This document shows, piece by piece, positions 1 through 64,000 of a stretch of DNA of 64,000 bases. The translations under genes were made by a program, and so were the position numbers. Within the stretch, counting starts at the first letter, position 1; every line of letters begins with the position of its first letter. A model generated the notes under the pieces. The model was given only the letters and a program-made list of their open reading frames with translations. It made no database searches and had not been told where the DNA came from. The stretch is from Pseudomonas sp. G.S.17 (GTDB lineage: Bacteria; Pseudomonadota; Gammaproteobacteria; Pseudomonadales; Pseudomonadaceae): the NCBI RefSeq assembly GCF_038096165.1, contig NZ_CP151076.1, positions 5,453,501-5,517,500 of the forward strand, given 5' to 3'.

Positions 1-1665
1 CCAGCCATCGAGGTCGACCTTAAGACCCAGCTCTACTTGCCTGGCCACCGCGGGAGCAAAGGTCTGACCTGAGTTCTGGGCGGTAGAGGGTGCAGACGGG
101 CCTTGCTGCAATGCCTCAACGTAGTTGCCGTAGAGGCTGACGTGTTCTTGAAGCTTGATCACAGCGCCGACCGCAGGTGAGAGCTTTGAGCGGTCATAGG
201 TCGAGGTTTGCAAGCCTGTCTGGGCTGAGTAGTTGGTACTTTCGATCTTCTGCTCGCGCCCACCCAGCGTCAGCTGAAATCGTTCATCGAACATCTCAAG
301 CGTGTCCGCCAATGCAAGGCTGGTATAGCGCACCTGTGAGGTGCGGTGGATATCATCAAGGCTGGCCAGCGCAGATGTATCCGGTTTGACGATGCTGACC
401 GGGTTATAGGCATTGGAGGCATAACTACCTAACGTAGTATTTCCGGCTTTGAGGTTCTGATTCCAATAAGCCGTTGCCAAGGTCAGGTTATGACCGACTG
501 CACCGGTATCGAATCGGCCCCGAAGGCCCGCTTGACCAGCGATGTGCTCCCCGCCTGAAGGAAACGAGCGAATCGTTCCGTTGTAGTCACCATTGGATTT
601 GAGTGCCGTCGGCTGGACGTATATTCCGGTGGTCTCAGTCTTGCTGTAACCAATGGACGTAAAGGCCGTCCAGTCTGGATTCAGATCGTATTCACCGCGC
701 ACGACACTGTAGGAGTCTCTGCTTTTAATCTGAGTCCATGACTGGCCCAGGTTGGTATCAGCATCCACCCTGGGCGGGGTTTTAACGCCGGTAGCCAAGG
801 TGGCGACCCAATCCGGCGAATCCATGGTTTGTCGCTGGACGCCAAAGTCGCCATAAAGACGCAATCGGTCACCCTGATAGTCCAGGCTCAGCGCCATCGC
901 ACCTAGCTTTTCGGACTGGTCATCAAGCGCGGTGTCCCCTCCACGTCCCAGTCCATTGAAGCGAATACCGAAACGATTTCCTTCACCAAAGCGTCTGCCC
1001 ACGTCCAGGTGCGTGCCAACATCGCTCCCTGACTCGTAGCTGGTTGTCAGTGTGGTTACGGCATCGTTGGTAGCGCGCTTGGGAACGATGTTGATCGCTC
1101 CGCCGACAGAACCACCCAAAGAGATGCCGTTTATAAAGGTGTCCGGTCCCTTGAAGATTTCGATACGTTCGGCGAACTCTGCGGGATAACGTTGCTTGGG
1201 TGCCATGCCATATAGACCGTCAAGCCCCATGTTGTAGGAGAACAGGTTGAATCCCCTTATGGAGTAAACATCCCGATAACTGGCTCTCGGGAAAATGACC
1301 CTGACCGATGGATCGGCAGCGGCGACATCAGCGATGCTGCGTGCCTGGCTGTCGGCAATGTATTTGGAGGTGTACGCAGTCACGTTGAACGGCGTATCCA
1401 TGGCATCGCGGTTCCCCAGAATCCCCAGTTGACTGCCTGCCGCAACCTGCTGTCCCGGTGCTTCGCCTAGCAAGCTTTTCGCGTCACGAGGCGCTGGTAG
1501 CCGATCACGCTGGGCGTCGACATTGGTCGGTAACAACTCAACAGACGTTTTTTGACCATCGGGCTCAACATACCCTGCACCTTCAGCAGCGTAGGCACTC
1601 GACGTGATGCAGAGCATGCAGGTGGCGGTTGCCCATGGCATGCGGCTTGAGAAATTTCGGAGCAT
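1..1665 (-). CDS. TonB-dependent siderophore receptor, C-terminus outside the window
   Basis: Outer-membrane receptor expected to import a ferric siderophore using TonB energy. Read on the minus strand from the ATG at 1665, the frame stays open for 555 codons to base 1. A signal peptide ends near 'SSAYA'. The plug follows, with typical 'FKGPDTFINGI' and 'GGSVGGAINIVPKR' segments, then beta-barrel sequence such as 'ALSLDYQGDRLRLYGDFG'. The last codons ('VELGLKVDL') match the mid-barrel motif of this family, so roughly the last third lies beyond the edge. No N-terminal STN signalling domain is visible, so transcription control through an anti-sigma factor is unlikely. It lies downstream of the PfpI-like gene on the same strand. 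The substrate cannot be told. Confidence 0.9.
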   Translation of the reverse strand, partial: MLRNFSSRMPWATATCMLCITSSAYAAEGAGYVEPDGQKTSVELLPTNVDAQRDRLPAPRDAKSLLGEAPGQQVAAGSQLGILGNRDAMDTPFNVTAYTSKYIADSQARSIADVAAADPSVRVIFPRASYRDVYSIRGFNLFSYNMGLDGLYGMAPKQRYPAEFAERIEIFKGPDTFINGISLGGSVGGAINIVPKRATNDAVTTLTTSYESGSDVGTHLDVGRRFGEGNRFGIRFNGLGRGGDTALDDQSEKLGAMALSLDYQGDRLRLYGDFGVQRQTMDSPDWVATLATGVKTPPRVDADTNLGQSWTQIKSRDSYSVVRGEYDLNPDWTAFTSIGYSKTETTGIYVQPTALKSNGDYNGTIRSFPSGGEHIAGQAGLRGRFDTGAVGHNLTLATAYWNQNLKAGNTTLGSYASNAYNPVSIVKPDTSALASLDDIHRTSQVRYTSLALADTLEMFDERFQLTLGGREQKIESTNYSAQTGLQTSTYDRSKLSPAVGAVIKLQEHVSLYGNYVEALQQGPSAPSTAQNSGQTFAPAVARQVELGLKVDLDGW

Positions 1666-1801
1666 TTTTCATTCCTGGAAAAAATAATCCACGGCGTGGC
1701 AGTTGCCAACGCCGGAAAAGAGGCTTTATGGAAACCCTTACGCCAGACTTTCCATGCGTGCACGGCGCGCCCTTTGCGGGGCGTGCTGTGAGCCAAGGAC
1801 T

Positions 1802-2632
1802 TCAACCTTTAGCCGCACTGGAGAGGGCTTCCGCCTTCTTCGTGAAGTCGGCTACCAGCTCGATCATGGCGGTCTTAACCTTAGGCGGAGCAGTCTTCAT
1901 GGAGCCGGCATTGAACGGCGGATCAGGATCGTATTCGCCCATCAACTGGGCGCACTCGGCGTAGGTCTGATCGCGCAGCTCAGCGACCATACTCGGGCCG
2001 AAATCCAGCCCTGCTGTTACCCCTGCACCTGTGATTCGATTGCGGTCGCGCACCACACGGGCATCGGTAGGAATCGCACCAAACCCGGCCAATGCATCCC
2101 GGCATGACCAGTGAGAAGTTGCCTTGTAGCCCGCCAAGAGTCCCGCAGCGCCGAGGATCAGCGAACCGGAACAAACACTGGTGACGTATTTCGCACGTGC
2201 GCCGCGATCAGCCATGAAAGCCAAGGTCTCGGCATCCGTCGCAGCCGCGAGAGTGCCATCCGTGCCGCCAGGGGTGAACAACACAGTCAGGTCACGGGGA
2301 CAGGTGTCGAATGTGGCACTCGGGATAATCGTCAACCCCGCATCGCTTGTCACCGGGTCCAGTGTTTTGGCGACAATGTGAATCTTGGCGCCCATAAGAG
2401 AGCCGAACATGCAGTGTGGTCCGATCAGGTCCATGACAGTCATGCCGGGGTAGATCAGCATTCCTATTTGCTCGTCACCTATCCAATGCACCTTATCCAT
2501 ATCGCGGTCCATGTCGGGCATGGCGTGTTCGTGAGTCGGCTTTTCAGCAGCCGAGACTGCACGAGGAATACTGGCCGCCAAGGGCGCGAGAAGCGCGCCA
2601 AGCATCAGATTACGGCGTTGGTTATCAATCAT
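1802..2632 (-). CDS. DJ-1/PfpI family protein (isonitrile hydratase-like) with Tat-type leader
   Basis: 276-residue class I glutamine-amidotransferase-fold protein. The N-terminus 'NQRRNLMLGALLA' with a twin arginine and the later 'VSAAEKP' look like a Tat leader, followed by a His/Met/Asp-rich stretch (residues 33-47). The PfpI core begins near residue 55 ('IGMLIYPGMTVMDLIGP'). The nucleophile-elbow Cys is in 'SVCSGSLILGAAGLLAG', and the tail 'YDPDPPFNAGS' is typical of the InhA/isonitrile hydratase branch. The start is 12 bases after the upstream TonB receptor stop with an 'aagga' ribosome site, so the two are probably co-transcribed. Export plus a metal-binding-looking linker next to TonB receptors suggests a role in metal or metallophore handling; this is inference. 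Confidence 0.85.
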   Translation of the reverse strand: MIDNQRRNLMLGALLAPLAASIPRAVSAAEKPTHEHAMPDMDRDMDKVHWIGDEQIGMLIYPGMTVMDLIGPHCMFGSLMGAKIHIVAKTLDPVTSDAGLTIIPSATFDTCPRDLTVLFTPGGTDGTLAAATDAETLAFMADRGARAKYVTSVCSGSLILGAAGLLAGYKATSHWSCRDALAGFGAIPTDARVVRDRNRITGAGVTAGLDFGPSMVAELRDQTYAECAQLMGEYDPDPPFNAGSMKTAPPKVKTAMIELVADFTKKAEALSSAAKG

Positions 2633-2643
2633 GATGATTGTCC

Positions 2644-4830
2644 TTAGAAGCGGGCTGTCAGGGTGAGGTACGCCGAGCGCGGCTGAGTGGGCAATACCAG
2701 AGGCGAGCCGAGGTATTGATAGGTCTCGTAGACCTTGCGTCCTGTGAGGTTGACCGCTGAGACCGAGACCGTATAACGATCAAAATCGTAGGAAGTCTGT
2801 GCGTCCAGAAGTGCATAGCCGGGTGCGGACACCGTGTTGGGCAAGGTGAGTTCGCGTGCACTGAGCGCCGTGATACCTGCGCCAAACGCCAGACCCTTGG
2901 CGCTGCCATCGAGAATCCGATAGCGTGCTGCGAAGCGACCGCTGTGCCGGGGCACACGCGGCAGTCCATCACCGACTGGGATCGAGTTGTCATCTGTCAC
3001 TTCTGCCTGGGTGTACGCATAGTTGGCGAGCAACGAGAGGGCCGGGATTGGTTCCCAGACCAGATCCGCCTCCACTCCACGAGCGCGTTGTTCCCCGCTC
3101 TGCACCGAATAGCCCAGAAGCGCGTTAGCAGGATCAGGATCGGGGGTGGAGACATTACGGCGCGTTTGTTCAAACACCGCGAAGGTGCCAGAAAGGCCGA
3201 TATCGTCGAACGCCAGCTTGACGCCCACCTCATAGTTACGGGACAGCTCAGGCTTTGGTGTCTCGTTACCGATGAAGTTGAACGCCCCTCGGAAACCGGT
3301 TGAATACGCTGCGTAGAGCGCAAGGCTCTCGGTAAGGTCGTAGGTGATGCCCAGCCTTGGCGTGACACGGTGGTAAGAAGTGTCGACGCCCTGCTCCTGC
3401 TGCTTGAGGTCAAGTCGGGTCAGGCGCAACGAGCCCAGCAGGTGCCAGCGTCCATAGGTCGCTTGGTCCTGAAGATAAGCGGCCGTGGTCTCGTAGCGGT
3501 TGGTCTGTGTGAAGAGCACTTCAGGCGTCGCGCCGTAGGATATCCCGTAGCTCGGATTAGCGAGATCAAGCTCGCCTATCAGCTCGGCATTCGATACTCC
3601 TGAGGTGAAGTCCGTGCGGTCGTAACTGGCTCCAACGAGCAATTCATGGCTGCCGCCCAGCGCCTCAACACGGGTGCCCAAGTTTGTGTCCAGCGTGCTT
3701 TCGCGAACGTTTCCTGGCAGATAGAGCTTGAAAATAGGATAGACCGTGGGTGTCGCCGGATTCGCTCCAAGAAGCTCCGGATAAACAAAACTGCCATAGT
3801 CGCGAAACTTGCCCTCGTAGTACTGAGCGGTGACGCTCATTCGCGTGTCGTCGTTAAGCTCGTGGGTGAGTTGGGCAGTGGTTGTTCGGTTTTCGATAGT
3901 CGTCTGAGTCTGTCCCCTGGTCGCACCCGGAAAGGCGTTGCGATCGATCTGACCGCTCAATGCCTGCGTGGCTGGCAGGCCTGAATATTCGAGCTGGCTA
4001 CGATCCTCGTATTGGCCGCGCAGCAGCAACTCGGTCTCTGGCGTCAGCTGGAACGAGATGCTCGGCTGGATCGACCACTGATGGCCCTTCACGTGGTCAA
4101 TCCAGCTGTCGTTTTCCTGATAATCGGCGGAAAGCCGCGCAGAGACCTTGTCGCCGATGGGCGTATTGAGATCCATCGACGGATTCACCGTACCGAAGCT
4201 TCCGGTGCGCATCGACAGCAAGGCACTTGGCTCGGCCTCGGGTCGTTTGGAAATCACATTGATCAATCCCCCTAACGGCGCGCCAATCCCACCGCCATAA
4301 AGCGCAGATGTAGGACCTTTGAGCACCTCGATGCGCTCGGTGCCAATCAGGCTGGTCGGATCGATGCTTGCCGCTGTCCCTCCAAATGCGGGGAGCCCGT
4401 TCATGTAAATCTCAGCCGGAAAACCGCGCACGATGGGCTGAGCGAACAGCGCCTCTTGCGGCTTGGTCGCTCTTACTCCAGAGACGTTAACCAGCGCGTC
4501 GGCAAGCGAGTGACTGTCTTGCTCCTTGAGCATCGATTGGGTGACGACTTGCACCGATTGCGGGACTTGGATTAAAGGCGTGTCGGTGCGTGTGGCTGAT
4601 GAGGTTGTTGGCGATGTGTAGCCTTCAGGTGTACCTGAAACATTAATAGGCTCCAAGGTCCAGGTTTGCGACGGCTTGTATGTTTGTGTCTCATCTACGG
4701 CGGCGTTCTGCGGTTGTGCAGCCTGGGCAAACACTGGCGATGAAAGGCCTAAAAATATACAGAACGCATGACGCCAACGTAGGCGTGATGGATCAAGGTC
4801 AAACAGCTGCTCGTTCTGGGTCGAGTACAT
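2644..4830 (-). CDS. TonB-dependent siderophore receptor with copper-cassette leader
   Basis: Complete 728-residue outer-membrane receptor. The signal peptide ends at 'SPVFAQA'. The TonB box region lies near 'EPINVSGT', the plug contains 'IEVLKGPTSALYGGG' and 'GGLINVISKRP', and the barrel ends in the aromatic 'SAYLTLTARF'. The plug and barrel are of the ferric siderophore type (FhuA/FpvA-like, no STN domain). The first ~38 codons and the DNA upstream are clearly related to the leader of the broken OprC-like gene at 6745-7279, although the rest of the two proteins belongs to different receptor classes. The gene sits 99 bases after a DUF2946 gene and 12 before the PfpI-like gene, all on the minus strand. 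Confidence 0.93.
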   Translation of the reverse strand: MYSTQNEQLFDLDPSRLRWRHAFCIFLGLSSPVFAQAAQPQNAAVDETQTYKPSQTWTLEPINVSGTPEGYTSPTTSSATRTDTPLIQVPQSVQVVTQSMLKEQDSHSLADALVNVSGVRATKPQEALFAQPIVRGFPAEIYMNGLPAFGGTAASIDPTSLIGTERIEVLKGPTSALYGGGIGAPLGGLINVISKRPEAEPSALLSMRTGSFGTVNPSMDLNTPIGDKVSARLSADYQENDSWIDHVKGHQWSIQPSISFQLTPETELLLRGQYEDRSQLEYSGLPATQALSGQIDRNAFPGATRGQTQTTIENRTTTAQLTHELNDDTRMSVTAQYYEGKFRDYGSFVYPELLGANPATPTVYPIFKLYLPGNVRESTLDTNLGTRVEALGGSHELLVGASYDRTDFTSGVSNAELIGELDLANPSYGISYGATPEVLFTQTNRYETTAAYLQDQATYGRWHLLGSLRLTRLDLKQQEQGVDTSYHRVTPRLGITYDLTESLALYAAYSTGFRGAFNFIGNETPKPELSRNYEVGVKLAFDDIGLSGTFAVFEQTRRNVSTPDPDPANALLGYSVQSGEQRARGVEADLVWEPIPALSLLANYAYTQAEVTDDNSIPVGDGLPRVPRHSGRFAARYRILDGSAKGLAFGAGITALSARELTLPNTVSAPGYALLDAQTSYDFDRYTVSVSAVNLTGRKVYETYQYLGSPLVLPTQPRSAYLTLTARF

Positions 4831-4929
4831 GGGATCGTCCGATGAAGGTCAGATGCTGACTGAGCGCGCAGGCACGCATCTGCATCACCGGGTACAAGAG
4901 CCCATTGACGCAGAATCGGCGATTCGCGT

Positions 4930-5355
4930 TCAGCAAAAAGTAGAGGTGATGTTCAACGGTCGAACCGGTGGGGCTCTGCTTCGCGCACCTGGAAATACCG
5001 GCGGTGTTGCTAGCTGGGCGGTGAAGTGACGCGGGAGGAACAGCGTAGGTGGAACACGGAGGCAGAAGTTAAGCAGATTCGACTCGGTGATCAGTGGATG
5101 CTGGAACAAGAGCGAGCAATACCCACACTTCTCCCAAATGATGAGATCATTGTGGTTGTCGGCAGAGGCATGGTGAGACATCTGGCTAGTGCCAGGCATA
5201 TCGTCGCAGGCCATACCCGCCATGCTTATGGGTGAGCTTTTGCCATGCGCAAGGTTAAGCCCCTGACTGATCAGGGGACCGACAAAAATCATCAGCATGG
5301 CGAAGAGGCTTAACCATGCTGCGATCTGGCATCTTTTACGCATCAGTTGATGCAA
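4930..5355 (-). CDS. DUF2946 family small membrane protein, copy 1
   Basis: 141 residues. An N-terminal hydrophobic segment ('AWLSLFAMLMIFVGPLISQG') is followed by a Met/His/Asp-rich region ('MAGMACDDMPGTSQMSHH') and the family motif 'EKCGYCSLLFQHPL'. The C-terminal region is Pro/Arg rich and ends 'STFC'. DUF2946 proteins are small membrane or periplasmic proteins found next to copper receptors and copper-delivery genes; their exact role is unsettled, but the Cys-x-x-Cys and Met/His content suits Cu binding. It is a clear paralogue of the gene at 7374-7787. It heads the minus-strand run DUF2946, TonB receptor, PfpI. The start could instead be the second Met (MRKRC), 12 bases in. Confidence 0.82.
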   Translation of the reverse strand: MHQLMRKRCQIAAWLSLFAMLMIFVGPLISQGLNLAHGKSSPISMAGMACDDMPGTSQMSHHASADNHNDLIIWEKCGYCSLLFQHPLITESNLLNFCLRVPPTLFLPRHFTAQLATPPVFPGARSRAPPVRPLNITSTFC

Positions 5356-5577
5356 TGAGCTGTCACGCCTTGTCTTCGGAAAATGGGAAGGCCGCTTGCT
5401 GCAGGCAAAGTCCGGAGTTCAGTGAAGCTTTTAGCTGCATTTTCGGACATATACTGTAATGATTTCTTGCGCCGCTGGGCGATCCGCAGAGACAGTTCAC
5501 CCAGTACAACTACCTTAAGAATTGAGCGAAGACATCGCGGCAGCAAGCCTACCGCGATTTGTTTTAGCTCATGGGCT

Positions 5578-6084
5578 TTAGTGCATCTTGCCGTGATCAT
5601 GCATTGCGTCAGAATCCGGAGTGTTAAGGGCACGAGCCTTTGCTTGAAACTTCACCATTTCCCTATGCCCGTTTGCCTCCTCAATCACTAATGTGACCGG
5701 CACCTCATCGCCCTCTTGTACCTGACCCACAAGGTCGATAAGCATTACATGGTATCCGCTCGGTGCCATAACCACCGGTTTGCCTGCTGGCAAAGTGACC
5801 GAATCCACTTCCTGCATGATCATCACATCGTCTTTCATGCTTGATTGATGAATTTGCACAAGCTTTGCCGCAGGGGATAGAGCGGCCACCAGTTTACTAT
5901 CGGCATTTGCAGTCACTGTCATGAATGCTCCAGTCGAGGGCTGCCCAGGTACCGTAGCCCTCACCCAAGCATCCTCGATAACCGTTTGCGCGCAAACCTG
6001 GGTGGCAATACCCATTAAAGGCAGCAAAGCCAGTGCTTGCACGAGTGCGAGGGCGGATAGGGTCTTGTTTATTTTAAAAGCCAT
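5578..6084 (-). CDS. Periplasmic copper chaperone PCu(A)C
   Basis: 168-residue exported protein of the PCuAC (DUF461) family, which delivers Cu(I) to the Cu-A and Cu-B sites of cytochrome oxidase. A signal peptide ends at 'TQVCAQT'. The domain starts at 'IEDAWVRATVPGQPSTGAFM' and carries the conserved Cu ligands in the H-(x)n-M pattern: His in 'KLVQIHQSSM', then Met residues, and 'GYHVMLIDL'. The C-terminus 'DSDAMHDHGKMH' adds His/Met. I chose the ATG at 6084: it overlaps the stop of the SCO gene by one base (TAATG) and has a GGAGGT-like site 6 bases upstream, implying translational coupling. The longer in-frame start inside the SCO gene is unlikely. Confidence 0.92.
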   Translation of the reverse strand: MAFKINKTLSALALVQALALLPLMGIATQVCAQTVIEDAWVRATVPGQPSTGAFMTVTANADSKLVAALSPAAKLVQIHQSSMKDDVMIMQEVDSVTLPAGKPVVMAPSGYHVMLIDLVGQVQEGDEVPVTLVIEEANGHREMVKFQAKARALNTPDSDAMHDHGKMH

Positions 6085-6689
6085 TAACAAACCTCCATGA
6101 CGGTGAGTAGATCTTCTGTGCACTGCTGAGCAGAAAGAGAATGGGATAGCCCCAGGCGCAAAACACCCCGGGTGTCATAGATGTAACTGGTCGCCGTGTG
6201 CGACATGGTGTAAGTAGAGCCGCTGGGTATCTTTTCGTAAAACACCCCGAATTCCTTTGCCGTCGCCGCTGTTTCTTCAAGATTGCCGTACAACGCAACG
6301 AAGCTAGGATCGAAAGCTTTGACGTAAGCATCCAGCATTGCAGGCTTGTCCCTTTCAGGATCCACAGTGATAAAGATCACCTGCAAAAGATCACCGTCGT
6401 TGCCCATTAACTTCTTGATTTGCGCTGCACGAGCCAGCGCAGTAGGGCAGACGGCAGGACACTGAGTGAAACCAAAAAATACCATCGGCATCATGCCCCG
6501 GTAACTGGACAGCGTTTTGACCCGGCCTTGAGGGTCCCGAAGCTTAAAGGTTCGCCCTGCGATCTTGTCACTCAGATCCTTGCCATATTTGAATGACAAC
6601 TTACTGGAGCCATCGCAGCCCGCAAGCAAACCAAGACTCAGCAGGCTGAGACCACGGATAAACCAACGACGCGTCATTGGTGATTGCAT
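6084..6689 (-). CDS. SCO1/SenC family copper-delivery lipoprotein
   Basis: 201-residue thioredoxin-fold protein that helps assemble the Cu-A centre of cytochrome oxidase. A basic N-terminus and lipobox 'LGLLAGC' mark it as a lipoprotein. The Cu-binding CxxxC motif is 'FTQCPAVCPTAL', the downstream 'ITVDPERD' is typical, and the conserved His is in 'SHTATSYIYDTRG'. It is coupled to the PCuAC gene by a one-base overlap. Upstream on the same strand lie the broken copper-receptor gene and a DUF2946 gene, so this was probably one copper-acquisition operon: DUF2946, receptor, SCO, PCuAC. Confidence 0.92.
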   Translation of the reverse strand: MQSPMTRRWFIRGLSLLSLGLLAGCDGSSKLSFKYGKDLSDKIAGRTFKLRDPQGRVKTLSSYRGMMPMVFFGFTQCPAVCPTALARAAQIKKLMGNDGDLLQVIFITVDPERDKPAMLDAYVKAFDPSFVALYGNLEETAATAKEFGVFYEKIPSGSTYTMSHTATSYIYDTRGVLRLGLSHSLSAQQCTEDLLTVMEVC

Positions 6690-6744
6690 GTAAATCTCCT
6701 CTAAATAGTCCGGTCAGCGAACCGGGCCTATTTGTTTAAAGTGT

Positions 6745-7279
6745 TTAAAACTTGAAGTTCAGCCCAAGCTCTGCACTGCGTGGGGCTCCGATATAGATCT
6801 GCGTCGAGGAATATCCCGAATATTCCCCATAAAACTCGTTTGTCAGGTTCCGTCCCCGCAGCGTCAGCGTGGCGTTCTTCATCTATCCGGTTTCCCAGCA
6901 TTAGGCCACCGTTAGTGCGCAGGTTCAGGCGTGAACCAAACATGCCGCGCATTACCGAATCACCGTTGAAACCGCCGCTTCGAATCGCCCAAAAGCCGGG
7001 GATGGTTTTCAGGTAATCGTTGCCGTCGCCGGCAGGCACCGATTGGCAAGCGTCCCTGCGGCTGGTGATAACCGCCAGTGGCGCACTTTGCTGGACCGCT
7101 GTAATGACCCATGGGGACTGGCCCAGTGCGGGTTGTTGTGTATCCGTCTCGTCATCATGTGGCCGCGCAGCCAGGGTAAATACTGGTGACGCCAGGCCCA
7201 AAAAAACGCAAAAAACAGGGCACCAACGTTGGCGCGACAAGTCAATGTGAAACAGCGGCTCGTTCTTGGTCGAGTGCAT
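6745..7279 (-). pseudogene. OprC-like TonB-dependent copper receptor, internally deleted
   Basis: Only the two ends of a copper receptor remain. From the ATG at 7279 one frame encodes a signal peptide ('PVFCVFLGLASPVFTLAA') and the start of the plug ('DYLKTIPGF', 'GDSVMRGMFGSRLN', 'TNGGLMLGN'), the pattern of the OprC/NosA copper-receptor group. Then, after 'GGLMLGN', a different frame encodes a receptor C-terminus: 'LTLRGRNLTNEFYGEYSGY' ending 'SAELGLNFKF' and TAA at 6745. Some 500 residues of plug and barrel appear to be missing and the two ends are out of frame. The gene therefore cannot make a channel, although downstream sco and PCuAC genes look intact. Confidence 0.88.
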
Positions 7280-7373
7280 GAAATCTTCCGATGACAGTCA
7301 GATGTTGACTGAGCGCGCGCGAACCGCATTACCGGGGACAAGAGCCCGTCGACGCGGCGTTGGCCATTCACGT

Positions 7374-7787
7374 TCAGCAAAAAGTGGAAGTGACGTTCAA
7401 CAGTCGAATCGGCGGGGCTCGGCTTCGCGCACCGGGAAACACCGGGGGCGTGAATTGCTGGGGAATGAAGTGGGTATAGCAATACTGCAAGGGTGGAACA
7501 TAAAGTCGCAACCTGGGAAGGTTCGACTCGGCAAGCGCAGGGTGTTGAAACAGCAGCGAACAATACCCGCATTTTTCGCAGACGATCAAATCGTGGGGCT
7601 TTTCGGCTGAGGTATTGTGAGACATCTGGCTCATGCCAGGCATCTCGTGGCACTCCATACCCGCCATGCTCATTGGCCGGGTTTTGCCATGAGCAAGGCT
7701 GATCCCCTGACTGATCAGCGGACCGGTGAAAATCATCAGCATGGCGAACAGGCTCAGCCACGCTCCGGTCGGGTGCCTGCTACGCAT
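7374..7787 (-). CDS. DUF2946 family small membrane protein, copy 2
   Basis: 137 residues, paralogous along its whole length to the gene at 4930-5355: the same 'AWLSLFAMLMIF' helix, 'SMAGMECHEMPGMSQMSH' Met/His region, 'CEKCGYCSLLFQHPAL' motif and Pro-rich end 'STFC'. It lies directly upstream of the broken copper receptor, the arrangement usual for this family next to oprC-like genes. The DNA between gene and receptor start also resembles the equivalent spacer at 4831-4929, so the cassette was duplicated. It starts 18 bases after the PepSY gene stop, suggesting one transcript from 9.7 kb downwards. Confidence 0.83.
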   Translation of the reverse strand: MRSRHPTGAWLSLFAMLMIFTGPLISQGISLAHGKTRPMSMAGMECHEMPGMSQMSHNTSAEKPHDLIVCEKCGYCSLLFQHPALAESNLPRLRLYVPPLQYCYTHFIPQQFTPPVFPGARSRAPPIRLLNVTSTFC

Positions 7788-7805
7788 TACCTTCGCACTC
7801 GTTGA

Positions 7806-9194
7806 TCACGCCTTGCCTTCGACAAATCTGTTCGAGGCTTGCCGAAAGCACAATAAAGCGTCCAAGAGAATAAGGACCACCAGACTCCAACCCAGTACTG
7901 GCAGGGCACTGCCTAGCAGTAGCGCTACCAGAATCACGGCGAGTTGGGCTCCTAGGTGCAATGAACGCCAGGCGCTCAGGAGTGTTGTTTGATGACCTCG
8001 CCCCGGAAAAAGACTTGGCCGACGTCGCCACCACATTAGGTAGCCCATGATAACCATCGCTGCCAGACCACTGGCAAAGACCAATAAGACTAGTTGATTG
8101 GCCAGACCAAACAGCGCTCCCATGTGAGCGTCGATACCCCAGCGAGTAAGTTTGGCGGGCAGCGAGTACTCTGAAAACTGGACGTGATCGACCACTTCCA
8201 GTGTTTGAGGGTTTATCGACACAGCATCTACCTGCGTTGGCCAGCTACGGTCTATCTCACTGACCACCCAGGCTTTGTCACCACTCTTGGATGGCTTGAT
8301 TTCAACCTTGGCTGCATCGATATGCTCTGCACGTGCTCTGGCCAGAATGCTGTCAAACAAGGCAGGATCGAGCACCGAGATCTGGGCAACAGGAGCCATT
8401 TGTATGTGATGCTCAGCATGCTCATCCATCGGCATCTGCATGGCCGAAGGTTTACCGAGTGCTGTGGATACGCTCGGGGTTGACCAGCCATAGTAAGCGC
8501 GCAGCACCCCGATGTTTTCACCGGCGTACTGCGACCAGGTCAAACCGGTGGCTGAAAAGAACAGCAATCCCAAGAGCAACCAGACGCCTGTGGTGGCGTG
8601 CCACCTGCGCACATTTCCACGGTGACGATTGATACGGCGACGCTTAATGGCCCATAACAACAGGCCGCCCGTTGCCGCAACCCATAACCATGAGGCTGCC
8701 AGTTCGCTATAGATCCTACCGACATCTCCCAGCAGCAGGCCGCGATGAAACTGATCGATCCATGTGCGCAGCGGTAGTACACCGCTGGTGCCATAGACTT
8801 TCATATCACCCCGAATTTCCCCACTGACCGGGTCGACAAACAACGCTCGATGTTCGGAAGCCCCAAAATCGGGGTCGCTGAACATCACTCTTGTTGTATC
8901 ACCCGGTGCGGGTGCCGGGCGCACAGCGGCGACGCTCAAACCCGGCCCTACCTGTTGCACCGCACGCAGTACTTGCGCTTGCAGACTCAAAGCGGGTCCC
9001 CGCGTCTCGGTGTGCAGGGCTTGGGAATAGAGCGATGCCTCAATCCGAGGCGTCAGGGCGTATACGACGCCACTCAACGCTGCGACCAGCAAGAAAGGAC
9101 CGATGAATATACCGATATAAAAATGGAGCCTTTTCAGCAAGGCGACAAAGGCCCCGGACGACTGTGGTTCCGGTCTTAAAGATGACGCAGACAT
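7806..9194 (-). CDS. PepSY-associated transmembrane protein (PiuB-like)
   Basis: 462-residue inner-membrane protein. A first helix after 'LLKRLHFYIGIFIGPFLLVAAL' is characteristic of PepSY_TM proteins. Two PepSY-like periplasmic stretches follow (around residues 60-100 and 290-350), then further helices ('ATGVWLLLGLLFFSATGL', 'LVLLVFASGLAAMVIMGYLMW') and a C-terminal hydrophobic pair. A His-rich loop 'MDEHAEHHIQM' sits in the large periplasmic part. Relatives are metal-regulated proteins placed beside TonB receptors and probably reduce or move the imported metal or siderophore. I prefer the ATG at 9194 (GGTGAG 6 bases upstream) over the GTG two codons earlier. It follows a DUF2946-like gene. 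Confidence 0.88.
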   Translation of the reverse strand: MSASSLRPEPQSSGAFVALLKRLHFYIGIFIGPFLLVAALSGVVYALTPRIEASLYSQALHTETRGPALSLQAQVLRAVQQVGPGLSVAAVRPAPAPGDTTRVMFSDPDFGASEHRALFVDPVSGEIRGDMKVYGTSGVLPLRTWIDQFHRGLLLGDVGRIYSELAASWLWVAATGGLLLWAIKRRRINRHRGNVRRWHATTGVWLLLGLLFFSATGLTWSQYAGENIGVLRAYYGWSTPSVSTALGKPSAMQMPMDEHAEHHIQMAPVAQISVLDPALFDSILARARAEHIDAAKVEIKPSKSGDKAWVVSEIDRSWPTQVDAVSINPQTLEVVDHVQFSEYSLPAKLTRWGIDAHMGALFGLANQLVLLVFASGLAAMVIMGYLMWWRRRPSLFPGRGHQTTLLSAWRSLHLGAQLAVILVALLLGSALPVLGWSLVVLILLDALLCFRQASNRFVEGKA

Positions 9195-9301
9195 AGGCAC
9201 TCACCAACGGTTAAATGCACCCAGCCAGGATCAGCTCCCGGCAAGATTCAAAATCATTATTGGTTGTTTGCACGAGCGAGCTCGCATTTCCACGATGAGC
9301 T

Positions 9302-9712
9302 CTAGGGAGCCTGTGGATTGAGTCCCGGAAAGGAGTGGCGTGATGGCTCGCTGAGCCAGTGATCGGGCAAAATCATGCGCGAACTTCGGGTCCGAATCAA
9401 CCAACCCAATACCACGAAGAAAATCATCGCCAGCGTTAGCGTCCCAGCGAACGAACAGTCACCCGACTGCGCATTCATGCTTCCTGACATATCTATTTTT
9501 TTGGTAGATGCTGGCATGGGCCTGTGCATCTCGTGATGTCCCCCATGCATGTCGGACATCCCGTCGCCGCCATGGGAAGCCGATGCCACAGCGTCACTAG
9601 CGAAAGCGGCCATCATCTGACCATGACCGATACTGCACGCGAGACCATTGAACAGGACGACTGCGTACAGTATCCAGGCAACGGAAAAGCGAGGGGGTCG
9701 GAAAAAATTCAT
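9302..9712 (-). CDS. DUF2946-like His/Met-rich membrane protein
   Basis: 136 residues. The N-terminal helix 'AWILYAVVLFNGLACSIGHG' is followed by a Met/His/Asp loop ('GMSDMHGGHHEMHRPM'), 'GDCSFAG' and a second helix 'LTLAMIFFVVLGWLIR'. It is not closely similar to copies 1 and 2 but is a clear paralogue of the gene at 43027-43440 ('NSMACSIGHGQM', same layout), which also neighbours a TonB receptor. The composition suggests a Cu-binding periplasmic loop. It is the first gene of the minus-strand metal cluster, with PepSY next. Confidence 0.75.
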   Translation of the reverse strand: MNFFRPPRFSVAWILYAVVLFNGLACSIGHGQMMAAFASDAVASASHGGDGMSDMHGGHHEMHRPMPASTKKIDMSGSMNAQSGDCSFAGTLTLAMIFFVVLGWLIRTRSSRMILPDHWLSEPSRHSFPGLNPQAP

Positions 9713-9736
9713 GGCTGCTAATTTAGCATCTCTGGC

Positions 9737-9768
9737 CTGACCTAAACAGACCTGTGTCTGTAGGTCAG
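9737..9768. promoter_or_regulatory. 32-bp near-perfect palindrome between LysR gene and metal cluster
   Basis: CTGACCT...ACAGAC and GTCTGT...AGGTCAG face each other around 'CTGT'. It lies 25 bases upstream of the DUF2946-like start at 9712 and 67 bases past the end of the LysR gene. There is no T-run on the minus strand, so it is a poor terminator; its position suits an operator (for example for a metal-responsive regulator) in the promoter of the metal cluster. The regulator cannot be named from sequence. Confidence 0.45.
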
Positions 9769-9834
9769 ATAACCACCAGAGTCGATCACTAGGGTGACGT
9801 CAATCAGTGCGGTCGGAGCAAATAACCTGATGAG

Positions 9835-10758
9835 TTATTTCTTCATATGGTTTTCAACACTTTTCAGATCCTTTGCTAGCTGAATGCGTAAAGCGGAAAT
9901 CAACTTTCTCGCATTTTCAGCTAGGGGATTTCCCGGCCTGAACAACAACAAACTATTGAAGCGAATATCCAGCGCGAACGGCCTGATCACTAACCCCCTG
10001 TCCAGGTAATCAACTACTGATACCGGATTTGCCAAGCCTATCCCAATCCCACGTAGGGCCATTTCGCATACGGTATGCGCATAAGGGGTCTCAACCCGGA
10101 TGTTGAGCCGTATCGCACTTGAGTGCAGAGCCGTCTCCAACCGCACCCGGCTGCTGTCTTCAGGGTTAAGTGCTAAAAAGTCGTGACCGCTAAGGTCTTC
10201 TGGATGAATGACACGTTTGCTTGCCAATACATGACCGGCGGGCATGACCATAACCCCCGGGGAATCCAGGAAGGGAGAGTGTTCCAGTCCCGCCACGGTC
10301 ATTTCATCGGCCATCAATCCGAAGTCGCATTGCCCAGAAGACACGTCTTGGTGGACTTCGCGTGAACTGAGTACTCTGAGAGAAATCCTCAGGTCACGCT
10401 CATTCAGCGAAAAACCTGCTAACGCTCGCGGGATAAAGGCATTGCCAAGAGCTGGGTGTGTGGCGATAACCAGCCGGTCCATGCCGAACTGCTTGAGACT
10501 CTTCAAGCGGTGTTCAATGACTTCCATACCTACGAAGAACTTATCGACATCAATCATCAGTGCCTGGGCTTCTCGGGTCGGCACTAATCTGCCCCGAACC
10601 CGGTTGAACAACTCAAGGCCCGCATTGGCTTCCAGTTTGCGAATTGCCTGGCTGACCGCAGGCTGGGAAATACCCAACAGATGCGCAGCTTTACTGGTGC
10701 TGCCGGCGTTCATCACCATGCGGAACACCTCGATCTCACGAACACCCACGGCCTGCAC
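9835..10758 (-). CDS. LysR family transcriptional regulator
   Basis: 307 residues, GTG start. Winged HTH at residues ~5-65 ('GSTSKAAHLLGISQPAVSQAIRKLEANAGLELFNR'), then the periplasmic-binding-like sensor domain. It belongs to the branch including NocR/OccR-type regulators of amino acid or opine catabolism ('GRLVPTREAQALMIDVDKFFVG'). Transcribed divergently from the operon starting at 10862 with 103 bases between, the usual layout for a LysR gene controlling its neighbours; the gap contains 'AACTTATCGAGTT', an AACT-N5-AGTT dyad of the T-N11-A kind. Probable activator of the amino acid uptake operon. Confidence 0.9.
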   Translation of the reverse strand: MQAVGVREIEVFRMVMNAGSTSKAAHLLGISQPAVSQAIRKLEANAGLELFNRVRGRLVPTREAQALMIDVDKFFVGMEVIEHRLKSLKQFGMDRLVIATHPALGNAFIPRALAGFSLNERDLRISLRVLSSREVHQDVSSGQCDFGLMADEMTVAGLEHSPFLDSPGVMVMPAGHVLASKRVIHPEDLSGHDFLALNPEDSSRVRLETALHSSAIRLNIRVETPYAHTVCEMALRGIGIGLANPVSVVDYLDRGLVIRPFALDIRFNSLLLFRPGNPLAENARKLISALRIQLAKDLKSVENHMKK

Positions 10759-10861
10759 CTATAACCTGAACTTATCGAGTTAGTAATCCTAGCTGTAGCC
10801 ACCCCTTTCGGTCTACTGAACAATGGCCCATCGTTCATGATCCCGTGCAAGGCGCAATCCA

Positions 10862-12013
10862 ATGAAAGTAAATGATCAAGCGGGCAACCCTTATGCGAGC
10901 CTCTCCCCCTCAGTCTGGCGCGGTTCGACTGTTGTTTTCGACACTTTCGAAGATTTCGTCGGCCGTAAAAACCGCCAGCCTGACGGCTACAGCTATGGGA
11001 TTACTGGCACCCCGACCGCGCGTGCCTTGGAAAGACGCATTGCCGCAATGGAAGGAGCCCACCATTGCGTGGTGATGCCTTCGGGCGCGTCGGCTTTGAT
11101 TACTACCGTCATGGCATTTGTCCGTGGTGGTGACCATCTGCTGATCTCCGAATCCTGCTACGGCTCGCTGAAAACATTCGGCCGGTTGTGGTTGGCGAAG
11201 ATGGGCGTGGAGGTGGAGTTTTATCCGCCAACCATCGATGCTGGCATTGAGGCACTGATCCGTCCAAACACTAGGATGATCTGTATTGAAGCTCCGGGCA
11301 CTGTGACCATGGAGATGCAGGACATCGACGCGATCACCACCATCGCCAAGCGCCGTGGCGTGCTGACCATGATGGACAATACCTGGGCCAGCCCACTGTT
11401 TTTCAAAGCCATAGACCACGGTGTGGACTTCGTAGTCCAGGCCGCGACCAAATACTTCGGCGGTCACTCTGACGTATTGATGGGCACTGTTAGCCTTAAT
11501 GACCTGGATAACTATGCCGTGCTACGTGAAACGCAGAGCACCTTCGGCCAGGCAACCAGCCCCGAGGACTGCTTTCTGGTCGAGCGCGGCCTGCAAACCT
11601 ACGAGCTTCGTCTGCGCGAGCAAAGTCGCAAAGCTCTCAATGTTGCCCGCTGGCTGGAAACGCAGCCCTTGGTCAAACAGGTGTTGTTCCCGGCGCTGGA
11701 AAGCAACCCCGGCCACCGTATCTGGCGCGAGCAATTTCAGGGCAGCGGCAGCTTGTTGTCTGTCGTGCTGCAGACCCCGCCAGATGAGGCAACCTTTGGT
11801 GTGTTCTTCAACGCTCTTAAACATTTCCCCATCGGCGCCAGCTGGGGGGGGACTCACAGCTTGATCGCTTACTACCCGGCTTCACAGCAAACATCCCGAC
11901 TTTATTCGCCCACCAACCAGTCGATCATCCGCATATCCATCGGTCTAGAAGACGAGGCCATGCTGATCAGCGATCTGGCACAGGCGCTTGACGCATACGG
12001 TAAAGCGCTCTGA
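10862..12013 (+). CDS. Cys/Met-metabolism PLP enzyme, cystathionine beta-lyase type
   Basis: 383-residue fold-type I PLP enzyme that cleaves C-S bonds of substrates such as cystathionine. Visible: the substrate/PLP loop 'YGITGTPTARALERRIAAMEGA', the PLP phosphate site 'MPSGASAL', the aspartate in 'TMMDNTWASPLFFKAIDHGVD', and the PLP lysine in 'QAATKYFGGHSDVLMG', which is the MetC-type pattern. The C-terminus 'IRISIGLEDEAMLISDL' is standard. First gene of the operon with a polar amino acid transporter and an acylase, so its true substrate is probably an imported sulfur amino acid or derivative rather than biosynthetic cystathionine. Gamma-lyase activity cannot be excluded. Confidence 0.9.
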   Translation: MKVNDQAGNPYASLSPSVWRGSTVVFDTFEDFVGRKNRQPDGYSYGITGTPTARALERRIAAMEGAHHCVVMPSGASALITTVMAFVRGGDHLLISESCYGSLKTFGRLWLAKMGVEVEFYPPTIDAGIEALIRPNTRMICIEAPGTVTMEMQDIDAITTIAKRRGVLTMMDNTWASPLFFKAIDHGVDFVVQAATKYFGGHSDVLMGTVSLNDLDNYAVLRETQSTFGQATSPEDCFLVERGLQTYELRLREQSRKALNVARWLETQPLVKQVLFPALESNPGHRIWREQFQGSGSLLSVVLQTPPDEATFGVFFNALKHFPIGASWGGTHSLIAYYPASQQTSRLYSPTNQSIIRISIGLEDEAMLISDLAQALDAYGKAL

Positions 12014-12130
12014 TACATCAGGTATGCCACGCGTCAGATCTGGCAACCCTGCTCCATTACTTGTTCTGCCGTTACTTAGGTACTCGCTCCCCAGAGCAGA
12101 TTGCACACTCAAATTGAGGATGGATAAAAA

Positions 12131-12955
12131 ATGAAACAGAACGGCATTCTTTTCGCATTGACTCTAGTTACTGCATTCGGCGCTTGCGCCGGCGCTAATG
12201 CAGATGACTCTCTTCAAACCCTACGTGATCGGGGCGTGATCCGTGTCGCTAACACCCAGGCGAGCCCACCCTGGAGTTACCTAGGCGATGACAACTTACC
12301 CGCTGGTTACGACGTCGCCATCGCCAAGGAAGTTGCCAAGCGCATTGGTGTGGCTAAAGTCGAGTTTATCGCTGACAGCTTCAAAAACTTCGTCGAAGGT
12401 CTGAAAGCTGACAAATACGATCTGGTGATGAACGACGTAACGCCCACCGAAGAGCGCAAAAAGCAGGTCGACTTCGCCAGCCCGTATGGCGTTGAACAGT
12501 TCTATATCTTTGTGCGTGAGGACAACAAGGCGATCAACAGCATCAAGGACATGCCAAGTCGTTCCATTGGTGTGACCTCCGGCACCAGCAACGAGTCGTG
12601 GGCGCGCAAGCACATGACTAGTTCGGACATCCGGACCTATGAAAATGGTGGCCTACTCTTCAATGATTTGGCCATCGGCCGGGTGGAAGGTGTGCTTTCA
12701 TCGTTGTTTGGCGGTGAGAAGTACAAGAAAACCAACAATCTGCCCATCAAGTCGGTAGGAGCGCCCTTGACCTATCAGCTCTCTGCGCCGGTGCTGGCAA
12801 AAGGTCGGGAAAGCTTGCGCGACGCCGTTGGCAAGGCCATCGACGACATGGTCAAGGATGGCACTGTGGACGCGTACTCCAAACAGTGGATCGGTGCTGA
12901 TTACCACATGACTCAGGGTATTCAGGCTGCACTGTTAGAACTGACCGAGGAATAA
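12131..12955 (+). CDS. ABC transporter amino acid-binding protein, copy 1
   Basis: 274-residue periplasmic protein of family 3 solute-binding proteins (polar amino acids, cystine). The signal peptide ends near 'GACAGANA'. Motifs: 'LRDRGVIRVANTQASPPWSY', 'PAGYDVAIAKEVAKRIGV', 'GLKADKYDLVMNDVTPTEERKKQVDFASPY', 'GVTSGTSNE'. An 'attgagga' ribosome site precedes the ATG. It is followed after 3 bases by the permease. A second paralogous binding protein lies at 14390. Probably delivers the substrate of the beta-lyase. Confidence 0.93.
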   Translation: MKQNGILFALTLVTAFGACAGANADDSLQTLRDRGVIRVANTQASPPWSYLGDDNLPAGYDVAIAKEVAKRIGVAKVEFIADSFKNFVEGLKADKYDLVMNDVTPTEERKKQVDFASPYGVEQFYIFVREDNKAINSIKDMPSRSIGVTSGTSNESWARKHMTSSDIRTYENGGLLFNDLAIGRVEGVLSSLFGGEKYKKTNNLPIKSVGAPLTYQLSAPVLAKGRESLRDAVGKAIDDMVKDGTVDAYSKQWIGADYHMTQGIQAALLELTEE

Positions 12956-12958
12956 GCC

Positions 12959-13609
12959 ATGTGGGATTTGTTCCTACGTTCGTTACCCCTGCTCGAAAAA
13001 GCCATTGTAATGACCTTGGGGCTCGGCCTTGGGGCATTCGTCCTCGGCTGCATCCTTGGGATGCTGATTGCCCTGCTGCGCCTCTCCAAAATCCGCGTGT
13101 TCAGGATACTAGCGTTCTCATATGTTTCGCTGTTCCGCGGGACGCCGTTGCTGGTGCAAATCCTGCTGATTTATTTCGGACTGCCCCATTACGGCATCGT
13201 GCTCTCGCCCATCCCCTCGGCACTTCTGGCATTGACGCTGTTTTCGGCGGCTTATTTGAGTGAAATTTTCAGAGCCGGCATCAATTCCGTCGACCCAGGC
13301 CAATGGGAAGCGTCGCAGTCAATGAGCATGGGTTACTGGACCTGCCTGCGCCGCATCATTTTGCCCCAGGCGCTGCGCATTGCGACGCCGCCTTTGGGCA
13401 GCCGAATGATCGCCTTGATCAAGGACACGTCGCTGGCGTCGACTATCACGGTTATGGAGTTGACTCGCGTTGCCGAGCAAGTGGGTGCGGCCACTTTCCG
13501 TTACATGGAAATGTTCCTGATGGTGGGGCTCATGTATTGGCTGATCAATCAGATCCTGACCGTTCTGCAAACCTGGCTGGAAGGCCGTTGGACGAGGCAC
13601 ATGCGATGA
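12959..13609 (+). CDS. Polar amino acid ABC transporter permease
   Basis: 216-residue inner-membrane permease of the HisMQ/GlnP family, with about five helices. The EAA-type loop contacting the ATPase is 'SMSMGYWTCLRRIILPQALRIATPPLGSRMIALIKDTSLAS'-like (residues ~119-160), and the early signature 'FRGTPLLVQILLIYFGLP' is typical. It overlaps the ATPase gene by ATGA, showing translational coupling. Only one permease gene is present, so it would act as a homodimer, as in cystine-type importers. Confidence 0.93.
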   Translation: MWDLFLRSLPLLEKAIVMTLGLGLGAFVLGCILGMLIALLRLSKIRVFRILAFSYVSLFRGTPLLVQILLIYFGLPHYGIVLSPIPSALLALTLFSAAYLSEIFRAGINSVDPGQWEASQSMSMGYWTCLRRIILPQALRIATPPLGSRMIALIKDTSLASTITVMELTRVAEQVGAATFRYMEMFLMVGLMYWLINQILTVLQTWLEGRWTRHMR

Positions 13610-14364
13610 GTATTACCAAAGTGCGCGTGAGCGGCTTGAGCAAGTCTTTCGGTGAACTGACCGTGCTCAAAGGTGTAGATCTTGAGGTCAAGGCCGGTGA
13701 GGTCGTGGTCATCCTGGGCCCTTCCGGGTCTGGGAAGACGACCTTGCTACGCTCGCTGAATTTGCTGGAAATGCCGGATGCAGGTGTTCTGGAAATCTGC
13801 GGGCATCGGGTCGAGATTCCTGTAGACGGCCGCTTCGATCGCCCGGCACGCAAGCAGGTTGAACTCCTGCGTCAAAAGACCGCAATGGTTTTTCAGGCGT
13901 TCAACCTGTTCCCGCATATGACGGCTTTGCAAAACGTGATTGAAGGCTTGATCAGCGTGCGCAAGGTGCCACGCGCTCAAGCCGTCGAACGAGGCCAGCA
14001 GTTGCTGGCGTCCGTGGGTTTGTCTGAAAAAGCAGACAGCTACCCGGCAAAGCTTTCCGGCGGACAAAAACAACGCGTTGCCATTGCCCGTGGGCTGGCA
14101 ATGAACCCAGAAGTCATATTCTTCGATGAGCCTACCTCCGCCCTGGACCCTGAGCTTCGCGACGAAGTCCTTAACGTGATGCGTGATTTGGCAAACGCGG
14201 GAATGACCATGCTGGTCGTCACGCATGAGCTGCGCTTTGCCCGAGAAGCAGCGGATCGGGTGGTCTTCATGGAGAACGGCGCGATTATTAAAGATTGCCC
14301 AACGGAAGAGTTTTTCGGCGAGAACAGTGGTGAACGTATCCAGCAATTCATGCGGCGTTATTGA
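13606..14364 (+). CDS. Polar amino acid ABC transporter ATP-binding protein
   Basis: 252 residues from the ATG at 13606 that overlaps the permease stop by four bases. Walker A 'LGPSGSGKTTLLRSLN', Q-loop 'VFQAFNLFPHMTALQNV', signature 'KLSGGQKQRVAIARGLA', Walker B 'EVIFFDEPTSALDPEL' and switch His 'VVTHELRFAREA' are all present, in GlnQ/ArtP-family spacing. It energises uptake by the adjacent permease and the two binding proteins. Confidence 0.95.
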   Translation: MSITKVRVSGLSKSFGELTVLKGVDLEVKAGEVVVILGPSGSGKTTLLRSLNLLEMPDAGVLEICGHRVEIPVDGRFDRPARKQVELLRQKTAMVFQAFNLFPHMTALQNVIEGLISVRKVPRAQAVERGQQLLASVGLSEKADSYPAKLSGGQKQRVAIARGLAMNPEVIFFDEPTSALDPELRDEVLNVMRDLANAGMTMLVVTHELRFAREAADRVVFMENGAIIKDCPTEEFFGENSGERIQQFMRRY

Positions 14365-14389
14365 TCGTCCAACCACTGAGGTCAACACC

Positions 14390-15226
14390 ATGAATATGAT
14401 GCGCACTAGATGGACCCTGACAGCCCTAGCAGTTCTATTGAGCTTGGGGACCGTCGTATCGGTCGCGAGTGCACAGCCAGCCGACGACACACTCAAGCAG
14501 CTTCAGGCCAAAGGTGTGGTGAAAGTCGCTACCACGCTTACCAGTCGGCCGTGGAGCTATCTCAACGATCAGAATGAACCAGACGGTTACGATGTAGCGG
14601 TTGCCACGGAAATCTTCAAACGCCTCGGCGTTGTCAGGGTCGAGATCATCGCCGACAAGTTTGCAAACTTTGTCGAAAGCCTGACCACTGCGAAATACGA
14701 TCTGGTCGTCAGCGGCATGGCCAACACCCCGGACCGGGCCAAAAAAGTCGATTTTACCGTTCCGTACAGCGTTCAGGATTTCCGTATATGGGTGAGCACT
14801 AGCAATCAGGATATCCATGACATTCCCAGCCTCAGCGGCAAAAGCGTAGGTGTCAGTTCCGGCACGTCCAACGAACTGTGGGCTCATCGTAAGTTGAAAG
14901 AGTCCGAGATACGCGGTTATGAAGGTGGCGGACTGCTTTTCAGCGACTTGTCCACCCGTCGCCTGGATTCGGTGATCGCCTCTTTCTTCGTCGGGGAAAA
15001 GACTCGCACTGCAGGTAATCTTCCGATCAAGGCGGTGGGTGATCCGGTGACCTATTCGCTCGGCGCGATCATCGTCCCCAGGAGTAATGACAGTCTGCGC
15101 GAGGCTATTGACGTGGCAATCGGCAACATGATCCAGGACGGCACGTTGCAAAGCATCGGCCAACGCTATCTGGGCGAAAACTACGACCTGGTCGGCAACA
15201 TGGCCAAAGCAAACGCTGACTGGTAA
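14390..15226 (+). CDS. ABC transporter amino acid-binding protein, copy 2
   Basis: 278-residue family 3 binding protein, start at the ATG 14390 (GAGG 9 bases before it); a longer in-frame extension lies wholly inside the ATPase gene and was rejected. Signal peptide 'LTALAVLLSLGTVVSVASAQ'. Strongly similar in layout to copy 1: 'LQAKGVVKVATTLTSRPWSY', 'EPDGYDVAVATEIFKRLGV', 'GVSSGTSNELWA', 'GYEGGGLLFSDLS'. Having two binding proteins for one permease/ATPase points to two related ligands entering by the same channel. Confidence 0.93.
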   Translation: MNMMRTRWTLTALAVLLSLGTVVSVASAQPADDTLKQLQAKGVVKVATTLTSRPWSYLNDQNEPDGYDVAVATEIFKRLGVVRVEIIADKFANFVESLTTAKYDLVVSGMANTPDRAKKVDFTVPYSVQDFRIWVSTSNQDIHDIPSLSGKSVGVSSGTSNELWAHRKLKESEIRGYEGGGLLFSDLSTRRLDSVIASFFVGEKTRTAGNLPIKAVGDPVTYSLGAIIVPRSNDSLREAIDVAIGNMIQDGTLQSIGQRYLGENYDLVGNMAKANADW

Positions 15227-15265
15227 CCCTGCTTTCTGAGCACTCATAAAGGAGTTTAGTGAGTC

Positions 15266-16279
15266 ATGCTGCACACTATTAAAAGTGAAATAGACCTGGA
15301 CGCTCCAGGCAAGCATGTCGGCTACCTGCGCCTGCCCCATTCGGTACACCGTTCTGCCTACGGCTGGCTGCCGATTCCGATTGCGTCGATCAAGCGCGGT
15401 GAGGGACCGGTGTTCATCGTTTCTGCTGGAAGTCACGGCGATGAATACGAAGGTCAAATCATTGCCAGTTCGCTGATGAGGGATATTTCCCCTGACATGG
15501 TCAACGGACAAATCATCATCCTGCCAATGCTGAATTTTCCAGCAGCGGATGCTGGCACGCGCACGTCTCCACTGGATGACGGCAACCTCAACCGCCTGTT
15601 CCCCGGCGTGCAGTCTGGGACTCCAACCCAAGTCATTGCGCACTTCGTCGAGCATATTTTACTGGCCAAGGCGGATTACATCGTCGACCTGCACTCGGGG
15701 GGCTCTTCGCTGCTTTACGACGGTGCAAACATGATGGCGTTGGAGCCACGGGACGCAGAAGAGGAAGCCCGAGTCATCGGGCTTTTGAAAGCATTCGGCT
15801 TACCACGAGCGTTTTTGTATCAGCCCAACTCGGTGAATATCACGGCCGCCGCCCGCCGCCAGAACGCGCTGTGTTTTCTGACCGAACTGGGCGGTGCTGG
15901 CAACGTTGACAAAGCAATCCTTCAGCAGGGACGCCAAGGCTTGTTGCACCTGATGGGATTTACCGGAGTGCTGAGCGGTTCGCTTGTTCCTGAATCCGCC
16001 CCGGCAGAGCCACAACTGATGAGCATAGATCGGCTAACTCATTATGCCTATGCCAACCATCGCGGTATTTGGGAGCCATTGGCGCAGTTGGGCGATGAAG
16101 TGCAAGCCGGACAGCCGGCGGCGCTGATTCACTTTCCTGACGAGCCGTTGCGCGAACCGCAGGTCGTAACATTCGATGGTAGCGGCCAGGTCATTTGCAA
16201 ACGGGCGACAGCCCGGGTCAAACGCGGCGACTGCCTCTTCCAACTAGCGGCCAAGCGACTCGGATTACTGGATATCTGA
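15266..16279 (+). CDS. Succinylglutamate desuccinylase / aspartoacylase family deacylase
   Basis: 337-residue zinc carboxypeptidase-fold protein (M14/AstE-AspA). The zinc ligands are visible as HxxE in 'SAGSHGDEYEGQ' and His in 'YIVDLHSGG'; the substrate-side 'DDGNLNRLFPG' and the C-terminal barrel-like region ('GIWEPLAQLGDEVQAGQPAALIHFPDEPL') are typical of this family. Such enzymes remove an acyl group from N-acyl amino acids. As the last gene of the operon it suggests that the imported compound is N-acylated, or that the acyl form is an intermediate; the order with the lyase is inference. A terminator follows 55 bases later. Confidence 0.87.
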   Translation: MLHTIKSEIDLDAPGKHVGYLRLPHSVHRSAYGWLPIPIASIKRGEGPVFIVSAGSHGDEYEGQIIASSLMRDISPDMVNGQIIILPMLNFPAADAGTRTSPLDDGNLNRLFPGVQSGTPTQVIAHFVEHILLAKADYIVDLHSGGSSLLYDGANMMALEPRDAEEEARVIGLLKAFGLPRAFLYQPNSVNITAAARRQNALCFLTELGGAGNVDKAILQQGRQGLLHLMGFTGVLSGSLVPESAPAEPQLMSIDRLTHYAYANHRGIWEPLAQLGDEVQAGQPAALIHFPDEPLREPQVVTFDGSGQVICKRATARVKRGDCLFQLAAKRLGLLDI

Positions 16280-16333
16280 ATCGAACGGCGTCCTACCCAA
16301 GGCCAAATTTCTATTCTATATAGCGCAGGGCGT

Positions 16334-16357
16334 AGAGCACTAAATCTGCTCTTTTTT
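16334..16357 (+). terminator. Rho-independent terminator of the amino acid operon
   Basis: AGAGCA and TGCTCT form a 6-bp stem around a 7-base loop, followed by six T residues. It lies 55 bases after the acylase stop, in the right orientation to end the 10.9-16.3 kb operon. Confidence 0.7.
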
Positions 16358-16455
16358 GCCCGCCGTGACTGAGTGACAATTCAAAGGTGAGGTCTACGAA
16401 CTGCGCTTTAATTTGAGCGGTGAGGATCTTTCAATATAGATCAGTTGTCCGACGC

Positions 16456-16486
16456 GTGTTGGCGCTGATACGATTTTGACCCACCG
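16456..16486. repeat. Solo insertion-sequence end (IS21-like)
   Basis: The string 'TGTTGGCGCTGAT...TTTTGACCCAC' here is close to the reverse complement of 40498-40530 and to the left part of 59758-59784. These look like orphan termini of one IS family (IS21-like ends, by memory). The rest of 16280-16633 holds only the terminator above; I see no gene in it. Confidence 0.45.
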
Positions 16487-16633
16487 GTGTTGAACTATCT
16501 CGAGCTTAATGGCGACACCTCCCCATAAATTGACTAACATTTCTGCTGAAGCAGTAGGCTACGACTGGATAAGGACTCACGTGCCGTCGTCCTTAACCCA
16601 GCGGATCTTCAACTATGTTTAGAGGCTGAAGGT

Positions 16634-17056
16634 ATGAGAACGAGGGCGCAGAGGTTGGAGGAGACGCTTGCGCGCGCCAAGGTCAAAATCTTGGCAGGAC
16701 AACGGTTCCTTCCCCTAGATCGCCTGGCTCGGCTTCATCAGAGAGATCAAGGTGAGTTCAAGAGGTCGCTGCTACAAGCAGAGTCTCAGCGAAGAATTTT
16801 CTCGATAGCTCATCAAGGCCAAGTACTCTTTCCGGATTATGCTTTCGCAAACAACGCAGGCCGTGATTTGCTACCTCAGCTCGCCCAGGTGATATCAGTC
16901 TTAGGGCCAGCCAAAAATGGCTGGGACTTGGCTTTTTGGTTCAGATCCCCTAACAATTTTCTGGAGAACCAGCGCCCGGAGGACATTCTCGGCCAGGAAC
17001 CAGAAAAGGTGCTGTCAGCTGCTTATGAGGAAGCCGCCGATGTGATGCCTGGGTAG
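16634..17056 (+). CDS. MbcA/ParS-like antitoxin-type protein
   Basis: 140 residues, ATG preceded by 'GAAGG'. The C-terminal half 'WDLAFWFRSPNNFL' ... 'RPEDILGQEPEKVLSAAYE' matches the pattern of the MbcA/ParS/Xre toxin-binding domain (W-x-x-x-P-N-x-x-L ... P-x-x-L ... L-x-x-A). The N-terminal part, Arg/Leu rich with 'RFLPLDRLARLHQRD', could be a small DNA-binding helical region. In this family the partner is usually a RES-domain NAD-degrading toxin encoded next door; none is here. Two further genes of the same general type follow in the same direction. Confidence 0.6.
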   Translation: MRTRAQRLEETLARAKVKILAGQRFLPLDRLARLHQRDQGEFKRSLLQAESQRRIFSIAHQGQVLFPDYAFANNAGRDLLPQLAQVISVLGPAKNGWDLAFWFRSPNNFLENQRPEDILGQEPEKVLSAAYEEAADVMPG

Positions 17057-17292
17057 CTAGCTGTTGTAGCAATGAGACGTATCTGGCTCCGGCCGCTGCT
17101 GTCGAAATCGAAGCTGCTGTAGGAAGCGGCCCATTATGGTCGTATTCAATTGGCTGTAGGCGCCGGTGTGTGGCATCTCCACACACCACACCGTCTCGGA
17201 ATTCGAGCCCACGATGAGGTAGCTATGTGGCAGATTTATCTCGCGGACGGAACCACCTGTTGTCTGCGCCTAAGCGCCAGAACGAGGGGCAA

Positions 17293-17730
17293 ATGATGAT
17301 GAGTGGACGGGCATGCGACCTGCTGTTTGAAGGCCCTGAGGCATTTAGGGACCGTCATTCGCTCTACAGATGGACTGAAAACGGCATCCCACCGACGGAC
17401 GTTGTAAAGTTGATATCCAGATTTGGCATTCTCCGGGATGGGCGAATACTTCACCAAGTGCTCGGATTTTCGTCGCGTTCACTGCACCGCCGGCGTCAAA
17501 AGTCTGACCGTCAGTTAAGCCCCGACCAGAGCGCTCGGCTCTTCCGTTTTGCCGAAATACAGGCAAAAGCGACGGTGGTATTTGGTAGCTCAGAAGATGC
17601 GCAGAGTTAGATCGTGAGTCCTGCATTGGGGCTCGACGGGGAAACCCCTCTTCGAATGCTATTAAATCCTGCGGGCTTTGGATTGGTCGACGATTTTCTA
17701 GTTAGGATCGGCCACTGTGTTTATCAATGA
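17293..17730 (+). pseudogene. Xre/MbcA/ParS-type antitoxin gene with amber codon
   Basis: From the ATG at 17293 (strong GAGGGG site) the frame encodes the usual N-domain: 'WTENGIPPTDVVKLISRFGI', 'VLGFSSRSLHRRRQ', 'RLSPDQSARLFRFAEIQAKATVVFG'-type sequence. At 17608-17610 there is TAG. The same frame continues without another stop to TGA at 17728 and encodes the rest of the family domain: 'LGLDGETPLRMLLNPAGF', 'VDDFLVRIGH'. The TAG stands where the family has a conserved Trp, so a single TGG-to-TAG change would explain it. The product is truncated to 105 residues without its toxin-binding part unless the codon is suppressed or a sequencing error. Confidence 0.75.
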
Positions 17731-17792
17731 TGCGTTGGACATAGTCGCGACTAATGCATCGGTTGGTCAGTCGACATCAACATAGGTGTCTC

Positions 17793-18245
17793 ATGTTTGC
17801 AGAGGTCTTGGGCGAGTCAGCGTATGGTGTCTACAGGAGCAAGCTAGAACTGCTTCTGCAAATCCCTGTCCACGCGACCGGTCAACAGATTCACCATGCG
17901 ATTGAAACCGGGTTCCCTGCCTCCACTGTTCAAACCTTATGTGATATTGGTTCATTAGATTCACAGTCACGGGACACAATTCTCCCTCTCGAAACCCTTC
18001 GGTCGAGATTGGCTCGCGGTCAGCGGCTGACGGTAGCTGAGAGCGATCGTTTATTCCGTATATGCCATATACTTGCGACTATGGCAGCGTTGTTCGCCGG
18101 AAATGATGATAAATCAGAGCGTTGGCTAAAACAGCCTCACGTTCGCCTATCCGGAAAGTGCCCGCTTGCCTTGCTCTCTACTACGGTAGGCACCAGCATG
18201 GTTGAAGAGCTGCTGATCCAGGCAACTGAGGGGTTTAATTTCTGA
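17793..18245 (+). CDS. Xre/MbcA/ParS family antitoxin-like protein
   Basis: 150 residues from the ATG at 17793. Family layout is complete: 'QQIHHAIETGFPASTVQTL' helix region, 'LPLETLRSRLARGQRLTVAESDRLFRI' ruler helices, 'ATMAALFAGNDDKSERWLKQP' (with the conserved Trp lacking in the previous gene), and the C-terminal toxin-binding part 'SGKCPLALLSTTVGTSMVEELLIQ'. The usual RES-type toxin gene does not follow; the next 400 bases hold no recognisable toxin. It may be an orphan antitoxin able to neutralise RES toxins elsewhere. An in-frame start at 17754 has no ribosome site. Confidence 0.72.
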   Translation: MFAEVLGESAYGVYRSKLELLLQIPVHATGQQIHHAIETGFPASTVQTLCDIGSLDSQSRDTILPLETLRSRLARGQRLTVAESDRLFRICHILATMAALFAGNDDKSERWLKQPHVRLSGKCPLALLSTTVGTSMVEELLIQATEGFNF

Positions 18246-18730
18246 TTAATCAATGGCCCTTCATCCTCATGTCTGGCAATTAATATGCGTTTTGGACATC
18301 AAATCGACGGAGAAGCGACCAAGCTTAGCGATTGTCGGGCAAAGGTATCAAGGCAAAAGTCGAGGCCGCTTTCGCGCGAAACGCGGCACTTAATATTAGA
18401 CAGCTTCGCGCTGCAGTAGAAGGAGACTGTAGTGGCCAACTAATTTCGGACACCGCGTTAAGTTGTTTCTCGGCCACAGTGGGCGCCAGCCCGCAGGGGT
18501 ATCTAGAAGCGTCTGGCTGGAAGCGAGCCGGTCGAGGCTATGCCCATCGGGTCCATCAAACAGCGGATCTGACAAGCTCTTTACCTCTGCGGCTCGGAAG
18601 CCTCTCGGTATCGATGAGTTTCCGACACGAAATCGATAAATGCCACTGCTGCGGCAACCGCAAGCCGAGCATGCCTGGGCTGCAGCCCGCGATGTTGGCC
18701 GTCCTTGCCATGTCCGGTACCGTACAACCG
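18246..18730. other. Stretch without a recognisable gene
   Basis: A TTG-initiated frame opens at 18332 ('GIKAKVEAAFARNAALNIRQ') and runs on through the MITE-like element to 18955. I recognise no domain, there is no good ribosome site, and its last third is repeat DNA, so I do not call it a gene. Its first ~65 codons have plausible composition and could be a fragment of a real gene. Confidence 0.35.
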
Positions 18731-18886
18731 AGACTGTGTAAAAACGTTTTTGAGCGCGACAGGTACTCAAAACCGGACTGGAAATCGCGTTTCTACGCGA
18801 AATCCACATCTGCTGACGTGCCGATAAATTTCAGATTTAACGTAGACGCGCCCACTTCAATTTTGGCCAAGTGTTTTTACACACTC
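18731..18886. repeat. MITE-like element with 15-bp inverted ends
   Basis: AGAC-TGTGTAAAAAC at 18731-18745 is mirrored by GTTTTTACACA-CTCT ending at 18886. The 156-bp span encodes nothing evident. The ends look like those of a transposase-bearing IS, so this is probably a non-autonomous derivative. It sits just after the 3' end of the LysR pseudogene. Confidence 0.5.
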
Positions 18887-18937
18887 TGGGCCCAAAGCGG
18901 CCGTTCGCCCCGCTACGGTCAGGGGCCCGCACGAAAC

Positions 18938-19890
18938 TCAGTATTCAGGTTTTGATAGAGGCTCATGTGAATACACCGCATGGCACGTCGAAATGATGAT
19001 ATCCCTCAGCCTGCGGTGGACAGGGTCAGCGTCCATGCGGGGATGCCAAAGTGCCGATATCTTGAAGGTCGCAACAGGCGACGGGAGATTGAAGTTGCCC
19101 AAGGTCGAACAGCCATTCACTGAAGCAGGATCAACCAGGCAGGATCCAGGCACGATAGCGATCAGCTCTGATTGGCGTGCAATCCTCATCGCGTCTGGAT
19201 ATCCGGGTACCACGACCGTGACGTTTCGCGTCAAATCGATGCGCTCCAGTGCGCCAGTGAGCGACCTGATCGCGTCCCCTTCCTGCAACGCGACGACGTG
19301 ATTGCAGGCGGCAAACTGCTCTAGGGTGACCTGCTTGTTTTCCAGAATCGGATGACCGATCCGCGCCACGCCGACGTAGTGATCGTGGAAAAGGGCGCGG
19401 GTGCGAATCTCGGGGGCGGACGTTCCGATCCGACCGATCTCCAGGTCGACTGAACCGTCACGAAGCGGTTGTGCGTCGTTGTTAGGTTTCCCCTCGAAAC
19501 GCAGACAGATGCGTGGAGCCACTTCAAGAACGGCCTTCACCACCGGGCCAGAAAGCCACTCCATAAATGACTGGCTGGCACGAATGGTGAACGTACCCTC
19601 GACCGATGCCATGTCAACGTCACTGACCTGCGGTCGCAAAATGGCCCTGGCATCACGGGTCAACTCGTGAACCTGATCACGCATTTCTATGGCGCGAGGC
19701 GTAGGAACCAATCCTCGTCCTGCGCGCACGAGTAGAGGGTCGCCAGTTACCGCACGTAAGCGCGTAAGCGCGTAAGCGTGCGACTCATGGCCGAGGTACT
19801 GAGACTCAACCGTTGTGCAGCAAGGGTTACGCTGCATTCGGCAAGCAACATATCAAGGGCCAGGAGAAGATTCAGATCAGTGTCGCTCAT
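18938..19890 (-). pseudogene. LysR regulator, frameshifted by an 8-bp tandem repeat
   Basis: The ATG at 19890 opens a perfect LysR N-terminus ('MSDTDLNLLLALDMLLAECS', 'AAQRLSLSTSAMSRTLTRLR') that stops soon after at 'AYVR'. The sensor domain continues in another frame ('AVTGDPLLVRAGRGLVPTPR') down to 18938. Between them CGTAAGCG occurs three times in tandem (19755-19778, plus-strand sense). Removing one 8-bp copy restores a single 314-codon frame through the junction. As written the protein is not made whole. It is divergent from the SDR gene at 20024, its likely target. The change may be a fixed mutation, a phase-variable switch or an assembly artefact. Confidence 0.88.
19755..19778. repeat. 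Three tandem copies of an 8-bp unit inside a LysR HTH
   Basis: CGTAAGCG at 19755-19762, 19763-19770 and 19771-19778, exact copies. The unit length is not a multiple of three, so each gain or loss changes the frame of the LysR gene between the DNA-binding and sensor domains. Confidence 0.95.
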
Positions 19891-20023
19891 GGAAATCCCG
19901 CTTTAATAGGCATATCGTATAAGGCGTTATATGCAACTATATTGTGATTTTCTTGCGTCTACCGCTTTTTGTGTCTCCCCCCTATAGTCAAGGTGATTGC
20001 AACGAACACTGGAGACATGAATC

Positions 20024-20737
20024 ATGTCCACAAATGAATTAACCACCCCGCCTTGTACACTCCTCATCATCGGCGCATCACGCGGCATTGGCCATGCCAT
20101 GGCTGCTGAGTTCCTGAAGAGAGGCTGGAACGTAGTCGGTACGACCCGAGGTACTGCCACGCAGTTGCATGACTTGGCCGCTGAACACAAAGGCCGTGTC
20201 GAGATCGAGTCTCTGGACATCACCCAACCCGACGAAATTGAAGCGCTAAGGGGACGTCTTGCCACAAGAAGCTTCGATATGCTCTTCGTCAATGCGGGCA
20301 CTGCCAATCACAACCAGGACGAAACGATTGCAGAAGTGGCAACGGACGATTTTGTTCGCGTCATGATTACCAATGCACTGAGTCCAATGCGTGTGATCGA
20401 AGGCCTGCAATCCTTGGTACCTGCAAGCGGGCTGATCGGCATCATGTCGTCGGGACAAGGTAGCGTGAGTAATAACGAGAAAGGAGGCCACGAGGTTTAT
20501 CGCGGGAGCAAGGCAGCATTGAACATGTATGTGCGCAGTTATGCTGCACGGCACGCCGAAGACCCTCGGGCCTTGGTGTTATTGGCGCCAGGCTGGATCC
20601 GTACAGCACTCGGAGGGCCAAACGCGCCATTCGGCCTGGAGGAAACCGTCCCGAAAATCGTCAGCACGCTGCTCTCACAGCAAGGCAAGCAAGGGCTGCG
20701 GTATATCGACCGGGAAGGTAAAACCGTCCCATGGTGA
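20024..20737 (+). CDS. Short-chain dehydrogenase/reductase
   Basis: 237-residue Rossmann-fold oxidoreductase. Cofactor loop 'LIIGASRGIGHAMAAEF', 'LFVNAGTANHN' (NAG motif), the catalytic Ser region 'IGIMSSGQGSV' and catalytic 'YRGSKAALN' (YxxxK) are all present. The family reduces or oxidises carbonyl/hydroxyl groups with NAD(P). Divergent from the LysR pseudogene and 70 bases upstream of the amidohydrolase in the same direction, suggesting a two-gene catabolic unit. The substrate is unknown. Confidence 0.9.
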   Translation: MSTNELTTPPCTLLIIGASRGIGHAMAAEFLKRGWNVVGTTRGTATQLHDLAAEHKGRVEIESLDITQPDEIEALRGRLATRSFDMLFVNAGTANHNQDETIAEVATDDFVRVMITNALSPMRVIEGLQSLVPASGLIGIMSSGQGSVSNNEKGGHEVYRGSKAALNMYVRSYAARHAEDPRALVLLAPGWIRTALGGPNAPFGLEETVPKIVSTLLSQQGKQGLRYIDREGKTVPW

Positions 20738-20807
20738 TCACTTATCACAGCGCCTCGCACTCGCGTCTTATGCAGCGCAAGCGCATGTGTGCCAAGCGAG
20801 ATATTCA

Positions 20808-21800
20808 ATGAAGCTGATTGGAATAGAAGAGCACTTCCTGACTGTCGAAATACGCGATGCCTGGCATTCACTCCAACTGGAGGCCCTCGATCCGAGCGTG
20901 GCGTTTCATTCGGGGGCAATCGAGGGCCGCCTCTTGGATTTAGCTGAAAAGCGCCTCGTGCTGATGGACGAAACCGGCCTGGACGTTCAAGTTTTGTCGC
21001 TGACTACGCCTGGGCTACATGATTTCGGCGCTGAGAGCGTCGCGATTGCACGACGCGCGAATGATCTATTGGCCGAAGCCGTCGCACGACATCCCACACG
21101 GTTTCAAGCATTAGCGACCCTCCCTGTCACTATGCCGGAGGAAGCGGCGCAGGAGCTGGATCGGTGTGTCAGGACGCTGGGTTTCAAGGGTACGATGTTG
21201 TGCGGCAGGGTGGGGGTTCGCAACCTTGACCATCCAGACCTTATGCCTATCTTTTACTGCGCGCATACGCTGAGAGTGCCGATCCTGCTTCATCCTCGCG
21301 TCCCGGCAGTGGCCGTCAGAGACGCTTACTATTCGGGGTTTGAACCTCAAGTCGATGCCGCCTTTGCGACTTATGGGCTGGGTTGGCACTATGATGCCGG
21401 GATACAATTTGTCAGGCTTATTCTCTCTGGTTTATTTGATCGGTTACCTGACCTTCAGGTGATTCTGGGGCACTGGGGTGAGTTGGTGGTGTTCTACGCA
21501 GAGCGACTGGCGGCGATGGATGGCGTTAGTGGATTGGCTCATTCGATGTCCACTTACTTGCGCAGAAATTTATACCTGACCGCCAGCGGCATGTTCCTTC
21601 CGCATTACTTGGCGCGAGCCCGTGAGGTTGTTGGAGAGGATCGTCTGTTGTTTTCAACTGACTTTCCATATCAGTACCGCCCTGGCGGCGATGCCAGACG
21701 TTTCCTGGAAAATTGCGGACTCACTGCCAGCGCCCAGGCAAAATTTGCTCATGGCAACTGGACAAGACTCACCGGCAGTACCCCAGACAGCAATGATTGA
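20808..21800 (+). CDS. Amidohydrolase family protein (ACMSD / resorcylate decarboxylase-like)
   Basis: 330 residues from the ATG at 20808; an in-frame extension upstream lies inside the SDR gene and was rejected. Amidohydrolase-2 features: N-terminal 'IGIEEHFL' (E-x-H metal site), 'VQVLSLTTPGLHDF', metal-site His in 'ILLHPRVP' and 'VILGHWGELVVFYAERL', and the metal-binding Asp in 'LLFSTDFPYQYRPGG'. Close in layout to gamma-resorcylate / 2,3-dihydroxybenzoate decarboxylases and related non-oxidative decarboxylases, so probably acts on an aromatic acid; exact substrate not deducible. Confidence 0.88.
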   Translation: MKLIGIEEHFLTVEIRDAWHSLQLEALDPSVAFHSGAIEGRLLDLAEKRLVLMDETGLDVQVLSLTTPGLHDFGAESVAIARRANDLLAEAVARHPTRFQALATLPVTMPEEAAQELDRCVRTLGFKGTMLCGRVGVRNLDHPDLMPIFYCAHTLRVPILLHPRVPAVAVRDAYYSGFEPQVDAAFATYGLGWHYDAGIQFVRLILSGLFDRLPDLQVILGHWGELVVFYAERLAAMDGVSGLAHSMSTYLRRNLYLTASGMFLPHYLARAREVVGEDRLLFSTDFPYQYRPGGDARRFLENCGLTASAQAKFAHGNWTRLTGSTPDSND

Positions 21801-21851
21801 GTTGCTGTTGATTTTGCTGAAGGGCACAGTGACCCAGAAGAAGCAGGGTGG

Positions 21852-22058
21852 TTAGGCAGGCGACCACATCGCTGGTAGCAGTTGCCCGATTTCACTGGCC
21901 CGCTGTGTCGGAAAACGAGTCAGCATGTCCTTCAGATAAGCATTCGGATCATGCCCATTCATACACGCATGAGTAAATCAAACTCATGATCGCCGCCGCC
22001 CGTTTGCCGATACGTTGCGATCCAGCAAGCAAGCAGTCCTAGCGTCCAAGAGCCCACG
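21852..22058 (-). mobile_element. IS66 transposase 3' remnant, degenerate
   Basis: On the minus strand this encodes decayed pieces of the TnpC C-terminus ('GKRAAAIMSLIYS', 'RFPTQRASEIGQLLP') with stops and frame changes, ending at TTA 21852. It matches the end of the intact tnpC at 33661-35229. The next ~200 bases hold nothing I recognise. Confidence 0.8.
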
Positions 22059-22262
22059 GCAGTCTCTGATTTCCGACTGAATTATTATTGCTGGATGAAT
22101 CTCCCCCCTCCCAAGTTCTTAGATAGCGAGCGACCATCTCTGGCGGATTTCTTCCGGTGCCGGAGGGCTGCATTGGGTCGACTGCTGCCCGTAATTTACA
22201 GCTGCTACGTGGTCAGGATGTCCAGCTAGCGCCTCCAGCACAGTGCTCATGCTTTACAGATA

Positions 22263-22397
22263 CGGTGTACATTGCGGACTGCCAGCGTCCCTGTATCACC
22301 TGAATGGGGTATGAGGAGAGAGCTTAAGAGCCCCAGTTATACAACCAGGTTGGATGAGCTTTGGACTATTGGAGCGGGCTCATCTTGGTCACGCTAG
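22263..22397 (+). pseudogene. 3' end of a rulB/umuC-type gene (remnant A)
   Basis: One frame reads 'TLRTASVPVSPEWGMRREL' then 'SYTTRLDELWTI' and stops at 22397. This matches the C-terminus of the RulB-like protein downstream ('TLRTGSVPTAPDWGMRREL', 'SYTTRLDQLWRV'). It is only ~40 codons long and differs in sequence from the second copy, so it derives from a related but distinct allele. Confidence 0.82.
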
Positions 22398-22426
22398 CTT
22401 TCTTCGCCACAAAATTCGCGTATTTG

Positions 22427-22533
22427 CCATGGACACCACGTGATCCATTTCTGTGAAAAATGCGTGTGGTCTATGGACATCGGACACCTGATCTAAACCC
22501 TCACAAATATTCATTCAAACCGATGTCCATGGA
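22427..22533. repeat. Three copies of a CCATGGACATCGG-like motif at the rulB break
   Basis: CCATGGACACC (22427-22437), CTATGGACATCGGA (22471-22484) and, inverted, CCGATGTCCATGGA (22520-22533). The inverted copy ends about 15 bases before the point where rulB homology begins. Such a cluster of direct and inverted motifs at a gene break resembles a tyrosine-recombinase attachment site. No integrase gene lies next to it in this window. Confidence 0.5.
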
Positions 22534-22548
22534 TTGACATCTTTCCTT

Positions 22549-23520
22549 TACATTGATGAAGCCTTTGCCGATCTGACCGGTGTGCCGGGTGATCTAACTG
22601 CGCTCGGGCGTCGTATTCGGTCTTTGGTCTATCGCGGTACGGGCATTCCTGTGGGGGTCGGTATTGCTCACACCAAGACCCTCTCAAAGCTGGCCAACCA
22701 TGCGGCGAAAATTTACCAAAGCCGGACCGGCGGCGTGGTGAATCTGTGTGATGCGAATACACGAGACTGGGTACTGCGAAAAACGGATGTGGCCGAAGTA
22801 TGGGGCGTAGGTAGACGCATGAAGCTTCACCTGGAAGGGATGAAGATTCTGACGGCGATGGACCTGGCTAATGCTGACCCGACCATGTTGCGCAACAAAT
22901 TCAGCGTGGTTATCGAGAAGACTGCCCGCGAGCTGGCCGGCACACCTTGCCTGGAGCTGGATGAGGTCGATCCTCCCAAGCAGGAGATCTGCTGCAGTCG
23001 GGCGTTCGGTAAGCGACTTAGTGATCCTGCGTCAATCAAGGAGGCGGTGGCCACCTACCTGATGCGAGCCTCGGAAAAACTCCGAGCGCAGAAATCATTG
23101 TGTAAGAAGATGCGGATCAGCATCCGAACCGGCATGTTCAATCCTGACGAAGCCGAGTATGCCAACGGAGCCTTGGTCGAACTGCCTTACCCTACCGATG
23201 ATGTTCGGCTAATGACCCGGATGGCCGTCGAAGCAGTGGACCGGATCTACCGACCGGGGTTTCGCTACAGCAAAGCTGAGGTGCTGTTACTCAACCTTTG
23301 CCAGCACGGCGAGTACACGGATGACCTCTTTGCTGAGTCGCAGCCGGAAGCTTCGCAGCGGTTAATGGCGGTACTGGATCAGATCAATGGGCGCTGGGGG
23401 AGGGGGACGCTGCGCACAGGAAGTGTCCCTACCGCTCCTGACTGGGGCATGCGTCGAGAATTGATGAGTCAAAGCTATACGACCAGGCTGGATCAGTTGT
23501 GGCGTGTCTCAGCCAAATGA
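22549..23520 (+). pseudogene. rulB: RulB/UmuC-type DNA polymerase V subunit, 5' truncated
   Basis: Y-family translesion polymerase lacking its N-terminus. Homology starts abruptly at 'YIDEAFADLTGVPGD', which in the family follows the catalytic 'YSIDE' segment about 100 residues into a ~420-residue protein. So the first palm strands with the N-terminal catalytic Asp are missing. The rest is intact: finger/thumb 'GVGIAHTKTLSKLANHAAK', 'VWGVGRRMKLHLEGMKI' (helix-hairpin-helix), 'CCSRAFGKRL' little-finger region, and the C-terminus 'TTRLDQLWRVSAK'. No rulA partner is present. rulAB loci in Pseudomonas are known integration sites for mobile elements. A TTG at 22534 could start translation but the product would be inactive. 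Confidence 0.9.
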
Positions 23521-23639
23521 CTCATGTATGTCTGCTCAGGAGTGCTCCGGAGAGTCGCCGATTTGCGGCGGCAAACACCACGACTGGATAGGCATTGAGA
23601 TCCAGGCAGCGAGGAGTAGCAGCAGCCCTTATTCGAGCT

Positions 23640-23666
23640 AAAAAAGGCCCCATCAGGGCCTTTTCT
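23640..23666 (-). terminator. Terminator of mvaT
   Basis: AAGGCCC and GGGCCTT pair around CATCA, with a run of T on the minus-strand side. It lies 25 bases past the mvaT stop; the A/T runs on both sides would let it act in both directions and so also end rulB-side transcripts. Confidence 0.85.
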
Positions 23667-23690
23667 TGTGACAAAAGCAGTGCGCAGGGT

Positions 23691-24065
23691 TTATGCCTTC
23701 AGCCAAGACTCAACGGTCTCAGCGCCGTACTCGGCTTTCCATTCTTTCAGTTGCTTATGATTACCACCCTTGGTTTCAATCACTTCACTGGTGTGCGGAT
23801 TGGTGTACTGCTTGATTTGACGTGCACGTCGGGTGATTTTCTCGGGAGCCGCCAGGCCTACTGGGCCACGACGAGTCGATGCGTTCGGATCGAGCAGGGC
23901 GACAATGTTACGCAAGCTATAGCTGTATTCAGCGAGAAGCTCGCGCAGTTTTTGCTCGAATTCAATTTCGCGTTGCAAGCCGGAGTCACCCTTAAGTGTT
24001 TCCAAGGCGGCCAGTTGTTCGGCCAGGTGTTTTTCAAGTTCGCGGAATTCAGCCAGTTTGGACAT
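23691..24065 (-). CDS. mvaT: H-NS-like nucleoid protein, MvaT/MvaU family
   Basis: 124-residue xenogeneic silencer of Pseudomonas. The N-terminal coiled coil for oligomerisation covers residues 1-60 ('LAEFRELEKHLAEQLAALE', 'REIEFEQKLRELLAEY'); the linker contains 'RRGPVGLAAPEKITRRARQI'; the C-terminal AT-hook-like DNA-binding domain has 'KQYTNPHTSEVIETKGGNHKQL' and 'WKAEYGAETVESWL'. MvaT proteins bind AT-rich foreign DNA, so a copy inside a mosaic island may help silence its cargo. Whether it is the housekeeping mvaT, mvaU or an extra island copy cannot be decided here. Confidence 0.93.
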   Translation of the reverse strand: MSKLAEFRELEKHLAEQLAALETLKGDSGLQREIEFEQKLRELLAEYSYSLRNIVALLDPNASTRRGPVGLAAPEKITRRARQIKQYTNPHTSEVIETKGGNHKQLKEWKAEYGAETVESWLKA

Positions 24066-24670
24066 GTGCAGCTCCTAGTTAGATGATCCCAGCTTATCGC
24101 ATTGCTCGATCAGACGCTCATCCTAGCGGATGGGGCAGCGGAGGGCGGTGTGCCATGCGGTAGCGTTTCTGCCCCAGGTGTGAGCCGTGCAATTTTCCGT
24201 GAAAAAGGTAACCTCAAGAGGTGTTACATTCCTTAAGCCCCTTGCCCCTCGAAGGTACAGTGGCAGGTAACTGATTTTCTGTTACAGGCCTATGAGCAAG
24301 AAAGAGGTTCAACTTAGATAGAAGCTTGAGCACGCCTGTCAGGCGAGACAGACGCTCATTGCTGAAAGTAATTGCCGCAACGCGTTCAGCCATAGGACAA
24401 AGTAGCTTATTGGACCAGCGCAGGAGCGAACCGAAGCATAGCCACAATGCGCTGCGGGACGCGCCTGGTGGCACATTTTTGTTATTGAGGATTAGATGTA
24501 GTCGCTGAAGCCGATTTGACCTAGTTGCCGACGCGACGCTGGCCTGCTTCAGCTCGCGAAAAACCCAAAGACAATAGTTATTTACGTCAAAACACCTTGG
24601 GTCAGTGAGATATCAGCAACTGGGGATGCGGCGGAAATCCGAGCCGCCCTATTCCTCGTCGAGGATGAGT
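24066..24670. other. Intergenic stretch upstream of mvaT, no gene seen
   Basis: The first bases must contain the mvaT promoter. The minus frame at 24214-24474 has no family resemblance or ribosome site. Near 24598-24640 'TTGGGTCAGTG...GGGGATGCGGCGGAAAT' resembles 38868-38908 just upstream of the IS3 transposase, so it is probably a further IS-end scar. Confidence 0.5.
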
Positions 24671-24806
24671 ATCTGTTCGCCAACCGCCACGCCACTCGTA
24701 TGAAAGTGCTGGTGCATGCCGACGCAGCGTGCCAGTGAGACTGATCAACTGCTGCCGCATCGGTGGATGCCCGCCTGAGTCACGCAAGGTGACTTCGGCG
24801 GATGCT
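24671..24806 (+). mobile_element. IS66 scar: tnpB piece fused to tnpC 3' end
   Basis: Starts at 'TATCTGTTCGCCAACCGCC' of tnpB (codons for LFANR), runs to 'GTGCTGGTGCATG', then jumps to the last ~20 codons of tnpC ('CTGATCAACTGCTGCCGCAT'), ending in the inverted repeat 'CACGCAAGGTGACTTCGGCGGATGCTTAC'-like region. The same jump at the same bases occurs at 37661-37770. Confidence 0.82.
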
Positions 24807-24852
24807 TACGCTGCGACAGCTTTAATTATCAAAATCCACACACCTTGTGTGA

Positions 24853-25074
24853 TTAAACGGGCGCCCACCTGTGCGGCAACAGCTCGGTTATCTCACTCGC
24901 ACGCTGCGTCGGCAGGCGTGTAAGAACATCCTTCAAGTAAGCATACGGATCATGTCCGTTGAGCCGCGCCGACTGGATCAAACTCATGATCGCCGCCGCA
25001 CGTTTACCGCTGCGTAACGAGCCCGCGAACAGCCAGTTCGAGCGCCCAAGAGCCCACGGCCGGATTTGATTGTC
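24853..25074 (-). mobile_element. IS66 tnpC 3' fragment interrupted by a group II intron
   Basis: The minus strand encodes an undamaged TnpC C-terminus: 'DNQIRPWALGRSNWLFAG', 'GKRAAAIMSLIQSARLNG', 'EITELLPHRWAPV' and TAA at 24853. At its upstream end (25074) it meets the 3' end of a group II intron, so the preceding exon is separated or lost. It lies tail to tail with the scar at 24671-24806. Confidence 0.85.
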
Positions 25075-25150
25075 GGGTAGTCAGACGCGGTTACCCGCGT
25101 CCAACCCCCTAAGAACCGTGCATGCGAGTTTCCCAGCACACGGCTCAAGC
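25075..25150 (-). ncRNA. Group II intron 3' end (domains V and VI)
   Basis: On the minus strand 25146-25113 is a 34-nt domain V hairpin, starting GAGCCGTGTGC, with the GGAAAC loop and ending GCACGGTTC; it includes the catalytic AGC. It is followed by a domain VI-like hairpin (GACGCGGG / CCGCGTC) and the intron end CTACC before IS66 exon sequence. No reverse transcriptase gene lies upstream within 300 bases, so this is a 3' fragment and cannot splice alone. The following 25151-25443 shows no gene I can support. Confidence 0.8.
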
Positions 25151-25443
25151 CTCTGCTAAGGCGCCATTGTGTGACATTTGGAAATAGATGCAACTAATCG
25201 GAAATAAATGCCACTGGCGGCACGAAAGTCATAACGACTGATTTCTCAGAACTTTGACTAAACAGGCATTTCAATAGCTGGTCAGACAACCCAGAAAATC
25301 GAGTTCTAGCGGGCACATACCTGCTCTTCACGGACAAAGAACAGGCAGCTTGGAATTGTGTACGGCAAACGCCCGATGTACGAACGGTCATGAGGCGTTT
25401 TCGGTGGCGCTAGCGAATGAACTAGCCCCAGCATGCCATAGAC

Positions 25444-25875
25444 CTACCAGTTCAACGGCTCCTCGGTCTGGCCGACGAAGGTAGTGCCATGCAGGAACGT
25501 GTTCCTTTCTTCAGTGGTGGTGAGAGGAAACCTGGCGTAGTGCGTGTGCGCCATTTGCTTCAACTGCTCCTTCATGCCGTCGTCCTCAAGATTGCGCCCG
25601 TCCAGAACCTCATCTGGCATCATCTCGGTTAGGTCGATAGGCACCGCGTGAACTGTACCGATCCGCGACCGTAGGTTGACCGAGCAGAGCTCCAGCACCA
25701 GGCCGGCAATCCCTTTATTCAATAACTGCTTCAGGACCTTGAGTTTGTCCTTCGACGAGAAATTGTTCGTTTTGATCAGAGTGTTGTAGTGCGGCTTGAA
25801 GTAGTTAATCAACCCTGCCTCAGCCAAAGACACGACCTCCTTTCTATCCAACCGAACGTTCCGCAAAAGATCCAT
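25444..25875 (-). CDS. GIY-YIG-like protein fragment
   Basis: 143 residues. Near the N-terminus 'LAEAGLINYFKPHYN' resembles the final catalytic part of GIY-YIG nucleases (E-A-x-L-I ... P-x-Y-N, with the metal-binding Glu). The rest ('NKGIAGLVLELCSVNLRSRIG', 'FLHGTTFVGQTEEPLNW') I do not recognise. A GIY-YIG domain would need about 70 residues before this point; an in-frame stop lies 24 bases upstream of the ATG, so the gene is probably 5' truncated. The left edge of the defence-type island is here. Confidence 0.5.
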   Translation of the reverse strand: MDLLRNVRLDRKEVVSLAEAGLINYFKPHYNTLIKTNNFSSKDKLKVLKQLLNKGIAGLVLELCSVNLRSRIGTVHAVPIDLTEMMPDEVLDGRNLEDDGMKEQLKQMAHTHYARFPLTTTEERNTFLHGTTFVGQTEEPLNW

Positions 25876-25984
25876 GTGGGCCGAATCCCGACAGATCTAG
25901 GTTAATCAGAGTCTTGATGGCGCAGCGCTCCTGGTGCCGACCGCGCGGACCGTTCAGTCGAGCAGATACTCTGCCGAGAACTAA

Positions 25985-26013
25985 AAAAGCCCTCCACAGA
26001 GTGGCGGGCTTTT
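25985..26013 (-). terminator. Rho-independent terminator
   Basis: AAAAGCCC pairs with GGGCTTTT; on the minus strand the stem is followed by TTTTTT. It lies 114 bases past the stop of the gene at 26127-26495. Confidence 0.75.
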
Positions 26014-26126
26014 GGTTATTGCAGTTGGCGAAAGAAAGGAGACATGTTTTTTCACCGTTCGACCGGCCTTCCAAAAGGCGTCCGAGCAGATGCTAGGCAA
26101 GCCCCTCAGCGGCCAGCTGTAGTGCA

Positions 26127-26495
26127 TTAATCATCTTCATCGAACTCCGCACCGATCCATGAAACATTGTCTTTGGCATTTCTACCCACCTCCAATAGAA
26201 ATATCTGCCCGTTTAATCCCTGCTGTGAGAAATCAATCCCGTCATCATTAGGTGAGTAGCGTCGGCTGCCCGGCTGCTTTGGTCGGAACGCCGATAGTAG
26301 ATAACGGCAATTGTCAGCAAGCGATGTGAAGTAGCACCGGAGGTGGCCAGCGGCTGTTCGATCTGACCAAACTTTAAAGTCGAGCCGTGCTGCCCAGACA
26401 CCCTCGGGAACATTCTTGTACTCGTACGAACGAGGCTCCAGCCCAGCCTCAACAGCGGCGTTGTAACTCAACGCGCGCCGGGGATCGTCTTCCAT
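26127..26495 (-). CDS. Hypothetical protein, acidic C-terminus
   Basis: 122 residues, not recognised. Contains 'GLEPRSYEYKNVPEGVWAARLDFKVW' and ends 'AEFDEDD'; composition and a following terminator suggest a real gene. An 'AAGAGGGAAA' region precedes the ATG. It stands alone between the GIY-YIG-like fragment and the Sir2 gene. Confidence 0.6.
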   Translation of the reverse strand: MEDDPRRALSYNAAVEAGLEPRSYEYKNVPEGVWAARLDFKVWSDRTAAGHLRCYFTSLADNCRYLLSAFRPKQPGSRRYSPNDDGIDFSQQGLNGQIFLLEVGRNAKDNVSWIGAEFDEDD

Positions 26496-26653
26496 AGGTT
26501 TCCCTCTTTTTGATTATGTTTTCAAGCTTAGGAGATAGATGAGCTTCATGTCCCGGAAAAGCTCTCAGAGTCCAAAGGGGCACCTAAACCCAGAGTGACT
26601 GTAAGGTAAGCGCTACGAAAGCGGTCGCGTGTCCTCCCGGGACACTGTCAGTC

Positions 26654-27415
26654 CTATGACGAAGGTGTGGCCTGCAATAGCGCAGGCAACACCTGTGCGG
26701 CCGAGCCCATGAGCATCAGCTCGTTTGGAGCCCCTAGGCACACGTTTGCAATGTTGACGTGGATGACCGTCGCGCCAGATGTCGACGCGATTTCAGGAAT
26801 ATCCGCCGCAGGCCTGACGACTCCTGAAGTCCCGACCGAGATCAGAACGTCGCAATTTTTGACGTCAGCCAATGCTGCTTTCCAAGCTCCGGCAGGCAGA
26901 TCCTCTCCAAACCACACAACTCCAGGTCGGAGTTTCCCATTGCACCGGATACACCGTGGCGGCTCTACCCATTGTCCTTCTGCAGAAACTTGGAATTGGT
27001 CAGTCGTGAGTACCGCCGGACGCTTGCAGGCAAAGCAGATCGGACTGATCAGGCTGCCGTGCAAATGCGCGACGTTCTGAGATCCCGCGCGCTCGTGCAG
27101 GTCATCAATATTCTGAGTGATCACCGAAACCTGTATGCCGGTATTCGCCAGTCGGCTAATCGAAAGATGAGCGGCGTTTGGTTGGGCTTGGCCAGCTTGG
27201 GAACGCCGCCACAGGTACCACCCCCAGACCAGTTGAGGGTTCTCTCGAAAAGCCCGTGCTGTTTCCAACTTTTCAGGGTCGTGCTTCTCCCAAAAGCCTG
27301 TGAGCTTGTCGCGAAATGTCGGGATTCCGCTTTCTGCAGAGATGCCGGCCCCGGTGAAAAATACGACTTTCCGAGCGGCGGCTATGGCTCCGACGGCTCT
27401 ATCCCAATCGTTCAT
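26654..27415 (-). CDS. Sir2 family NAD-dependent deacylase (CobB-like)
   Basis: 253 residues from the ATG at 27415. NAD pocket 'VVFFTGAGISAESGIPTFRD', 'ITQNIDDLHERAGSQNV' with the catalytic His in 'AHLHGSL', four zinc Cys in 'CFACKRP' and 'CIRCNGK', and 'PGVVWFGEDLP', 'SVGTSGVVRPAADIP' are complete, so it should be active. Bacterial CobB-type sirtuins remove acyl groups from lysine. Its start lies 17 bases inside the upstream BPSL0761-type gene in another frame, so the two are translationally linked. The setting beside ietAS and an AbiEi antitoxin raises the option of a defence role, but defence Sir2 domains are usually fused to larger proteins. Confidence 0.9.
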   Translation of the reverse strand: MNDWDRAVGAIAAARKVVFFTGAGISAESGIPTFRDKLTGFWEKHDPEKLETARAFRENPQLVWGWYLWRRSQAGQAQPNAAHLSISRLANTGIQVSVITQNIDDLHERAGSQNVAHLHGSLISPICFACKRPAVLTTDQFQVSAEGQWVEPPRCIRCNGKLRPGVVWFGEDLPAGAWKAALADVKNCDVLISVGTSGVVRPAADIPEIASTSGATVIHVNIANVCLGAPNELMLMGSAAQVLPALLQATPSS

Positions 27416-27683
27416 CTGGGGGGGGCTCAGCAGCGGAAACGATAGGTGAGTGATAGCTGCTTTCGATTGAGGAACTGAAGACTGGACCCGACGGGGATAC
27501 GCCAGAATCTGATGATTCTTCGATCCGTCCAGCAAGGAGCATCTGGAACTGGTCTGGGTAGTGACGCAGGAGAAACTTTGCGTCACGGCGTATCCGCCCT
27601 GGCAACGAGGAGTCTCGGGATAGCTCGAGCAGAAACTCTCCCGTTTGGATGACAGCCCGGGTGCGTTCATTCGGCATGGTCAT
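27399..27683 (-). CDS. BPSL0761 family protein
   Basis: 94 residues from the ATG at 27683. Recognisable family start 'MTMPNERTRAVIQTGEFLLE' followed by 'PGRIRRDAKFLLRHYPDQFQMLLAGRIE'. Function of the family is unknown to me; members are small soluble proteins in accessory regions. Its last 17 bases overlap the start of the Sir2 gene. Confidence 0.75.
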   Translation of the reverse strand: MTMPNERTRAVIQTGEFLLELSRDSSLPGRIRRDAKFLLRHYPDQFQMLLAGRIEESSDSGVSPSGPVFSSSIESSYHSPIVSAAEPPPDERLG

Positions 27684-27773
27684 TTTGAGGCCCTCAGAGT
27701 CATAGCGCAGCAGTACTTGGTTACTAAATCTCGGCAGTTGCGTAATTGCACAAACTTGACCGCGTGTTTGCAT

Positions 27774-28195
27774 TCGATTTTGAGCAGCAAATTCAAGAAT
27801 TATCGTGGCGCTCGGCTGTAGATGGATAGTTGGGGAGGACGTGAAGCCACGAGCAGGCGTTAGTCACAATTTCACTGTACGGAGCTTTAACGGCGTTCTC
27901 AATATTCCCTGTGGCACGCTCCCTCTACCGTTGATCAGTGCGCAGGGTACGGCCCACGAATGGTATTGCTTACTCGACCGGTTCTGGCTGCTCAGGCGCG
28001 TGGCCCTTCTTGGCTACCTGGTGCTGGACACGTTCGCCCCGTCATTGCTGTTAAGCGTGCCTTGCTGCTTGCTGTCGGTTTGGCTACCCATCCGTTTGGT
28101 AAGGCCGCCGACTGAAGCAACTGCAGCACGACGTGCCCACCGTTTTTAGAGACGTTGAGCCGATTTATGGTTGGGGAGTCATCAATATTGACCAA
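27774..28195. other. Gap between divergent genes, no gene called
   Basis: A plus-strand frame at 27805-28149 is open but has a Leu/Pro/Arg-rich composition with no family resemblance or ribosome site; I treat it as chance. The last part should hold the promoter of the AbiEi-like gene. Confidence 0.4.
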
Positions 28196-28223
28196 TGTCA
28201 GAAATAGGAACAGACTTCTGACA
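28196..28223. promoter_or_regulatory. Inverted repeat, probable operator of the AbiEi-like gene
   Basis: TGTCAGAA - 12 bases - TTCTGACA, perfect 8-bp arms, ending 27 bases before the ATG at 28251. AbiEi antitoxins are known to repress their own promoter by binding inverted repeats, and this is the only clear dyad here. Confidence 0.6.
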
Positions 28224-28250
28224 TTAAAGTTGCGAGAGTTGGTTAAGCCC

Positions 28251-28838
28251 ATGAAGACCCTCCCCGAATCGATCCTGGAGCACAGCAGACTTCTGCCTGA
28301 GGGTGGCTTGGTGTGCGCCAAGGAGTTCTTGCACTTGGGAAGCCGGGCCGCCGTAGATCAGGCGCTGTCACGATTGACGAAGGCTGGACAGCTAATTCGT
28401 GCGACTCGTGGGCTTTACCTAGCCGTCACTGAGCAAGGTAGGTATGTAACACCGGCAATGGATAAGGTTGTCAGTGCTCTAGCCTCGAAGAATCAGGAAA
28501 AGATCGCCCTTGATGGGGCTCGTTCCGCAAAGATGCTGGGCCTGTCGGTGCAAGTACCGAGTGGGGACGCGTTTCTCACCAATGGGCGCGCTCGGAGGCT
28601 TCAAGTTGGAGAAGTATCGGCTGAGATCAGGCACGCCCCCCGCTGGATGCTAGCGCTTGGTTCTACGACCGCCGGTGCTGTAGTTCGAGCCTTGGCTTGG
28701 TTGGGAGAGCGGCGTATAGGTGAGGTGATGGAAGCGCTACGTAAACAGCTGACTTCCACCGACTGGCATGCGTTGAGCTCGGTGCGGTCGTTACTGCCAT
28801 CTTGGATGGCTCTTGCAATCGGTCGAGAGGTGGGTTGA
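28251..28838 (+). CDS. AbiEi-like antitoxin (DUF6088), orphan
   Basis: 195 residues from the ATG at 28251. N-terminal winged HTH: 'LPEGGLVCAKEFLHLGSRAAVDQALSRLTKAGQLIRATRGLY'; then the AbiEi C-domain 'DGARSAKMLGLSVQVPSGDAFLTNGRAR', 'AEIRHAPRWMLALG' and 'WHALSSVRSLLPSWMALAIGR'. In type IV systems it represses and counteracts the nucleotidyltransferase toxin AbiEii encoded directly after it. Here no AbiEii frame follows in the 250 bases before ietA, so the toxin is lost. It may now only act as a regulator. Confidence 0.82.
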   Translation: MKTLPESILEHSRLLPEGGLVCAKEFLHLGSRAAVDQALSRLTKAGQLIRATRGLYLAVTEQGRYVTPAMDKVVSALASKNQEKIALDGARSAKMLGLSVQVPSGDAFLTNGRARRLQVGEVSAEIRHAPRWMLALGSTTAGAVVRALAWLGERRIGEVMEALRKQLTSTDWHALSSVRSLLPSWMALAIGREVG

Positions 28839-29087
28839 CAGGTTGCAGCTCGGCGGAATTTCGTGAGGGGCCATTTAAGACCACTCCAACATGAACTAGG
28901 CTACGCCGCCATGCTAGCTGCCAGGCTCCAGAGTGTTAGCGCGTGTGTGTACAGATGTTGAATTGGGAATGGAGTGCCTGATTATGAAAATCAAAATGCG
29001 AGACAAGTTATTGGAAATTATGTAGTCGCGACAGGATTGTCGATATCTACATAAGTATATAAATCAATAGCTTAGAAGGTGGTGATT

Positions 29088-30074
29088 ATGGCAAATGGAA
29101 AAATTCTTCGTCAGCTGTTCCGAGCAGGTACCGCTGGCGATGCCGATGCGTTTCGTCTTGCCTCTAAAGCGGTTATTGAGGAGGAGCGGCAGAAGCAGCA
29201 TCATCTTCTGGCTAACGATCTGGAGCAGATCCTCTACGGCAGCGATTTGAATCTCAAGGCATCCAGTAATACGCCGCGAGTTCACTACGATGTTCCCGTA
29301 GACAAGGAGCGTGGTTTACCACTGCTCGATATAAGAACTCCAAAGCGGTCCCTTGATGAAGTGATACTTCCTCCCAGCAGTTCCGCTGCATTGGAGGAGA
29401 TCCTCGAGGAGAACCGGCGTGCTGATGTGCTGCGCAGCTACGGCATGAAGCCCGCAGGCAAGGTGATCTTCTTCGGCCCTCCCGGCTGCGGAAAGACGCT
29501 AGCCGCAGAGGTTGTAGCCTTTGAGCTTGATCGACCTTTAGCTATCGTCCGCTTGGATGCGTTGATGTCCTCTTTCCTGGGCGAGACGGCAGCCAACCTA
29601 CGCAAGGTCTTCGATTTTATTGCTCAACATCCGTTTGTTGTCCTCTTTGATGAGTTCGATGCAATCGGTAAAGAACGTGGTGATAGTGGCGACCATGGCG
29701 AACTGAGACGTGTTGTAAACGCCGTCCTTCAAATGATGGACTCATACGAAGGTCGTAGCTTGATCCTTGCTGCTACTAACCATGAGAAAATTTTAGACTC
29801 TGCCATCTGGCGACGATTCGATGAGTCAATCGAGTTTCCTCTTCCGGAAGAAAAGCAACTGAAGGAGATCTTGTTGCTGAAGCTGCGGGGCATCCGTCGT
29901 CAATTCGAGATTGACGACAAAGAAGTATTAAAGGAATTTAATGGAAAGAGCGGCGCTGATATAGAGCGAATTATTCGCCGCGCCGCCAAGCGGATGATCC
30001 TGCGAGAGCAAGAGTTTCTGACCATCAAGGAGCTAAAAAGCGCTCTTTTGCGGGAGGACCTCAGAAAGTCTTAA
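29088..30074 (+). CDS. ietA: AAA+ ATPase of an ietAS-type defence system
   Basis: 328 residues from the ATG at 29088 (GAAGGTGGTG before it). Spastin/FtsH-like AAA module: N-terminal helical part (1-85), Walker A 'FFGPPGCGKTLAAEV' near residue 130, pore loop region 'MSSFLGETAANLRKVF', Walker B 'VVLFDEFDAIGKER', and 'AATNHEKILDSAIWRRFDE' with sensor-1 Asn and the Arg finger. The lid is 'KSGADIERIIRRAAKR'. The subtilisin gene follows after 26 bases in the same operon. The pair ATPase + S8 protease is the composition of the anti-phage system ietAS described from large defence-island screens; the name rests on that composition, not on an alignment. Confidence 0.83.
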   Translation: MANGKILRQLFRAGTAGDADAFRLASKAVIEEERQKQHHLLANDLEQILYGSDLNLKASSNTPRVHYDVPVDKERGLPLLDIRTPKRSLDEVILPPSSSAALEEILEENRRADVLRSYGMKPAGKVIFFGPPGCGKTLAAEVVAFELDRPLAIVRLDALMSSFLGETAANLRKVFDFIAQHPFVVLFDEFDAIGKERGDSGDHGELRRVVNAVLQMMDSYEGRSLILAATNHEKILDSAIWRRFDESIEFPLPEEKQLKEILLLKLRGIRRQFEIDDKEVLKEFNGKSGADIERIIRRAAKRMILREQEFLTIKELKSALLREDLRKS

Positions 30075-30100
30075 AACTTAAATAAATCAAGGAAGAAGCA

Positions 30101-32536
30101 GTGGCGACCTACGAGCACCTGAGCATCACACGGGAAGTTTTGGATAACTCGCGTCGGACGAAGAGCGCCCCTCACTTCGTCACCCGTGAGGATCGGCGCG
30201 GTCACGGTCAAAAGCTCAACGGATACTTCGCCACAGCCGAAGGACTGGCCAAAAAGCAAATCGGCTCTTCAGCCCAATCTCCCTATGTTCTCAAGCTTGA
30301 ATACGAAGGCGCGCTTACCTTCGCCAACCTGAATACGCATGGGTTAGAGTTTGTCAGCCAGGAAGGCAAGCAGCTCTGCGTAGTGTTCGCGAGCGAAGAA
30401 GGTTTGGCCAAATTTACCGCTCATCTGCAAAAACTTGGTGCAATGGACGCAAACTTGACCCATCGCCAGATTCTGGAAGCTATTGCGGGTGTAGATGCTT
30501 GGTCAGCAGAAGATCGCAAGAGCTGGGCGCTCAGGAACATAGGGTTGCCGGACACCCCTACCTTCAAACTGGATGTTGAGCTGTGGCCTGTTCAGGTTGC
30601 GCATCACCCAAGTCGTGTTCAGCTGACCACGTCTTTCGAAACCTGGCTAGCCGCCGAGCACATCAAAAAGCTCGACAGAATCAATCTGGACAGCCTGCTC
30701 ATGTACCGGGTCGAGGTCACCTCCGAACAAGCACAGTTGCTACTTAACCAGCGCGATGTTCGCTTGGTGGACCTCATCCCAGCCACTGGCATCAGCATTC
30801 AACAGATGAACCGAGACATCAATGAGTTGCCTCTCAACATCCCGCCACCACCTAGTGACGCGGCCCGCATCTGCATTCTAGACAGCGGCATTAACGGGAA
30901 TCATCCCCTCCTGAAGCCTGCAATGGCTGAAAGCGCTTCGTTTGTCGATGAAGAGGGTGATGCAGATGAAGCTGGTCACGGCACCGCTGTGGCCGGCGTT
31001 GCCCTGTATGGCGACGTGGAGGGTTGTAACAGCTCGAATTTCTGGAAACCGGAGTTCTGGCTTTTCAATGGAAAAGTCATGAAGAAATGTCCGCATACAG
31101 GTAATGCGGTCTACGACGAACTCACACTCGAGGTATCGCTGACGAAGGCTGTAGAGCATTTCGTCGAACTCGGCTGCCGGATCTTCAACCTCTCGCTGGG
31201 CAACAATAATGCTCCCTACGATGGTGCGCATGTCAGAGGGCTAGCCTATATCCTGGATGTACTTTCCCGGCGGTATAACATCTTGTTCGTAGTCTCTACG
31301 GGCAATTTCTGTGGCTCCGAAAGCCCACCAGTCCCAATCAACAGTTGGCGCGACGAGTACCCTGAGTACCTAATCGCTGCCCAGAGCGCCATCATCGACC
31401 CTGCACCTGCAATGATGGTGTTGACGGTGGGGAGCATCTCCCGACACAACTCTACGATTGATAGCCAGAAGTATCCGGAGATTTACCACCTCTCACCTGC
31501 ATCGGAAAATCAACCATCGCCCTTCACTCGGCATGGCCCGTCTGTAAAAGGTGCGATTAAGCCCGAGCTCGTTGCGGCCGGCGGCAATCTCGCAAGCCCT
31601 ATGAGGCAAGCAAACGCACAATGGGCGCCACACATGCGAGGTTTGGGTGTGTTAACGCTCAACCACCAGTGGAGGGGGAATACAGTTTTTAAGGAAATCA
31701 GCGGGACCAGCTTAGCGGCGCCGTACATCACTCACCTAGCCGGGCGCCTGCTGAACGCTTATCCAGCGGCGTCTGCGAACATGCTTCGCGCAATGCTGGT
31801 CAATCATGCTTATCTGCCGGAGAAGGTCACCTCGACGTTTTCGAAGGAGTTTCGAAAGAGCTACAAAAATGCGAAGGCGACTTGGAATCGTGATGTAGAA
31901 AGGGATGTGGCTGGCTACGGTGTAGTGAGTGAGGCTGATCTTTTCAGGTCTTCCGATAACGTCGTGGTGTTGATGTCAGAGGAAACCATCGAGAACGACG
32001 GATGCCAATTCTTCGAACTGCCGTTGCCGGAGGACTATTTGCGCTCCGCTCGAGGGACCCGAGAGCTTTCAATAACACTGGCTTACTCGCCAGTAGTCCG
32101 TACTACCCGGATTGAATATCTGGCAACCCAAATTTATTACCGCTTGGTCACGGGCAACTCGCTGGAGGAGGTACAGAAACACTTTAGCCAGGAGATGAAA
32201 AAGACAACGGAGGTCCTCAAAGAGGCCAGGGACACAAATCGCGACATTACCGCCCAAATGAGAAACCACGGCACGGTTCAGTCTTCTCGCTGGACGTTCA
32301 AACAAGGGAAACCCGGCGAGAAGTGGTTTGTGGTCGTAGTCAGGCAGGATCGTGACTGGAATCCTTCGGCTGCAGAAAAGGAACAGTATTCGCTGGTGGT
32401 TACGGTGGCCGACCGCGACAACGAGCAGGCTCAGCTCTACACCCAAATACAGACTCGAATAGAGCAGCAGGCTTTGGTCAGAGAGCAGCAAAGGGCTAAG
32501 CAGCAGGCTGCTGTTCGACTACAGAGTCGAAGGTGA
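30101..32536 (+). CDS. ietS: Subtilisin-like (S8) protease of an ietAS-type defence system
   Basis: 811 residues, GTG start with AAGGAAG upstream. The N-terminal ~250 residues are family specific ('FATAEGLAKKQIG', 'LNTHGLEFVSQEGKQL'). The catalytic triad is Asp261 in 'CILDSGINGNHPLL', His293 in 'EAGHGTAVAGVALYG' and Ser537 in 'SGTSLAAPYITHLAG'; the oxyanion region is 'FVVSTGNFCG'. No signal peptide, so it acts in the cytoplasm. A Gln-rich tail ('QQALVREQQRAKQQAAV') ends the protein. Presumably the ATPase senses or unfolds a target that the protease then cuts. IS66 debris starts 4 bases after the stop. Confidence 0.86.
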   Translation: MATYEHLSITREVLDNSRRTKSAPHFVTREDRRGHGQKLNGYFATAEGLAKKQIGSSAQSPYVLKLEYEGALTFANLNTHGLEFVSQEGKQLCVVFASEEGLAKFTAHLQKLGAMDANLTHRQILEAIAGVDAWSAEDRKSWALRNIGLPDTPTFKLDVELWPVQVAHHPSRVQLTTSFETWLAAEHIKKLDRINLDSLLMYRVEVTSEQAQLLLNQRDVRLVDLIPATGISIQQMNRDINELPLNIPPPPSDAARICILDSGINGNHPLLKPAMAESASFVDEEGDADEAGHGTAVAGVALYGDVEGCNSSNFWKPEFWLFNGKVMKKCPHTGNAVYDELTLEVSLTKAVEHFVELGCRIFNLSLGNNNAPYDGAHVRGLAYILDVLSRRYNILFVVSTGNFCGSESPPVPINSWRDEYPEYLIAAQSAIIDPAPAMMVLTVGSISRHNSTIDSQKYPEIYHLSPASENQPSPFTRHGPSVKGAIKPELVAAGGNLASPMRQANAQWAPHMRGLGVLTLNHQWRGNTVFKEISGTSLAAPYITHLAGRLLNAYPAASANMLRAMLVNHAYLPEKVTSTFSKEFRKSYKNAKATWNRDVERDVAGYGVVSEADLFRSSDNVVVLMSEETIENDGCQFFELPLPEDYLRSARGTRELSITLAYSPVVRTTRIEYLATQIYYRLVTGNSLEEVQKHFSQEMKKTTEVLKEARDTNRDITAQMRNHGTVQSSRWTFKQGKPGEKWFVVVVRQDRDWNPSAAEKEQYSLVVTVADRDNEQAQLYTQIQTRIEQQALVREQQRAKQQAAVRLQSRR

Positions 32537-32539
32537 TCA

Positions 32540-32709
32540 GCATCCAGTTTCATTTCAGAGCCATGACGAATGTCAGGCCAGTGAAACTTGCTCTGGTTCA
32601 ACCGGCGCGCCGCACCGAACAACGCGATCACTTTTGCTAATGCCGTTTCGGTGCCTGCGCGCATGTCCATCGGCTCGTTGGCGAGCCAGACGGAGTCGAT
32701 GCGGATCAT
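32540..32709 (-). mobile_element. IS66 tnpB fragment with internal deletion
   Basis: The minus strand reads the TnpB start 'MIRIDSVWLANEPMDMRAGT', 'KVIALFGAA', then jumps to 'RRLNQSKFHWPDIRHGSE', omitting the ~35 codons between. It abuts the ietS stop. The following 32710-32879 shows more scrambled IS-like DNA but no frame I can name. Confidence 0.78.
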
Positions 32710-32940
32710 CGCAGAAGGTCTCGAAGAAAGGTTTAGCCGGGGTGATCGACAGGGGCCTCCCCGATGATCTCATCGCTGCACCTGCACGCCATCATGAGCT
32801 TGCCTAATATTCTTTTGAAATCAATTCGTTTTTGTTCATGTGTAAGGGGCCGGGGAACACGCCTTCCGAGCCCGAGCAATAAGGGCGATTGTGTCCGCGT
32901 ATTTTAAGCGGACGCAATTACCCTTAATGCCAGGATCGTC

Positions 32941-33267
32941 ATGCGCCAACGTAAGTCATACCCGAAATCCTTCAAGACCCAAGTCGTTCAAGAGTGCGAG
33001 CAGCCCGGTGTTTCCGTGGCAGCTATTGCGATGAGTCACGGGATTAATGCCAATGTCGTTCGCCGGTGGATACCGCTTTACCGTGATCGGCAGGCAGTCG
33101 CGCTGCCAGCTTTCATTCCTTTGAAAGTCGCGCCGGTTGAACCAAAACATAAGACCGAAGCGTCAGCGATCATTGCGCTGGCGCTTGGCGAGCAATCGCT
33201 CATCGTGAAATGGCCAACTTCCGACCCTGACGGATGCGCCCGCTTTGTCCGAGGGCTTGTTCTTTGA
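32941..33267 (+). CDS. tnpA: IS66 TnpA
   Basis: 108-residue accessory protein with an N-terminal HTH: 'KSFKTQVVQECEQPGVSVAAIAMSHGINANVVRRWI'. C-terminal 'DPDGCARFVRGLVL' is typical. Its TGA overlaps the TTG start of tnpB (TTGA), implying coupled translation. Confidence 0.88.
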   Translation: MRQRKSYPKSFKTQVVQECEQPGVSVAAIAMSHGINANVVRRWIPLYRDRQAVALPAFIPLKVAPVEPKHKTEASAIIALALGEQSLIVKWPTSDPDGCARFVRGLVL

Positions 33268-33599
33268 TCCGCATCGATGCCATCTGGCTCGCCACCGAGC
33301 CGATGGACATGCGCGCCGGTACCGAGACGGCATTGGCCAGGGTGATCTCGGTGTTCGGTGCGGCGAAGCCGCACTGTGCTTATCTGTTCGCCAACCGCCG
33401 CGCCAATCGCATGAAAGTGCTGGTGCATGACGGCTTCGGAATATGGCTGGCGGCGCGCCGGTTGAACCAAGGCAAGTTCCACTGGCCAGGTATTCGCCAA
33501 GGCTCTGAACTGGAGTTGGCTCCCGAGCAACTTCAGGCTTTAGTACTGGGCCTGCCATGGCAACGCGTAGGCTCCGGCGGCTCGATCACACTGCTTTAA
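33264..33599 (+). CDS. tnpB: IS66 TnpB
   Basis: 111-residue IS66 Orf2 protein. I chose the TTG at 33264, overlapping tnpA, because the family begins 'IRIDAIWLATEPMDMRAGTE'. The core 'CAYLFANRRANRMKVLVHDG' is the region where several truncated copies in this window break. Ends in 'GGSITLL'. Accessory protein needed for transposition, role unclear. Confidence 0.9.
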   Translation: MIRIDAIWLATEPMDMRAGTETALARVISVFGAAKPHCAYLFANRRANRMKVLVHDGFGIWLAARRLNQGKFHWPGIRQGSELELAPEQLQALVLGLPWQRVGSGGSITLL

Positions 33600-33660
33600 C
33601 GGCTGCCATTAGCCTATCGGTCTATCGCCGCGAACTGCTTGCTCTGGCAAAATCGGCGCC

Positions 33661-35229
33661 ATGACTTCGCTCCCCAATCTCGACCACCTTACCCCTGAAC
33701 AACTGCGCGCTTTGGCGGCGCAGTTGATACAGCGTGTCGAGACGCTCGACCATCAAGTCGACACACTGGGTAAGACGGTTGAGACGATGGGCAAGAAGAT
33801 CAACCGCGATCAAACGGTTATCGAGAAGCTCACCCACGAGATCGCACAACTCAAGCGTTTGAAGTTTGCCAAGCGTAGCGAGCAGATGAATCCTGAACAG
33901 GCCAGCTTGCTCGATGACCTGATCGATACCGATATCGCGGCGATTGAAGCAGAGCTTCAAGCCTTGCAAACAGTGCTGGCTCCGACCGAGAAAAAGCAAA
34001 AGCCCAAACGCACTGCTTTGCCGGCAGAGTTTCCACGCACGCTAATCCATCACGAGCCGGACAACACTCACTGCCCATGTGGCTGCGCACTCAAGCGTAT
34101 CGGTGAGGACGTCAGCGAAAAGCTGGACTACACGCCCGGCGTATTTACCGTTGAACGCCATGTCCGTGGCAAATGGGTCTGTGATAACTGCGAAACGCTG
34201 ATTCAGGCACCGGTTCCTGCACAGATTATTGATAAGGGCATCCCAACCGCCGGGCTGTTGGCCCACGTCATGATCGCCAAGTTTGCCGACCACCTGCCGC
34301 TTTACCGTCAGGAATCGATCTTCGGTCGTGCCGGCTTGGCGATTCCACGTTCAACTTTGGCTCAATGGGTGGGTGTGACTGGGGTGCAGCTGCAACCTCT
34401 GGTCGATGCACTGCGCGACGTAGTGCTAGGGCAACAGGTTGTTCATGCCGATGAAACACCGGTGCAAATGCTCATGCCGGGAACGAAGAAGACTCACCGC
34501 TCCTATGTTTGGGCCTACGCCACCAGCCAGTTCTGCGAAACAGCAGCTGTTGTTTATGACTTCAGCCCCAGCCGCGCTGGTGAACATGCTCGCAACTTCC
34601 TGCAAGACTGGAAGGGTAAACTGGTCTGTGATGATTTTGGCGGCTACAAGGCCAGCTTCGCACTCGGCGTGACCGAGATCGGTTGCATGGCCCATGCGCG
34701 GCGCAAGTTCTTCGAACTGCACGCGACCAACAAGAGCACGCTCGCCGAACAGGCCCTGCGCTACATCCAGTTGCTTTACGAAATCGAGAGTGAAGTGCGC
34801 GACCTGGAGCCGGATTTACGGCGCCGAATACGGCAAGAAAAAGCCGTACCGGTGATGGATAGGCTGCATGCCTGGATGATGGCCCAGCGCGATCTCGTGC
34901 CTGAAGGCTCAGCCATCAGCAGAGCACTGGATTACAGCCTGAAACGCTGGGCAGCGTTGTCGCGCTACCTCGATGACGGGGCCGTACCCATTGACAATAA
35001 TTGGTGCGAGAACCAAATCCGACCGTGGGCGTTGGGTCGCAAAAACTGGCTCTTTGCAGGTTCGCTGCGCAGCGGCAAACGGGCGGCGGCGATTATGAGT
35101 TTGATCCAGTCTGCGCGGCTCAATGGCCATGATCCGTACGCATATCTGAAGGATGTCCTTACGCGCCTACCAACGCAGCGAGCGAGTGAAATTGATCAGT
35201 TGCTGCCGCATAGGTGGCAGCCGGCCTAA
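33661..35229 (+). CDS. tnpC: IS66 TnpC transposase
   Basis: 522-residue transposase. N-terminal leucine-zipper-like coiled coil (residues 10-75), zinc-finger-like Cys pairs ('HCPCGCAL', 'WVCDNCETL'), and the DDE core: Asp in 'VVHADETPVQML', Asp in 'KLVCDDFGGYKA', Glu in 'NNWCENQIRPWALGRKNW'. Intact, so this copy may be able to move itself and the fragments carrying both ends. Confidence 0.93.
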   Translation: MTSLPNLDHLTPEQLRALAAQLIQRVETLDHQVDTLGKTVETMGKKINRDQTVIEKLTHEIAQLKRLKFAKRSEQMNPEQASLLDDLIDTDIAAIEAELQALQTVLAPTEKKQKPKRTALPAEFPRTLIHHEPDNTHCPCGCALKRIGEDVSEKLDYTPGVFTVERHVRGKWVCDNCETLIQAPVPAQIIDKGIPTAGLLAHVMIAKFADHLPLYRQESIFGRAGLAIPRSTLAQWVGVTGVQLQPLVDALRDVVLGQQVVHADETPVQMLMPGTKKTHRSYVWAYATSQFCETAAVVYDFSPSRAGEHARNFLQDWKGKLVCDDFGGYKASFALGVTEIGCMAHARRKFFELHATNKSTLAEQALRYIQLLYEIESEVRDLEPDLRRRIRQEKAVPVMDRLHAWMMAQRDLVPEGSAISRALDYSLKRWAALSRYLDDGAVPIDNNWCENQIRPWALGRKNWLFAGSLRSGKRAAAIMSLIQSARLNGHDPYAYLKDVLTRLPTQRASEIDQLLPHRWQPA

Positions 35230-35406
35230 TCACGCAAGGCGTGATGCCCGGACGCATACGTTCATGTAGCCTCCCTGCTTAAAATGCGTGCAGCACTTCA
35301 CGGTGGCTGATCTACAGGCCGCCGAGCGAAGGAACAGAATGTTGATCAAGGCTGAAAGAGGCAACGCGCCGGTTCAGGTTTGTCAAAAACACAGGTGCAG
35401 GTCACG

Positions 35407-36390
35407 ATGAACGACGAATTCACATTTGCTATCAAGAGCATTTGCTTTGATGAGAATTATCACCCCTCGGATAGCACACGCATCACCACCAACTTTGCCA
35501 ACCTGGCCAGGGGAGAGAGTCGTCAGGAAAACCTGCGCAACACCTTGAAGATGATTGACAATCGTTTTAATGCTTTGGCGCACCGGGATAATCCTACAGG
35601 TGATCGTTACACGGTAGAGCTGGACATTATCTCCGCTGAAATGAAAATTGATGCTGAAGGTCGCGGCCACGCTATTCCTTTGATTGAAGTTTTGAAGACA
35701 ACCATAGTTGATCGAAAAACCAATGAACGAATCAGTGGCATTGTAGGAAATAATTTCTCATCCTACGTGCGGGACTATGACTTCAGTGTGCGGCTGCTGG
35801 AGCACAACAAGAACCAGTCGGGATTCAGTACCCCAGATGACTTTGGCGATTTGCACGGCAAGCTGTTCAAGTTTTTCGTCAACTCAAACGCGTACAAAGA
35901 GCATTTCGACAAGCCACCTGTCATCTGCCTGAGCGTATCGAGTACGCGAACATACCTGCGAACAGAGCACCAGCACCCTGTCCTGGGCTTCGAATACCAG
36001 CAAGATGCGTACTCGTTGACAGATGAATACTTCAGGAAGATGGGCTTGGAGGTTCGTTACTTCATGCCGCCTCATAGTGCTGCGCCACTGGCTTTCTACT
36101 TCTCAGGGGATTTGCTTAGTGATTACACCGATCTTGAGTTGATCGGCACGATTAGCACAATGGATACGTTCCAGAAAATCTACCGTCCTGAGATTTACAA
36201 TGCGAACTCCGTAGCTGGAAAGTCCTACCAGCCTAGTTTGAAGCACCAAGACTACTCATTGACTCGAATTGTTTATGATCGAGAAGAACGTAGCCGACTG
36301 GCTGCCGAACAGGGAAAGTTTGCCGAAGAACTATTCATCAAACCTTATCAAGCCTTTCTTGAGCAGTGGTCTGTTACCTGCACGCTTTAA
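35407..36390 (+). CDS. mesX: MesX (DUF1852), partner of MesD methionine synthase
   Basis: 327 residues from the ATG at 35407; a TTG nine codons earlier is less likely because the family begins 'NEFTFxIKSI'. Recognised by 'ENYHPSDSTRITTNFANLARG', 'IVGNNFSSYVRDYDFSV', 'RKMGLEVRYFMPP' and 'QKIYRPEIYNANS'. DUF1852 proteins are encoded next to a short MetE-like protein and are needed for its methionine synthase activity, which is folate- and B12-independent (MesD/MesX type). mesD starts 25 bases later. The operon directly follows an IS66 right end, which may have replaced its native promoter. Confidence 0.88.
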   Translation: MNDEFTFAIKSICFDENYHPSDSTRITTNFANLARGESRQENLRNTLKMIDNRFNALAHRDNPTGDRYTVELDIISAEMKIDAEGRGHAIPLIEVLKTTIVDRKTNERISGIVGNNFSSYVRDYDFSVRLLEHNKNQSGFSTPDDFGDLHGKLFKFFVNSNAYKEHFDKPPVICLSVSSTRTYLRTEHQHPVLGFEYQQDAYSLTDEYFRKMGLEVRYFMPPHSAAPLAFYFSGDLLSDYTDLELIGTISTMDTFQKIYRPEIYNANSVAGKSYQPSLKHQDYSLTRIVYDREERSRLAAEQGKFAEELFIKPYQAFLEQWSVTCTL

Positions 36391-36415
36391 TAATTTAAAA
36401 TCAAGGTCACTTTTA

Positions 36416-37444
36416 ATGAAAAAACTGTTGCCTACTTCGACCGCTGGTAGCCTGCCTAAACCTTCCTGGCTTGCACAACCTGAAACGCTTTGGTCACCCT
36501 GGAAATTGCAGGATGAAGAACTGGTTGAAGGTAAACAAGACGCTCTGCGCCTCTCATTGCAGGAGCAACAGCTGGCCGGTATCGATATCGTCAGTGATGG
36601 CGAACAGACTCGTCAGCACTTTGTGACGACCTTCATCGAGCATCTCGAAGGCGTCGATTTTGAAAATCGTGAAACCGTCCGGATTCGTGATCGCTACGAC
36701 GCCAGCGTGCCGACGGTTGTAGGTGCGGTTGCTCGGAAAAAGCCAGTGTTTGTCGAGGACGCCAAATTTTTGCGCCAGCAAACGAAGCAGCCGATCAAGT
36801 GGGCCTTGCCTGGCCCGATGACGATGATCGATACACTCTACGATGCTCACTATAAAAGCCGCGAAAAACTGGCTTGGGAATTTGCGAAGATTCTCAATCA
36901 GGAGGCCAGAGAGCTGGAGGCTGCCGGGGTAGATATCATCCAGTTCGATGAGCCTGCATTCAACGTGTTCTTCGACGAAGTGAATGACTGGGGTGTCGCC
37001 ACCTTGGAGCGAGCCATTGAAGGGCTTAAATGCGAAACCGCCGTGCATATTTGTTACGGCTACGGCATCAAGGCCAACACCGATTGGAAGAAAACGCTGG
37101 GTTCGGAATGGCGCCAATATGAAGAGGCGTTCCCCAAGTTGCAGAAATCCAGCATCGATATCGTCTCGCTGGAATGTCACAACTCTCACGTCCCGATGGA
37201 TCTGATCGAACTCATTCGCGGCAAAAAAGTGATGGTGGGCGCCATTGATGTGGCAAGCCATGCCATCGAGACGCCCGAGGAAGTCGCCAATACCCTGCGC
37301 AAGGCACTTCAGTTCGTAGATGCCGACAAGCTTTATCCTTGCACCAACTGCGGCATGGCTCCGTTGCCTCGGCAGGTTGCGAGGGGCAAGTTGAATGCGT
37401 TGAGTGCAGGCGCAAAGATCATTCGAAAAGAGCTTTCGAACTAG
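36416..37444 (+). CDS. mesD: MesD, folate-independent methionine synthase (core MetE type)
   Basis: 342 residues from the ATG at 36416, about half of MetE: only the C-terminal catalytic barrel. The start 'STAGSLPKPSWLA' and the zinc ligands are visible: His and Cys in 'AVHICYGYG', Glu in 'VSLECHNSH', Cys in 'YPCTNCGMAPLPR'. The MetE N-terminal half that holds the polyglutamyl folate is absent, in line with use of another methyl donor together with MesX. The next gene begins 8 bases later and is a broken flavin reductase. Confidence 0.9.
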   Translation: MKKLLPTSTAGSLPKPSWLAQPETLWSPWKLQDEELVEGKQDALRLSLQEQQLAGIDIVSDGEQTRQHFVTTFIEHLEGVDFENRETVRIRDRYDASVPTVVGAVARKKPVFVEDAKFLRQQTKQPIKWALPGPMTMIDTLYDAHYKSREKLAWEFAKILNQEARELEAAGVDIIQFDEPAFNVFFDEVNDWGVATLERAIEGLKCETAVHICYGYGIKANTDWKKTLGSEWRQYEEAFPKLQKSSIDIVSLECHNSHVPMDLIELIRGKKVMVGAIDVASHAIETPEEVANTLRKALQFVDADKLYPCTNCGMAPLPRQVARGKLNALSAGAKIIRKELSN

Positions 37445-37452
37445 GAACTGCG

Positions 37453-37660
37453 ATGTCACTCACTGCCGTTACCATTGCTACAGCTAATGCTATCGAGCCC
37501 ATGAGCTTTCGTGAGGCGCCCGGACACTATGCTTCCGGTATCACGGTGATTACATCGCACACCGGTGATGAGCCAATTGGCTTTACTTGTCAGTCGTTTT
37601 ACAGCGTGTCGGTGAACCCGCCATTGTTGTCGTTCAGCGTCATGTGCGGTTCGGCCAGCT
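37453..37660 (+). pseudogene. Flavin reductase-like gene, 3' part replaced by IS66 DNA
   Basis: The first ~69 codons encode a flavin-reductase-like N-terminus: 'EAPGHYASGITVITSHTGDE' and 'GFTCQSFYSVSVNPPLLSFSV'. At about 37660 the frame runs straight into tnpB sequence ('LFASRRDNRMKVLVHAD') and stops at 37728. Family proteins have ~160-170 residues, so more than half is lost. A flavin reductase next to mesXD could supply reduced flavin to the oxygen-dependent MesD/MesX reaction; that link is inference. Confidence 0.83.
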
Positions 37661-37770
37661 ACCTCTTTGCCAGCCGCCGGGACAACCGCATGAAGGTGCT
37701 GGTGCATGCCGACAAAGAGGGCCAGTGAAATTAGACAGTTGCTGCCGCACCAGCGGGTAGCTCCATCGCA
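37661..37770 (+). mobile_element. IS66 scar: tnpB piece fused to tnpC 3' end, second example
   Basis: Begins at the tnpB point 'TACCTCTTTGCCAGCCGCC' and after 'GTGCTGGTGCATG' jumps to tnpC codons ('CAGTGAAATTAGACAGTTGC'). Same left break and same internal junction as 24671-24806, but fused to a different host gene and without the clear right inverted repeat. 37771-37916 holds a direct repeat AGATTTTCTTAA (twice, 22 bases apart) and no gene. Confidence 0.8.
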
Positions 37771-37950
37771 TTTATCCACTAGGCGTAACCCACTATAGAT
37801 TTGCCATTTTTCCCCCTGTCGTTGGCTAGATTTTCTTAACCGCGCCAAGATTTTCTTAAAATGTGCGCCGAACACTCAGAAAATATTAACCGAAAATGGC
37901 CGCGCAAAGGTCGCGGTAGGGATAGCAGTTGCCTGCCGCCCCCCCGCACA

Positions 37951-37983
37951 GATCCGTACGTGCGGAACTACCGCATACGGCTC
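37951..37983 (-). ncRNA. Group II intron domain V (second intron remnant)
   Basis: On the minus strand GAGCCGTATGC ... GCACGTACGGATC forms the domain V hairpin (33 nt), preceded by maturase codons. The intron 3' end is likely near 37917 ('CTATCCCTAC'). The sequence differs from the domain V at 25113-25146, so the two introns are different types. Confidence 0.8.
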
Positions 37984-38325
37984 CTGCCTTGGGTGCGTGA
38001 CGCTAAGCGATCCTCAGGATACGGGTGTGAACTCTTTGGGCTCGGTATGTAGTGATCTGTGAGCAACCCGAAGCGAGACCACTGCAACCGATTTCGCTGG
38101 CTGCGTCGCCCGAGGGCCTGCCGCCAATATCTGCATATGGCCTTCCTGAAGCCACTCAGTAGCTTCAAGTTTCCTGGTACCGCGTGGTAATTGAAGTAAC
38201 CACTTACCACCCGAGTGAGCCATTGCCCTTGAGCACGGATGGGTTCATGACGTCGGCGCTTCAGCTCATCCCGAATAGCCAAGCAGCGTCGCACGCATTC
38301 GCTTCTTGACTGTCAGGCGCAGTAT
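37984..38325 (-). pseudogene. Group II intron reverse transcriptase/maturase, C-terminal fragment
   Basis: The minus strand encodes the maturase end: 'LKRRRHEPIRAQGQWLTRVV', 'SGYFNYHAVPGNLK', 'RQALGRRSQRNRLQWSRFGLL'. Normally the reading frame continues through domain V as '...EPYAVVPHVRICAGG'; here a small deletion near 38000 throws it out of frame. The N-terminal reverse transcriptase is missing: the piece meets IS66 tnpC DNA near 38326. Confidence 0.85.
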
Positions 38326-38841
38326 TTGAAAGTCCTGCGCTACATCCAGTTGCTGTACGAAATCGAAAGTGAAGTCCGCGACCTGGAGCCGGATTTACGC
38401 CGCCGAATACGGCAAGAAAAAGCCATTCCGGTGATGGAGATGCTACATGCCTGGATGCTCGCCCAGCGTGACCTCGTGCCCGAGGGCTCGGCCATCAGCA
38501 GGGCACTCGATTACAGCCTGAAACGCTGGGCAGCGCTGTCGCGCTACCTTGATGACGATGCTGTACCCATAGACAACAACTGGGCAGAGAACCAGATCCG
38601 ACCATGGGCTCTTGGACGCAAGAACTGGCTCTTTGCAGGGTCATTACGCAGCGGCAAACGGGCGGCTGCGATAATGAGTCTGATCCAGTCTGCGCGGCTG
38701 AATGGTCATGATCCGTATGCCTATTTGAAGGATGTTTTTACGCGGCTGCCGACGCAGCGGGCAAGTGAAATAGATCAGCTGCTGCCGCATAAGTGGCAAC
38801 CGGCTTAATCACGCAAGGCGTGATGGCCGGACGCATATAGT
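38326..38841 (+). mobile_element. IS66 tnpC 3' fragment with right end
   Basis: Encodes the last ~155 residues of TnpC from 'LRYIQLLYEIESEVRDLEP' to 'LLPHKWQPA', nearly identical to the intact copy, including the DDE Glu. Followed by the right inverted repeat (CACGCAAGGCGTGATGGCCGGACGCATA). No 5' half, so it is inactive. The IS3 element begins immediately after. Confidence 0.88.
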
Positions 38842-40482
38842 GGGACTGGATTGTTGCCGATCAGTATTGGGTCAGTGTGGCATCGGCCACAGGGGATGCG
38901 GCGGAAATCTTGGACTACCTGGAGGTAGTTCATGTATTCATACGAAGACCGCATCCGAGCAGTCAAGCTCTACATAAAAGTAGGGAAACGCATTGGGGTA
39001 ACGATTCGTCAGCTGGGCTACCCGACGAAGAACTCTTTGAAGAGCTGGTATGCAGAGTATGAGCGCTGCCTCGACCTGCCGCGTGGCTACGAGAACTCGA
39101 AGTCGAAGTACTCACTGGCTCAAAGGGAAAAGGCTGTCGAGTACTATCTCGAACACGGTCGCAGCATCGCCGCTACCGTCACGGAGTTGGGCTATCCCGC
39201 ACGGGATTCGTTGCGTGCCTGGATTTACGAATTGCACCCCGAGTTGCATACGCGTGTCGTCGGCCGATCTGACGGGTTGGCCCGCCCGCCAGCGATGAAG
39301 CAGGCAGCGGTCATCGCGCTATGCACGCGACAAGAAAGTGCGAAAGCCCTGGCTGAAAAACTAGGCGTATGCAGGCCGACCTTGTACAACTGGAAAAACC
39401 AGCTACTTGGCCCAGAGGTATCCGCATCCATGAAGCGCCGACTAGAACCCCCATCGGCACCGGAGCGAGAAGAGTTGGAACGGCAGCTCGAATCTCTCCG
39501 GCTCGACGTGCGCCGTCTGCAGCTTGAACACGACCTGTTGATGAAGGCGAATGAACTCATAAAAAAAGAGACGGGCATCGACCGGCAAGTCCTGACCAAC
39601 CGGGAGAAGACATCGCTGGCTGATGCCCTGAGGCAGACATACTCCTTGTCAGAGCTGCTTGAAGCGCTGGGCTTGGCCCGAAGCTCCTATTTCTACCATC
39701 GAGCCCGAATGCAGGTCGCGGAAAAATACACCGAAGTGCGTTGTGCCATGGCAGACATCTTCGAGCGCAATCATCGCTGCTATGGCTACCGACGGATGAG
39801 GGCTTCGCTGAGCAGGCAGTGCGTGCGCCTGTCTGAGAAGGTGGTGCAGCGCTTGATGAAGCAGGAATGCCTGGTCGTCGCCAAGCCGAAACGGCGTCGA
39901 TACGGTTCCTACCTCGGAGAGATCAGTCCTGCGCCGGAAAATCTCCTCAATCGTGATTTCAAGGCTGCGGCGCCGAATGAGAAGTGGCTAACTGACATCT
40001 CGGAGTTCCAGATCCCGGCCGGCAAGGTGTACCTGTCCCCCATCATCGACTGCTTCGATGGGAAGGTAATCAGTTGGTCGATCGGCACGCGTCCCGACGC
40101 CGAGCTTGTGAACACGATGCTGGATGCTGCCGTCGAAACGGTGGCCTGCAGCGATAAACGGCCTGTTGTTCACTCCGATCGTGGCGCGCACTACCGCTGG
40201 CCCGGCTGGTTATCGCGCATCGCTGATGCGAAGCTGATTCGTTCGATGTCACGCAAGGGCTGCTCACCTGATAACGCGGCTTGTGAAGGCTTCTTCGGCC
40301 GTTTGAAAACGGAGCTGTTCTATCCTCGTAACTGGCAGTCAACGAGCATTGAACAGTTCATTCAGGCCCTGGACTCATACATTCGCTGGTACAACGAGAA
40401 ACGTATCAAGATTTCCCTCGGCGCTCTCAGTCCCATTGAGTATCGTGAGAGCCTGGGCATCGCGGCATAACCAGTCCAAGTT
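38842..40482 (+). mobile_element. IS3-family insertion sequence
   Basis: One transposase gene flanked by short inverted ends sharing GGACTGG (38844-38850 and, inverted, near 40472-40480). It sits at the very end of the IS66 fragment, so it probably inserted next to or into that end. Ends are approximate. Confidence 0.72.
38932..40470 (+). CDS. IS3-family transposase, single-frame OrfAB
   Basis: 512 residues. Two N-terminal HTH units ('KRIGVTIRQLGYPTKNSLKSW', 'RSIAATVTELGYPARDSLRAW'), a third HTH ('AKALAEKLGVCRPTLYNWKN'), a coiled coil (~180-220), then the DDE integrase core: 'WLTDISEF', 'VHSDRGAHYR', 'DNAACEGFFGRLKTE'. Unlike most IS3 elements, where OrfA and OrfB are joined by frameshifting, here both are in one frame. 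Start ATG follows GGAGGT. Intact. Confidence 0.92.
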   Translation: MYSYEDRIRAVKLYIKVGKRIGVTIRQLGYPTKNSLKSWYAEYERCLDLPRGYENSKSKYSLAQREKAVEYYLEHGRSIAATVTELGYPARDSLRAWIYELHPELHTRVVGRSDGLARPPAMKQAAVIALCTRQESAKALAEKLGVCRPTLYNWKNQLLGPEVSASMKRRLEPPSAPEREELERQLESLRLDVRRLQLEHDLLMKANELIKKETGIDRQVLTNREKTSLADALRQTYSLSELLEALGLARSSYFYHRARMQVAEKYTEVRCAMADIFERNHRCYGYRRMRASLSRQCVRLSEKVVQRLMKQECLVVAKPKRRRYGSYLGEISPAPENLLNRDFKAAAPNEKWLTDISEFQIPAGKVYLSPIIDCFDGKVISWSIGTRPDAELVNTMLDAAVETVACSDKRPVVHSDRGAHYRWPGWLSRIADAKLIRSMSRKGCSPDNAACEGFFGRLKTELFYPRNWQSTSIEQFIQALDSYIRWYNEKRIKISLGALSPIEYRESLGIAA

Positions 40483-40497
40483 TTTGTCCGCACCCCC

Positions 40498-40530
40498 GGT
40501 GGGTCAGTTTTCAATCAGCGCCAACACCGG
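40498..40530. repeat. Solo insertion-sequence end (IS21-like)
   Basis: GGTGGGTCAGTTTTCAATCAGCGCCAACACC is the inverse of the motif at 16456-16486. No transposase lies beside it. Confidence 0.45.
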
Positions 40531-40696
40531 CAGAGCACCTTCAGTTTCGATAATGCAGGGCAATCGTGGTCAGCATCGCCCTGCGTCACTCTATAAACGT
40601 TCATCCCGTCTCGACGAGGCACTCATCATTCCGGTGATGAACCTTTGTCGAATGTACGCCAGTTAAAGCACCTATTAGTGATCGTCGAACCGCAAG

Positions 40697-42865
40697 TCAG
40701 AATCGATACGTTTCCGTCAACTGAAGCGTTCTTGGCGGGCTTGGCATCAGTGTGTAGTCAAATGTCGCAGCGGTGCCACCGGTGTAATACTCGCGGTCGA
40801 ACAGGTTGAAGACGTTCAGTTGCGTCGTCCATGATCCGATCTTGTAGGACGCCATCAAATCGGTGCGAACATAACCGGAAAGCTTGAAGGTGTTAGGCAG
40901 TGTCGCTTCGCGCGAGCCCACGTAATAGAGGCCGCCACCCAGTTGCAGTCCTTCAACGTACTCCAATTGGTAAGCCGTCCACAGGCTTGCGCTGTGGCGT
41001 GGGACACCACTCAGCACGTCGCCTGTTGGGTAGTTGCTATCACTACGCACTTTCGGCACGGTGTAGGTGTAACTCGCAGCGGTTTTCCAGCGGGGAGTGA
41101 TATTGCCAGTTATGTCCAGTTCTACGCCTTGGCTGCGCTGCTTGCCCGTCAACACTTGGAGCAAAGGATTGTTCGGATCCGTGGTCAGAATGTGATTGCG
41201 ATCTAAATTGAACACCGCCAGGTTCGCGTCTAGCCGGTCTTTGATCAGTTCATGCTTGAGGCCCACTTCGAACTGCTCGGCAACCTCTGCCTCGTAGGTC
41301 ACGTTGCTGCCGCTATGGCCTACGTTTGGAGCATGACTCAGGCTCCAATCGGCGAAGTACGACGTACTGTCGGTCGCTTGCCATACCACTCCCAAGCGTG
41401 GAGATAGCGTCGACTGTTCTCCTTTCCCTGTTTCGCCGCCCGACTCCTTGGCCCGGTTCTCGAATCGGTCTGCGCGCAAGCCCACCTGAAGTGTGAGTGA
41501 CGGTGTCAATCCGATTAGGTCCTGAATGTACAACCCGTAATCCTTGCCTTGCGATTCGTGGCCAATCAATGGGTCGGCAGGCGTCAGACCTGAACGGTAA
41601 TCAGGGTCGCTTAGATCCAAGGTCATAGTGGACACCTGTGAGCCTGAGTTCGCAAGTTTTTGCAAGCTATAGTCGGCACCGATCAGCAACTGGTGTTTGA
41701 CGTCGCCGGTGAACACATCACCCACCAATTCGGCGCGGGTGCCGAACTGCCGCGAAGACTCATCTGCGTCGCTGTAAACGGAATAGTCGAGCAGACTACC
41801 AGTGGGGACTGTGCTGCCAGGAAAAGACTGAGTCGAACGCTGCCTTGCGTACGTGTACTGCCCGGCGAGGCGCAGTTTCCAGGCGTCGGACAGCTGATGC
41901 TCGAACATCAGGGTTTCAGAAAGCGTGTCGTTCTTCCCATAATCACCATCAACTCCCGGATACATCTTGCTGGTGAGACCGTAGTAGCGGGTTCTGGATA
42001 GATCGCGATAGTTGGCGACGGCAGGTACACCAAGATCGAATCCATTACGGTTGAGATGGTTGTACTCACTTAGCAGCGTCAGAGAGGTACCGTCGTGGTT
42101 GTCCCACGTCACGGCGGGTGCGAATGACCATGAATGATCACGGGTTTCATCGCGGAATGTTGCATCCTGTTCCGCAGACGCGTTGAGCCGCACGCTTACG
42201 TCGTCGCTCAACACCCTATTCACATCCAGCGTACTACGCGCCATGTCGTATCGTCCTGCCGTACCGCTAATCTCACCGAAGTCACTCCATTCCGGCCTTT
42301 TGGAAACAGTGTTGATGTATCCACCAATCGCACCGATGCCGCCGTACAACGCGCCAGCGGGGCCCTTGAAAATCTCGACCTGATCAATGTTCTGTACATC
42401 GCGGAAAGCGTAGTAGCCGTAATTGCGGAAACCATCGCGCAGACCATTGCTTTCACTGAAGCCCCGGATGTTGAAAAAAGTTGCGCCATTACCCCCGTAA
42501 TTCGCTTCGGCATGTACACCGCTGACGGTCTCAGCTACCTGATCGATGCGGGTGACCCCTCGGTCTTTGAGCAGGTCGTTGGGAACAACTTGGATGGAGG
42601 CCGGGTAATCCTTGAGTGCAACATCCGTTCTGCTGGTATTGGCGGACTTCGGCGTGATGTAGCTCGAAATTGAAGTGCCTACAACTGAGGTGGCTGGCAG
42701 GTCGACGGCAGGATAAGCGGACGCTGAGTGCGACGATGCGGTATCGCCAACATCCGAGGTGATGTTGTCTTTCGCGAGCACAAGGCCCGGTGTGCACAAG
42801 ATTGCCGCAAGATAAAATTCAGAGGCGAGCGGGCACACAGGCCGCCGGATAAAGGTGCTGTTCAT
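40697..42865 (-). CDS. TonB-dependent siderophore receptor
   Basis: 722 residues from the ATG at 42865. Signal peptide 'LAAILCTPGLVLA', TonB-box region near 'LPATSVVGTSI', plug motifs 'IEFKGPAGALYGG'-like ('VEIFKGPAGALYGGIGAI') and 'GGYINTVSKRPEW', and a barrel ending 'RTLQLTETYRF' with terminal Phe. FhuA/FpvA-type without STN domain. A DUF2946-type gene lies upstream on the same strand, as in the cluster at 1-10 kb. A TTG nine codons earlier is possible but has no better ribosome site. Confidence 0.93.
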   Translation of the reverse strand: MNSTFIRRPVCPLASEFYLAAILCTPGLVLAKDNITSDVGDTASSHSASAYPAVDLPATSVVGTSISSYITPKSANTSRTDVALKDYPASIQVVPNDLLKDRGVTRIDQVAETVSGVHAEANYGGNGATFFNIRGFSESNGLRDGFRNYGYYAFRDVQNIDQVEIFKGPAGALYGGIGAIGGYINTVSKRPEWSDFGEISGTAGRYDMARSTLDVNRVLSDDVSVRLNASAEQDATFRDETRDHSWSFAPAVTWDNHDGTSLTLLSEYNHLNRNGFDLGVPAVANYRDLSRTRYYGLTSKMYPGVDGDYGKNDTLSETLMFEHQLSDAWKLRLAGQYTYARQRSTQSFPGSTVPTGSLLDYSVYSDADESSRQFGTRAELVGDVFTGDVKHQLLIGADYSLQKLANSGSQVSTMTLDLSDPDYRSGLTPADPLIGHESQGKDYGLYIQDLIGLTPSLTLQVGLRADRFENRAKESGGETGKGEQSTLSPRLGVVWQATDSTSYFADWSLSHAPNVGHSGSNVTYEAEVAEQFEVGLKHELIKDRLDANLAVFNLDRNHILTTDPNNPLLQVLTGKQRSQGVELDITGNITPRWKTAASYTYTVPKVRSDSNYPTGDVLSGVPRHSASLWTAYQLEYVEGLQLGGGLYYVGSREATLPNTFKLSGYVRTDLMASYKIGSWTTQLNVFNLFDREYYTGGTAATFDYTLMPSPPRTLQLTETYRF

Positions 42866-43026
42866 AGTGAAATTCTTTTGAGTTGGCAGCAATGCAACTC
42901 GCTGCCGCTCAAGGCAGCGCGTTACGATTCAGGTAGTTCCCCTATGTAATGTTCACGCTGATCCGCTCTGGCCCAAATCAGGGCCGAGCGTGCAAACAGC
43001 ATGAAAACAGGGGCATTAGGCCGGAC

Positions 43027-43440
43027 TCATGGCGCGCGAGGTTGAAGGCTCAGTAATAGCGCGGTAGGGTGTGACAAGGGTGCCAGTTGGCGAGGAACTG
43101 GACGAACTTGTCGACGCCGCAGTAGCCAGGCCAACACTGTGAACAGCATCAACCCTAGCGGCAGCGAGGCGGCGAAAAAACAATCGCCGAAGAGAGAGTC
43201 CATGCCGTGCATAGGCGGCATGTCCTGGCTCGTAGATGCCTGACTCATGTGGTGGCGGGAGTGATCCATCACCATGGGATGCCCCATGGATATTGCCTCA
43301 TCAGACCGTGACGGCTCATTGGAGGCAAACATCTTCTGCAACATCTGCCCGTGCCCAATGCTGCACGCCATGCTGTTAAAGAGCACAAGGAGCAGCAAGG
43401 CTTTAGCTAAGTGGCAGAGAGAAGAACGGTACTTATCCAT
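43027..43440 (-). CDS. DUF2946-like His/Met-rich membrane protein
   Basis: 137 residues from the ATG at 43440. Helix 'LLLLVLFNSMACSIGHGQM', a Met/His loop ('MGHPMVMDHSRHHMSQ', 'MPPMHGMDSLFGDC'), and a second helix 'LPLGLMLFTVLAWLLRRR'. Paralogue of 9302-9712. Stands upstream of the TonB receptor at 40697-42865, with 161 bases between, so the pair DUF2946 + receptor is repeated three times in this window counting the broken copy. Confidence 0.75.
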   Translation of the reverse strand: MDKYRSSLCHLAKALLLLVLFNSMACSIGHGQMLQKMFASNEPSRSDEAISMGHPMVMDHSRHHMSQASTSQDMPPMHGMDSLFGDCFFAASLPLGLMLFTVLAWLLRRRQVRPVPRQLAPLSHPTALLLSLQPRAP

Positions 43441-43699
43441 GGCTGCGAAATGTATCACCGCCTCGACGGTAAGGCTAATTACTAACCGGCCTTTTGGAAC
43501 TTCCACCCCTGTCACGCCATAGCTGGAATCTAATACGTAATTTGTCGTGAGGTTTCCGGCATGATCGAAATGGACGTTTGACCGGAATCCACAAATCCTG
43601 TGCTTTCTGCCATTTATGACTGTCCGCTATGGGCTCGGTTTGGCCTGTCGCACCGCTTGCTTCGGGTCGAGCCCAGCCAGTCATGGAGATCATGTGCAC

Positions 43700-43768
43700 T
43701 GGTCAAGTCGGATGCAAACGGCTGGTCAAGTTGAATGCAAACAGGTGGTCACGTCCATGCAAATACTC
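43700..43768. repeat. Three 23-bp direct repeats (IS end-like)
   Basis: TGGTCAAGTCGGATGCAAACGG, TGGTCAAGTTGAATGCAAAC and TGGTCACGTCCATGCAAAT begin at 43700, 43723 and 43746, a period of 23 bases. Multiple terminal repeats like these are typical of IS21-family ends. No istA/istB gene follows; the acetyltransferase starts 57 bases later, so its promoter may come from the IS end. Confidence 0.6.
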
Positions 43769-43824
43769 ACCATACACTGAGTGGCCAGAAGGGCGGTTTT
43801 ATACGCCGCCAAAGAGGAAAAACT

Positions 43825-44343
43825 ATGCATCGAACAACTGCTCGCCTGGTGGTAAGACCGCCAACCGCCGATGATCTGGAAAGTCTTTTCACCATCTACG
43901 GTGACCCTGCAACTCACCAGTTCAACCCTTCCGGACCCTTGCGGGATCTCGGCCAAGCTGAGGCTCTTCTTCATGTCTGGTTGAAGCACTGGGAAGACAA
44001 GGGCTATGGCCAGTGGGCAATTTCGACGTGTGAAGCTCCGCAGAACTTGATTGGCTTCGGAGGCCTCGATGCTCGAATGTACGTCGACGTTGAGCGTCTG
44101 AATCTCGGGTATCGATTTGCCGCCACGGCTTGGGGCAAAGGATATGCGACAGAGCTCAGCCAAGCAGCACTTGATTACGGTTTTGAGGAGCTTGGCTTAA
44201 ATGAAGTCTTTGCGGTGGTGCGGCCCAACCATTCGGCCTCGATCCGTGTTTTGGAAAAGATTGGTATGCGGATTGTCGATTTTTTGGATGACGTTCCAGG
44301 GCAGCCGCCTAGCCTGGTATTCAAAGCCAGACGGTCAGGCTGA
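43825..44343 (+). CDS. GNAT family N-acetyltransferase (RimJ/RimL-like)
   Basis: 172 residues from the ATG at 43825 (AAAGAGGAAA upstream). 'TARLVVRPPTADDLESLFTI', the acetyl-CoA loop 'GYRFAATAWGKGYATELSQAAL' and 'AVVRPNHSASIRVLEKIGMR' are the standard motifs of the Acetyltransf_3 group. Acetylates an amino group, commonly a protein N-terminus or small amine. Its neighbours give no hint of substrate. Confidence 0.88.
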   Translation: MHRTTARLVVRPPTADDLESLFTIYGDPATHQFNPSGPLRDLGQAEALLHVWLKHWEDKGYGQWAISTCEAPQNLIGFGGLDARMYVDVERLNLGYRFAATAWGKGYATELSQAALDYGFEELGLNEVFAVVRPNHSASIRVLEKIGMRIVDFLDDVPGQPPSLVFKARRSG

Positions 44344-44459
44344 ACAGCTAAGCTACGCGGGCCCGCGTAAGGGATCGCGCACGGTTGAGTTTTTTCAGGC
44401 AGCGCACTTAGCAAAATAGCTTCGGTGTTCGGTCTTACGGTATCGGAGCAGCCACTCAA

Positions 44460-45353
44460 TTAAGGCAATGACGGTAAGAGCTTCATCTTATTTTTGACGA
44501 ACGCGAGAAACGCTTTTGTCAGGCGTGATGGAGTCATTCGTTCGGAGGTTACGATGGCATATTCAAAGTCAAGCTCGGGTGCAAACGGTCTTACCACCAC
44601 CTTATTACCGAGCGTGTTGGCTACTGCCGGGTCTATGATGGACACGCCTGCGCCGCAGCTAACAAAGGACGCGATAGCCGCTGACAGCTGGCATTCGATG
44701 TTTAGCTGGCGCTCTATCTGGCGGTTTGCGAATAGCTCATCGATGATGCGTCGGGTGTCCAGTTCTTTGGGGAATGAGATAAATGACTCTCCGGCTAAGT
44801 CCTCAGGAGTAATGCACTCCAGCTCTGCCAGCCTATGTCCATGGGGCAAAATACATCGCATGGGCGCTGTAAACAGCCGCTCTAGCTTTACGCCAGGCTG
44901 CCACGTCGTGTAAGTAATAAAGCCTAAGTCGCATTGCTCGTTAGCCACCATCTCACTCACGACTTTTGTTCCGTGAATTGCGAAAACCACAGTAACGCCC
45001 GCATGCAGCGAGATGAACTCTGAGATCCAGGCTGGCAGTAATCCTTCGGCCAACGCGGGGGCGCAGCATACGGTCAAAGCGCCTTTGTTTACCGAGCGAA
45101 TCTGACGCGCTGCATGAGCAATCCTCTCCACTCCGACAAAAGAGCGCTCCACCTCCCGATACAGCAGCGCGGCATCAGAGGTCGGAAACAGCCGACCTTT
45201 CTCCCGTGTAAAAAGCTTGAAACCCACTTCCTCCTCAAGATCGACGATCAATCGGGTCACGGCAGGCTGGGTGATACTCATCATCTCTGCTGCGCTGGTG
45301 ACTGAATGTCTGAGCATCACTGCACGAAAGGCTTCGAGCTGTCTGTTTTTCAT
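44460..45353 (-). CDS. LysR family regulator of the opine/histidine operon
   Basis: 297 residues from the ATG at 45353. HTH 'HSVTSAAEMMSITQPAVTRLIVDLEEEVGFKLFTRE' and sensor domain with 'LPHGHRLAELECITPEDLAGE'. It is of the OccR/NocR type that governs opine catabolism. Divergent from the binding-protein gene at 45637 with a 283-base regulatory region between them, so it most likely activates the nine-gene operon when the substrate is present. Confidence 0.9.
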   Translation of the reverse strand: MKNRQLEAFRAVMLRHSVTSAAEMMSITQPAVTRLIVDLEEEVGFKLFTREKGRLFPTSDAALLYREVERSFVGVERIAHAARQIRSVNKGALTVCCAPALAEGLLPAWISEFISLHAGVTVVFAIHGTKVVSEMVANEQCDLGFITYTTWQPGVKLERLFTAPMRCILPHGHRLAELECITPEDLAGESFISFPKELDTRRIIDELFANRQIERQLNIECQLSAAIASFVSCGAGVSIIDPAVANTLGNKVVVRPFAPELDFEYAIVTSERMTPSRLTKAFLAFVKNKMKLLPSLP

Positions 45354-45368
45354 TTCTTTTCTCTTTAT

Positions 45369-45461
45369 CATATCTAGACATTAATATGCGCTAACTTGGC
45401 GCGCTAGCGCACTGTATAGGTGCATTTGCAGCCAGATACAGGTGATTAACTCCTAGATATG
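45369..45461. promoter_or_regulatory. Distant inverted repeat in the LysR/operon intergenic region
   Basis: CATATCTAG at 45369-45377 and its exact inverse CTAGATATG at 45453-45461, in the AT-rich region between divergent promoters. Could be paired regulator half-sites with looping; equally could be chance. Confidence 0.25.
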
Positions 45462-45636
45462 CCAATTTATCAAAGCAAAATAGCAGAAAGATGCTAATCA
45501 TTCTGTTTGTATAGGTCATAACATTTGGACATTGGTTTTGTGTGAAAGGTAATTGGATCTCTTGGTTACTAGGGCAGACACTAGGTTTGCCCGGAATGTG
45601 CGGGCATTGACAGTGGCACTCAAATCAGGAGTCAAC

Positions 45637-46668
45637 ATGATCAGAAGATTCGCCCCCGCACTCGTCGCGGCATCACTGTTCGCAAGTCACGTCCAAGCAG
45701 ACCAGCCCATTCTGTACGTTGCTGTTTTTGGTGGTTCTTTTGAGAAACTGCTCAAAGAGCAGATCGTGCCGGACTTCGAAAAGCTGACCAGCAGCAAGGT
45801 GATTCTGGTCCCGGGCGATACGACAACCACTATGGCACGCATGCAGGCTCAGAAAGGTAAGCAGACTTTGGACGTTGCCTTCCTGGACGATGGCCCGATG
45901 TCCCAGGCTGCTCAGTTGGGTTATTGCGAGACGTTGACCGATGCTCCAATTTACAAGGACTTATTCGACGTCGCTCACTTCAAAAGTAATAAGGCTGTGA
46001 CCATCGGGCTCAACGGTACTGGCATTGTTTACAACGAGCGAGTATTCGCGGCCAAGGGATGGCCCCCCCCCACGTCGTGGAAAGATTTGGCGAACCCTTT
46101 ATATAAAGGGCACGTTCAGTTTCCAAGCATCACGAACGGTTACGGTCTCGAGGGCCTGGTGATGTTTGCGCGCCTCAATGGTGGGGGCGAGCAGACCATC
46201 GAGCCGGGGTTTACTGCGATAAAGACGAGCGTGGCACCTAATGTTCTGTCCTTCGATCCATCACCTGGAAAAATTTCCGAACTGTTCCAGAACGACAGCC
46301 TCTGGATTGGCGTTTGGGGGTCCGGTCGCACCCAAGCATTGCGCAATCAAGGCGTACCGGTGAAGTTCGTCGCTCCTAAAGAAGGGGCTATGGCCTTAGG
46401 ACTAAGCGTGTGCCCGGTCAAGCATGAGACCGTAAATACTTTGGCTCAGAAGTTTGTCCAGTACACCTTGAGTCCGGAAGTACAGGTGCTTTTTGCTGAT
46501 GGAGAAGGTGTGGCGCCAGTCAATAAGCACACCAAGTTACCACCTGCAGTTCTGGCAAAGGTTCCAGATCAAGAGACCGTTGAGGGAATGCTCAGCGTTG
46601 ATTGGGACGTGGTAAATGCCATGCGACCTGCCTGGATACAGCAGTGGAATCGTCAGATCGAACAATAA
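45637..46668 (+). CDS. ABC transporter binding protein (polyamine/opine type)
   Basis: 343 residues from the ATG at 45637 (AGGAGT upstream). Signal peptide ends 'SHVQADQ'. Family 1/8 binding protein related to PotD and FbpA: 'LYVAVFGGSFEKLLKEQIVPDFEK', 'DVAFLDDGPMSQAAQLGY', 'GLNGTGIVYNERVF', 'TSWKDLANPLYKGHVQFPS'. Captures the operon substrate in the periplasm. PotD-like carriers are also used for opines and modified amino acids. Confidence 0.9.
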   Translation: MIRRFAPALVAASLFASHVQADQPILYVAVFGGSFEKLLKEQIVPDFEKLTSSKVILVPGDTTTTMARMQAQKGKQTLDVAFLDDGPMSQAAQLGYCETLTDAPIYKDLFDVAHFKSNKAVTIGLNGTGIVYNERVFAAKGWPPPTSWKDLANPLYKGHVQFPSITNGYGLEGLVMFARLNGGGEQTIEPGFTAIKTSVAPNVLSFDPSPGKISELFQNDSLWIGVWGSGRTQALRNQGVPVKFVAPKEGAMALGLSVCPVKHETVNTLAQKFVQYTLSPEVQVLFADGEGVAPVNKHTKLPPAVLAKVPDQETVEGMLSVDWDVVNAMRPAWIQQWNRQIEQ

Positions 46669-46687
46669 AATCTACATAACAGGCGGT

Positions 46688-46702
46688 GCGGCTGAAAGCC
46701 GC
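46688..46702 (+). other. mRNA hairpin between binding-protein and ATPase genes
   Basis: GCGGCT-GAA-AGCCGC, a 6-bp GC stem 20 bases after the binding-protein stop. Such intercistronic stems often protect the upstream message, giving more binding protein than membrane components. No T-run, so not a full terminator. Confidence 0.45.
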
Positions 46703-46750
46703 CCTACCTGAGATGACATCTGTACGGACAAGCAAAAAGCGAGTCAGCAA

Positions 46751-47833
46751 ATGAGTTATTTGATTATCGAAGGCCTGAGCAAGTCCTACGGGGATGTGAG
46801 GGTCCTGCATGGAATCAATCTAAATATCGAACAGGGCGAATTCATTTCTCTGCTGGGGCCCTCGGGGTGTGGAAAGACAACTACGTTGCAAATGATCGCA
46901 GGCTTCCTCGAGCCCAGCGATGGCGATATCCGTTTACAGGGCAAGTCGTTATTGGGTCAGCCGCCAGCCCAGCGTGGCTTAGGCGTCGTGTTTCAAAGTT
47001 ATGCGCTGTTTGCGCACATGACTGTTCGGGAAAATATTGAATTCGGCCTCCAAATGCGCGGGGTTGCACGGGCCGAGCGAACGCGGCAAGTAAACCAGTC
47101 ACTGGAGTTGGTGCAACTGGGCGCCCATGCTGAAAAGTTTCCGCGCGACCTTTCCGGCGGTCAGCGGCAGCGCGTCGCATTGGCCAGGGCTTTGGTCATT
47201 AAGCCACCGTTGCTTTTGCTTGACGAACCTCTATCCAATCTGGACGCCAAGCTGCGTCACGATATGCAGACTGAGCTGCAAAGCATTCAACGCCAAGTGG
47301 GGACAACGACGATCATGGTCACTCATGATCAGGATGAGGCCTTGGCCATGAGCGATCGAGTTGCCCTGCTAGATCGTGGTCGCATTGTGCGTTTTGATAA
47401 ACCCAATCATCTCTATGACGATCCAGGTTCGCGCTTTGCTGCTGATTTCATCGGCCGCGCCAATCTGTTAACTGGCGAGATCGTGCTGCGGGGCAGTCAG
47501 CGACAATTCGTCTGTGGCGTAGGCAGTCTTAACCTCAATGCTGAAATCCCCTGTGGTCGCGCGACGTTGTCCTTGCGGCCTGAGCGAATTGACCTTGTTG
47601 ATAGTTCGAATGCCGTTCTTCGTGGTCAGGTAATGGGATGCGTGTTTAAGGGGAATTGCTGGCTGGTCACGGTCATGACCGAGCTTGGGGTTCTGCATGT
47701 TATGCGTGCAAATCGCGGTCAGCTTGCCGTGTTGCCTGGTGAACATGTCGGTCTAGCGTGGGAGCCTTCGGCTCTACGTCACTTGATTATTAGTAATGAT
47801 TCAGCAGCGACCTCTTCTGGGGTGGAACCATGA
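46751..47833 (+). CDS. ABC transporter ATP-binding protein (PotA-like)
   Basis: 360 residues. Walker A 'LGPSGCGKTTTLQMIAG', Q-loop 'VFQSYALFAHMTVREN', signature 'DLSGGQRQRVALARALV', Walker B 'LLLLDEPLSNLDAKL', switch 'MVTHDQDEALAMSDR'. The C-terminal TOBE-type domain (residues ~240-345) is present ('LSLRPERIDLV'). Overlaps the next gene by ATGA. Energises import with the two permeases. Confidence 0.94.
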   Translation: MSYLIIEGLSKSYGDVRVLHGINLNIEQGEFISLLGPSGCGKTTTLQMIAGFLEPSDGDIRLQGKSLLGQPPAQRGLGVVFQSYALFAHMTVRENIEFGLQMRGVARAERTRQVNQSLELVQLGAHAEKFPRDLSGGQRQRVALARALVIKPPLLLLDEPLSNLDAKLRHDMQTELQSIQRQVGTTTIMVTHDQDEALAMSDRVALLDRGRIVRFDKPNHLYDDPGSRFAADFIGRANLLTGEIVLRGSQRQFVCGVGSLNLNAEIPCGRATLSLRPERIDLVDSSNAVLRGQVMGCVFKGNCWLVTVMTELGVLHVMRANRGQLAVLPGEHVGLAWEPSALRHLIISNDSAATSSGVEP

Positions 47834-48729
47834 ATCAAGTTTCTGTATTGGCTCCTCGGCGGAAAGCCTTCTCTTTTAGTAGCCGTGCACTGTTACTGCT
47901 ACTGCCAGCGAGTCTATTGTTCATCGCTCTCCTCGCAATTCCAATGTTGATGATGGGCGAATTAAGCCTGTACAGTTTTGATATAACTACCAGCACCATG
48001 TTGCCTGCCCGCTCGTTGCATAACTACGCCTTAGTCCTAGTCGATCCTTATTACCAAACGATTTTTCTGCGCACCTTGGGGCTGGCGTTAGCTGTCACAG
48101 TGGGCGCAGTGGTGCTTGGCGTCCCAGAGGCTTACATCATCTATCGGATGCGGCCCCGCTGGCGTACGTGCTTCCTGATCCTGACCTTGGCTCCGTTGCT
48201 GATCTCTGCGGTTGTCAGGACTCTCGGCTGGTCGATCTTGCTCAGTCAGAACGGAATCATTGGTAGCGTGCTCGTGTGGTTGGGGCTGATGGATAGCAAT
48301 GCACAACTGCTGTTCTCGTTTTGGGCTGTGGTTGTGGTTCTGATCCATGCCTTAGTGCCGTTGGTCATTTTGTCAGTCTGGACCTCGTTGCAAGGCATAG
48401 ACCCTCAGAGTTGTGATGCTGCCCTTAGCCTGGGTGCTGGACAACTGACGGTCTGGCGTCGAATCGTATTGCCCCAAGTGTTGCCTGGTGTGTTGTCCGG
48501 GAGCCTGATGACATTCGCCCTTAGTGCTAGTGCGTTTGCTACCCCGGCGCTGATTGGCGGCCGACGTTTGAAGGTCGCAGCAACCGCTGCTTACGATGAG
48601 TTTCTCAATACCCTGAACTGGCCGATGGGCGCGACCATCGCGGTTCTATTGCTGCTGATTAACCTTCTGGTGATTGGGGTGTACGGCAAGTTAGTCGAAC
48701 GTCGAATTCAAAAACGGCTGGGGCGCTGA
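47830..48729 (+). CDS. ABC transporter permease 1 (PotB-like)
   Basis: 299 residues, about six helices. EAA loop 'AALSLGAGQLTVWRRIVLPQVLPGVLSGSL' contacts the ATPase. ATGA overlap with the ATPase gene, one base before the next permease gene. First of the two membrane subunits. Confidence 0.93.
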   Translation: MNQVSVLAPRRKAFSFSSRALLLLLPASLLFIALLAIPMLMMGELSLYSFDITTSTMLPARSLHNYALVLVDPYYQTIFLRTLGLALAVTVGAVVLGVPEAYIIYRMRPRWRTCFLILTLAPLLISAVVRTLGWSILLSQNGIIGSVLVWLGLMDSNAQLLFSFWAVVVVLIHALVPLVILSVWTSLQGIDPQSCDAALSLGAGQLTVWRRIVLPQVLPGVLSGSLMTFALSASAFATPALIGGRRLKVAATAAYDEFLNTLNWPMGATIAVLLLLINLLVIGVYGKLVERRIQKRLGR

Positions 48730-48730
48730 C

Positions 48731-49528
48731 ATGAACAAAAATGGAGTCTTGGCGCTCGTTTTTCACAGCATTTTTTCAGTGTTCCTGGCAGCACCTTTGG
48801 TCGTCGTGTGTCTGGTCGCTTTTACACCGGATAACATGTTGACCATTCCGACACTGCACTTTTCACTGCGCTGGTTCGTAGCGCTGTTCAATGACAACGG
48901 TTTTATCACTGCATTCTGGAACAGCATTATTCTGGCGACTCTTTCCGCGACAGGGGCCGCGCTACTAGGTGTTCCTGCTGCTATGGGATTGTCTCGTTAC
49001 CAGTTTCCCGGTCGGGCGGCTCTGAACGGTTTGCTGTTGTCGCCGTTGATGATTCCTCCTGTAGTTCTCGGCGTTGCGTTGCTGCGGCTATTTAATGAAT
49101 TCAACGTGAACGGTTCGTTTAGCTCGTTGGTATTGGCTCACGTGATGTTGATCTTTCCTTACTCGCTGCGCCTGATCATGGCGTCGATGGTGAGTCTTTC
49201 TCGTGAGCCTGAGCATGCAGCGATGTCTCTAGGCGCTAGCGCCTGGACGACCTTTCGGCGCATCACGTTTCCCTCGCTTCTCCCTGGAATACTTGGCGGT
49301 TGGGTGCTGGCGTTTGCCAGTAGTTTTGACGAACTGACTGCCACCATATTCCTCGCTTCCCCCGCGACAATCACCTTGCCAGTGCGGATCTATATGAGCA
49401 TGACCGAAACCGTTGATCCCATGGTCGCGGCCGTGGCAGTCGTGATCATCGCGGTGACCTTGGGCTTGATGATCGTGCTTGACCGACTGGTAGGGCTGGA
49501 CAAAGTTTTAATGGGAAAAAAATCATGA
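48731..49528 (+). CDS. ABC transporter permease 2 (PotC-like)
   Basis: 265 residues, six helices, EAA loop 'MSLGASAWTTFRRITFPSLLPGILGGW'. Overlaps the FAD oxidase gene by ATGA, showing that import and oxidation are expressed together. Confidence 0.93.
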   Translation: MNKNGVLALVFHSIFSVFLAAPLVVVCLVAFTPDNMLTIPTLHFSLRWFVALFNDNGFITAFWNSIILATLSATGAALLGVPAAMGLSRYQFPGRAALNGLLLSPLMIPPVVLGVALLRLFNEFNVNGSFSSLVLAHVMLIFPYSLRLIMASMVSLSREPEHAAMSLGASAWTTFRRITFPSLLPGILGGWVLAFASSFDELTATIFLASPATITLPVRIYMSMTETVDPMVAAVAVVIIAVTLGLMIVLDRLVGLDKVLMGKKS

Positions 49529-50625
49529 AGATCGATTACGACTACGTAGTGGTCGGTGGCGGGCTGGTGGGGATGGCCATCGCTTATGGACTGGCTAAAC
49601 GAGGTGTCAGAACTCTGGTGCTGGATGGCGAGGACTCAAGCATACGCGCCGCCCGAGGCAACTTCGGCCTGGTATGGGTCTCGAGTAAGGGTTCCAAGCA
49701 AATCGATTATGCACGCTGGTCATTGGAGTCCTCGCAGCTTTGGCCCGGCTTCTGCCAAGAACTTGAAGACGCCAGTGGTATGAAACTGGGGTACGAAAAA
49801 CCCGGCGGGATGATGATCGCGATGAGCGAGCAAGGTCTGGCCAGCAGTGCAGCGGGGCTGGCAAAACTCCATGCGCAAGACAACAGATTGACCTATGAAG
49901 TCCTAGATAACGCGCAGTTGAAGGAGCGTATACCAGCGATCGGCGCCGACGTGACCGGGGCCGTCTACTCGCCCCACGACGGGCACGTCAGTCCGCTCTA
50001 TACATTACGCGGCCTTTTCGCGGGCTTTGAGCAGGCCGGAGGCGTCTATAAGACCGACTCACGTGTCGATTTGATTGTTCCGCATGAGGGTGGTTTCCGG
50101 CTAACCGTGGGCAAACAGGTAATCGATGCTGGAAAAGTTGTTCTGTGTGCCGGCCTTGGGAATCGTGAATTGGCACCTATGGTGGGCCTGCGCGCTCCTG
50201 TAGTGCCGCTTCGGGGGCAAATTCTAGTGACCGAGCGGGTCAAACGGTTTCTTGATTACCCGACCATCTCTGTACGCCAGACGGCCGAGGGTTCGCTGTT
50301 ATTGGGAGAGTCCGCTGAGGATGTGGATATGGATGACGGTGTAACCCCTGGGGTCATTGCTCATATCGCACAGAAAGCAATTGCGCCGTTTCCCATGCTC
50401 AAAAACGTCCGCGTTGTACGAGCTTGGGGTTCGCTGCGGATTATGACCCCTGACAGCATGCCGATTTACGAAGAATCACTCACCCATCCTGGTGCGTTTG
50501 TTGCCATGTGCCATAGCGGCGTGACGCTGGCGGCAGCCCATTGCGAAAAACTCGTGCCCTGGCTGATGGGTGCTCCACGTCCCTCTCTTCTCGATTACTT
50601 CTATGCCAAACGTTTCGCTATTTAA
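49525..50625 (+). CDS. FAD-dependent amine oxidase, opine oxidase subunit B / HcnC type
   Basis: 366 residues of the DAO fold. FAD site 'YVVVGGGLVGMAIAYGLAKRG'; then 'RAARGNFGLVWVSSKGSK', a signature of the OoxB/NoxB/HcnC group; the C-terminal 'RAWGSLRIMTPDSMPIYEES' and 'CHSGVTLAAAHCE' complete the FAD fold. In opine oxidases this subunit oxidises the secondary amine C-N bond to an imine that hydrolyses to amino acid and keto acid. It overlaps the ferredoxin-like gene by 23 bases. Confidence 0.9.
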   Translation: MKIDYDYVVVGGGLVGMAIAYGLAKRGVRTLVLDGEDSSIRAARGNFGLVWVSSKGSKQIDYARWSLESSQLWPGFCQELEDASGMKLGYEKPGGMMIAMSEQGLASSAAGLAKLHAQDNRLTYEVLDNAQLKERIPAIGADVTGAVYSPHDGHVSPLYTLRGLFAGFEQAGGVYKTDSRVDLIVPHEGGFRLTVGKQVIDAGKVVLCAGLGNRELAPMVGLRAPVVPLRGQILVTERVKRFLDYPTISVRQTAEGSLLLGESAEDVDMDDGVTPGVIAHIAQKAIAPFPMLKNVRVVRAWGSLRIMTPDSMPIYEESLTHPGAFVAMCHSGVTLAAAHCEKLVPWLMGAPRPSLLDYFYAKRFAI

Positions 50626-50911
50626 CGCGCGCGCCAGTGCGCCATCCACTCAGGTTTCAATCCTGATAAATGGGCATGACTTTTCAGTGCCTGAATACAT
50701 GACAGTAGCGGCTGCGTTGCTGAGTGTAGGCATCACTCAGGTTCGCGAGACACCGGTGTCGAATGCTCCGAGGGCACCGTTCTGCATGATGGGTGCCTGT
50801 TTTGAATGCCTGGTGGAAATTGACGGCGTTCCGAATCAACAGGCCTGTATGACGCTGGTGAAGCCCGGAATGACGATTCGATCCATGATCGGAGCCAGGA
50901 GTCTCAAATGA
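50603..50911 (+). CDS. Small [2Fe-2S] subunit (HcnA / opine oxidase-like)
   Basis: 102 residues from the ATG at 50603. Ferredoxin-like: 'VSILINGHDFSVPEYMTVAAALLS' then cluster Cys in 'PFCMMGACFECLVEIDG' and 'QQACMTLV'. It carries electrons between the FAD oxidase and the next subunit. Overlaps both neighbours (23 bases and 4 bases), so the three proteins are probably made in equal amounts as a complex. Confidence 0.88.
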   Translation: MPNVSLFNARASAPSTQVSILINGHDFSVPEYMTVAAALLSVGITQVRETPVSNAPRAPFCMMGACFECLVEIDGVPNQQACMTLVKPGMTIRSMIGARSLK

Positions 50912-52341
50912 GCATGATCCATGTTGACCTTCTAATCATCGGCGCAGGCCCGGCTGGTATGGCCTGCGCGTTACAGGCCAAAGAGGCGGGCCTTGATGTA
51001 TTGTTGATGGATGAAAATCCCCTGCCTGGGGGACAGATTTATCGCAGCGTCTCCCAGTCTCCTCTGGCTGACCCCATTTTGTTGGGCAAAGACTATACCG
51101 CTGGTGCGGCGCTGGTAGAGCGTTTCCTAGCCAGCAGCGTTACCTACTGGCCAGGTACCTTGGCGTGGCAAATTACCCAGGACCGGCAAGTTAGCTTTAC
51201 TCGCAATGGACCTAGTGGCGGTAGTGGCCAGATTCAGGCTCGCGCATTAGTGATCGCTAATGGCGCTCAAGAGCGGCCCTCTCCATTTCCGGGCTGGACA
51301 TTGCCTGGCGTTATGGGAATCGGCGCGGCTCAAACGCTGTTGAAGTCAGCGGCGCTTTTACCGAGCAAGCGCGTTGTACTCGCTGGAAGCGGGCCGTTGC
51401 TCTATTTGTTTGCCTGGCAATTGATAAGGTCGGGCAGTTCCGTGGCAGCGATTCTGGACACCACTCCACGAAATAATCGTCTTCCTGCACTTCGCCATTT
51501 GTTTTCAGCGTTGCGTGCCCCAGGATATTTACTCAAAGGGCTAGGTCTATTAAGGGCTATTGCCGCAAGTTCTATCCCGCATATCCGTCAGGTCGAAACG
51601 CTGGAAGCGCGGGGCGATGGCGCAGTAGATAGCGTTCGCTACTCCGTAGGTGGGTCCTTCACGGATATTGGCTCTGACCTACTGCTGGTCCATCAGGGGG
51701 TCATTCCAAATGTTCAGTTGTCCCGCTCTCTGGGTTGTGAGCACTGTTGGGACGAGGTGCAATTATGTTGGCGTCCTGATGCTGATGTTTGGGGTGAAAC
51801 ATCACTGGCGGGAGTTTTCATCGCGGGTGACGGTGCAGGGATTGATGGCGCGAAGGCAGCAGAGCTTTCCGGCGCACTGACAGCACTACGGATCAGTCAA
51901 CAACTTGGATGTTTGACAGAGAACGTCCGAGATACAAAAGCGCTCAAGCTACAACGTCAGTTAAATCGCCATCAAGCTGTACGGCCATTTCTAGACACGT
52001 TGTATCGCCCCGCAGACATTTTTCGTCGTCCCGCAGACCAGACTATTGTTTGCCGGTGCGAAGAAGTCAGTGCGGGTGATATCCGGGCGATGAGCCGACT
52101 CGGTTGCAGTGGGCCTAATCAAACGAAATCATTTTCGCGTTGCGGCATGGGCCCATGTCAGGGGCGCATGTGCGGCCTAGTTGTTGCTGAACTCTTGGCC
52201 GAGTGCACAAAGGCAACGATGCAGAAGGTAGGTTACTACCGGATTCGGCCTCCGATCAAGCCAGTACAGCTAGTTGACTTGGCAAACGCATATGTTCCGG
52301 ATGTGAATGCGGTCCCGTTGAAAGAGTTTGCACCTAAGTAG
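50908..52341 (+). CDS. FAD/NAD(P) oxidoreductase, opine oxidase subunit A / HcnB type
   Basis: 477 residues. Two dinucleotide folds ('LLIIGAGPAGMACALQAKEAG', 'RVVLAGSGPLLYLFAWQL'), the 'MDENPLPGGQIYR' motif of the group, and a C-terminal BFD-type [2Fe-2S] domain with 'IVCRCEEVSAGDI' and 'CGMGPCQGRMCG'. Together with the two preceding genes it forms the three-part oxidase known from opine catabolism and HCN synthase. With an importer and histidine ammonia-lyase present, an opine-type role fits better than cyanide production. Confidence 0.9.
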   Translation: MSMIHVDLLIIGAGPAGMACALQAKEAGLDVLLMDENPLPGGQIYRSVSQSPLADPILLGKDYTAGAALVERFLASSVTYWPGTLAWQITQDRQVSFTRNGPSGGSGQIQARALVIANGAQERPSPFPGWTLPGVMGIGAAQTLLKSAALLPSKRVVLAGSGPLLYLFAWQLIRSGSSVAAILDTTPRNNRLPALRHLFSALRAPGYLLKGLGLLRAIAASSIPHIRQVETLEARGDGAVDSVRYSVGGSFTDIGSDLLLVHQGVIPNVQLSRSLGCEHCWDEVQLCWRPDADVWGETSLAGVFIAGDGAGIDGAKAAELSGALTALRISQQLGCLTENVRDTKALKLQRQLNRHQAVRPFLDTLYRPADIFRRPADQTIVCRCEEVSAGDIRAMSRLGCSGPNQTKSFSRCGMGPCQGRMCGLVVAELLAECTKATMQKVGYYRIRPPIKPVQLVDLANAYVPDVNAVPLKEFAPK

Positions 52342-52421
52342 CTTGACCTCTGTTTTAGATCGAAGTGGATGCCTTGGGTGGTTTCTGAGCTTCCTTATTA
52401 TTAATCCTTCAGGAGTTTAAA

Positions 52422-52775
52422 GTGAAAGATATTGTTCGTATCGACAGTAATCACCGTATGAGTCGGGCCGTTGTTAGTAATGGTTTTGTGTTCGTTGGCG
52501 GCCAAACAGCCGCAGACTCTACACAGGACATCAAAGGCCAGACCGCCCAAGTATTGAAAAAAATAGACGGATTTCTGGAGAAAGCGGGAGTAGACAAAAC
52601 CCGCATTGTTTCCGCGCAGATATGGCTCGCAGACATTAAGTGCCATTTTTCGGACATGAACGAGGTATGGGATGCGTGGGTGCCGCAAGGGCATACGCCC
52701 GCCCGTGCTACGGTCGAGTCGCGACTGGCTTTGCCAGAGCTGCTGATAGAAATCACAGTTGTAGCGGCTGTCTAG
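52422..52775 (+). CDS. RidA family imine/enamine deaminase
   Basis: 117 residues, GTG start with CAGGAG upstream. 'SRAVVSNGFVFVGGQTA', 'QTAQVLKKIDGFLEKAGVDKTRIVSAQIWLAD', 'PARATVESRLALPELLIEI' with the catalytic Arg in 'PARATVES'. RidA proteins hydrolyse reactive imines; here it would clear the imine made by the FAD oxidase, which supports the proposed chemistry. Confidence 0.9.
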   Translation: MKDIVRIDSNHRMSRAVVSNGFVFVGGQTAADSTQDIKGQTAQVLKKIDGFLEKAGVDKTRIVSAQIWLADIKCHFSDMNEVWDAWVPQGHTPARATVESRLALPELLIEITVVAAV

Positions 52776-52809
52776 TCTTTCTAGGTCAACACCGTTTTAG
52801 AGGAATGCT

Positions 52810-54342
52810 ATGAACAAGCTCGAAATAACTCCTGGGCAAATGACCTTACGGGAGTTGAGGAGTGTCTACGCCAGCCCTACAAAACTGACGCTTGCGAAGC
52901 ACGCTTCAGACGATATAGCGGCGAGTGTCCGCTGCGTCGAAAGCATCCTCAGCGAGGGGCGTACAGCTTACGGGATCAATACCGGTTTTGGATTACTCGC
53001 TTCTACGCGGATTGCCACTTCTGATCTGGAAAACCTTCAGCGTTCGCTGGTGCTCTCCCATGCTGCCGGGGTTGGAGAGGCGTTGGATGATGCTATGGTT
53101 CGACTGATCATGGTACTGAAGGTCAATAGCCTCGCGAGGGGATACTCGGGGATTCGCAAGATTGTCATTGATGCGATAGTTTCTTTGATTAACGCTGAGG
53201 TATACCCACACATCCCGGCGAAGGGCTCTGTGGGCGCCTCAGGCGACTTGGCACCGCTAGCGCACATGTCCCTGATTCTCATAGGTGAAGGCAAAGCCAG
53301 ATTCCAAGGGCGCTGGGTGTCTGCGGGTGAGGCGCTGCAACAGGCCGGAATTGAGTCTGTCACGCTTGCAGCAAAAGAAGGCCTGGCGCTTCTGAATGGC
53401 ACTCAAGTATCAACGGCATACGCGTTACGTGGACTGTTCGAAGCGGAAGATTTGTTCGCAGCAGCTACGGTATGTGGTGCCTTGAGTGTAGAGGCCCTGT
53501 TAGGTTCTCGTTCTCCGTTTGATGCACGTATCCATGCGGCACGAGGGCAGCTTGGACAGATCGCCGTGGCCAGCGCCTATCGTGAGCTGCTGACGCCTTC
53601 TACTGAAATCTCTGAGTCGCATGCTGAGTGCGGTAAGGTTCAAGATCCTTATTCACTGAGGTGCCAACCGCAGGTCATGGGAGCGTGTCTTACACAACTG
53701 CGCAACGCTTGCGACATCTTGGCAATTGAATCGAACGCCGTGTCAGACAACCCACTTGTCTTCGCAAACGAGGGAGATGTGATCTCAGGTGGGAATTTCC
53801 ACGCAGAGCCTGTCGCAATGGCAGCAGATAATATTGCGTTGGCAATCGCCGAAATGGGGGCTCTATCAGAAAGACGCACGTCCTTGATGATGGACAAACA
53901 CATGTCGCAGTTACCCTCATTTCTGGTTGCAAACGGGGGGGTAAACTCAGGCTTCATGATTGCCCAAGTTACCGCCGCCGCGTTGGCGAGTGACAACAAG
54001 GCGCTTGCCCACCCGCATAGTGTTGACAGCCTGCCGACTTCTGCTAACCAGGAGGATCATGTGTCGATGGCCCCCAACGCAGGGCGCCGGCTATGGGCGA
54101 TGGCTGAAAACACGCGCGGAGTTATCGCGATTGAATGGCTGGCTGCTTGCCAAGGGCTGGACCTTCGCGACGGGTTAAAAACGTCGCCAATGCTTGAGTG
54201 CGCTCGGACGATTTTGAGGGAGAAGGTTGCTTATTACGAAAAAGATCGTTTCTTCGCTCCGGATATTGAAGCCGTCACGATCTTACTCGCTGATAATGCC
54301 TTGCATAGTCTCGTGCCCCAGGAATTACTTTTGAATTTTTAG
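52810..54342 (+). CDS. hutH: Histidine ammonia-lyase
   Basis: 510 residues, GAGGAA site 6 bases before ATG. MIO-forming Ala-Ser-Gly in '[17 protein letters not shown]'; active-site Tyr in '[14 protein letters not shown]'; His in '[11 protein letters not shown]'; Asn in '[10 protein letters not shown]'; Arg in '[13 protein letters not shown]'; Glu in '[14 protein letters not shown]'. All residues expected for true HAL (histidine to urocanate + ammonia) are kept, and none of the changes typical for Tyr or Phe lyases is seen. No hutU, hutI or hutG lies here, so urocanate must feed a hut pathway elsewhere. Probably a second, operon-specific copy. Ergothionase is an alternative for HAL-like genes but less likely by these motifs. 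Confidence 0.92.
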
Positions 54343-54437
54343 TTCTTCGGATTGATTTCTTCTCCTTCCTGTCGACTTGAGTGTGTGCTGAAATGACTCA
54401 GAGTCATACCTTTGGTAATTAAAAAAGGAATTAAAAT

Positions 54438-55319
54438 ATGCGCGTCTTTGCTCTGGTGTTTTTGTTGTTGATGTCGTTTTTTTCAATCGCGCAGGCTGCG
54501 ATGATCAAAGTGTCTAATGATCTGGATATTCACTATGAAAGCTCCGGACAGGGGGAGAACGTCATACTTCTTGTGCCAGGCTGGACCATGAGCACGGAAG
54601 TGTATGCACATCAGTTGGAGCATTTCAAAGACTCTAAAGATTATAAGTTAATAGTTATCGATCCCCGGAGTCAGGGCCTGTCGACCCATACAGTCGAAGG
54701 GAATTTCTATGAGCAGCACGGTCGTGATATTGCTGATTTTATGAAAGCCCTCGACTTACATAACGTTGTGTTGGGTGGCTGGTCCTACGGAGGCTTTGAT
54801 ATTTTAGCGTATGTGCATCAGTTTGGGACGGACAACCTCAAAGGATTTATTATGATGGATTCTGTACCCAAATGTCTTGGGGGCGATGATCCAAAGCACT
54901 CGAGTGACTGGTATTGGTTTACGTCTGATGGTTCGGACGGAGTACGGGAGCACTTCACACAAGGCGTATTGTTACGTCGTGAGCAGCTGAACGATGAGTT
55001 TGCACGTTACATGGTTGATAACCCACATCCAGAGTACATTAAGTGGATAACGCGGATTAGCAATCAGACGGGAGATGGTGTTGCTGCCTTGCTGAATGAG
55101 TCTGGCTCCTATCAAAACTACGAAACCGACCTCAAGGGGATGGAAGGAAAGGTACCTCTGTTTTATTACATGAGTCAAAAAAGTCAGCGTGTGGATGAGT
55201 GGAGTAAAATTAATACGCCGTCAGCAACGATAGTAAAGTTTGGGAAGCATCTGTCTTTTTGGGAGTATCCTGAACACTTCAACGACGCGCTGGATAAATT
55301 TCTAACTGACATTAAGTAA
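54438..55319 (+). CDS. Secreted alpha/beta hydrolase
   Basis: 293 residues. Signal peptide 'VFLLLMSFFSIAQAAM'. Fold motifs 'ILLVPGWTMSTEVYAHQLEHF', 'VIDPRSQGLS', nucleophile elbow 'LGGWSYGGFD' (Ser), and likely catalytic His in 'FGKHLSFWEYPEHF'. Lower GC than its neighbours (A/T-rich codons, AT-rich leader), a sign of separate origin. Close relatives act on esters or lactones; substrate unknown. IS66 debris begins directly after the stop. Confidence 0.85.
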   Translation: MRVFALVFLLLMSFFSIAQAAMIKVSNDLDIHYESSGQGENVILLVPGWTMSTEVYAHQLEHFKDSKDYKLIVIDPRSQGLSTHTVEGNFYEQHGRDIADFMKALDLHNVVLGGWSYGGFDILAYVHQFGTDNLKGFIMMDSVPKCLGGDDPKHSSDWYWFTSDGSDGVREHFTQGVLLRREQLNDEFARYMVDNPHPEYIKWITRISNQTGDGVAALLNESGSYQNYETDLKGMEGKVPLFYYMSQKSQRVDEWSKINTPSATIVKFGKHLSFWEYPEHFNDALDKFLTDIK

Positions 55320-55645
55320 TTGATATCTGTGCTAAGGGCGGGAGTAAGCGCGCCTTTGCAGTCCAACGCAGCCTTACGGCTTTGGAGTAGAACAGATAAG
55401 CACAGTGCGGCTGCGCCGCACCGAACACGGCGACCACACGTGCCAGAGCGGTGTCAGTGCCGGCGCGCATGTCCATGGGCTCGGTGGCGAGCCAGATGGA
55501 GTCGATGCGGATCATCGTGTCAGACCGCGAACAAACCGGGCACATCCCGCAGGGTCAGCAGCGGGCCACGTCACCGTCAAGGCCCCTTGCTCGTACGGGA
55601 TCTCGATGCTGACCGATGTATCAGCCGCTTCCTGAGCCTTGGGGG
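55320..55645 (-). mobile_element. IS66 tnpA 3' / tnpB 5' fragment
   Basis: On the minus strand the end of TnpA ('VSIEIPYEQGALTVTWPAAD', 'AGCARFVRGL') is followed by the TnpB start at 55515 ('IRIDSIWLATEPMDMRAGTD') up to 'CAYLF', where homology breaks at 'CTTATCTGTTC'. The break is at the same tnpB position where the two scars at 24671 and 37661 begin. Confidence 0.83.
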
Positions 55646-55920
55646 CTAGGTGTAAGGGCACAAAGGCGGGCAAATTGGCGAGCGCATTATTACGCTTGGG
55701 TGGCAGCCATCTACGGTGTTATCGCCAGCACAGAATGGACCTAGTTACCGAGACTTCATTGACCCAGGCTCCTACCTTGTGAAGCATTACCTGTGTTAGC
55801 TATTCACCGTTTGATGTTGGGTCAGCGTGGCATCGGCAACTGGGTCAATTCGGCGTCAGGCCCAACATATGGCGCTTCACCTGGTCATGTTCCGCCCATG
55901 GTCTCGACGCTATCTAATTC
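55646..55920. other. Gap with IS-end-like fragments
   Basis: 55815-55855 contains 'GTTGGGTCAGCGTGGCATCGG' and 'CTGGGTCAATTCGGCGTC', echoing the IS ends at 38868 and 59880. No gene seen. Confidence 0.4.
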
Positions 55921-56544
55921 TCAGCGAACCTCGATCAGCAGCTCCAAAAATGCGCGCACGGCAGGATTGGTGCGTCGACTCTCAGGCCAAACAGCAGTGA
56001 TGTTGTTTCGGGTCGCTGCGAACTCGGATAAAACCGGAACTAGCTCCTGCCGACTCAGCCTGGAAGCCACCATGAAACTTGCCGCCATCCCTATGCCAGC
56101 GCCTGCGACCATAGCCGCAAGCACAGCTTCACTTGCATCAACGATGACAGGCGATGACGGAAGTATCTCGACCTCCTTGTCTGAGATCCGAAACGGCCAT
56201 CGTAAAGCTTGACCGGAACTTTGATAACGAAGATTGACCGTCTCATGCGCCACTAGCTCATCGGGATGCCGAGGTGTTCCGTACCTGGCCAGATAATCTG
56301 GCGAAGCGTAACAACAGAGTGTGTACGACAATAATCTGCGAGAAAGGAGAGACGAGTCCGCAAGCTCACCGATCCGTATCGCCAGATCGATTCCGTCCTC
56401 AATCAGGTTCACGTGTTGGTCGCTCAAGCGCAGGTCTATCAGCACCTTTGGGTATCGTCGACGAAACGCTGTGATGGCGGGCGCGAGCACGTGCAGCCCG
56501 ATGGGAAGTGACGCCGCTACCCGCCCTATTATCAACGCTCTCAT
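55921..56544 (-). pseudogene. LysR regulator lacking its DNA-binding domain
   Basis: 207 residues, all from the effector-binding domain: '[21 protein letters not shown]', '[22 protein letters not shown]', '[21 protein letters not shown]', '[14 protein letters not shown]'. The ~85 N-terminal residues with the HTH are missing; the DNA upstream goes straight into the divergent oxidoreductase gene at 56590. The ATG at 56544 is not a family start. It once probably regulated that gene. Confidence 0.85.
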
Positions 56545-56589
56545 CAGCGTTTAGGCTGAGTCATACCCATCGAAACGAACGAGGTTGTG

Positions 56590-57609
56590 ATGAGCGAAAC
56601 GATGAAGGCGGTGCGATTACATAATTTTGGCGGCCCTGAAGTCTTGCATTACGAAGATGCACCCAGGCCTGTCGCGCTTCCTGGAGAAGTGCTTGTCCGA
56701 GTGCACGCAGCGAGCCTCAACCCGCCTGACCTCTATCTGCGGGACGGCTATCGGGCCCTGCCCCCTGAATGGCGGCCCGACGCAAATTTCCCGCTGATTC
56801 GGGGCACCGATGTATCTGGAGAGGTGGTAGCAGTTGGCGACGAGGCCTCAAAATTCGATGTCGGCGAGGATGTTTTTGCGATGGTGCGTTTCCCGGATGA
56901 TCTGATGACGGGCAGCGGCGCCTATGCTCAGTACATACGCGTCAATGAGACCGAGTTGGCTTTGAAGCCCAAGCGTATAGATCACGTCAAGGCAGCAGGC
57001 GCGCCCATGTCGCTCCTGACTGCCTGGCAGTTTCTGGTCGAGGTTGGCCATGACGCCCCTAACCCGTTCCAGGCCGTTCAGCATGCCCCCATTCCGCTTG
57101 AAGGCAGGACAGTCTTGGTAAACGGGGCTGGAGGCGGTGTGGGGCATCTGATGGTTCAAGTTGCCAAATGGAAAGGTGCACGCGTCATTGCGGTGGCCTC
57201 TGGCAAGCATGAAAAGCTGCTTCGCGATTTAGGCGCTGAGGACTTTATCGACCATACCAAGACAGCCGCTGAAGCGGTCGCCAAGAATGTGGACCTGGTC
57301 GTTGACGCAGTCGGTGGCCCACATATGGAACGCTTCCTGGGCGTCATCAAACCCGGGGGTGCCCTCTTTTTGGTCAACCCCCTTGGTTTCGGTGGGCACG
57401 AAAACGCGGATAAATTGGGAATCACCGTTTCTTCTACGCAGGTGCGCTCCAGTGGTACGCAACTGGAGCAAGCCGGCAAGCTGCTCAACGACGGCACTAT
57501 CCGCGTGGTGATCGACAGCACATTCCCGCTGGCCCAGGCAGCAGACGCGCACCACCGCGCGTCACAGGGAAGCATCCAGGGAAAGATCGTGCTAGTCGTC
57601 AGTGATTGA
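56590..57609 (+). CDS. NADP-dependent quinone oxidoreductase-like protein (MDR family)
   Basis: 339 residues from the ATG at 56590 (GAGG before it; a GTG one codon earlier is possible). GroES-like N-domain ('HAASLNPPDLYLRDG', 'RGTDVSGEVVAVGDEASKF'), Rossmann site 'LVNGAGGGVGHLMVQVAKWKGARVI'; no zinc-binding Cys cluster, so it is the zeta-crystallin/quinone reductase type that reduces quinones or enones with NADPH. Divergent from the LysR remnant. Confidence 0.9.
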   Translation: MSETMKAVRLHNFGGPEVLHYEDAPRPVALPGEVLVRVHAASLNPPDLYLRDGYRALPPEWRPDANFPLIRGTDVSGEVVAVGDEASKFDVGEDVFAMVRFPDDLMTGSGAYAQYIRVNETELALKPKRIDHVKAAGAPMSLLTAWQFLVEVGHDAPNPFQAVQHAPIPLEGRTVLVNGAGGGVGHLMVQVAKWKGARVIAVASGKHEKLLRDLGAEDFIDHTKTAAEAVAKNVDLVVDAVGGPHMERFLGVIKPGGALFLVNPLGFGGHENADKLGITVSSTQVRSSGTQLEQAGKLLNDGTIRVVIDSTFPLAQAADAHHRASQGSIQGKIVLVVSD

Positions 57610-57688
57610 TACCGCCTACGCGAACTGACAGGACCAAGCTGCGGCTGACTTGGACCCGCCACTCGATGACGAACGCGGCCAAGAACGC

Positions 57689-57805
57689 TTAACTTGATCC
57701 AGGCGGAATACCATTCTTGTTGAAGTCCTTGAGTCGTTCCTTTTCCTCCTCGGTGGAGTGAGCCGGAACATCTTCCCTGGGAACTTGTTTCTTCTCTTCT
57801 GCCAT
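57689..57805 (-). CDS. Small hydrophilic protein, 38 residues
   Basis: ATG at 57805 with AGAGGACA upstream; encodes a Lys/Glu-rich peptide starting 'MAEEKKQVPREDVPAHSTEE' and ending 'DFNKNGIPPGSS'. Clean start, ribosome site and balanced codons support a gene. I believe similar small proteins with the '(N/S)GIPPGS' ending occur in Pseudomonas, but the function is unknown. It lies between convergent-side neighbours and is probably transcribed alone. Confidence 0.6.
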   Translation of the reverse strand: MAEEKKQVPREDVPAHSTEEEKERLKDFNKNGIPPGSS

Positions 57806-57915
57806 GACGGTGTCCTCTGACGTGATACAGGTTGGGCACCATCCAGGCTCGGCGGTTCAAAGCGAATCCATCGGACGGATGTCGAGAGCGGACCCCGTCC
57901 GTCGTGGATCGAACC

Positions 57916-58860
57916 TCAGGCTCCCCGCATCTCGTTGAAGAATTCGATTAACTCCGCCGCCACGCGATTCGCAGCCTCCTCTGGTAGATAATGCCCAGCG
58001 TTGCTGATGACATGCCCCTTCACGTCGATTGCCAGGGCCCGGAGTGCGTTCACCATATTGTCACCGACGCCGCGCTCGGCACCCAACGCGAGTATCGGGA
58101 TCTCGAGAGGCACTTCTGCGCGCTTGCGGTTTGCAGCGATTCCGGCAGACGAAAATGCGGCCTGGTAGTAACTCGTCGCTGCACGCAACGCACCTGGCGC
58201 GGCAAGCTGTCGTGCATAGACGGCGATGTCTTCTGGTGCGATAACCCATGACTGAAGGGATTTTGCTCGAAATAACCAAGTCAAAAAAGCCTCCTCGCGC
58301 CCCGAGATCAGCAGCTGTGGCAGCTCATCCAATTGGTTAAACGCAAAATGCCAGCTGCGCAGATTAGCTTCGGCGACCGGCAGATCCGTACGTGGTGCAG
58401 AAAGCCCCGGCACCAGAGCATCGAGCAACGCGATGCGACGAATGTTCGAACGCCAATCCGCTGCCAGCGCATAGGTGATCCACACGCCGACATCATGTGC
58501 CGCGACATCGATTGGCCCGTTATCGAACAGGCCCAGTTTGTCTGCAAAGGCGTGAATTTCCGCTGCGACCGTGCCCGCGTCATAGCTACCGATAGGCGCG
58601 TCACTTTCACCCATACCTCGAGGATCAACGGCGATGACTCGCCGGCCACTGTTCGCGAGCTCATGCATCACATAACGCCAGGCATACCAACTCTGAGGCC
58701 AGCCGGGTATAAGCAGGATTGGAGCGCCCTCTCCCCCCTCCACATAGTGAAGGTTCACGTCACCCACCTGCGTGCTGCCATGATGAAACGTGCCCCAGAA
58801 ATCGGTGCGCGCAAAGAAGTCCGCACCTACGTACTCAGGTTGTTCAGAATTAGTTGTCAT
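57916..58860 (-). CDS. Alpha/beta hydrolase, epoxide hydrolase-like
   Basis: 314 residues. 'LLIPGWPQSWYAWRYVMHEL', 'VIAVDPRGMGESD', nucleophile elbow 'DVAAHDVGVWITYALA' with Asp instead of Ser (epoxide hydrolase/dehalogenase type), and the His in 'ISNAGHYLPEEAANR'. It starts 52 bases after the TetR gene on the same strand with CTGGAGG upstream; the TetR protein likely controls the pair. Substrate unknown. Confidence 0.9.
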   Translation of the reverse strand: MTTNSEQPEYVGADFFARTDFWGTFHHGSTQVGDVNLHYVEGGEGAPILLIPGWPQSWYAWRYVMHELANSGRRVIAVDPRGMGESDAPIGSYDAGTVAAEIHAFADKLGLFDNGPIDVAAHDVGVWITYALAADWRSNIRRIALLDALVPGLSAPRTDLPVAEANLRSWHFAFNQLDELPQLLISGREEAFLTWLFRAKSLQSWVIAPEDIAVYARQLAAPGALRAATSYYQAAFSSAGIAANRKRAEVPLEIPILALGAERGVGDNMVNALRALAIDVKGHVISNAGHYLPEEAANRVAAELIEFFNEMRGA

Positions 58861-58912
58861 CGTTGCCTCCAGACAATATGGGAATGTTCATTTCCTAATT
58901 GAGAAAATTTTT

Positions 58913-59524
58913 TTAATCGAGCAGTCGCAGCATTTCAAGAATCAGGCCCTGCATATCTTTCGCCGTCGAACCGGTTTTGCCCAAGACTCGCATTCCTTGC
59001 TGGAGAGTGAGCAGAAGCCTGGCAGTCACCGCTGCATCCAGTTCTCGACGAACCGAACCATCCGCTTGGCCTACCTCAAGCAATAGGCGCAACTGTGTCT
59101 CTCGTTTCTTCTGTTGGGCCGCGATGCGTTTCGCAATCTCAGGGTCTGAAATCGATAGCTCGACCGCGCTCTCGACCACCAAGCATCCAGTGCGCCCAAC
59201 AGCCCCGCTGCTGAGCTGCGCATACATGGCCAGCAGGGCACTGATCTTGTCGCGCCCGGAGCGCTTGGCGGCAAGGCAGGAACGGATCGCTTCCGCTCGT
59301 ACTTCCATATAACGGTCGAGCGCCGCGAGAAACAGCCCGCGCTTGTCACCCCAGGCTTTGTAGATGCTTCCCGAGGTCAATTCCAGAGAAGCATGCAGAT
59401 CCGAGATCGAGGTGCCGTGATAGCCGTGCTCACTGAAGCGAGCGATAGCCTTGTCGAGCGCGGCATCACTGTCGAACTCGCGAGGGCGGCCTGGGCGGCC
59501 TGAGGTGTGGGATGTGTTCGTCAT
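58913..59524 (-). CDS. TetR family transcriptional regulator
   Basis: 203 residues. HTH at ~20-65: 'ALDKAIARFSEHGYHGTSISDLHASLELTSGSIYKAWGDKRGLFLAAL', which is split here only for description; ligand domain with 'GCLVVESAVELS' as in YxaF/LmrA-like members. Upstream gene of the hydrolase pair, probably a ligand-relieved repressor of both. Confidence 0.9.
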   Translation of the reverse strand: MTNTSHTSGRPGRPREFDSDAALDKAIARFSEHGYHGTSISDLHASLELTSGSIYKAWGDKRGLFLAALDRYMEVRAEAIRSCLAAKRSGRDKISALLAMYAQLSSGAVGRTGCLVVESAVELSISDPEIAKRIAAQQKKRETQLRLLLEVGQADGSVRRELDAAVTARLLLTLQQGMRVLGKTGSTAKDMQGLILEMLRLLD

Positions 59525-59679
59525 GAGCTCAATATAGGGAACGATCGTTTCCGAATCAAGCCACCGACATGGTTACCCGACAAAACGCCAACTAGAATGG
59601 GTGGCTGGCAATGAGTCCGGCCCGGCGCTCTATCACATAAGGTGTTTGGCCCAAGAGCCTCAATAACAAGAACCTCAAT

Positions 59680-59711
59680 AAAAAGCGGTCATCCGGAGAT
59701 GACCGCTTTTT
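59680..59711. terminator. Strong bidirectional terminator without an obvious gene
   Basis: AAAAAGCGGTCATC - CGGA - GATGACCGCTTTTT, a 14-bp perfect stem with A- and T-runs. No gene ends within 150 bases on the plus strand side; it may be left over from a gene removed by the adjacent IS-derived DNA. Confidence 0.85.
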
Positions 59712-59757
59712 GGAAAACCTGACAACGGTCCCTAATCGCTATCAACGCTTGTCTACA

Positions 59758-59907
59758 TGTAGGCGCTGATGCCGTTTTGACCCCAGGCTGCTGATTTTGA
59801 GTAACCTATACGCTGCATCCGAAATCCCGCACAGATACTTCATCCGCGATGTTTTTGGGTAGGTCAATGAATTCCAGCAGTGGGTCAATTTCGCTTCAGC
59901 GGTTACA
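59758..59907. repeat. MITE-like derivative of an IS21-type element
   Basis: TGTAGGCGCTGATGCCGTTTTGACCC at the left and GTGGGTCAATTTCGCTTCAGCGGTTACA at the right are inverted relatives of each other, separated by ~95 bases without coding capacity. Both ends in correct orientation with the inside deleted is the structure of a mini-element. Confidence 0.5.
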
Positions 59908-60138
59908 CAGAATAGGCAGAAGCGAGTGCGTCAGGCAATGGCTGTCCGAGGGGATGCGTGCGCAAATCTGACTCAGGCTTTTCGCTATATGCCACTTCAC
60001 CTACCCAGAAGTGCCGCTCATAATAATGACCGGCGAACACACCACACGCCTCGCGAGCTTGAAATCAGCGGACTGGGAAAGCCCGCGATAATGGCGAGCA
60101 CTCGAAGGAAGCGCTTCGCTCCCCCGCTCCGAGGACAA

Positions 60139-60216
60139 AATAAATTACCCTTAGTGGATTTTTGGAAAGAATTCAATTACCCCTAACTAGTCAAAGAGGG
60201 ACAGATTAAATTGCCC
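60139..60216. repeat. AATTRCCCTTA repeats at the island/backbone junction
   Basis: ATAAATTACCCTTAG (60143-60157), TTCAATTACCCCTAAC (60173-60188) and ATTAAATTGCCCTTAACC (60206-60223) are near copies; 'GCAATTACCCTTA' also occurs at the IS66 left end (32914-32926). They abut the stop codon of the MFS gene. 59908-60138 holds nothing I recognise. Confidence 0.45.
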
Positions 60217-61617
60217 TTAACCATAGGCTTCGCACGTTTCGGTCGATGGATTGACCATCCGTTCCAGAGACGCGCGATCCAATAGTGCTGTGTCTAATTT
60301 GATATAGATGGCTGCCTCTTCAGCAACCACCACTGCATCCGTTACACCTGCTACAGCCATCAACCGCGCTGCCAGGCCTGCGTCACGCTGCGCTTGCGGC
60401 GACAACGGCAAGCGTAGACTCGTGACGTAAGGCGGTTCGCGCATGGTGACTGCGACGGCAAGCCAGATCGCAGCCATGGCCGCTCCGCCGAGGAAAACCA
60501 CATCGAGCCCGCCATGCTGGAACAACCAGCCGCCGAGTATCCCACCTGCGGCCGAACCAAGGAACTGGCTGGTGGAATAAACTCCCATCGCCGTGCCTTT
60601 TCCGCCAGCCGGTGAAACCTTGCTGATCAGTGACGGAAGTGAAGCTTCCAGCAGATTGAACGCGATGAAGAATACCACTGTCCCGATGACCAGCGCTCGC
60701 AAGCTATCGCCATACGCCCAGAAGAATAGCTCAGTGAGCATCAGCACGCCCACGGCACCAATCAGCACGCGCTTCATCTGACGCTTTTTCTCACCATAAA
60801 TGATGAAGGGAATCATTGCGAAAAATGAGATCAGCAGCGCCGTAAGGTAGACCCACCAGTGCTGTTCCTTGGGCAAACCGGCTTTGGTGACCAGCGCCAA
60901 AGGCAGGGCTACGAAGCTTGACATGAGCATCGCGTGCAACACGAAGATACCTAAATCCAGGCGCAGCAGGTCTGAGTTGCGTAACGTCGGCCCCAACGCC
61001 TGGCGTGCGACACCTGATTCGCGGTGCTGCAAGGTGCCGGTCTTTTTCGGCACCACGAACACGACGATCAAGATTCCGAGCAAGGCCATCCCGCCAGTGG
61101 CGAGAAACAGTCCGGACAAACCGAATGCGCGGGTCAGCAACGGGCCGACCACCATCGCCACCGCAAACGACAGGCCAATGGTCATGCCAATCATGGCCAT
61201 GGCCTTGGTGCGATGCTGTTCCCGGGTCAGATCTGACAGCAAGGCCATCACCGCAGCCGAAATTGCGCCAGCGCCTTGCAGGATGCGTCCAGCGATAATT
61301 CCCCAGATCGAGTCGGCGTTGGCCGCGAGCACGCTGCCCAGGGCAAAAATAATCAGCCCGAAATAAATCACCGGGCGCCGGCCGATCCGGTCGGAAAGAA
61401 CGCCGAACGGAATCTGCAACACCGCCTGGGTCAGGCCGTACGCGCCGATGGCCAGGCCGATCAGCGCCGGACTGGCACCCGCCATGTCCATGCCGTAGGT
61501 AGCCAGGACCGGCAAAACCATGAACATGCCAAGCATGCGAAACGCAAACACCAGGGCCAGACCACCTGCTGCGCGGGTCTCGCCGCCACTCATTCGCTCG
61601 CTGTGGGGATCGTGCAT
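60217..61617 (-). CDS. MFS transporter (backbone gene next to uvrA)
   Basis: 466 residues, 12 helices ('FAFRMLGMFMVLPVLATYGMDMAG', 'PFGVLSDRIGRRPVIYFGL' with the MFS loop motif) and a C-terminal soluble extension of ~60 residues ('VTDAVVVAEEAAIYIKLDTALLD'), a hallmark of the Pseudomonas transporter that lies between ssb and uvrA. Possible drug or metabolite exporter. Divergent from uvrA with 178 bases between. The last residues 'CEAYG' may be altered by the repeat DNA at the stop; the expected ssb gene does not follow. Confidence 0.9.
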   Translation of the reverse strand: MHDPHSERMSGGETRAAGGLALVFAFRMLGMFMVLPVLATYGMDMAGASPALIGLAIGAYGLTQAVLQIPFGVLSDRIGRRPVIYFGLIIFALGSVLAANADSIWGIIAGRILQGAGAISAAVMALLSDLTREQHRTKAMAMIGMTIGLSFAVAMVVGPLLTRAFGLSGLFLATGGMALLGILIVVFVVPKKTGTLQHRESGVARQALGPTLRNSDLLRLDLGIFVLHAMLMSSFVALPLALVTKAGLPKEQHWWVYLTALLISFFAMIPFIIYGEKKRQMKRVLIGAVGVLMLTELFFWAYGDSLRALVIGTVVFFIAFNLLEASLPSLISKVSPAGGKGTAMGVYSTSQFLGSAAGGILGGWLFQHGGLDVVFLGGAAMAAIWLAVAVTMREPPYVTSLRLPLSPQAQRDAGLAARLMAVAGVTDAVVVAEEAAIYIKLDTALLDRASLERMVNPSTETCEAYG

Positions 61618-61795
61618 GGAAAAACCTCATGTGAACCGGCGGCGATTCTACCAGTCCCATCGATTGACGGGGTATATCGCGACGCTTTGCCGCGCATAGA
61701 TGACATGGTCTTCATGTTACGCCGCGATAGTGTGCATCCATCCAGTATTTGACCGTATACTCCCATGTTTTCGACGCCCGCCGAGCGAGGCCACT

Positions 61796-64000
61796 TTGGA
61801 CAAGATCCTGATTCGTGGGGCCCGAACCCACAACCTGAAAAACATCGACCTCACCCTGCCACGCGACAAGCTGATCGTTATCACCGGGCTTTCCGGCTCT
61901 GGCAAATCGTCGCTGGCCTTTGACACGCTGTATGCCGAAGGGCAGCGGCGCTATGTCGAATCCCTTTCCGCATACGCCCGGCAATTCCTCTCGATGATGG
62001 AAAAGCCGGACGTCGATACCATCGAAGGCCTGTCGCCGGCGATTTCCATCGAGCAGAAATCCACGTCGCACAACCCGCGCTCCACCGTCGGGACCATCAC
62101 CGAGATCTACGATTACCTGCGTCTGCTGTATGCGCGGGTCGGTCAGCCTCGTTGCCCGGATCACGACATTCCGCTGGAAGCGCAGACCGTCAGTCAGATG
62201 GTTGACCTGGTCATGGCGCAACCCGAAGGCAGCAAGTTGATGCTGCTGGCGCCGGTGATTCGTGAGCGCAAAGGCGAGCATCTTTCGGTTTTCGAAGAAC
62301 TGCGCGCCCAGGGTTTTGTGCGGGCCAGGGTCAATGGCCGACTGTGCGAACTCGATGAGTTGCCCAAGCTGGACAAGCAGAAAAAGCATTCCATTGATGT
62401 GGTCGTCGACCGCTTCAAGGTGCGCCCTGACCTGCAACAACGGCTGGCGGAGTCTTTCGAGACCGCGCTGAAGCTGGCGGACGGTATCGCCTGGGTGGCA
62501 CCGATGGACGACGAGCCTGGCGAAGAGATGATTTTCTCTGCACGCTTCGCCTGCCCGATCTGCGGCCACGCCATCAGCGAGCTGGAACCCAAGCTGTTCT
62601 CGTTCAACAACCCGGCTGGCGCTTGCCCGACCTGTGACGGCCTGGGCGTGAAGCAATTCTTCGACATCAAACGTCTGGTGAATGGCGAACTGACCCTGGC
62701 TGAGGGTGCGATACGCGGCTGGGACCGACGTAACGTCTATTACTTCCAGATGCTCGGATCGCTGGCCAAGCACTACGGCTTCAGTCTGGAAGTGCCGTTC
62801 AAAGAGCTGCCCGCCGAACAGCAGAAAATCCTGCTCAACGGCAGCGGCTCGCAGAGCGTGGATTTCCGCTACTTGAACGACCGTGGCGACATCGTCAAAC
62901 GCGCGCATCCGTTCGAAGGCATCGTGCCCAATCTGGAGCGTCGTTACCGGGAAACGGAATCGGCGACAGTTCGTGAAGAACTGGCCAAGTTCCTCGGTAC
63001 GCAGCCTTGCCCGGATTGCCGCGGTACCCGGCTGCGTCGCGAAGCGCGTCACGTCTGGGTGGGTGAGAAAACCCTGCCGGCAGTGACCAACATGCCGATT
63101 GGCGACGCCACCGAGTATTTCGGTGTGCTGAAGCTGACCGGCAGACGCGGGGAAATCGCCGACAAGATCCTCAAGGAAATTCGCGAACGCCTGCAATTTC
63201 TGGTCAACGTCGGACTTGATTATCTGACGCTGGATCGCAGTGCCGACACCTTGTCCGGTGGCGAGGCGCAACGGATTCGTCTGGCCAGCCAGATTGGCGC
63301 AGGTCTGGTCGGAGTGATGTACATCCTTGATGAGCCGTCCATTGGCCTGCATCAGCGGGACAACGATCGTTTGCTGGGCACGCTCAAGCATTTGCGCGAC
63401 ATCGGCAACACCGTGATCGTGGTCGAGCACGACGAAGATGCCATTCGCCTCGCGGACTACGTGGTCGATATCGGTCCGGGTGCGGGCGTGCATGGCGGCC
63501 ACATCGTGGCCGAAGGCACTCCAGCCGAAGTGATGGCCCATCCTGACTCACTGACCGGCAAATACCTTTCCGGTCGCGTAAAGATCGCAATCCCGGCCAA
63601 ACGCACGCCGCGCAACAAGAAGCTGTCGCTGACCCTCAAGGGCGCGCGGGGCAACAACTTGCGCAACGTGGATCTGGAAATCCCCATCGGCCTGCTGACC
63701 TGCGTTACCGGGGTTTCCGGCTCGGGCAAGTCCACGCTGATCAACAACACGCTGTTCCCGCTCAGCGCCACCGCGCTCAATGGCGCGACCACGCTGGAAG
63801 CGGCGACCCACGACAGCATCAACGGCTTGCAGCATCTCGATAAAGTCGTGGATATCGACCAAAGCCCTATTGGCCGCACCCCGCGCTCCAACCCGGCGAC
63901 CTATACCGGGCTATTTACGCCAATTCGCGAGTTGTTCGCCGGCGTTCCGGAATCTCGCTCCCGTGGTTACGGGCCTGGGCGGTTCTCGTTCAACGTCAAG
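61796..64000 (+). CDS. uvrA: UvrA excinuclease ATPase, C-terminus outside the window
   Basis: 735 codons, TTG start, open to the window edge (full UvrA ~940). '[18 protein letters not shown]', Walker A '[20 protein letters not shown]', zinc Cys 'CPDHDI' and 'FACPICGHA', 'CPTCDGLG', ABC signature '[17 protein letters not shown]', Walker B '[15 protein letters not shown]'-type ('[15 protein letters not shown]'), and the second Walker A '[17 protein letters not shown]'. Recognises DNA damage in nucleotide excision repair with UvrB. Conserved chromosomal gene that anchors the right edge of the island. I saw no convincing LexA box. Confidence 0.97.

Follow-up and report, generated by a model that had tools for sequence, protein, structure and literature searches.

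A chromosomal Pseudomonas operon with an opine-type dehydrogenase and a terminal histidase, a candidate route for histidine-derived opines

What compound is consumed by an operon in which genes for an ABC importer and an opine-type oxidase are followed by a histidase gene? The question is raised by positions 44460 to 54342 of a 64-kb stretch of the Pseudomonas sp. G.S.17 chromosome (64,000 nucleotides; here, the window). The original prediction held that an N-substituted histidine is imported and cleaved to free histidine, which is then passed to urocanate. With moderate confidence, we favor the reading that this chromosomal operon is dedicated to the catabolism of an opine built on histidine.

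In this soil Pseudomonas the locus, a rare one, holds nine genes that run in one direction and a LysR gene that points away from them. Family matches confirmed, at their coordinates, all of the genes that had been named (an OccR-like LysR regulator, a PotABCD-like importer, a three-part oxidase, RidA, and a histidase):

44460..45371, minus strand: LysR-type regulator, OccR/NocR-like (PF03466 and PF00126), divergent
45372..45636: regulatory region with two imperfect ATTTnGACAT-like repeats and a short leader hairpin, aligned in five orthologous operons
45637..46668, plus strand: PotD/PhnS-type periplasmic binding protein (PF13416), with a signal-peptide-like N-terminus as judged by eye
46751..47833, plus strand: PotA-type importer ATPase (PF00005 and TOBE_2), 49% identical to that of the pTiS4 operon
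47830..48729, plus strand: PotB-type importer permease (PF00528), 51% to pTiS4
48731..49528, plus strand: PotC-type importer permease (PF00528), 46% to pTiS4
49525..50625, plus strand: catalytic beta-subunit of an opine-type flavin dehydrogenase (OoxB/NoxB/OdhB), assigned from DAO PF01266, motifs, and trees
50603..50911, plus strand: gamma-subunit, 2Fe-2S (OdhC; PF13510, CX4CX2CX12C), with an inferred start (ORF listed from GTG 50570)
50908..52341, plus strand: alpha-subunit (OoxA/NoxA/OdhA; Pyr_redox_2, SO_alpha_A3, and Fer2_BFD)
52422..52775, plus strand: RidA-family imine deaminase (PF01042) with a GTG start, in the position that RidA has in the occ operon
52810..54342, plus strand: histidine ammonia-lyase (TIGR01225 above cut-off; MIO triad ASG)

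The genes had been described as one tightly overlapping operon. The co-directed run is indeed tight, but it contains gaps of 82 bp (binding protein to ATPase), 80 bp (oxidase to RidA), and 34 bp (RidA to histidase), while the remaining junctions overlap or nearly touch; the LysR gene, being divergent, is not part of the operon. The importer-to-RidA run was conserved in four other Pseudomonas genomes (79 to 100% identity per gene) and is therefore not a product of chance. The histidase was present in two of these four, that is, after RidA in three of the five orthologous operons, window included.

The oxidase and known opine operons

The dehydrogenase genes lie in tandem in the order beta-gamma-alpha with overlapping ends, as in OpnDH type 1, and the cofactor motifs are also those of this type (GxGxxG and RAW, the latter an RxW for FMN, in the beta-subunit; CX4CX2CX12C for 2Fe-2S in the gamma-subunit). 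The CRCEE (CxC) and GMGPCQGRxC motifs of the alpha-subunit align with OoxA and NoxA; the strict alpha pattern as printed in PMC4575208 gave no regular-expression match in the window's alpha-subunit. Purified flavin opine dehydrogenases that share the B-C-A order and these motifs use nopaline or octopine as substrate (PMC4575208). The beta-subunit was 39% identical to OoxB and NoxB and 47% identical to the pTiS4 enzyme, and in trees it grouped with these three, apart from LhpB and putative HcnC, with long branches and moderate or weak support at the deep forks. Taken as sequence evidence, this supports placing the window oxidase in the Oox/Nox/Odh class of opine-type flavin dehydrogenases.

The oxidase had been called OoxAB/HcnABC-like, and the first half of this label held up in the trees. 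It is very improbable that the enzyme instead makes hydrogen cyanide or acts as a dehydrogenase of D-amino acids or hydroxyproline, although such enzymes belong to the same superfamily and some annotators name its relatives HcnC. As references for HCN synthase we used three stand-alone Fer2-Pyr-DAO clusters, which NCBIfam gave no specific name and which are putatively hcnABC by gene order and protein length. The window enzyme was only 26 to 28% identical to their DAO genes, differed in gene order, and was separated from them by a long distance in the tree. LhpB, represented by a gene adjoining a hydroxyproline epimerase (NCBIfam, 551 bits against a cut-off of 442), was likewise far off in the tree, and the window enzyme did not fall within the D-hydroxyproline group.

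Among the best 120 of 6186 matches listed for the catalytic subunit, at least 24 were full-length proteins at 61 to 90% identity, and relatives in Burkholderia, Caballeronia, Herbaspirillum, and Pandoraea stood at 63 to 68%. A class-wide search gave a match in 6 of 369 genomes, the strain's own included; the other five were at 45 to 51%.

The gene plan around the oxidase is that of occ/noc-type opine operons, with a LysR regulator (39% identical to OccR, 37% to NocR, and 35% to the pTiS4 regulator) and an ABC importer adjoining the oxidase genes. The occ operon of the octopine Ti plasmid (NC_002377) is collinear with the window: a divergent occR, an importer, and ooxB-Fer2-ooxA-RidA-x-ocd, ending in an enzyme for the amino-acid part of the opine. 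It differs in that it is plasmid-borne, has an OccQMPT-type importer, and ends in ornithine cyclodeaminase where the window has histidase. The nox-arc-odh-ocd arrangement of pTiC58 is comparable. Closer in importer type is the operon before traR on the vitopine plasmid pTiS4, likely the vitopine operon, which has a LysR gene, a PotABCD-type importer, and a B-C-A dehydrogenase (importer and oxidase subunits, 43 to 51% identity) but neither RidA nor an amino-acid-degrading enzyme at its end, traR being next. Plasmid pB19.1.4a, like pTiS4, carries the same importer type and oxidase before traR. OdhBCA of Pseudomonas putida KT2440 and OdhB1-C-A-B2 of Bradyrhizobium japonicum share subunit order, cofactor motifs, and chromosomal location with the window but act on nopaline or octopine (PMC4575208), whereas a single beta-subunit and a histidase are encoded in the window. 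Pseudomonas CG7 (PMC10745273) and P. kilonensis 1855-344 (PMC4432341) are, like the window strain, non-Rhizobiaceae with oox-like genes; the accessible portions of these papers report use of octopine, describe CG7 as lacking arc, odh, and ocd beside the oxidase, and, unlike the window, report no histidase for either strain.

Enzymes encoded beside opine-type oxidases suit the amino acid that is freed (arginase, ornithine cyclodeaminase, and, on a Klebsiella plasmid, the arginine succinyltransferase genes). A tblastn match to RidA was found in 51 of 53 other opine-type Pseudomonas loci, and RidA is thus no special feature of the window operon. A histidase occurred in none of these 53 loci and in none of the 12 plasmid loci examined. 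The original prediction was aware of no pathway in the literature that combines these genes. This must be narrowed: regulator, importer, oxidase, RidA, and amino-acid enzyme follow the known occ plan, and the histidase ending is the part for which our literature search found no paper, either on a histidase-ended opine operon or on a dedicated histopine route.

The terminal histidase

The terminal gene product matched NCBIfam hutH (TIGR01225) at 712 bits (cut-off, 539) and was 75% identical to P. putida HutH over 505 aligned residues. The MIO triad ASG and the active-site residues Y53, H83, N195, Q277, R283, F329, M382, and E414 (P. putida numbers of the positions needed for histidine) were identical, with numbering shifted by +1. 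Roles of the equivalent residues are described in PMC11432326. The designation as a canonical histidine ammonia-lyase thus agrees with family score and active site alike.

The presence of such an enzyme might have another cause: the operon could serve a general or other opine (octopine-, lysopine-, or vitopine-like), with a relocated or acquired housekeeping hutH lying downstream by happenstance. The orthologous operons of ANT_J12 and G386, which stop at RidA without a histidase, fit this explanation, and they imply that either the system can do without the histidase or its substrate range is wider. Moreover, although HutF, HutC, HutU, HutG, and HutI are present in this genome, the usual hutH is missing from its hut operon, as it is in GR12-2; another copy would then be kept, and the window histidase may simply serve histidine use. 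Several observations nevertheless make happenstance rather unlikely. In the trees the window histidase stands as a clade apart, and no hut-operon hutH that was found is more than 79% identical to it. Its GC3 (56) lies within that of the operon (52 to 61), and two other HutH-like genes measured in the strain have values of 74 and 76. No histidase rides along in the 53 other Pseudomonas loci, and WZ006 carries a hutH in its hut operon in addition to a histidase of another lineage at the same spot of the opine-type operon.

From the sequences, two histidase lineages probably came separately to the same spot of the operon. The spacers, which are unlike between the two histidase-bearing operon types, were counted in favor of two origins. 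A single origin was rejected by an AU test on 44 rows (p 0.037), for which the group was named after the first trees and included two database proteins as well; with fewer rows it was not rejected (p 0.143 and 0.117), and the forks placing the two lineages were incompletely supported (92/86 and 94/90).

Candidate substrates and proposed route

Histopine is a named octopine-family crown-gall opine, and the octopine-binding protein OccJ binds it at 33 uM (by fluorescence) as against 17 nM for octopinic acid (PMC5740067). In the reading that we favor, the LysR protein would sense an imported opine and switch the operon on, and the PotABCD-type importer would take up an N-substituted L-histidine, for which histopine, N2-(1-carboxyethyl)-L-histidine, is the natural candidate. 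The three-subunit flavin/2Fe-2S dehydrogenase, whose class is indicated by its sequence, would oxidise the C-N bond to an imine, and hydrolysis of the imine, assisted by RidA, would release free L-histidine and a keto acid. Conversion of histidine to urocanate by the operon histidase is strongly supported by its sequence, and the chromosomal HutU, HutI, HutF, and HutG, whose genes are present, could complete the breakdown. The sequences of the binding protein and the dehydrogenase hold nothing that points to histidine, and the dehydrogenase could be of broad substrate range.

The substrate may also be an N-substituted histidine other than a crown-gall opine, such as N-alpha-methyl histidine, a sugar-histidine (Amadori) conjugate, or a metallophore fragment from another species. 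DAO-type relatives cleave many amines, the binding protein shows a weak match to the mannopine-binding protein 5l9s (E 2.8e-5), a binder of a sugar-amino acid, and histidine is a component of pseudopaline and staphylopine. We judge this unlikely, given that the entire gene plan fits the occ and pTiS4 opine operons and that the co-directed run, all of it of importer, oxidase, RidA, or histidase families, includes no sugar- or metallophore-handling gene.

Synthesis of the substrate by the strain itself was discarded. The opine synthase family PF02317 had no match in the five operon-bearing genomes, in a search that was positive in three Ti plasmids, and the opine-metallophore dehydrogenase PF10100, which marks staphylopine/pseudopaline loci, was absent from this genome, in a search that was positive in 1 of 148 family genomes. 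This favors an outside source, although the absence of PF10100 here says nothing on the metallophores of other species. The earlier suggestion of a substrate derived from a pseudopaline- or staphylopine-type metallophore thus gained no support as far as a metallophore made by this strain is concerned; opine-type oxidative cleavage and a histidine end product, in turn, gained from the grouping of the oxidase and from the probable double recruitment of the histidase.

Chances appear even that non-crown-gall Pseudomonas assembled, probably twice, a dedicated histidase-ended operon leading from histopine or a related compound to urocanate. If so, the operon supplies a candidate importer, an oxidase, an entry into histidine breakdown, and a sensor for histidine opines. 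It would also support a rule that the terminal amino-acid enzyme of an opine operon reveals the amino acid that the opine carries, and it would mean that histidine opines are plentiful enough in soil or the rhizosphere to repay an importer of their own.

Regulatory region and gene starts

The imperfect ATTTnGACAT-like repeats lie at 45373-45381, extending into the lysR side, and at 45522-45532, and the leader hairpin lies at 45589-45607; all are aligned across the five orthologous operons. A perfect palindrome at 45387-45411 was discarded as an operator because it is not conserved in them. There were no Rfam matches in 45300-54500 and no tRNA genes in the 64-kb window, and promoter and terminator scans gave counts below chance expectation. 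With up to 3 mismatches, the HutC operator CTTGTATGTACAAG had a single site, which lies outside the operon at 41521 (3.04 expected by chance).

The LysR gene has an alternative possible start, an ATG at 45353. For the binding protein, the start is most likely ATG 45637 and not TTG 45553, where the listed ORF begins, since an AGGAG box and that ATG are kept in all five orthologous operons.

Gene content and setting of the operon

The locus at window positions 44460 to 54342 of Pseudomonas sp. G.S.17 (genome size, 6.27 Mb in two contigs) comprises nine genes read in one direction and a LysR gene that diverges from them. The gene set originally predicted for this interval was borne out, with all families recovered there in profile searches. 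The co-directed genes are, in order:

PotD/PhnS-type binding protein
PotA-type importer part
PotB-type importer part
PotC-type importer part
DAO-fold oxidase subunit (beta)
2Fe-2S oxidase subunit (gamma)
Pyr_redox/BFD oxidase subunit (alpha)
RidA
Histidine ammonia-lyase (histidase)

Gaps occur at three gene junctions (82, 80, and 34 bp), and the remaining junctions overlap or almost touch. The GC content of window positions 4001 to 60000 was 52 to 57% per 4 kb, compared with 59 to 61% in seven stretches elsewhere in the genome, and transposases of the IS66 and integrase-core types are present within this low-GC stretch. The region around the operon looks acquired; the closest named relatives of the operon are from Pseudomonas. 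A short hairpin in the operon leader (45589 to 45607), just 5' of the ribosome-binding site, is kept in all five orthologous operons. The alpha/beta hydrolase gene 3' of the histidase (54438 to 55319) has a much lower GC content (45%) and is also kept in strain GR12-2.

Comparison with known opine loci

The oxidase has the beta-gamma-alpha gene order and the GxGxxG, RxW, and CX4CX2CX12C motifs of flavin opine dehydrogenases, as described in PMC4575208. The alpha-subunit pattern printed there had no regular-expression match in the operon alpha-subunit, but the cysteines of CxC and GMGPCQGRxC align with those of OoxA and NoxA. The beta-subunit shares 39% identity with OoxB and NoxB and 47% with the pTiS4 enzyme; for comparison, PpOdhB, which belongs to a proven nopaline dehydrogenase, reaches 40% with OoxB and with NoxB (PMC4575208). 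In trees of 33 and 35 rows, in which branches were long and deep forks moderately or weakly supported, the beta-subunit grouped with OoxB, NoxB, and the pTiS4 enzyme. An LhpB-type oxidase was rejected on the distance of LhpB in these trees, as was an HcnC-type oxidase on the separation from three putative HcnC proteins.

The operon shares its gene order with the octopine Ti plasmid (divergent occR, occQMPT, ooxB, Fer2, ooxA, RidA, a hypothetical gene, and ocd) but differs in having a PotABCD-type importer and a histidase where the plasmid has ocd. An operon of LysR, PotABCD, and oxidase genes also stands before traR on pTiS4, near ipt and a vitopine synthase gene; we take this to be the cluster near T-DNA3 that PMC8554961 describes as likely for vitopine. 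On pTiC58, noxA is followed by arginase and ornithine cyclodeaminase genes, and on a Klebsiella plasmid an oxidase of this type is adjoined by arginine succinyltransferase genes. Thus, in the Ti plasmid, pTiC58, and Klebsiella examples, the degrading enzyme, where present, fits the amino acid set free, and many loci are without one. Pseudomonas CG7 grows on octopine with oox-like genes and without arc, odh, or ocd, according to PMC10745273. That this is an opine operon is well supported; the operon is of a known kind, and what is new is the variant.

A second opine-type operon in the genome of G.S.17 (L029:4169-13566, within C1:2861000-2880500; B1-C-A-B2 plus RidA, with two beta-subunits) resembles the octopine dehydrogenase cluster of Bradyrhizobium japonicum, and comparable operons recur across the genus. 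A further family (loci L182 to L185, L192, and probably L166) combines a PotABCD-type importer with Fer2-Pyr-DAO, its DAO being nearer the beta-2 type.

Identity, distribution, and origin of the histidase

The operon histidase scored 712 bits against TIGR01225 (hutH; cutoff, 539). Across 505 aligned residues it shares 75% identity with P. putida HutH, and the MIO triad is identical. The equivalents of Y53, H83, N195, Q277, R283, F329, M382, and E414 (P. putida numbering; offset, +1) are unchanged. Roles of the equivalent active-site residues are described in PMC11432326. On this family score, identity, and residue conservation, the substrate is most likely L-histidine.

Catalytic-subunit matches were found in 12 of 119 genus genomes at E 1e-60 and in 42 of 398 at E 1e-90, the two samples overlapping. 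The larger search gave the orthologues in G.S.17, GR12-2 (99%), and G386 (91%). Those in ANT_J12 and WZ006 came from a GTDB r220 scan, in which 49 stretches fit the pattern and three loci were confirmed, one of them GR12-2 again. Comparison of entire regions by tblastn places a histidase 3' of RidA in G.S.17, GR12-2, and WZ006 (three of the five operons) and none there in ANT_J12 or G386. None of the 53 non-orthologue matches of both genus searches (34 plus 19 regions of up to 20 kb, some shortened by contig ends, such as L163 to 8 kb and L030 to 15.6 kb) matched HAL, hutU, or hutG at E 1e-10, whereas RidA was present in 51. None of these three genes was matched either in 12 plasmid regions, chosen from two sets of matching records (701 and 207), a search with a relative, and named Ti plasmids.

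In a 44-protein tree, the G.S.17 and GR12-2 operon histidases and two database histidases formed one clade, sister to a group that includes the HutH proteins of P. aeruginosa, Cupriavidus, and Acinetobacter and those of three genomes from the same genus as G.S.17 (fork support, 92/86); the WZ006 operon histidase nested among ordinary hut-operon HutH proteins of the genus (94/90). A common origin for all operon histidases together with the two database proteins, a group defined only after the first trees were inspected, was rejected with 44 proteins (AU P = 0.037) and not rejected with 29 proteins (P = 0.143) or 25 genes (P = 0.117). The RidA-histidase spacer measures 34 bp in the window; that of WZ006, about 245 bp long, showed no similarity to the window at E 1e-3. 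In GC3, the G.S.17 operon histidase (56) resembles the operon (52 to 61), whereas two further HutH-like genes in the strain have 74 and 76; in WZ006, the operon histidase (70) resembles the oxidase (75), and the genome's own hutH has 93. The best explanation for two probable recruitments to the same place is that free histidine is the product.

Histidine use and the source of the substrate

The G.S.17 genome encodes HutF, HutC, HutU, HutG, and HutI (84% to a protein passing TIGR01224). The only HutH-like protein of its hut operon lacks the MIO triad, and canonical hutH is absent from that operon, as in GR12-2; another HutH-like gene elsewhere in the genome has the triad (61%; 688 bits to TIGR01225). 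The operon histidase may therefore also serve ordinary histidine use, and it is here that the functional reading is weakest.

None of the five genomes with the operon matched PF02317 (octopine/nopaline synthase family), which was found in three Ti plasmids. PF10100 (staphylopine-type) was absent from G.S.17 and present in 1 of 148 genomes of the family. Judged by these two synthase families, the strain probably consumes a compound made by others. Octopine synthase also converts histidine and pyruvate to histopine, and the affinity of OccJ for histopine is poor (33 μM by fluorescence, 326 μM by titration; PMC5740067), so an importer of another type would make sense. Overall, histidine is likely to be the amino acid part of the opine; that histopine itself is the substrate is a guess, and a rather doubtful one. 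The word histopine occurs in 4 of 5.39 million open-access papers. Among the matches listed there (in two cases the first 10 of 370 and 15 of 211), we found no description of a histidase or hut genes with an opine operon, which is weak evidence of absence, as subscription journals lie mostly outside this literature; PMC7106674 uses histidase/hut and opine terms separately.

Triad-less HutH-like proteins of Pseudomonas hut operons, such as that of G.S.17 (L005:14256-15827), are 37 to 41% identical to the window histidase. The triad is missing in 30 of 30 entries of this type (some being pieces of one gene), with GSVGYLTHM in place of a stretch of 15 residues, yet the protein is kept. In G.S.17 and GR12-2, the two genomes with the divergent histidase in the opine operon, canonical hutH is missing beside this paralogue (hut operons L005 and L117); this absence is not unique to them, as 5 of 36 genus genomes had no HutH match whatever at E 1e-150. 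Another genome carries, in addition to its main hut operon (L104), a separate mini hut cluster (L103; G010:C1:2618000-2636000) with a histidase, HutU (93% to that of G.S.17), an amino acid importer, and a HutC-like regulator.
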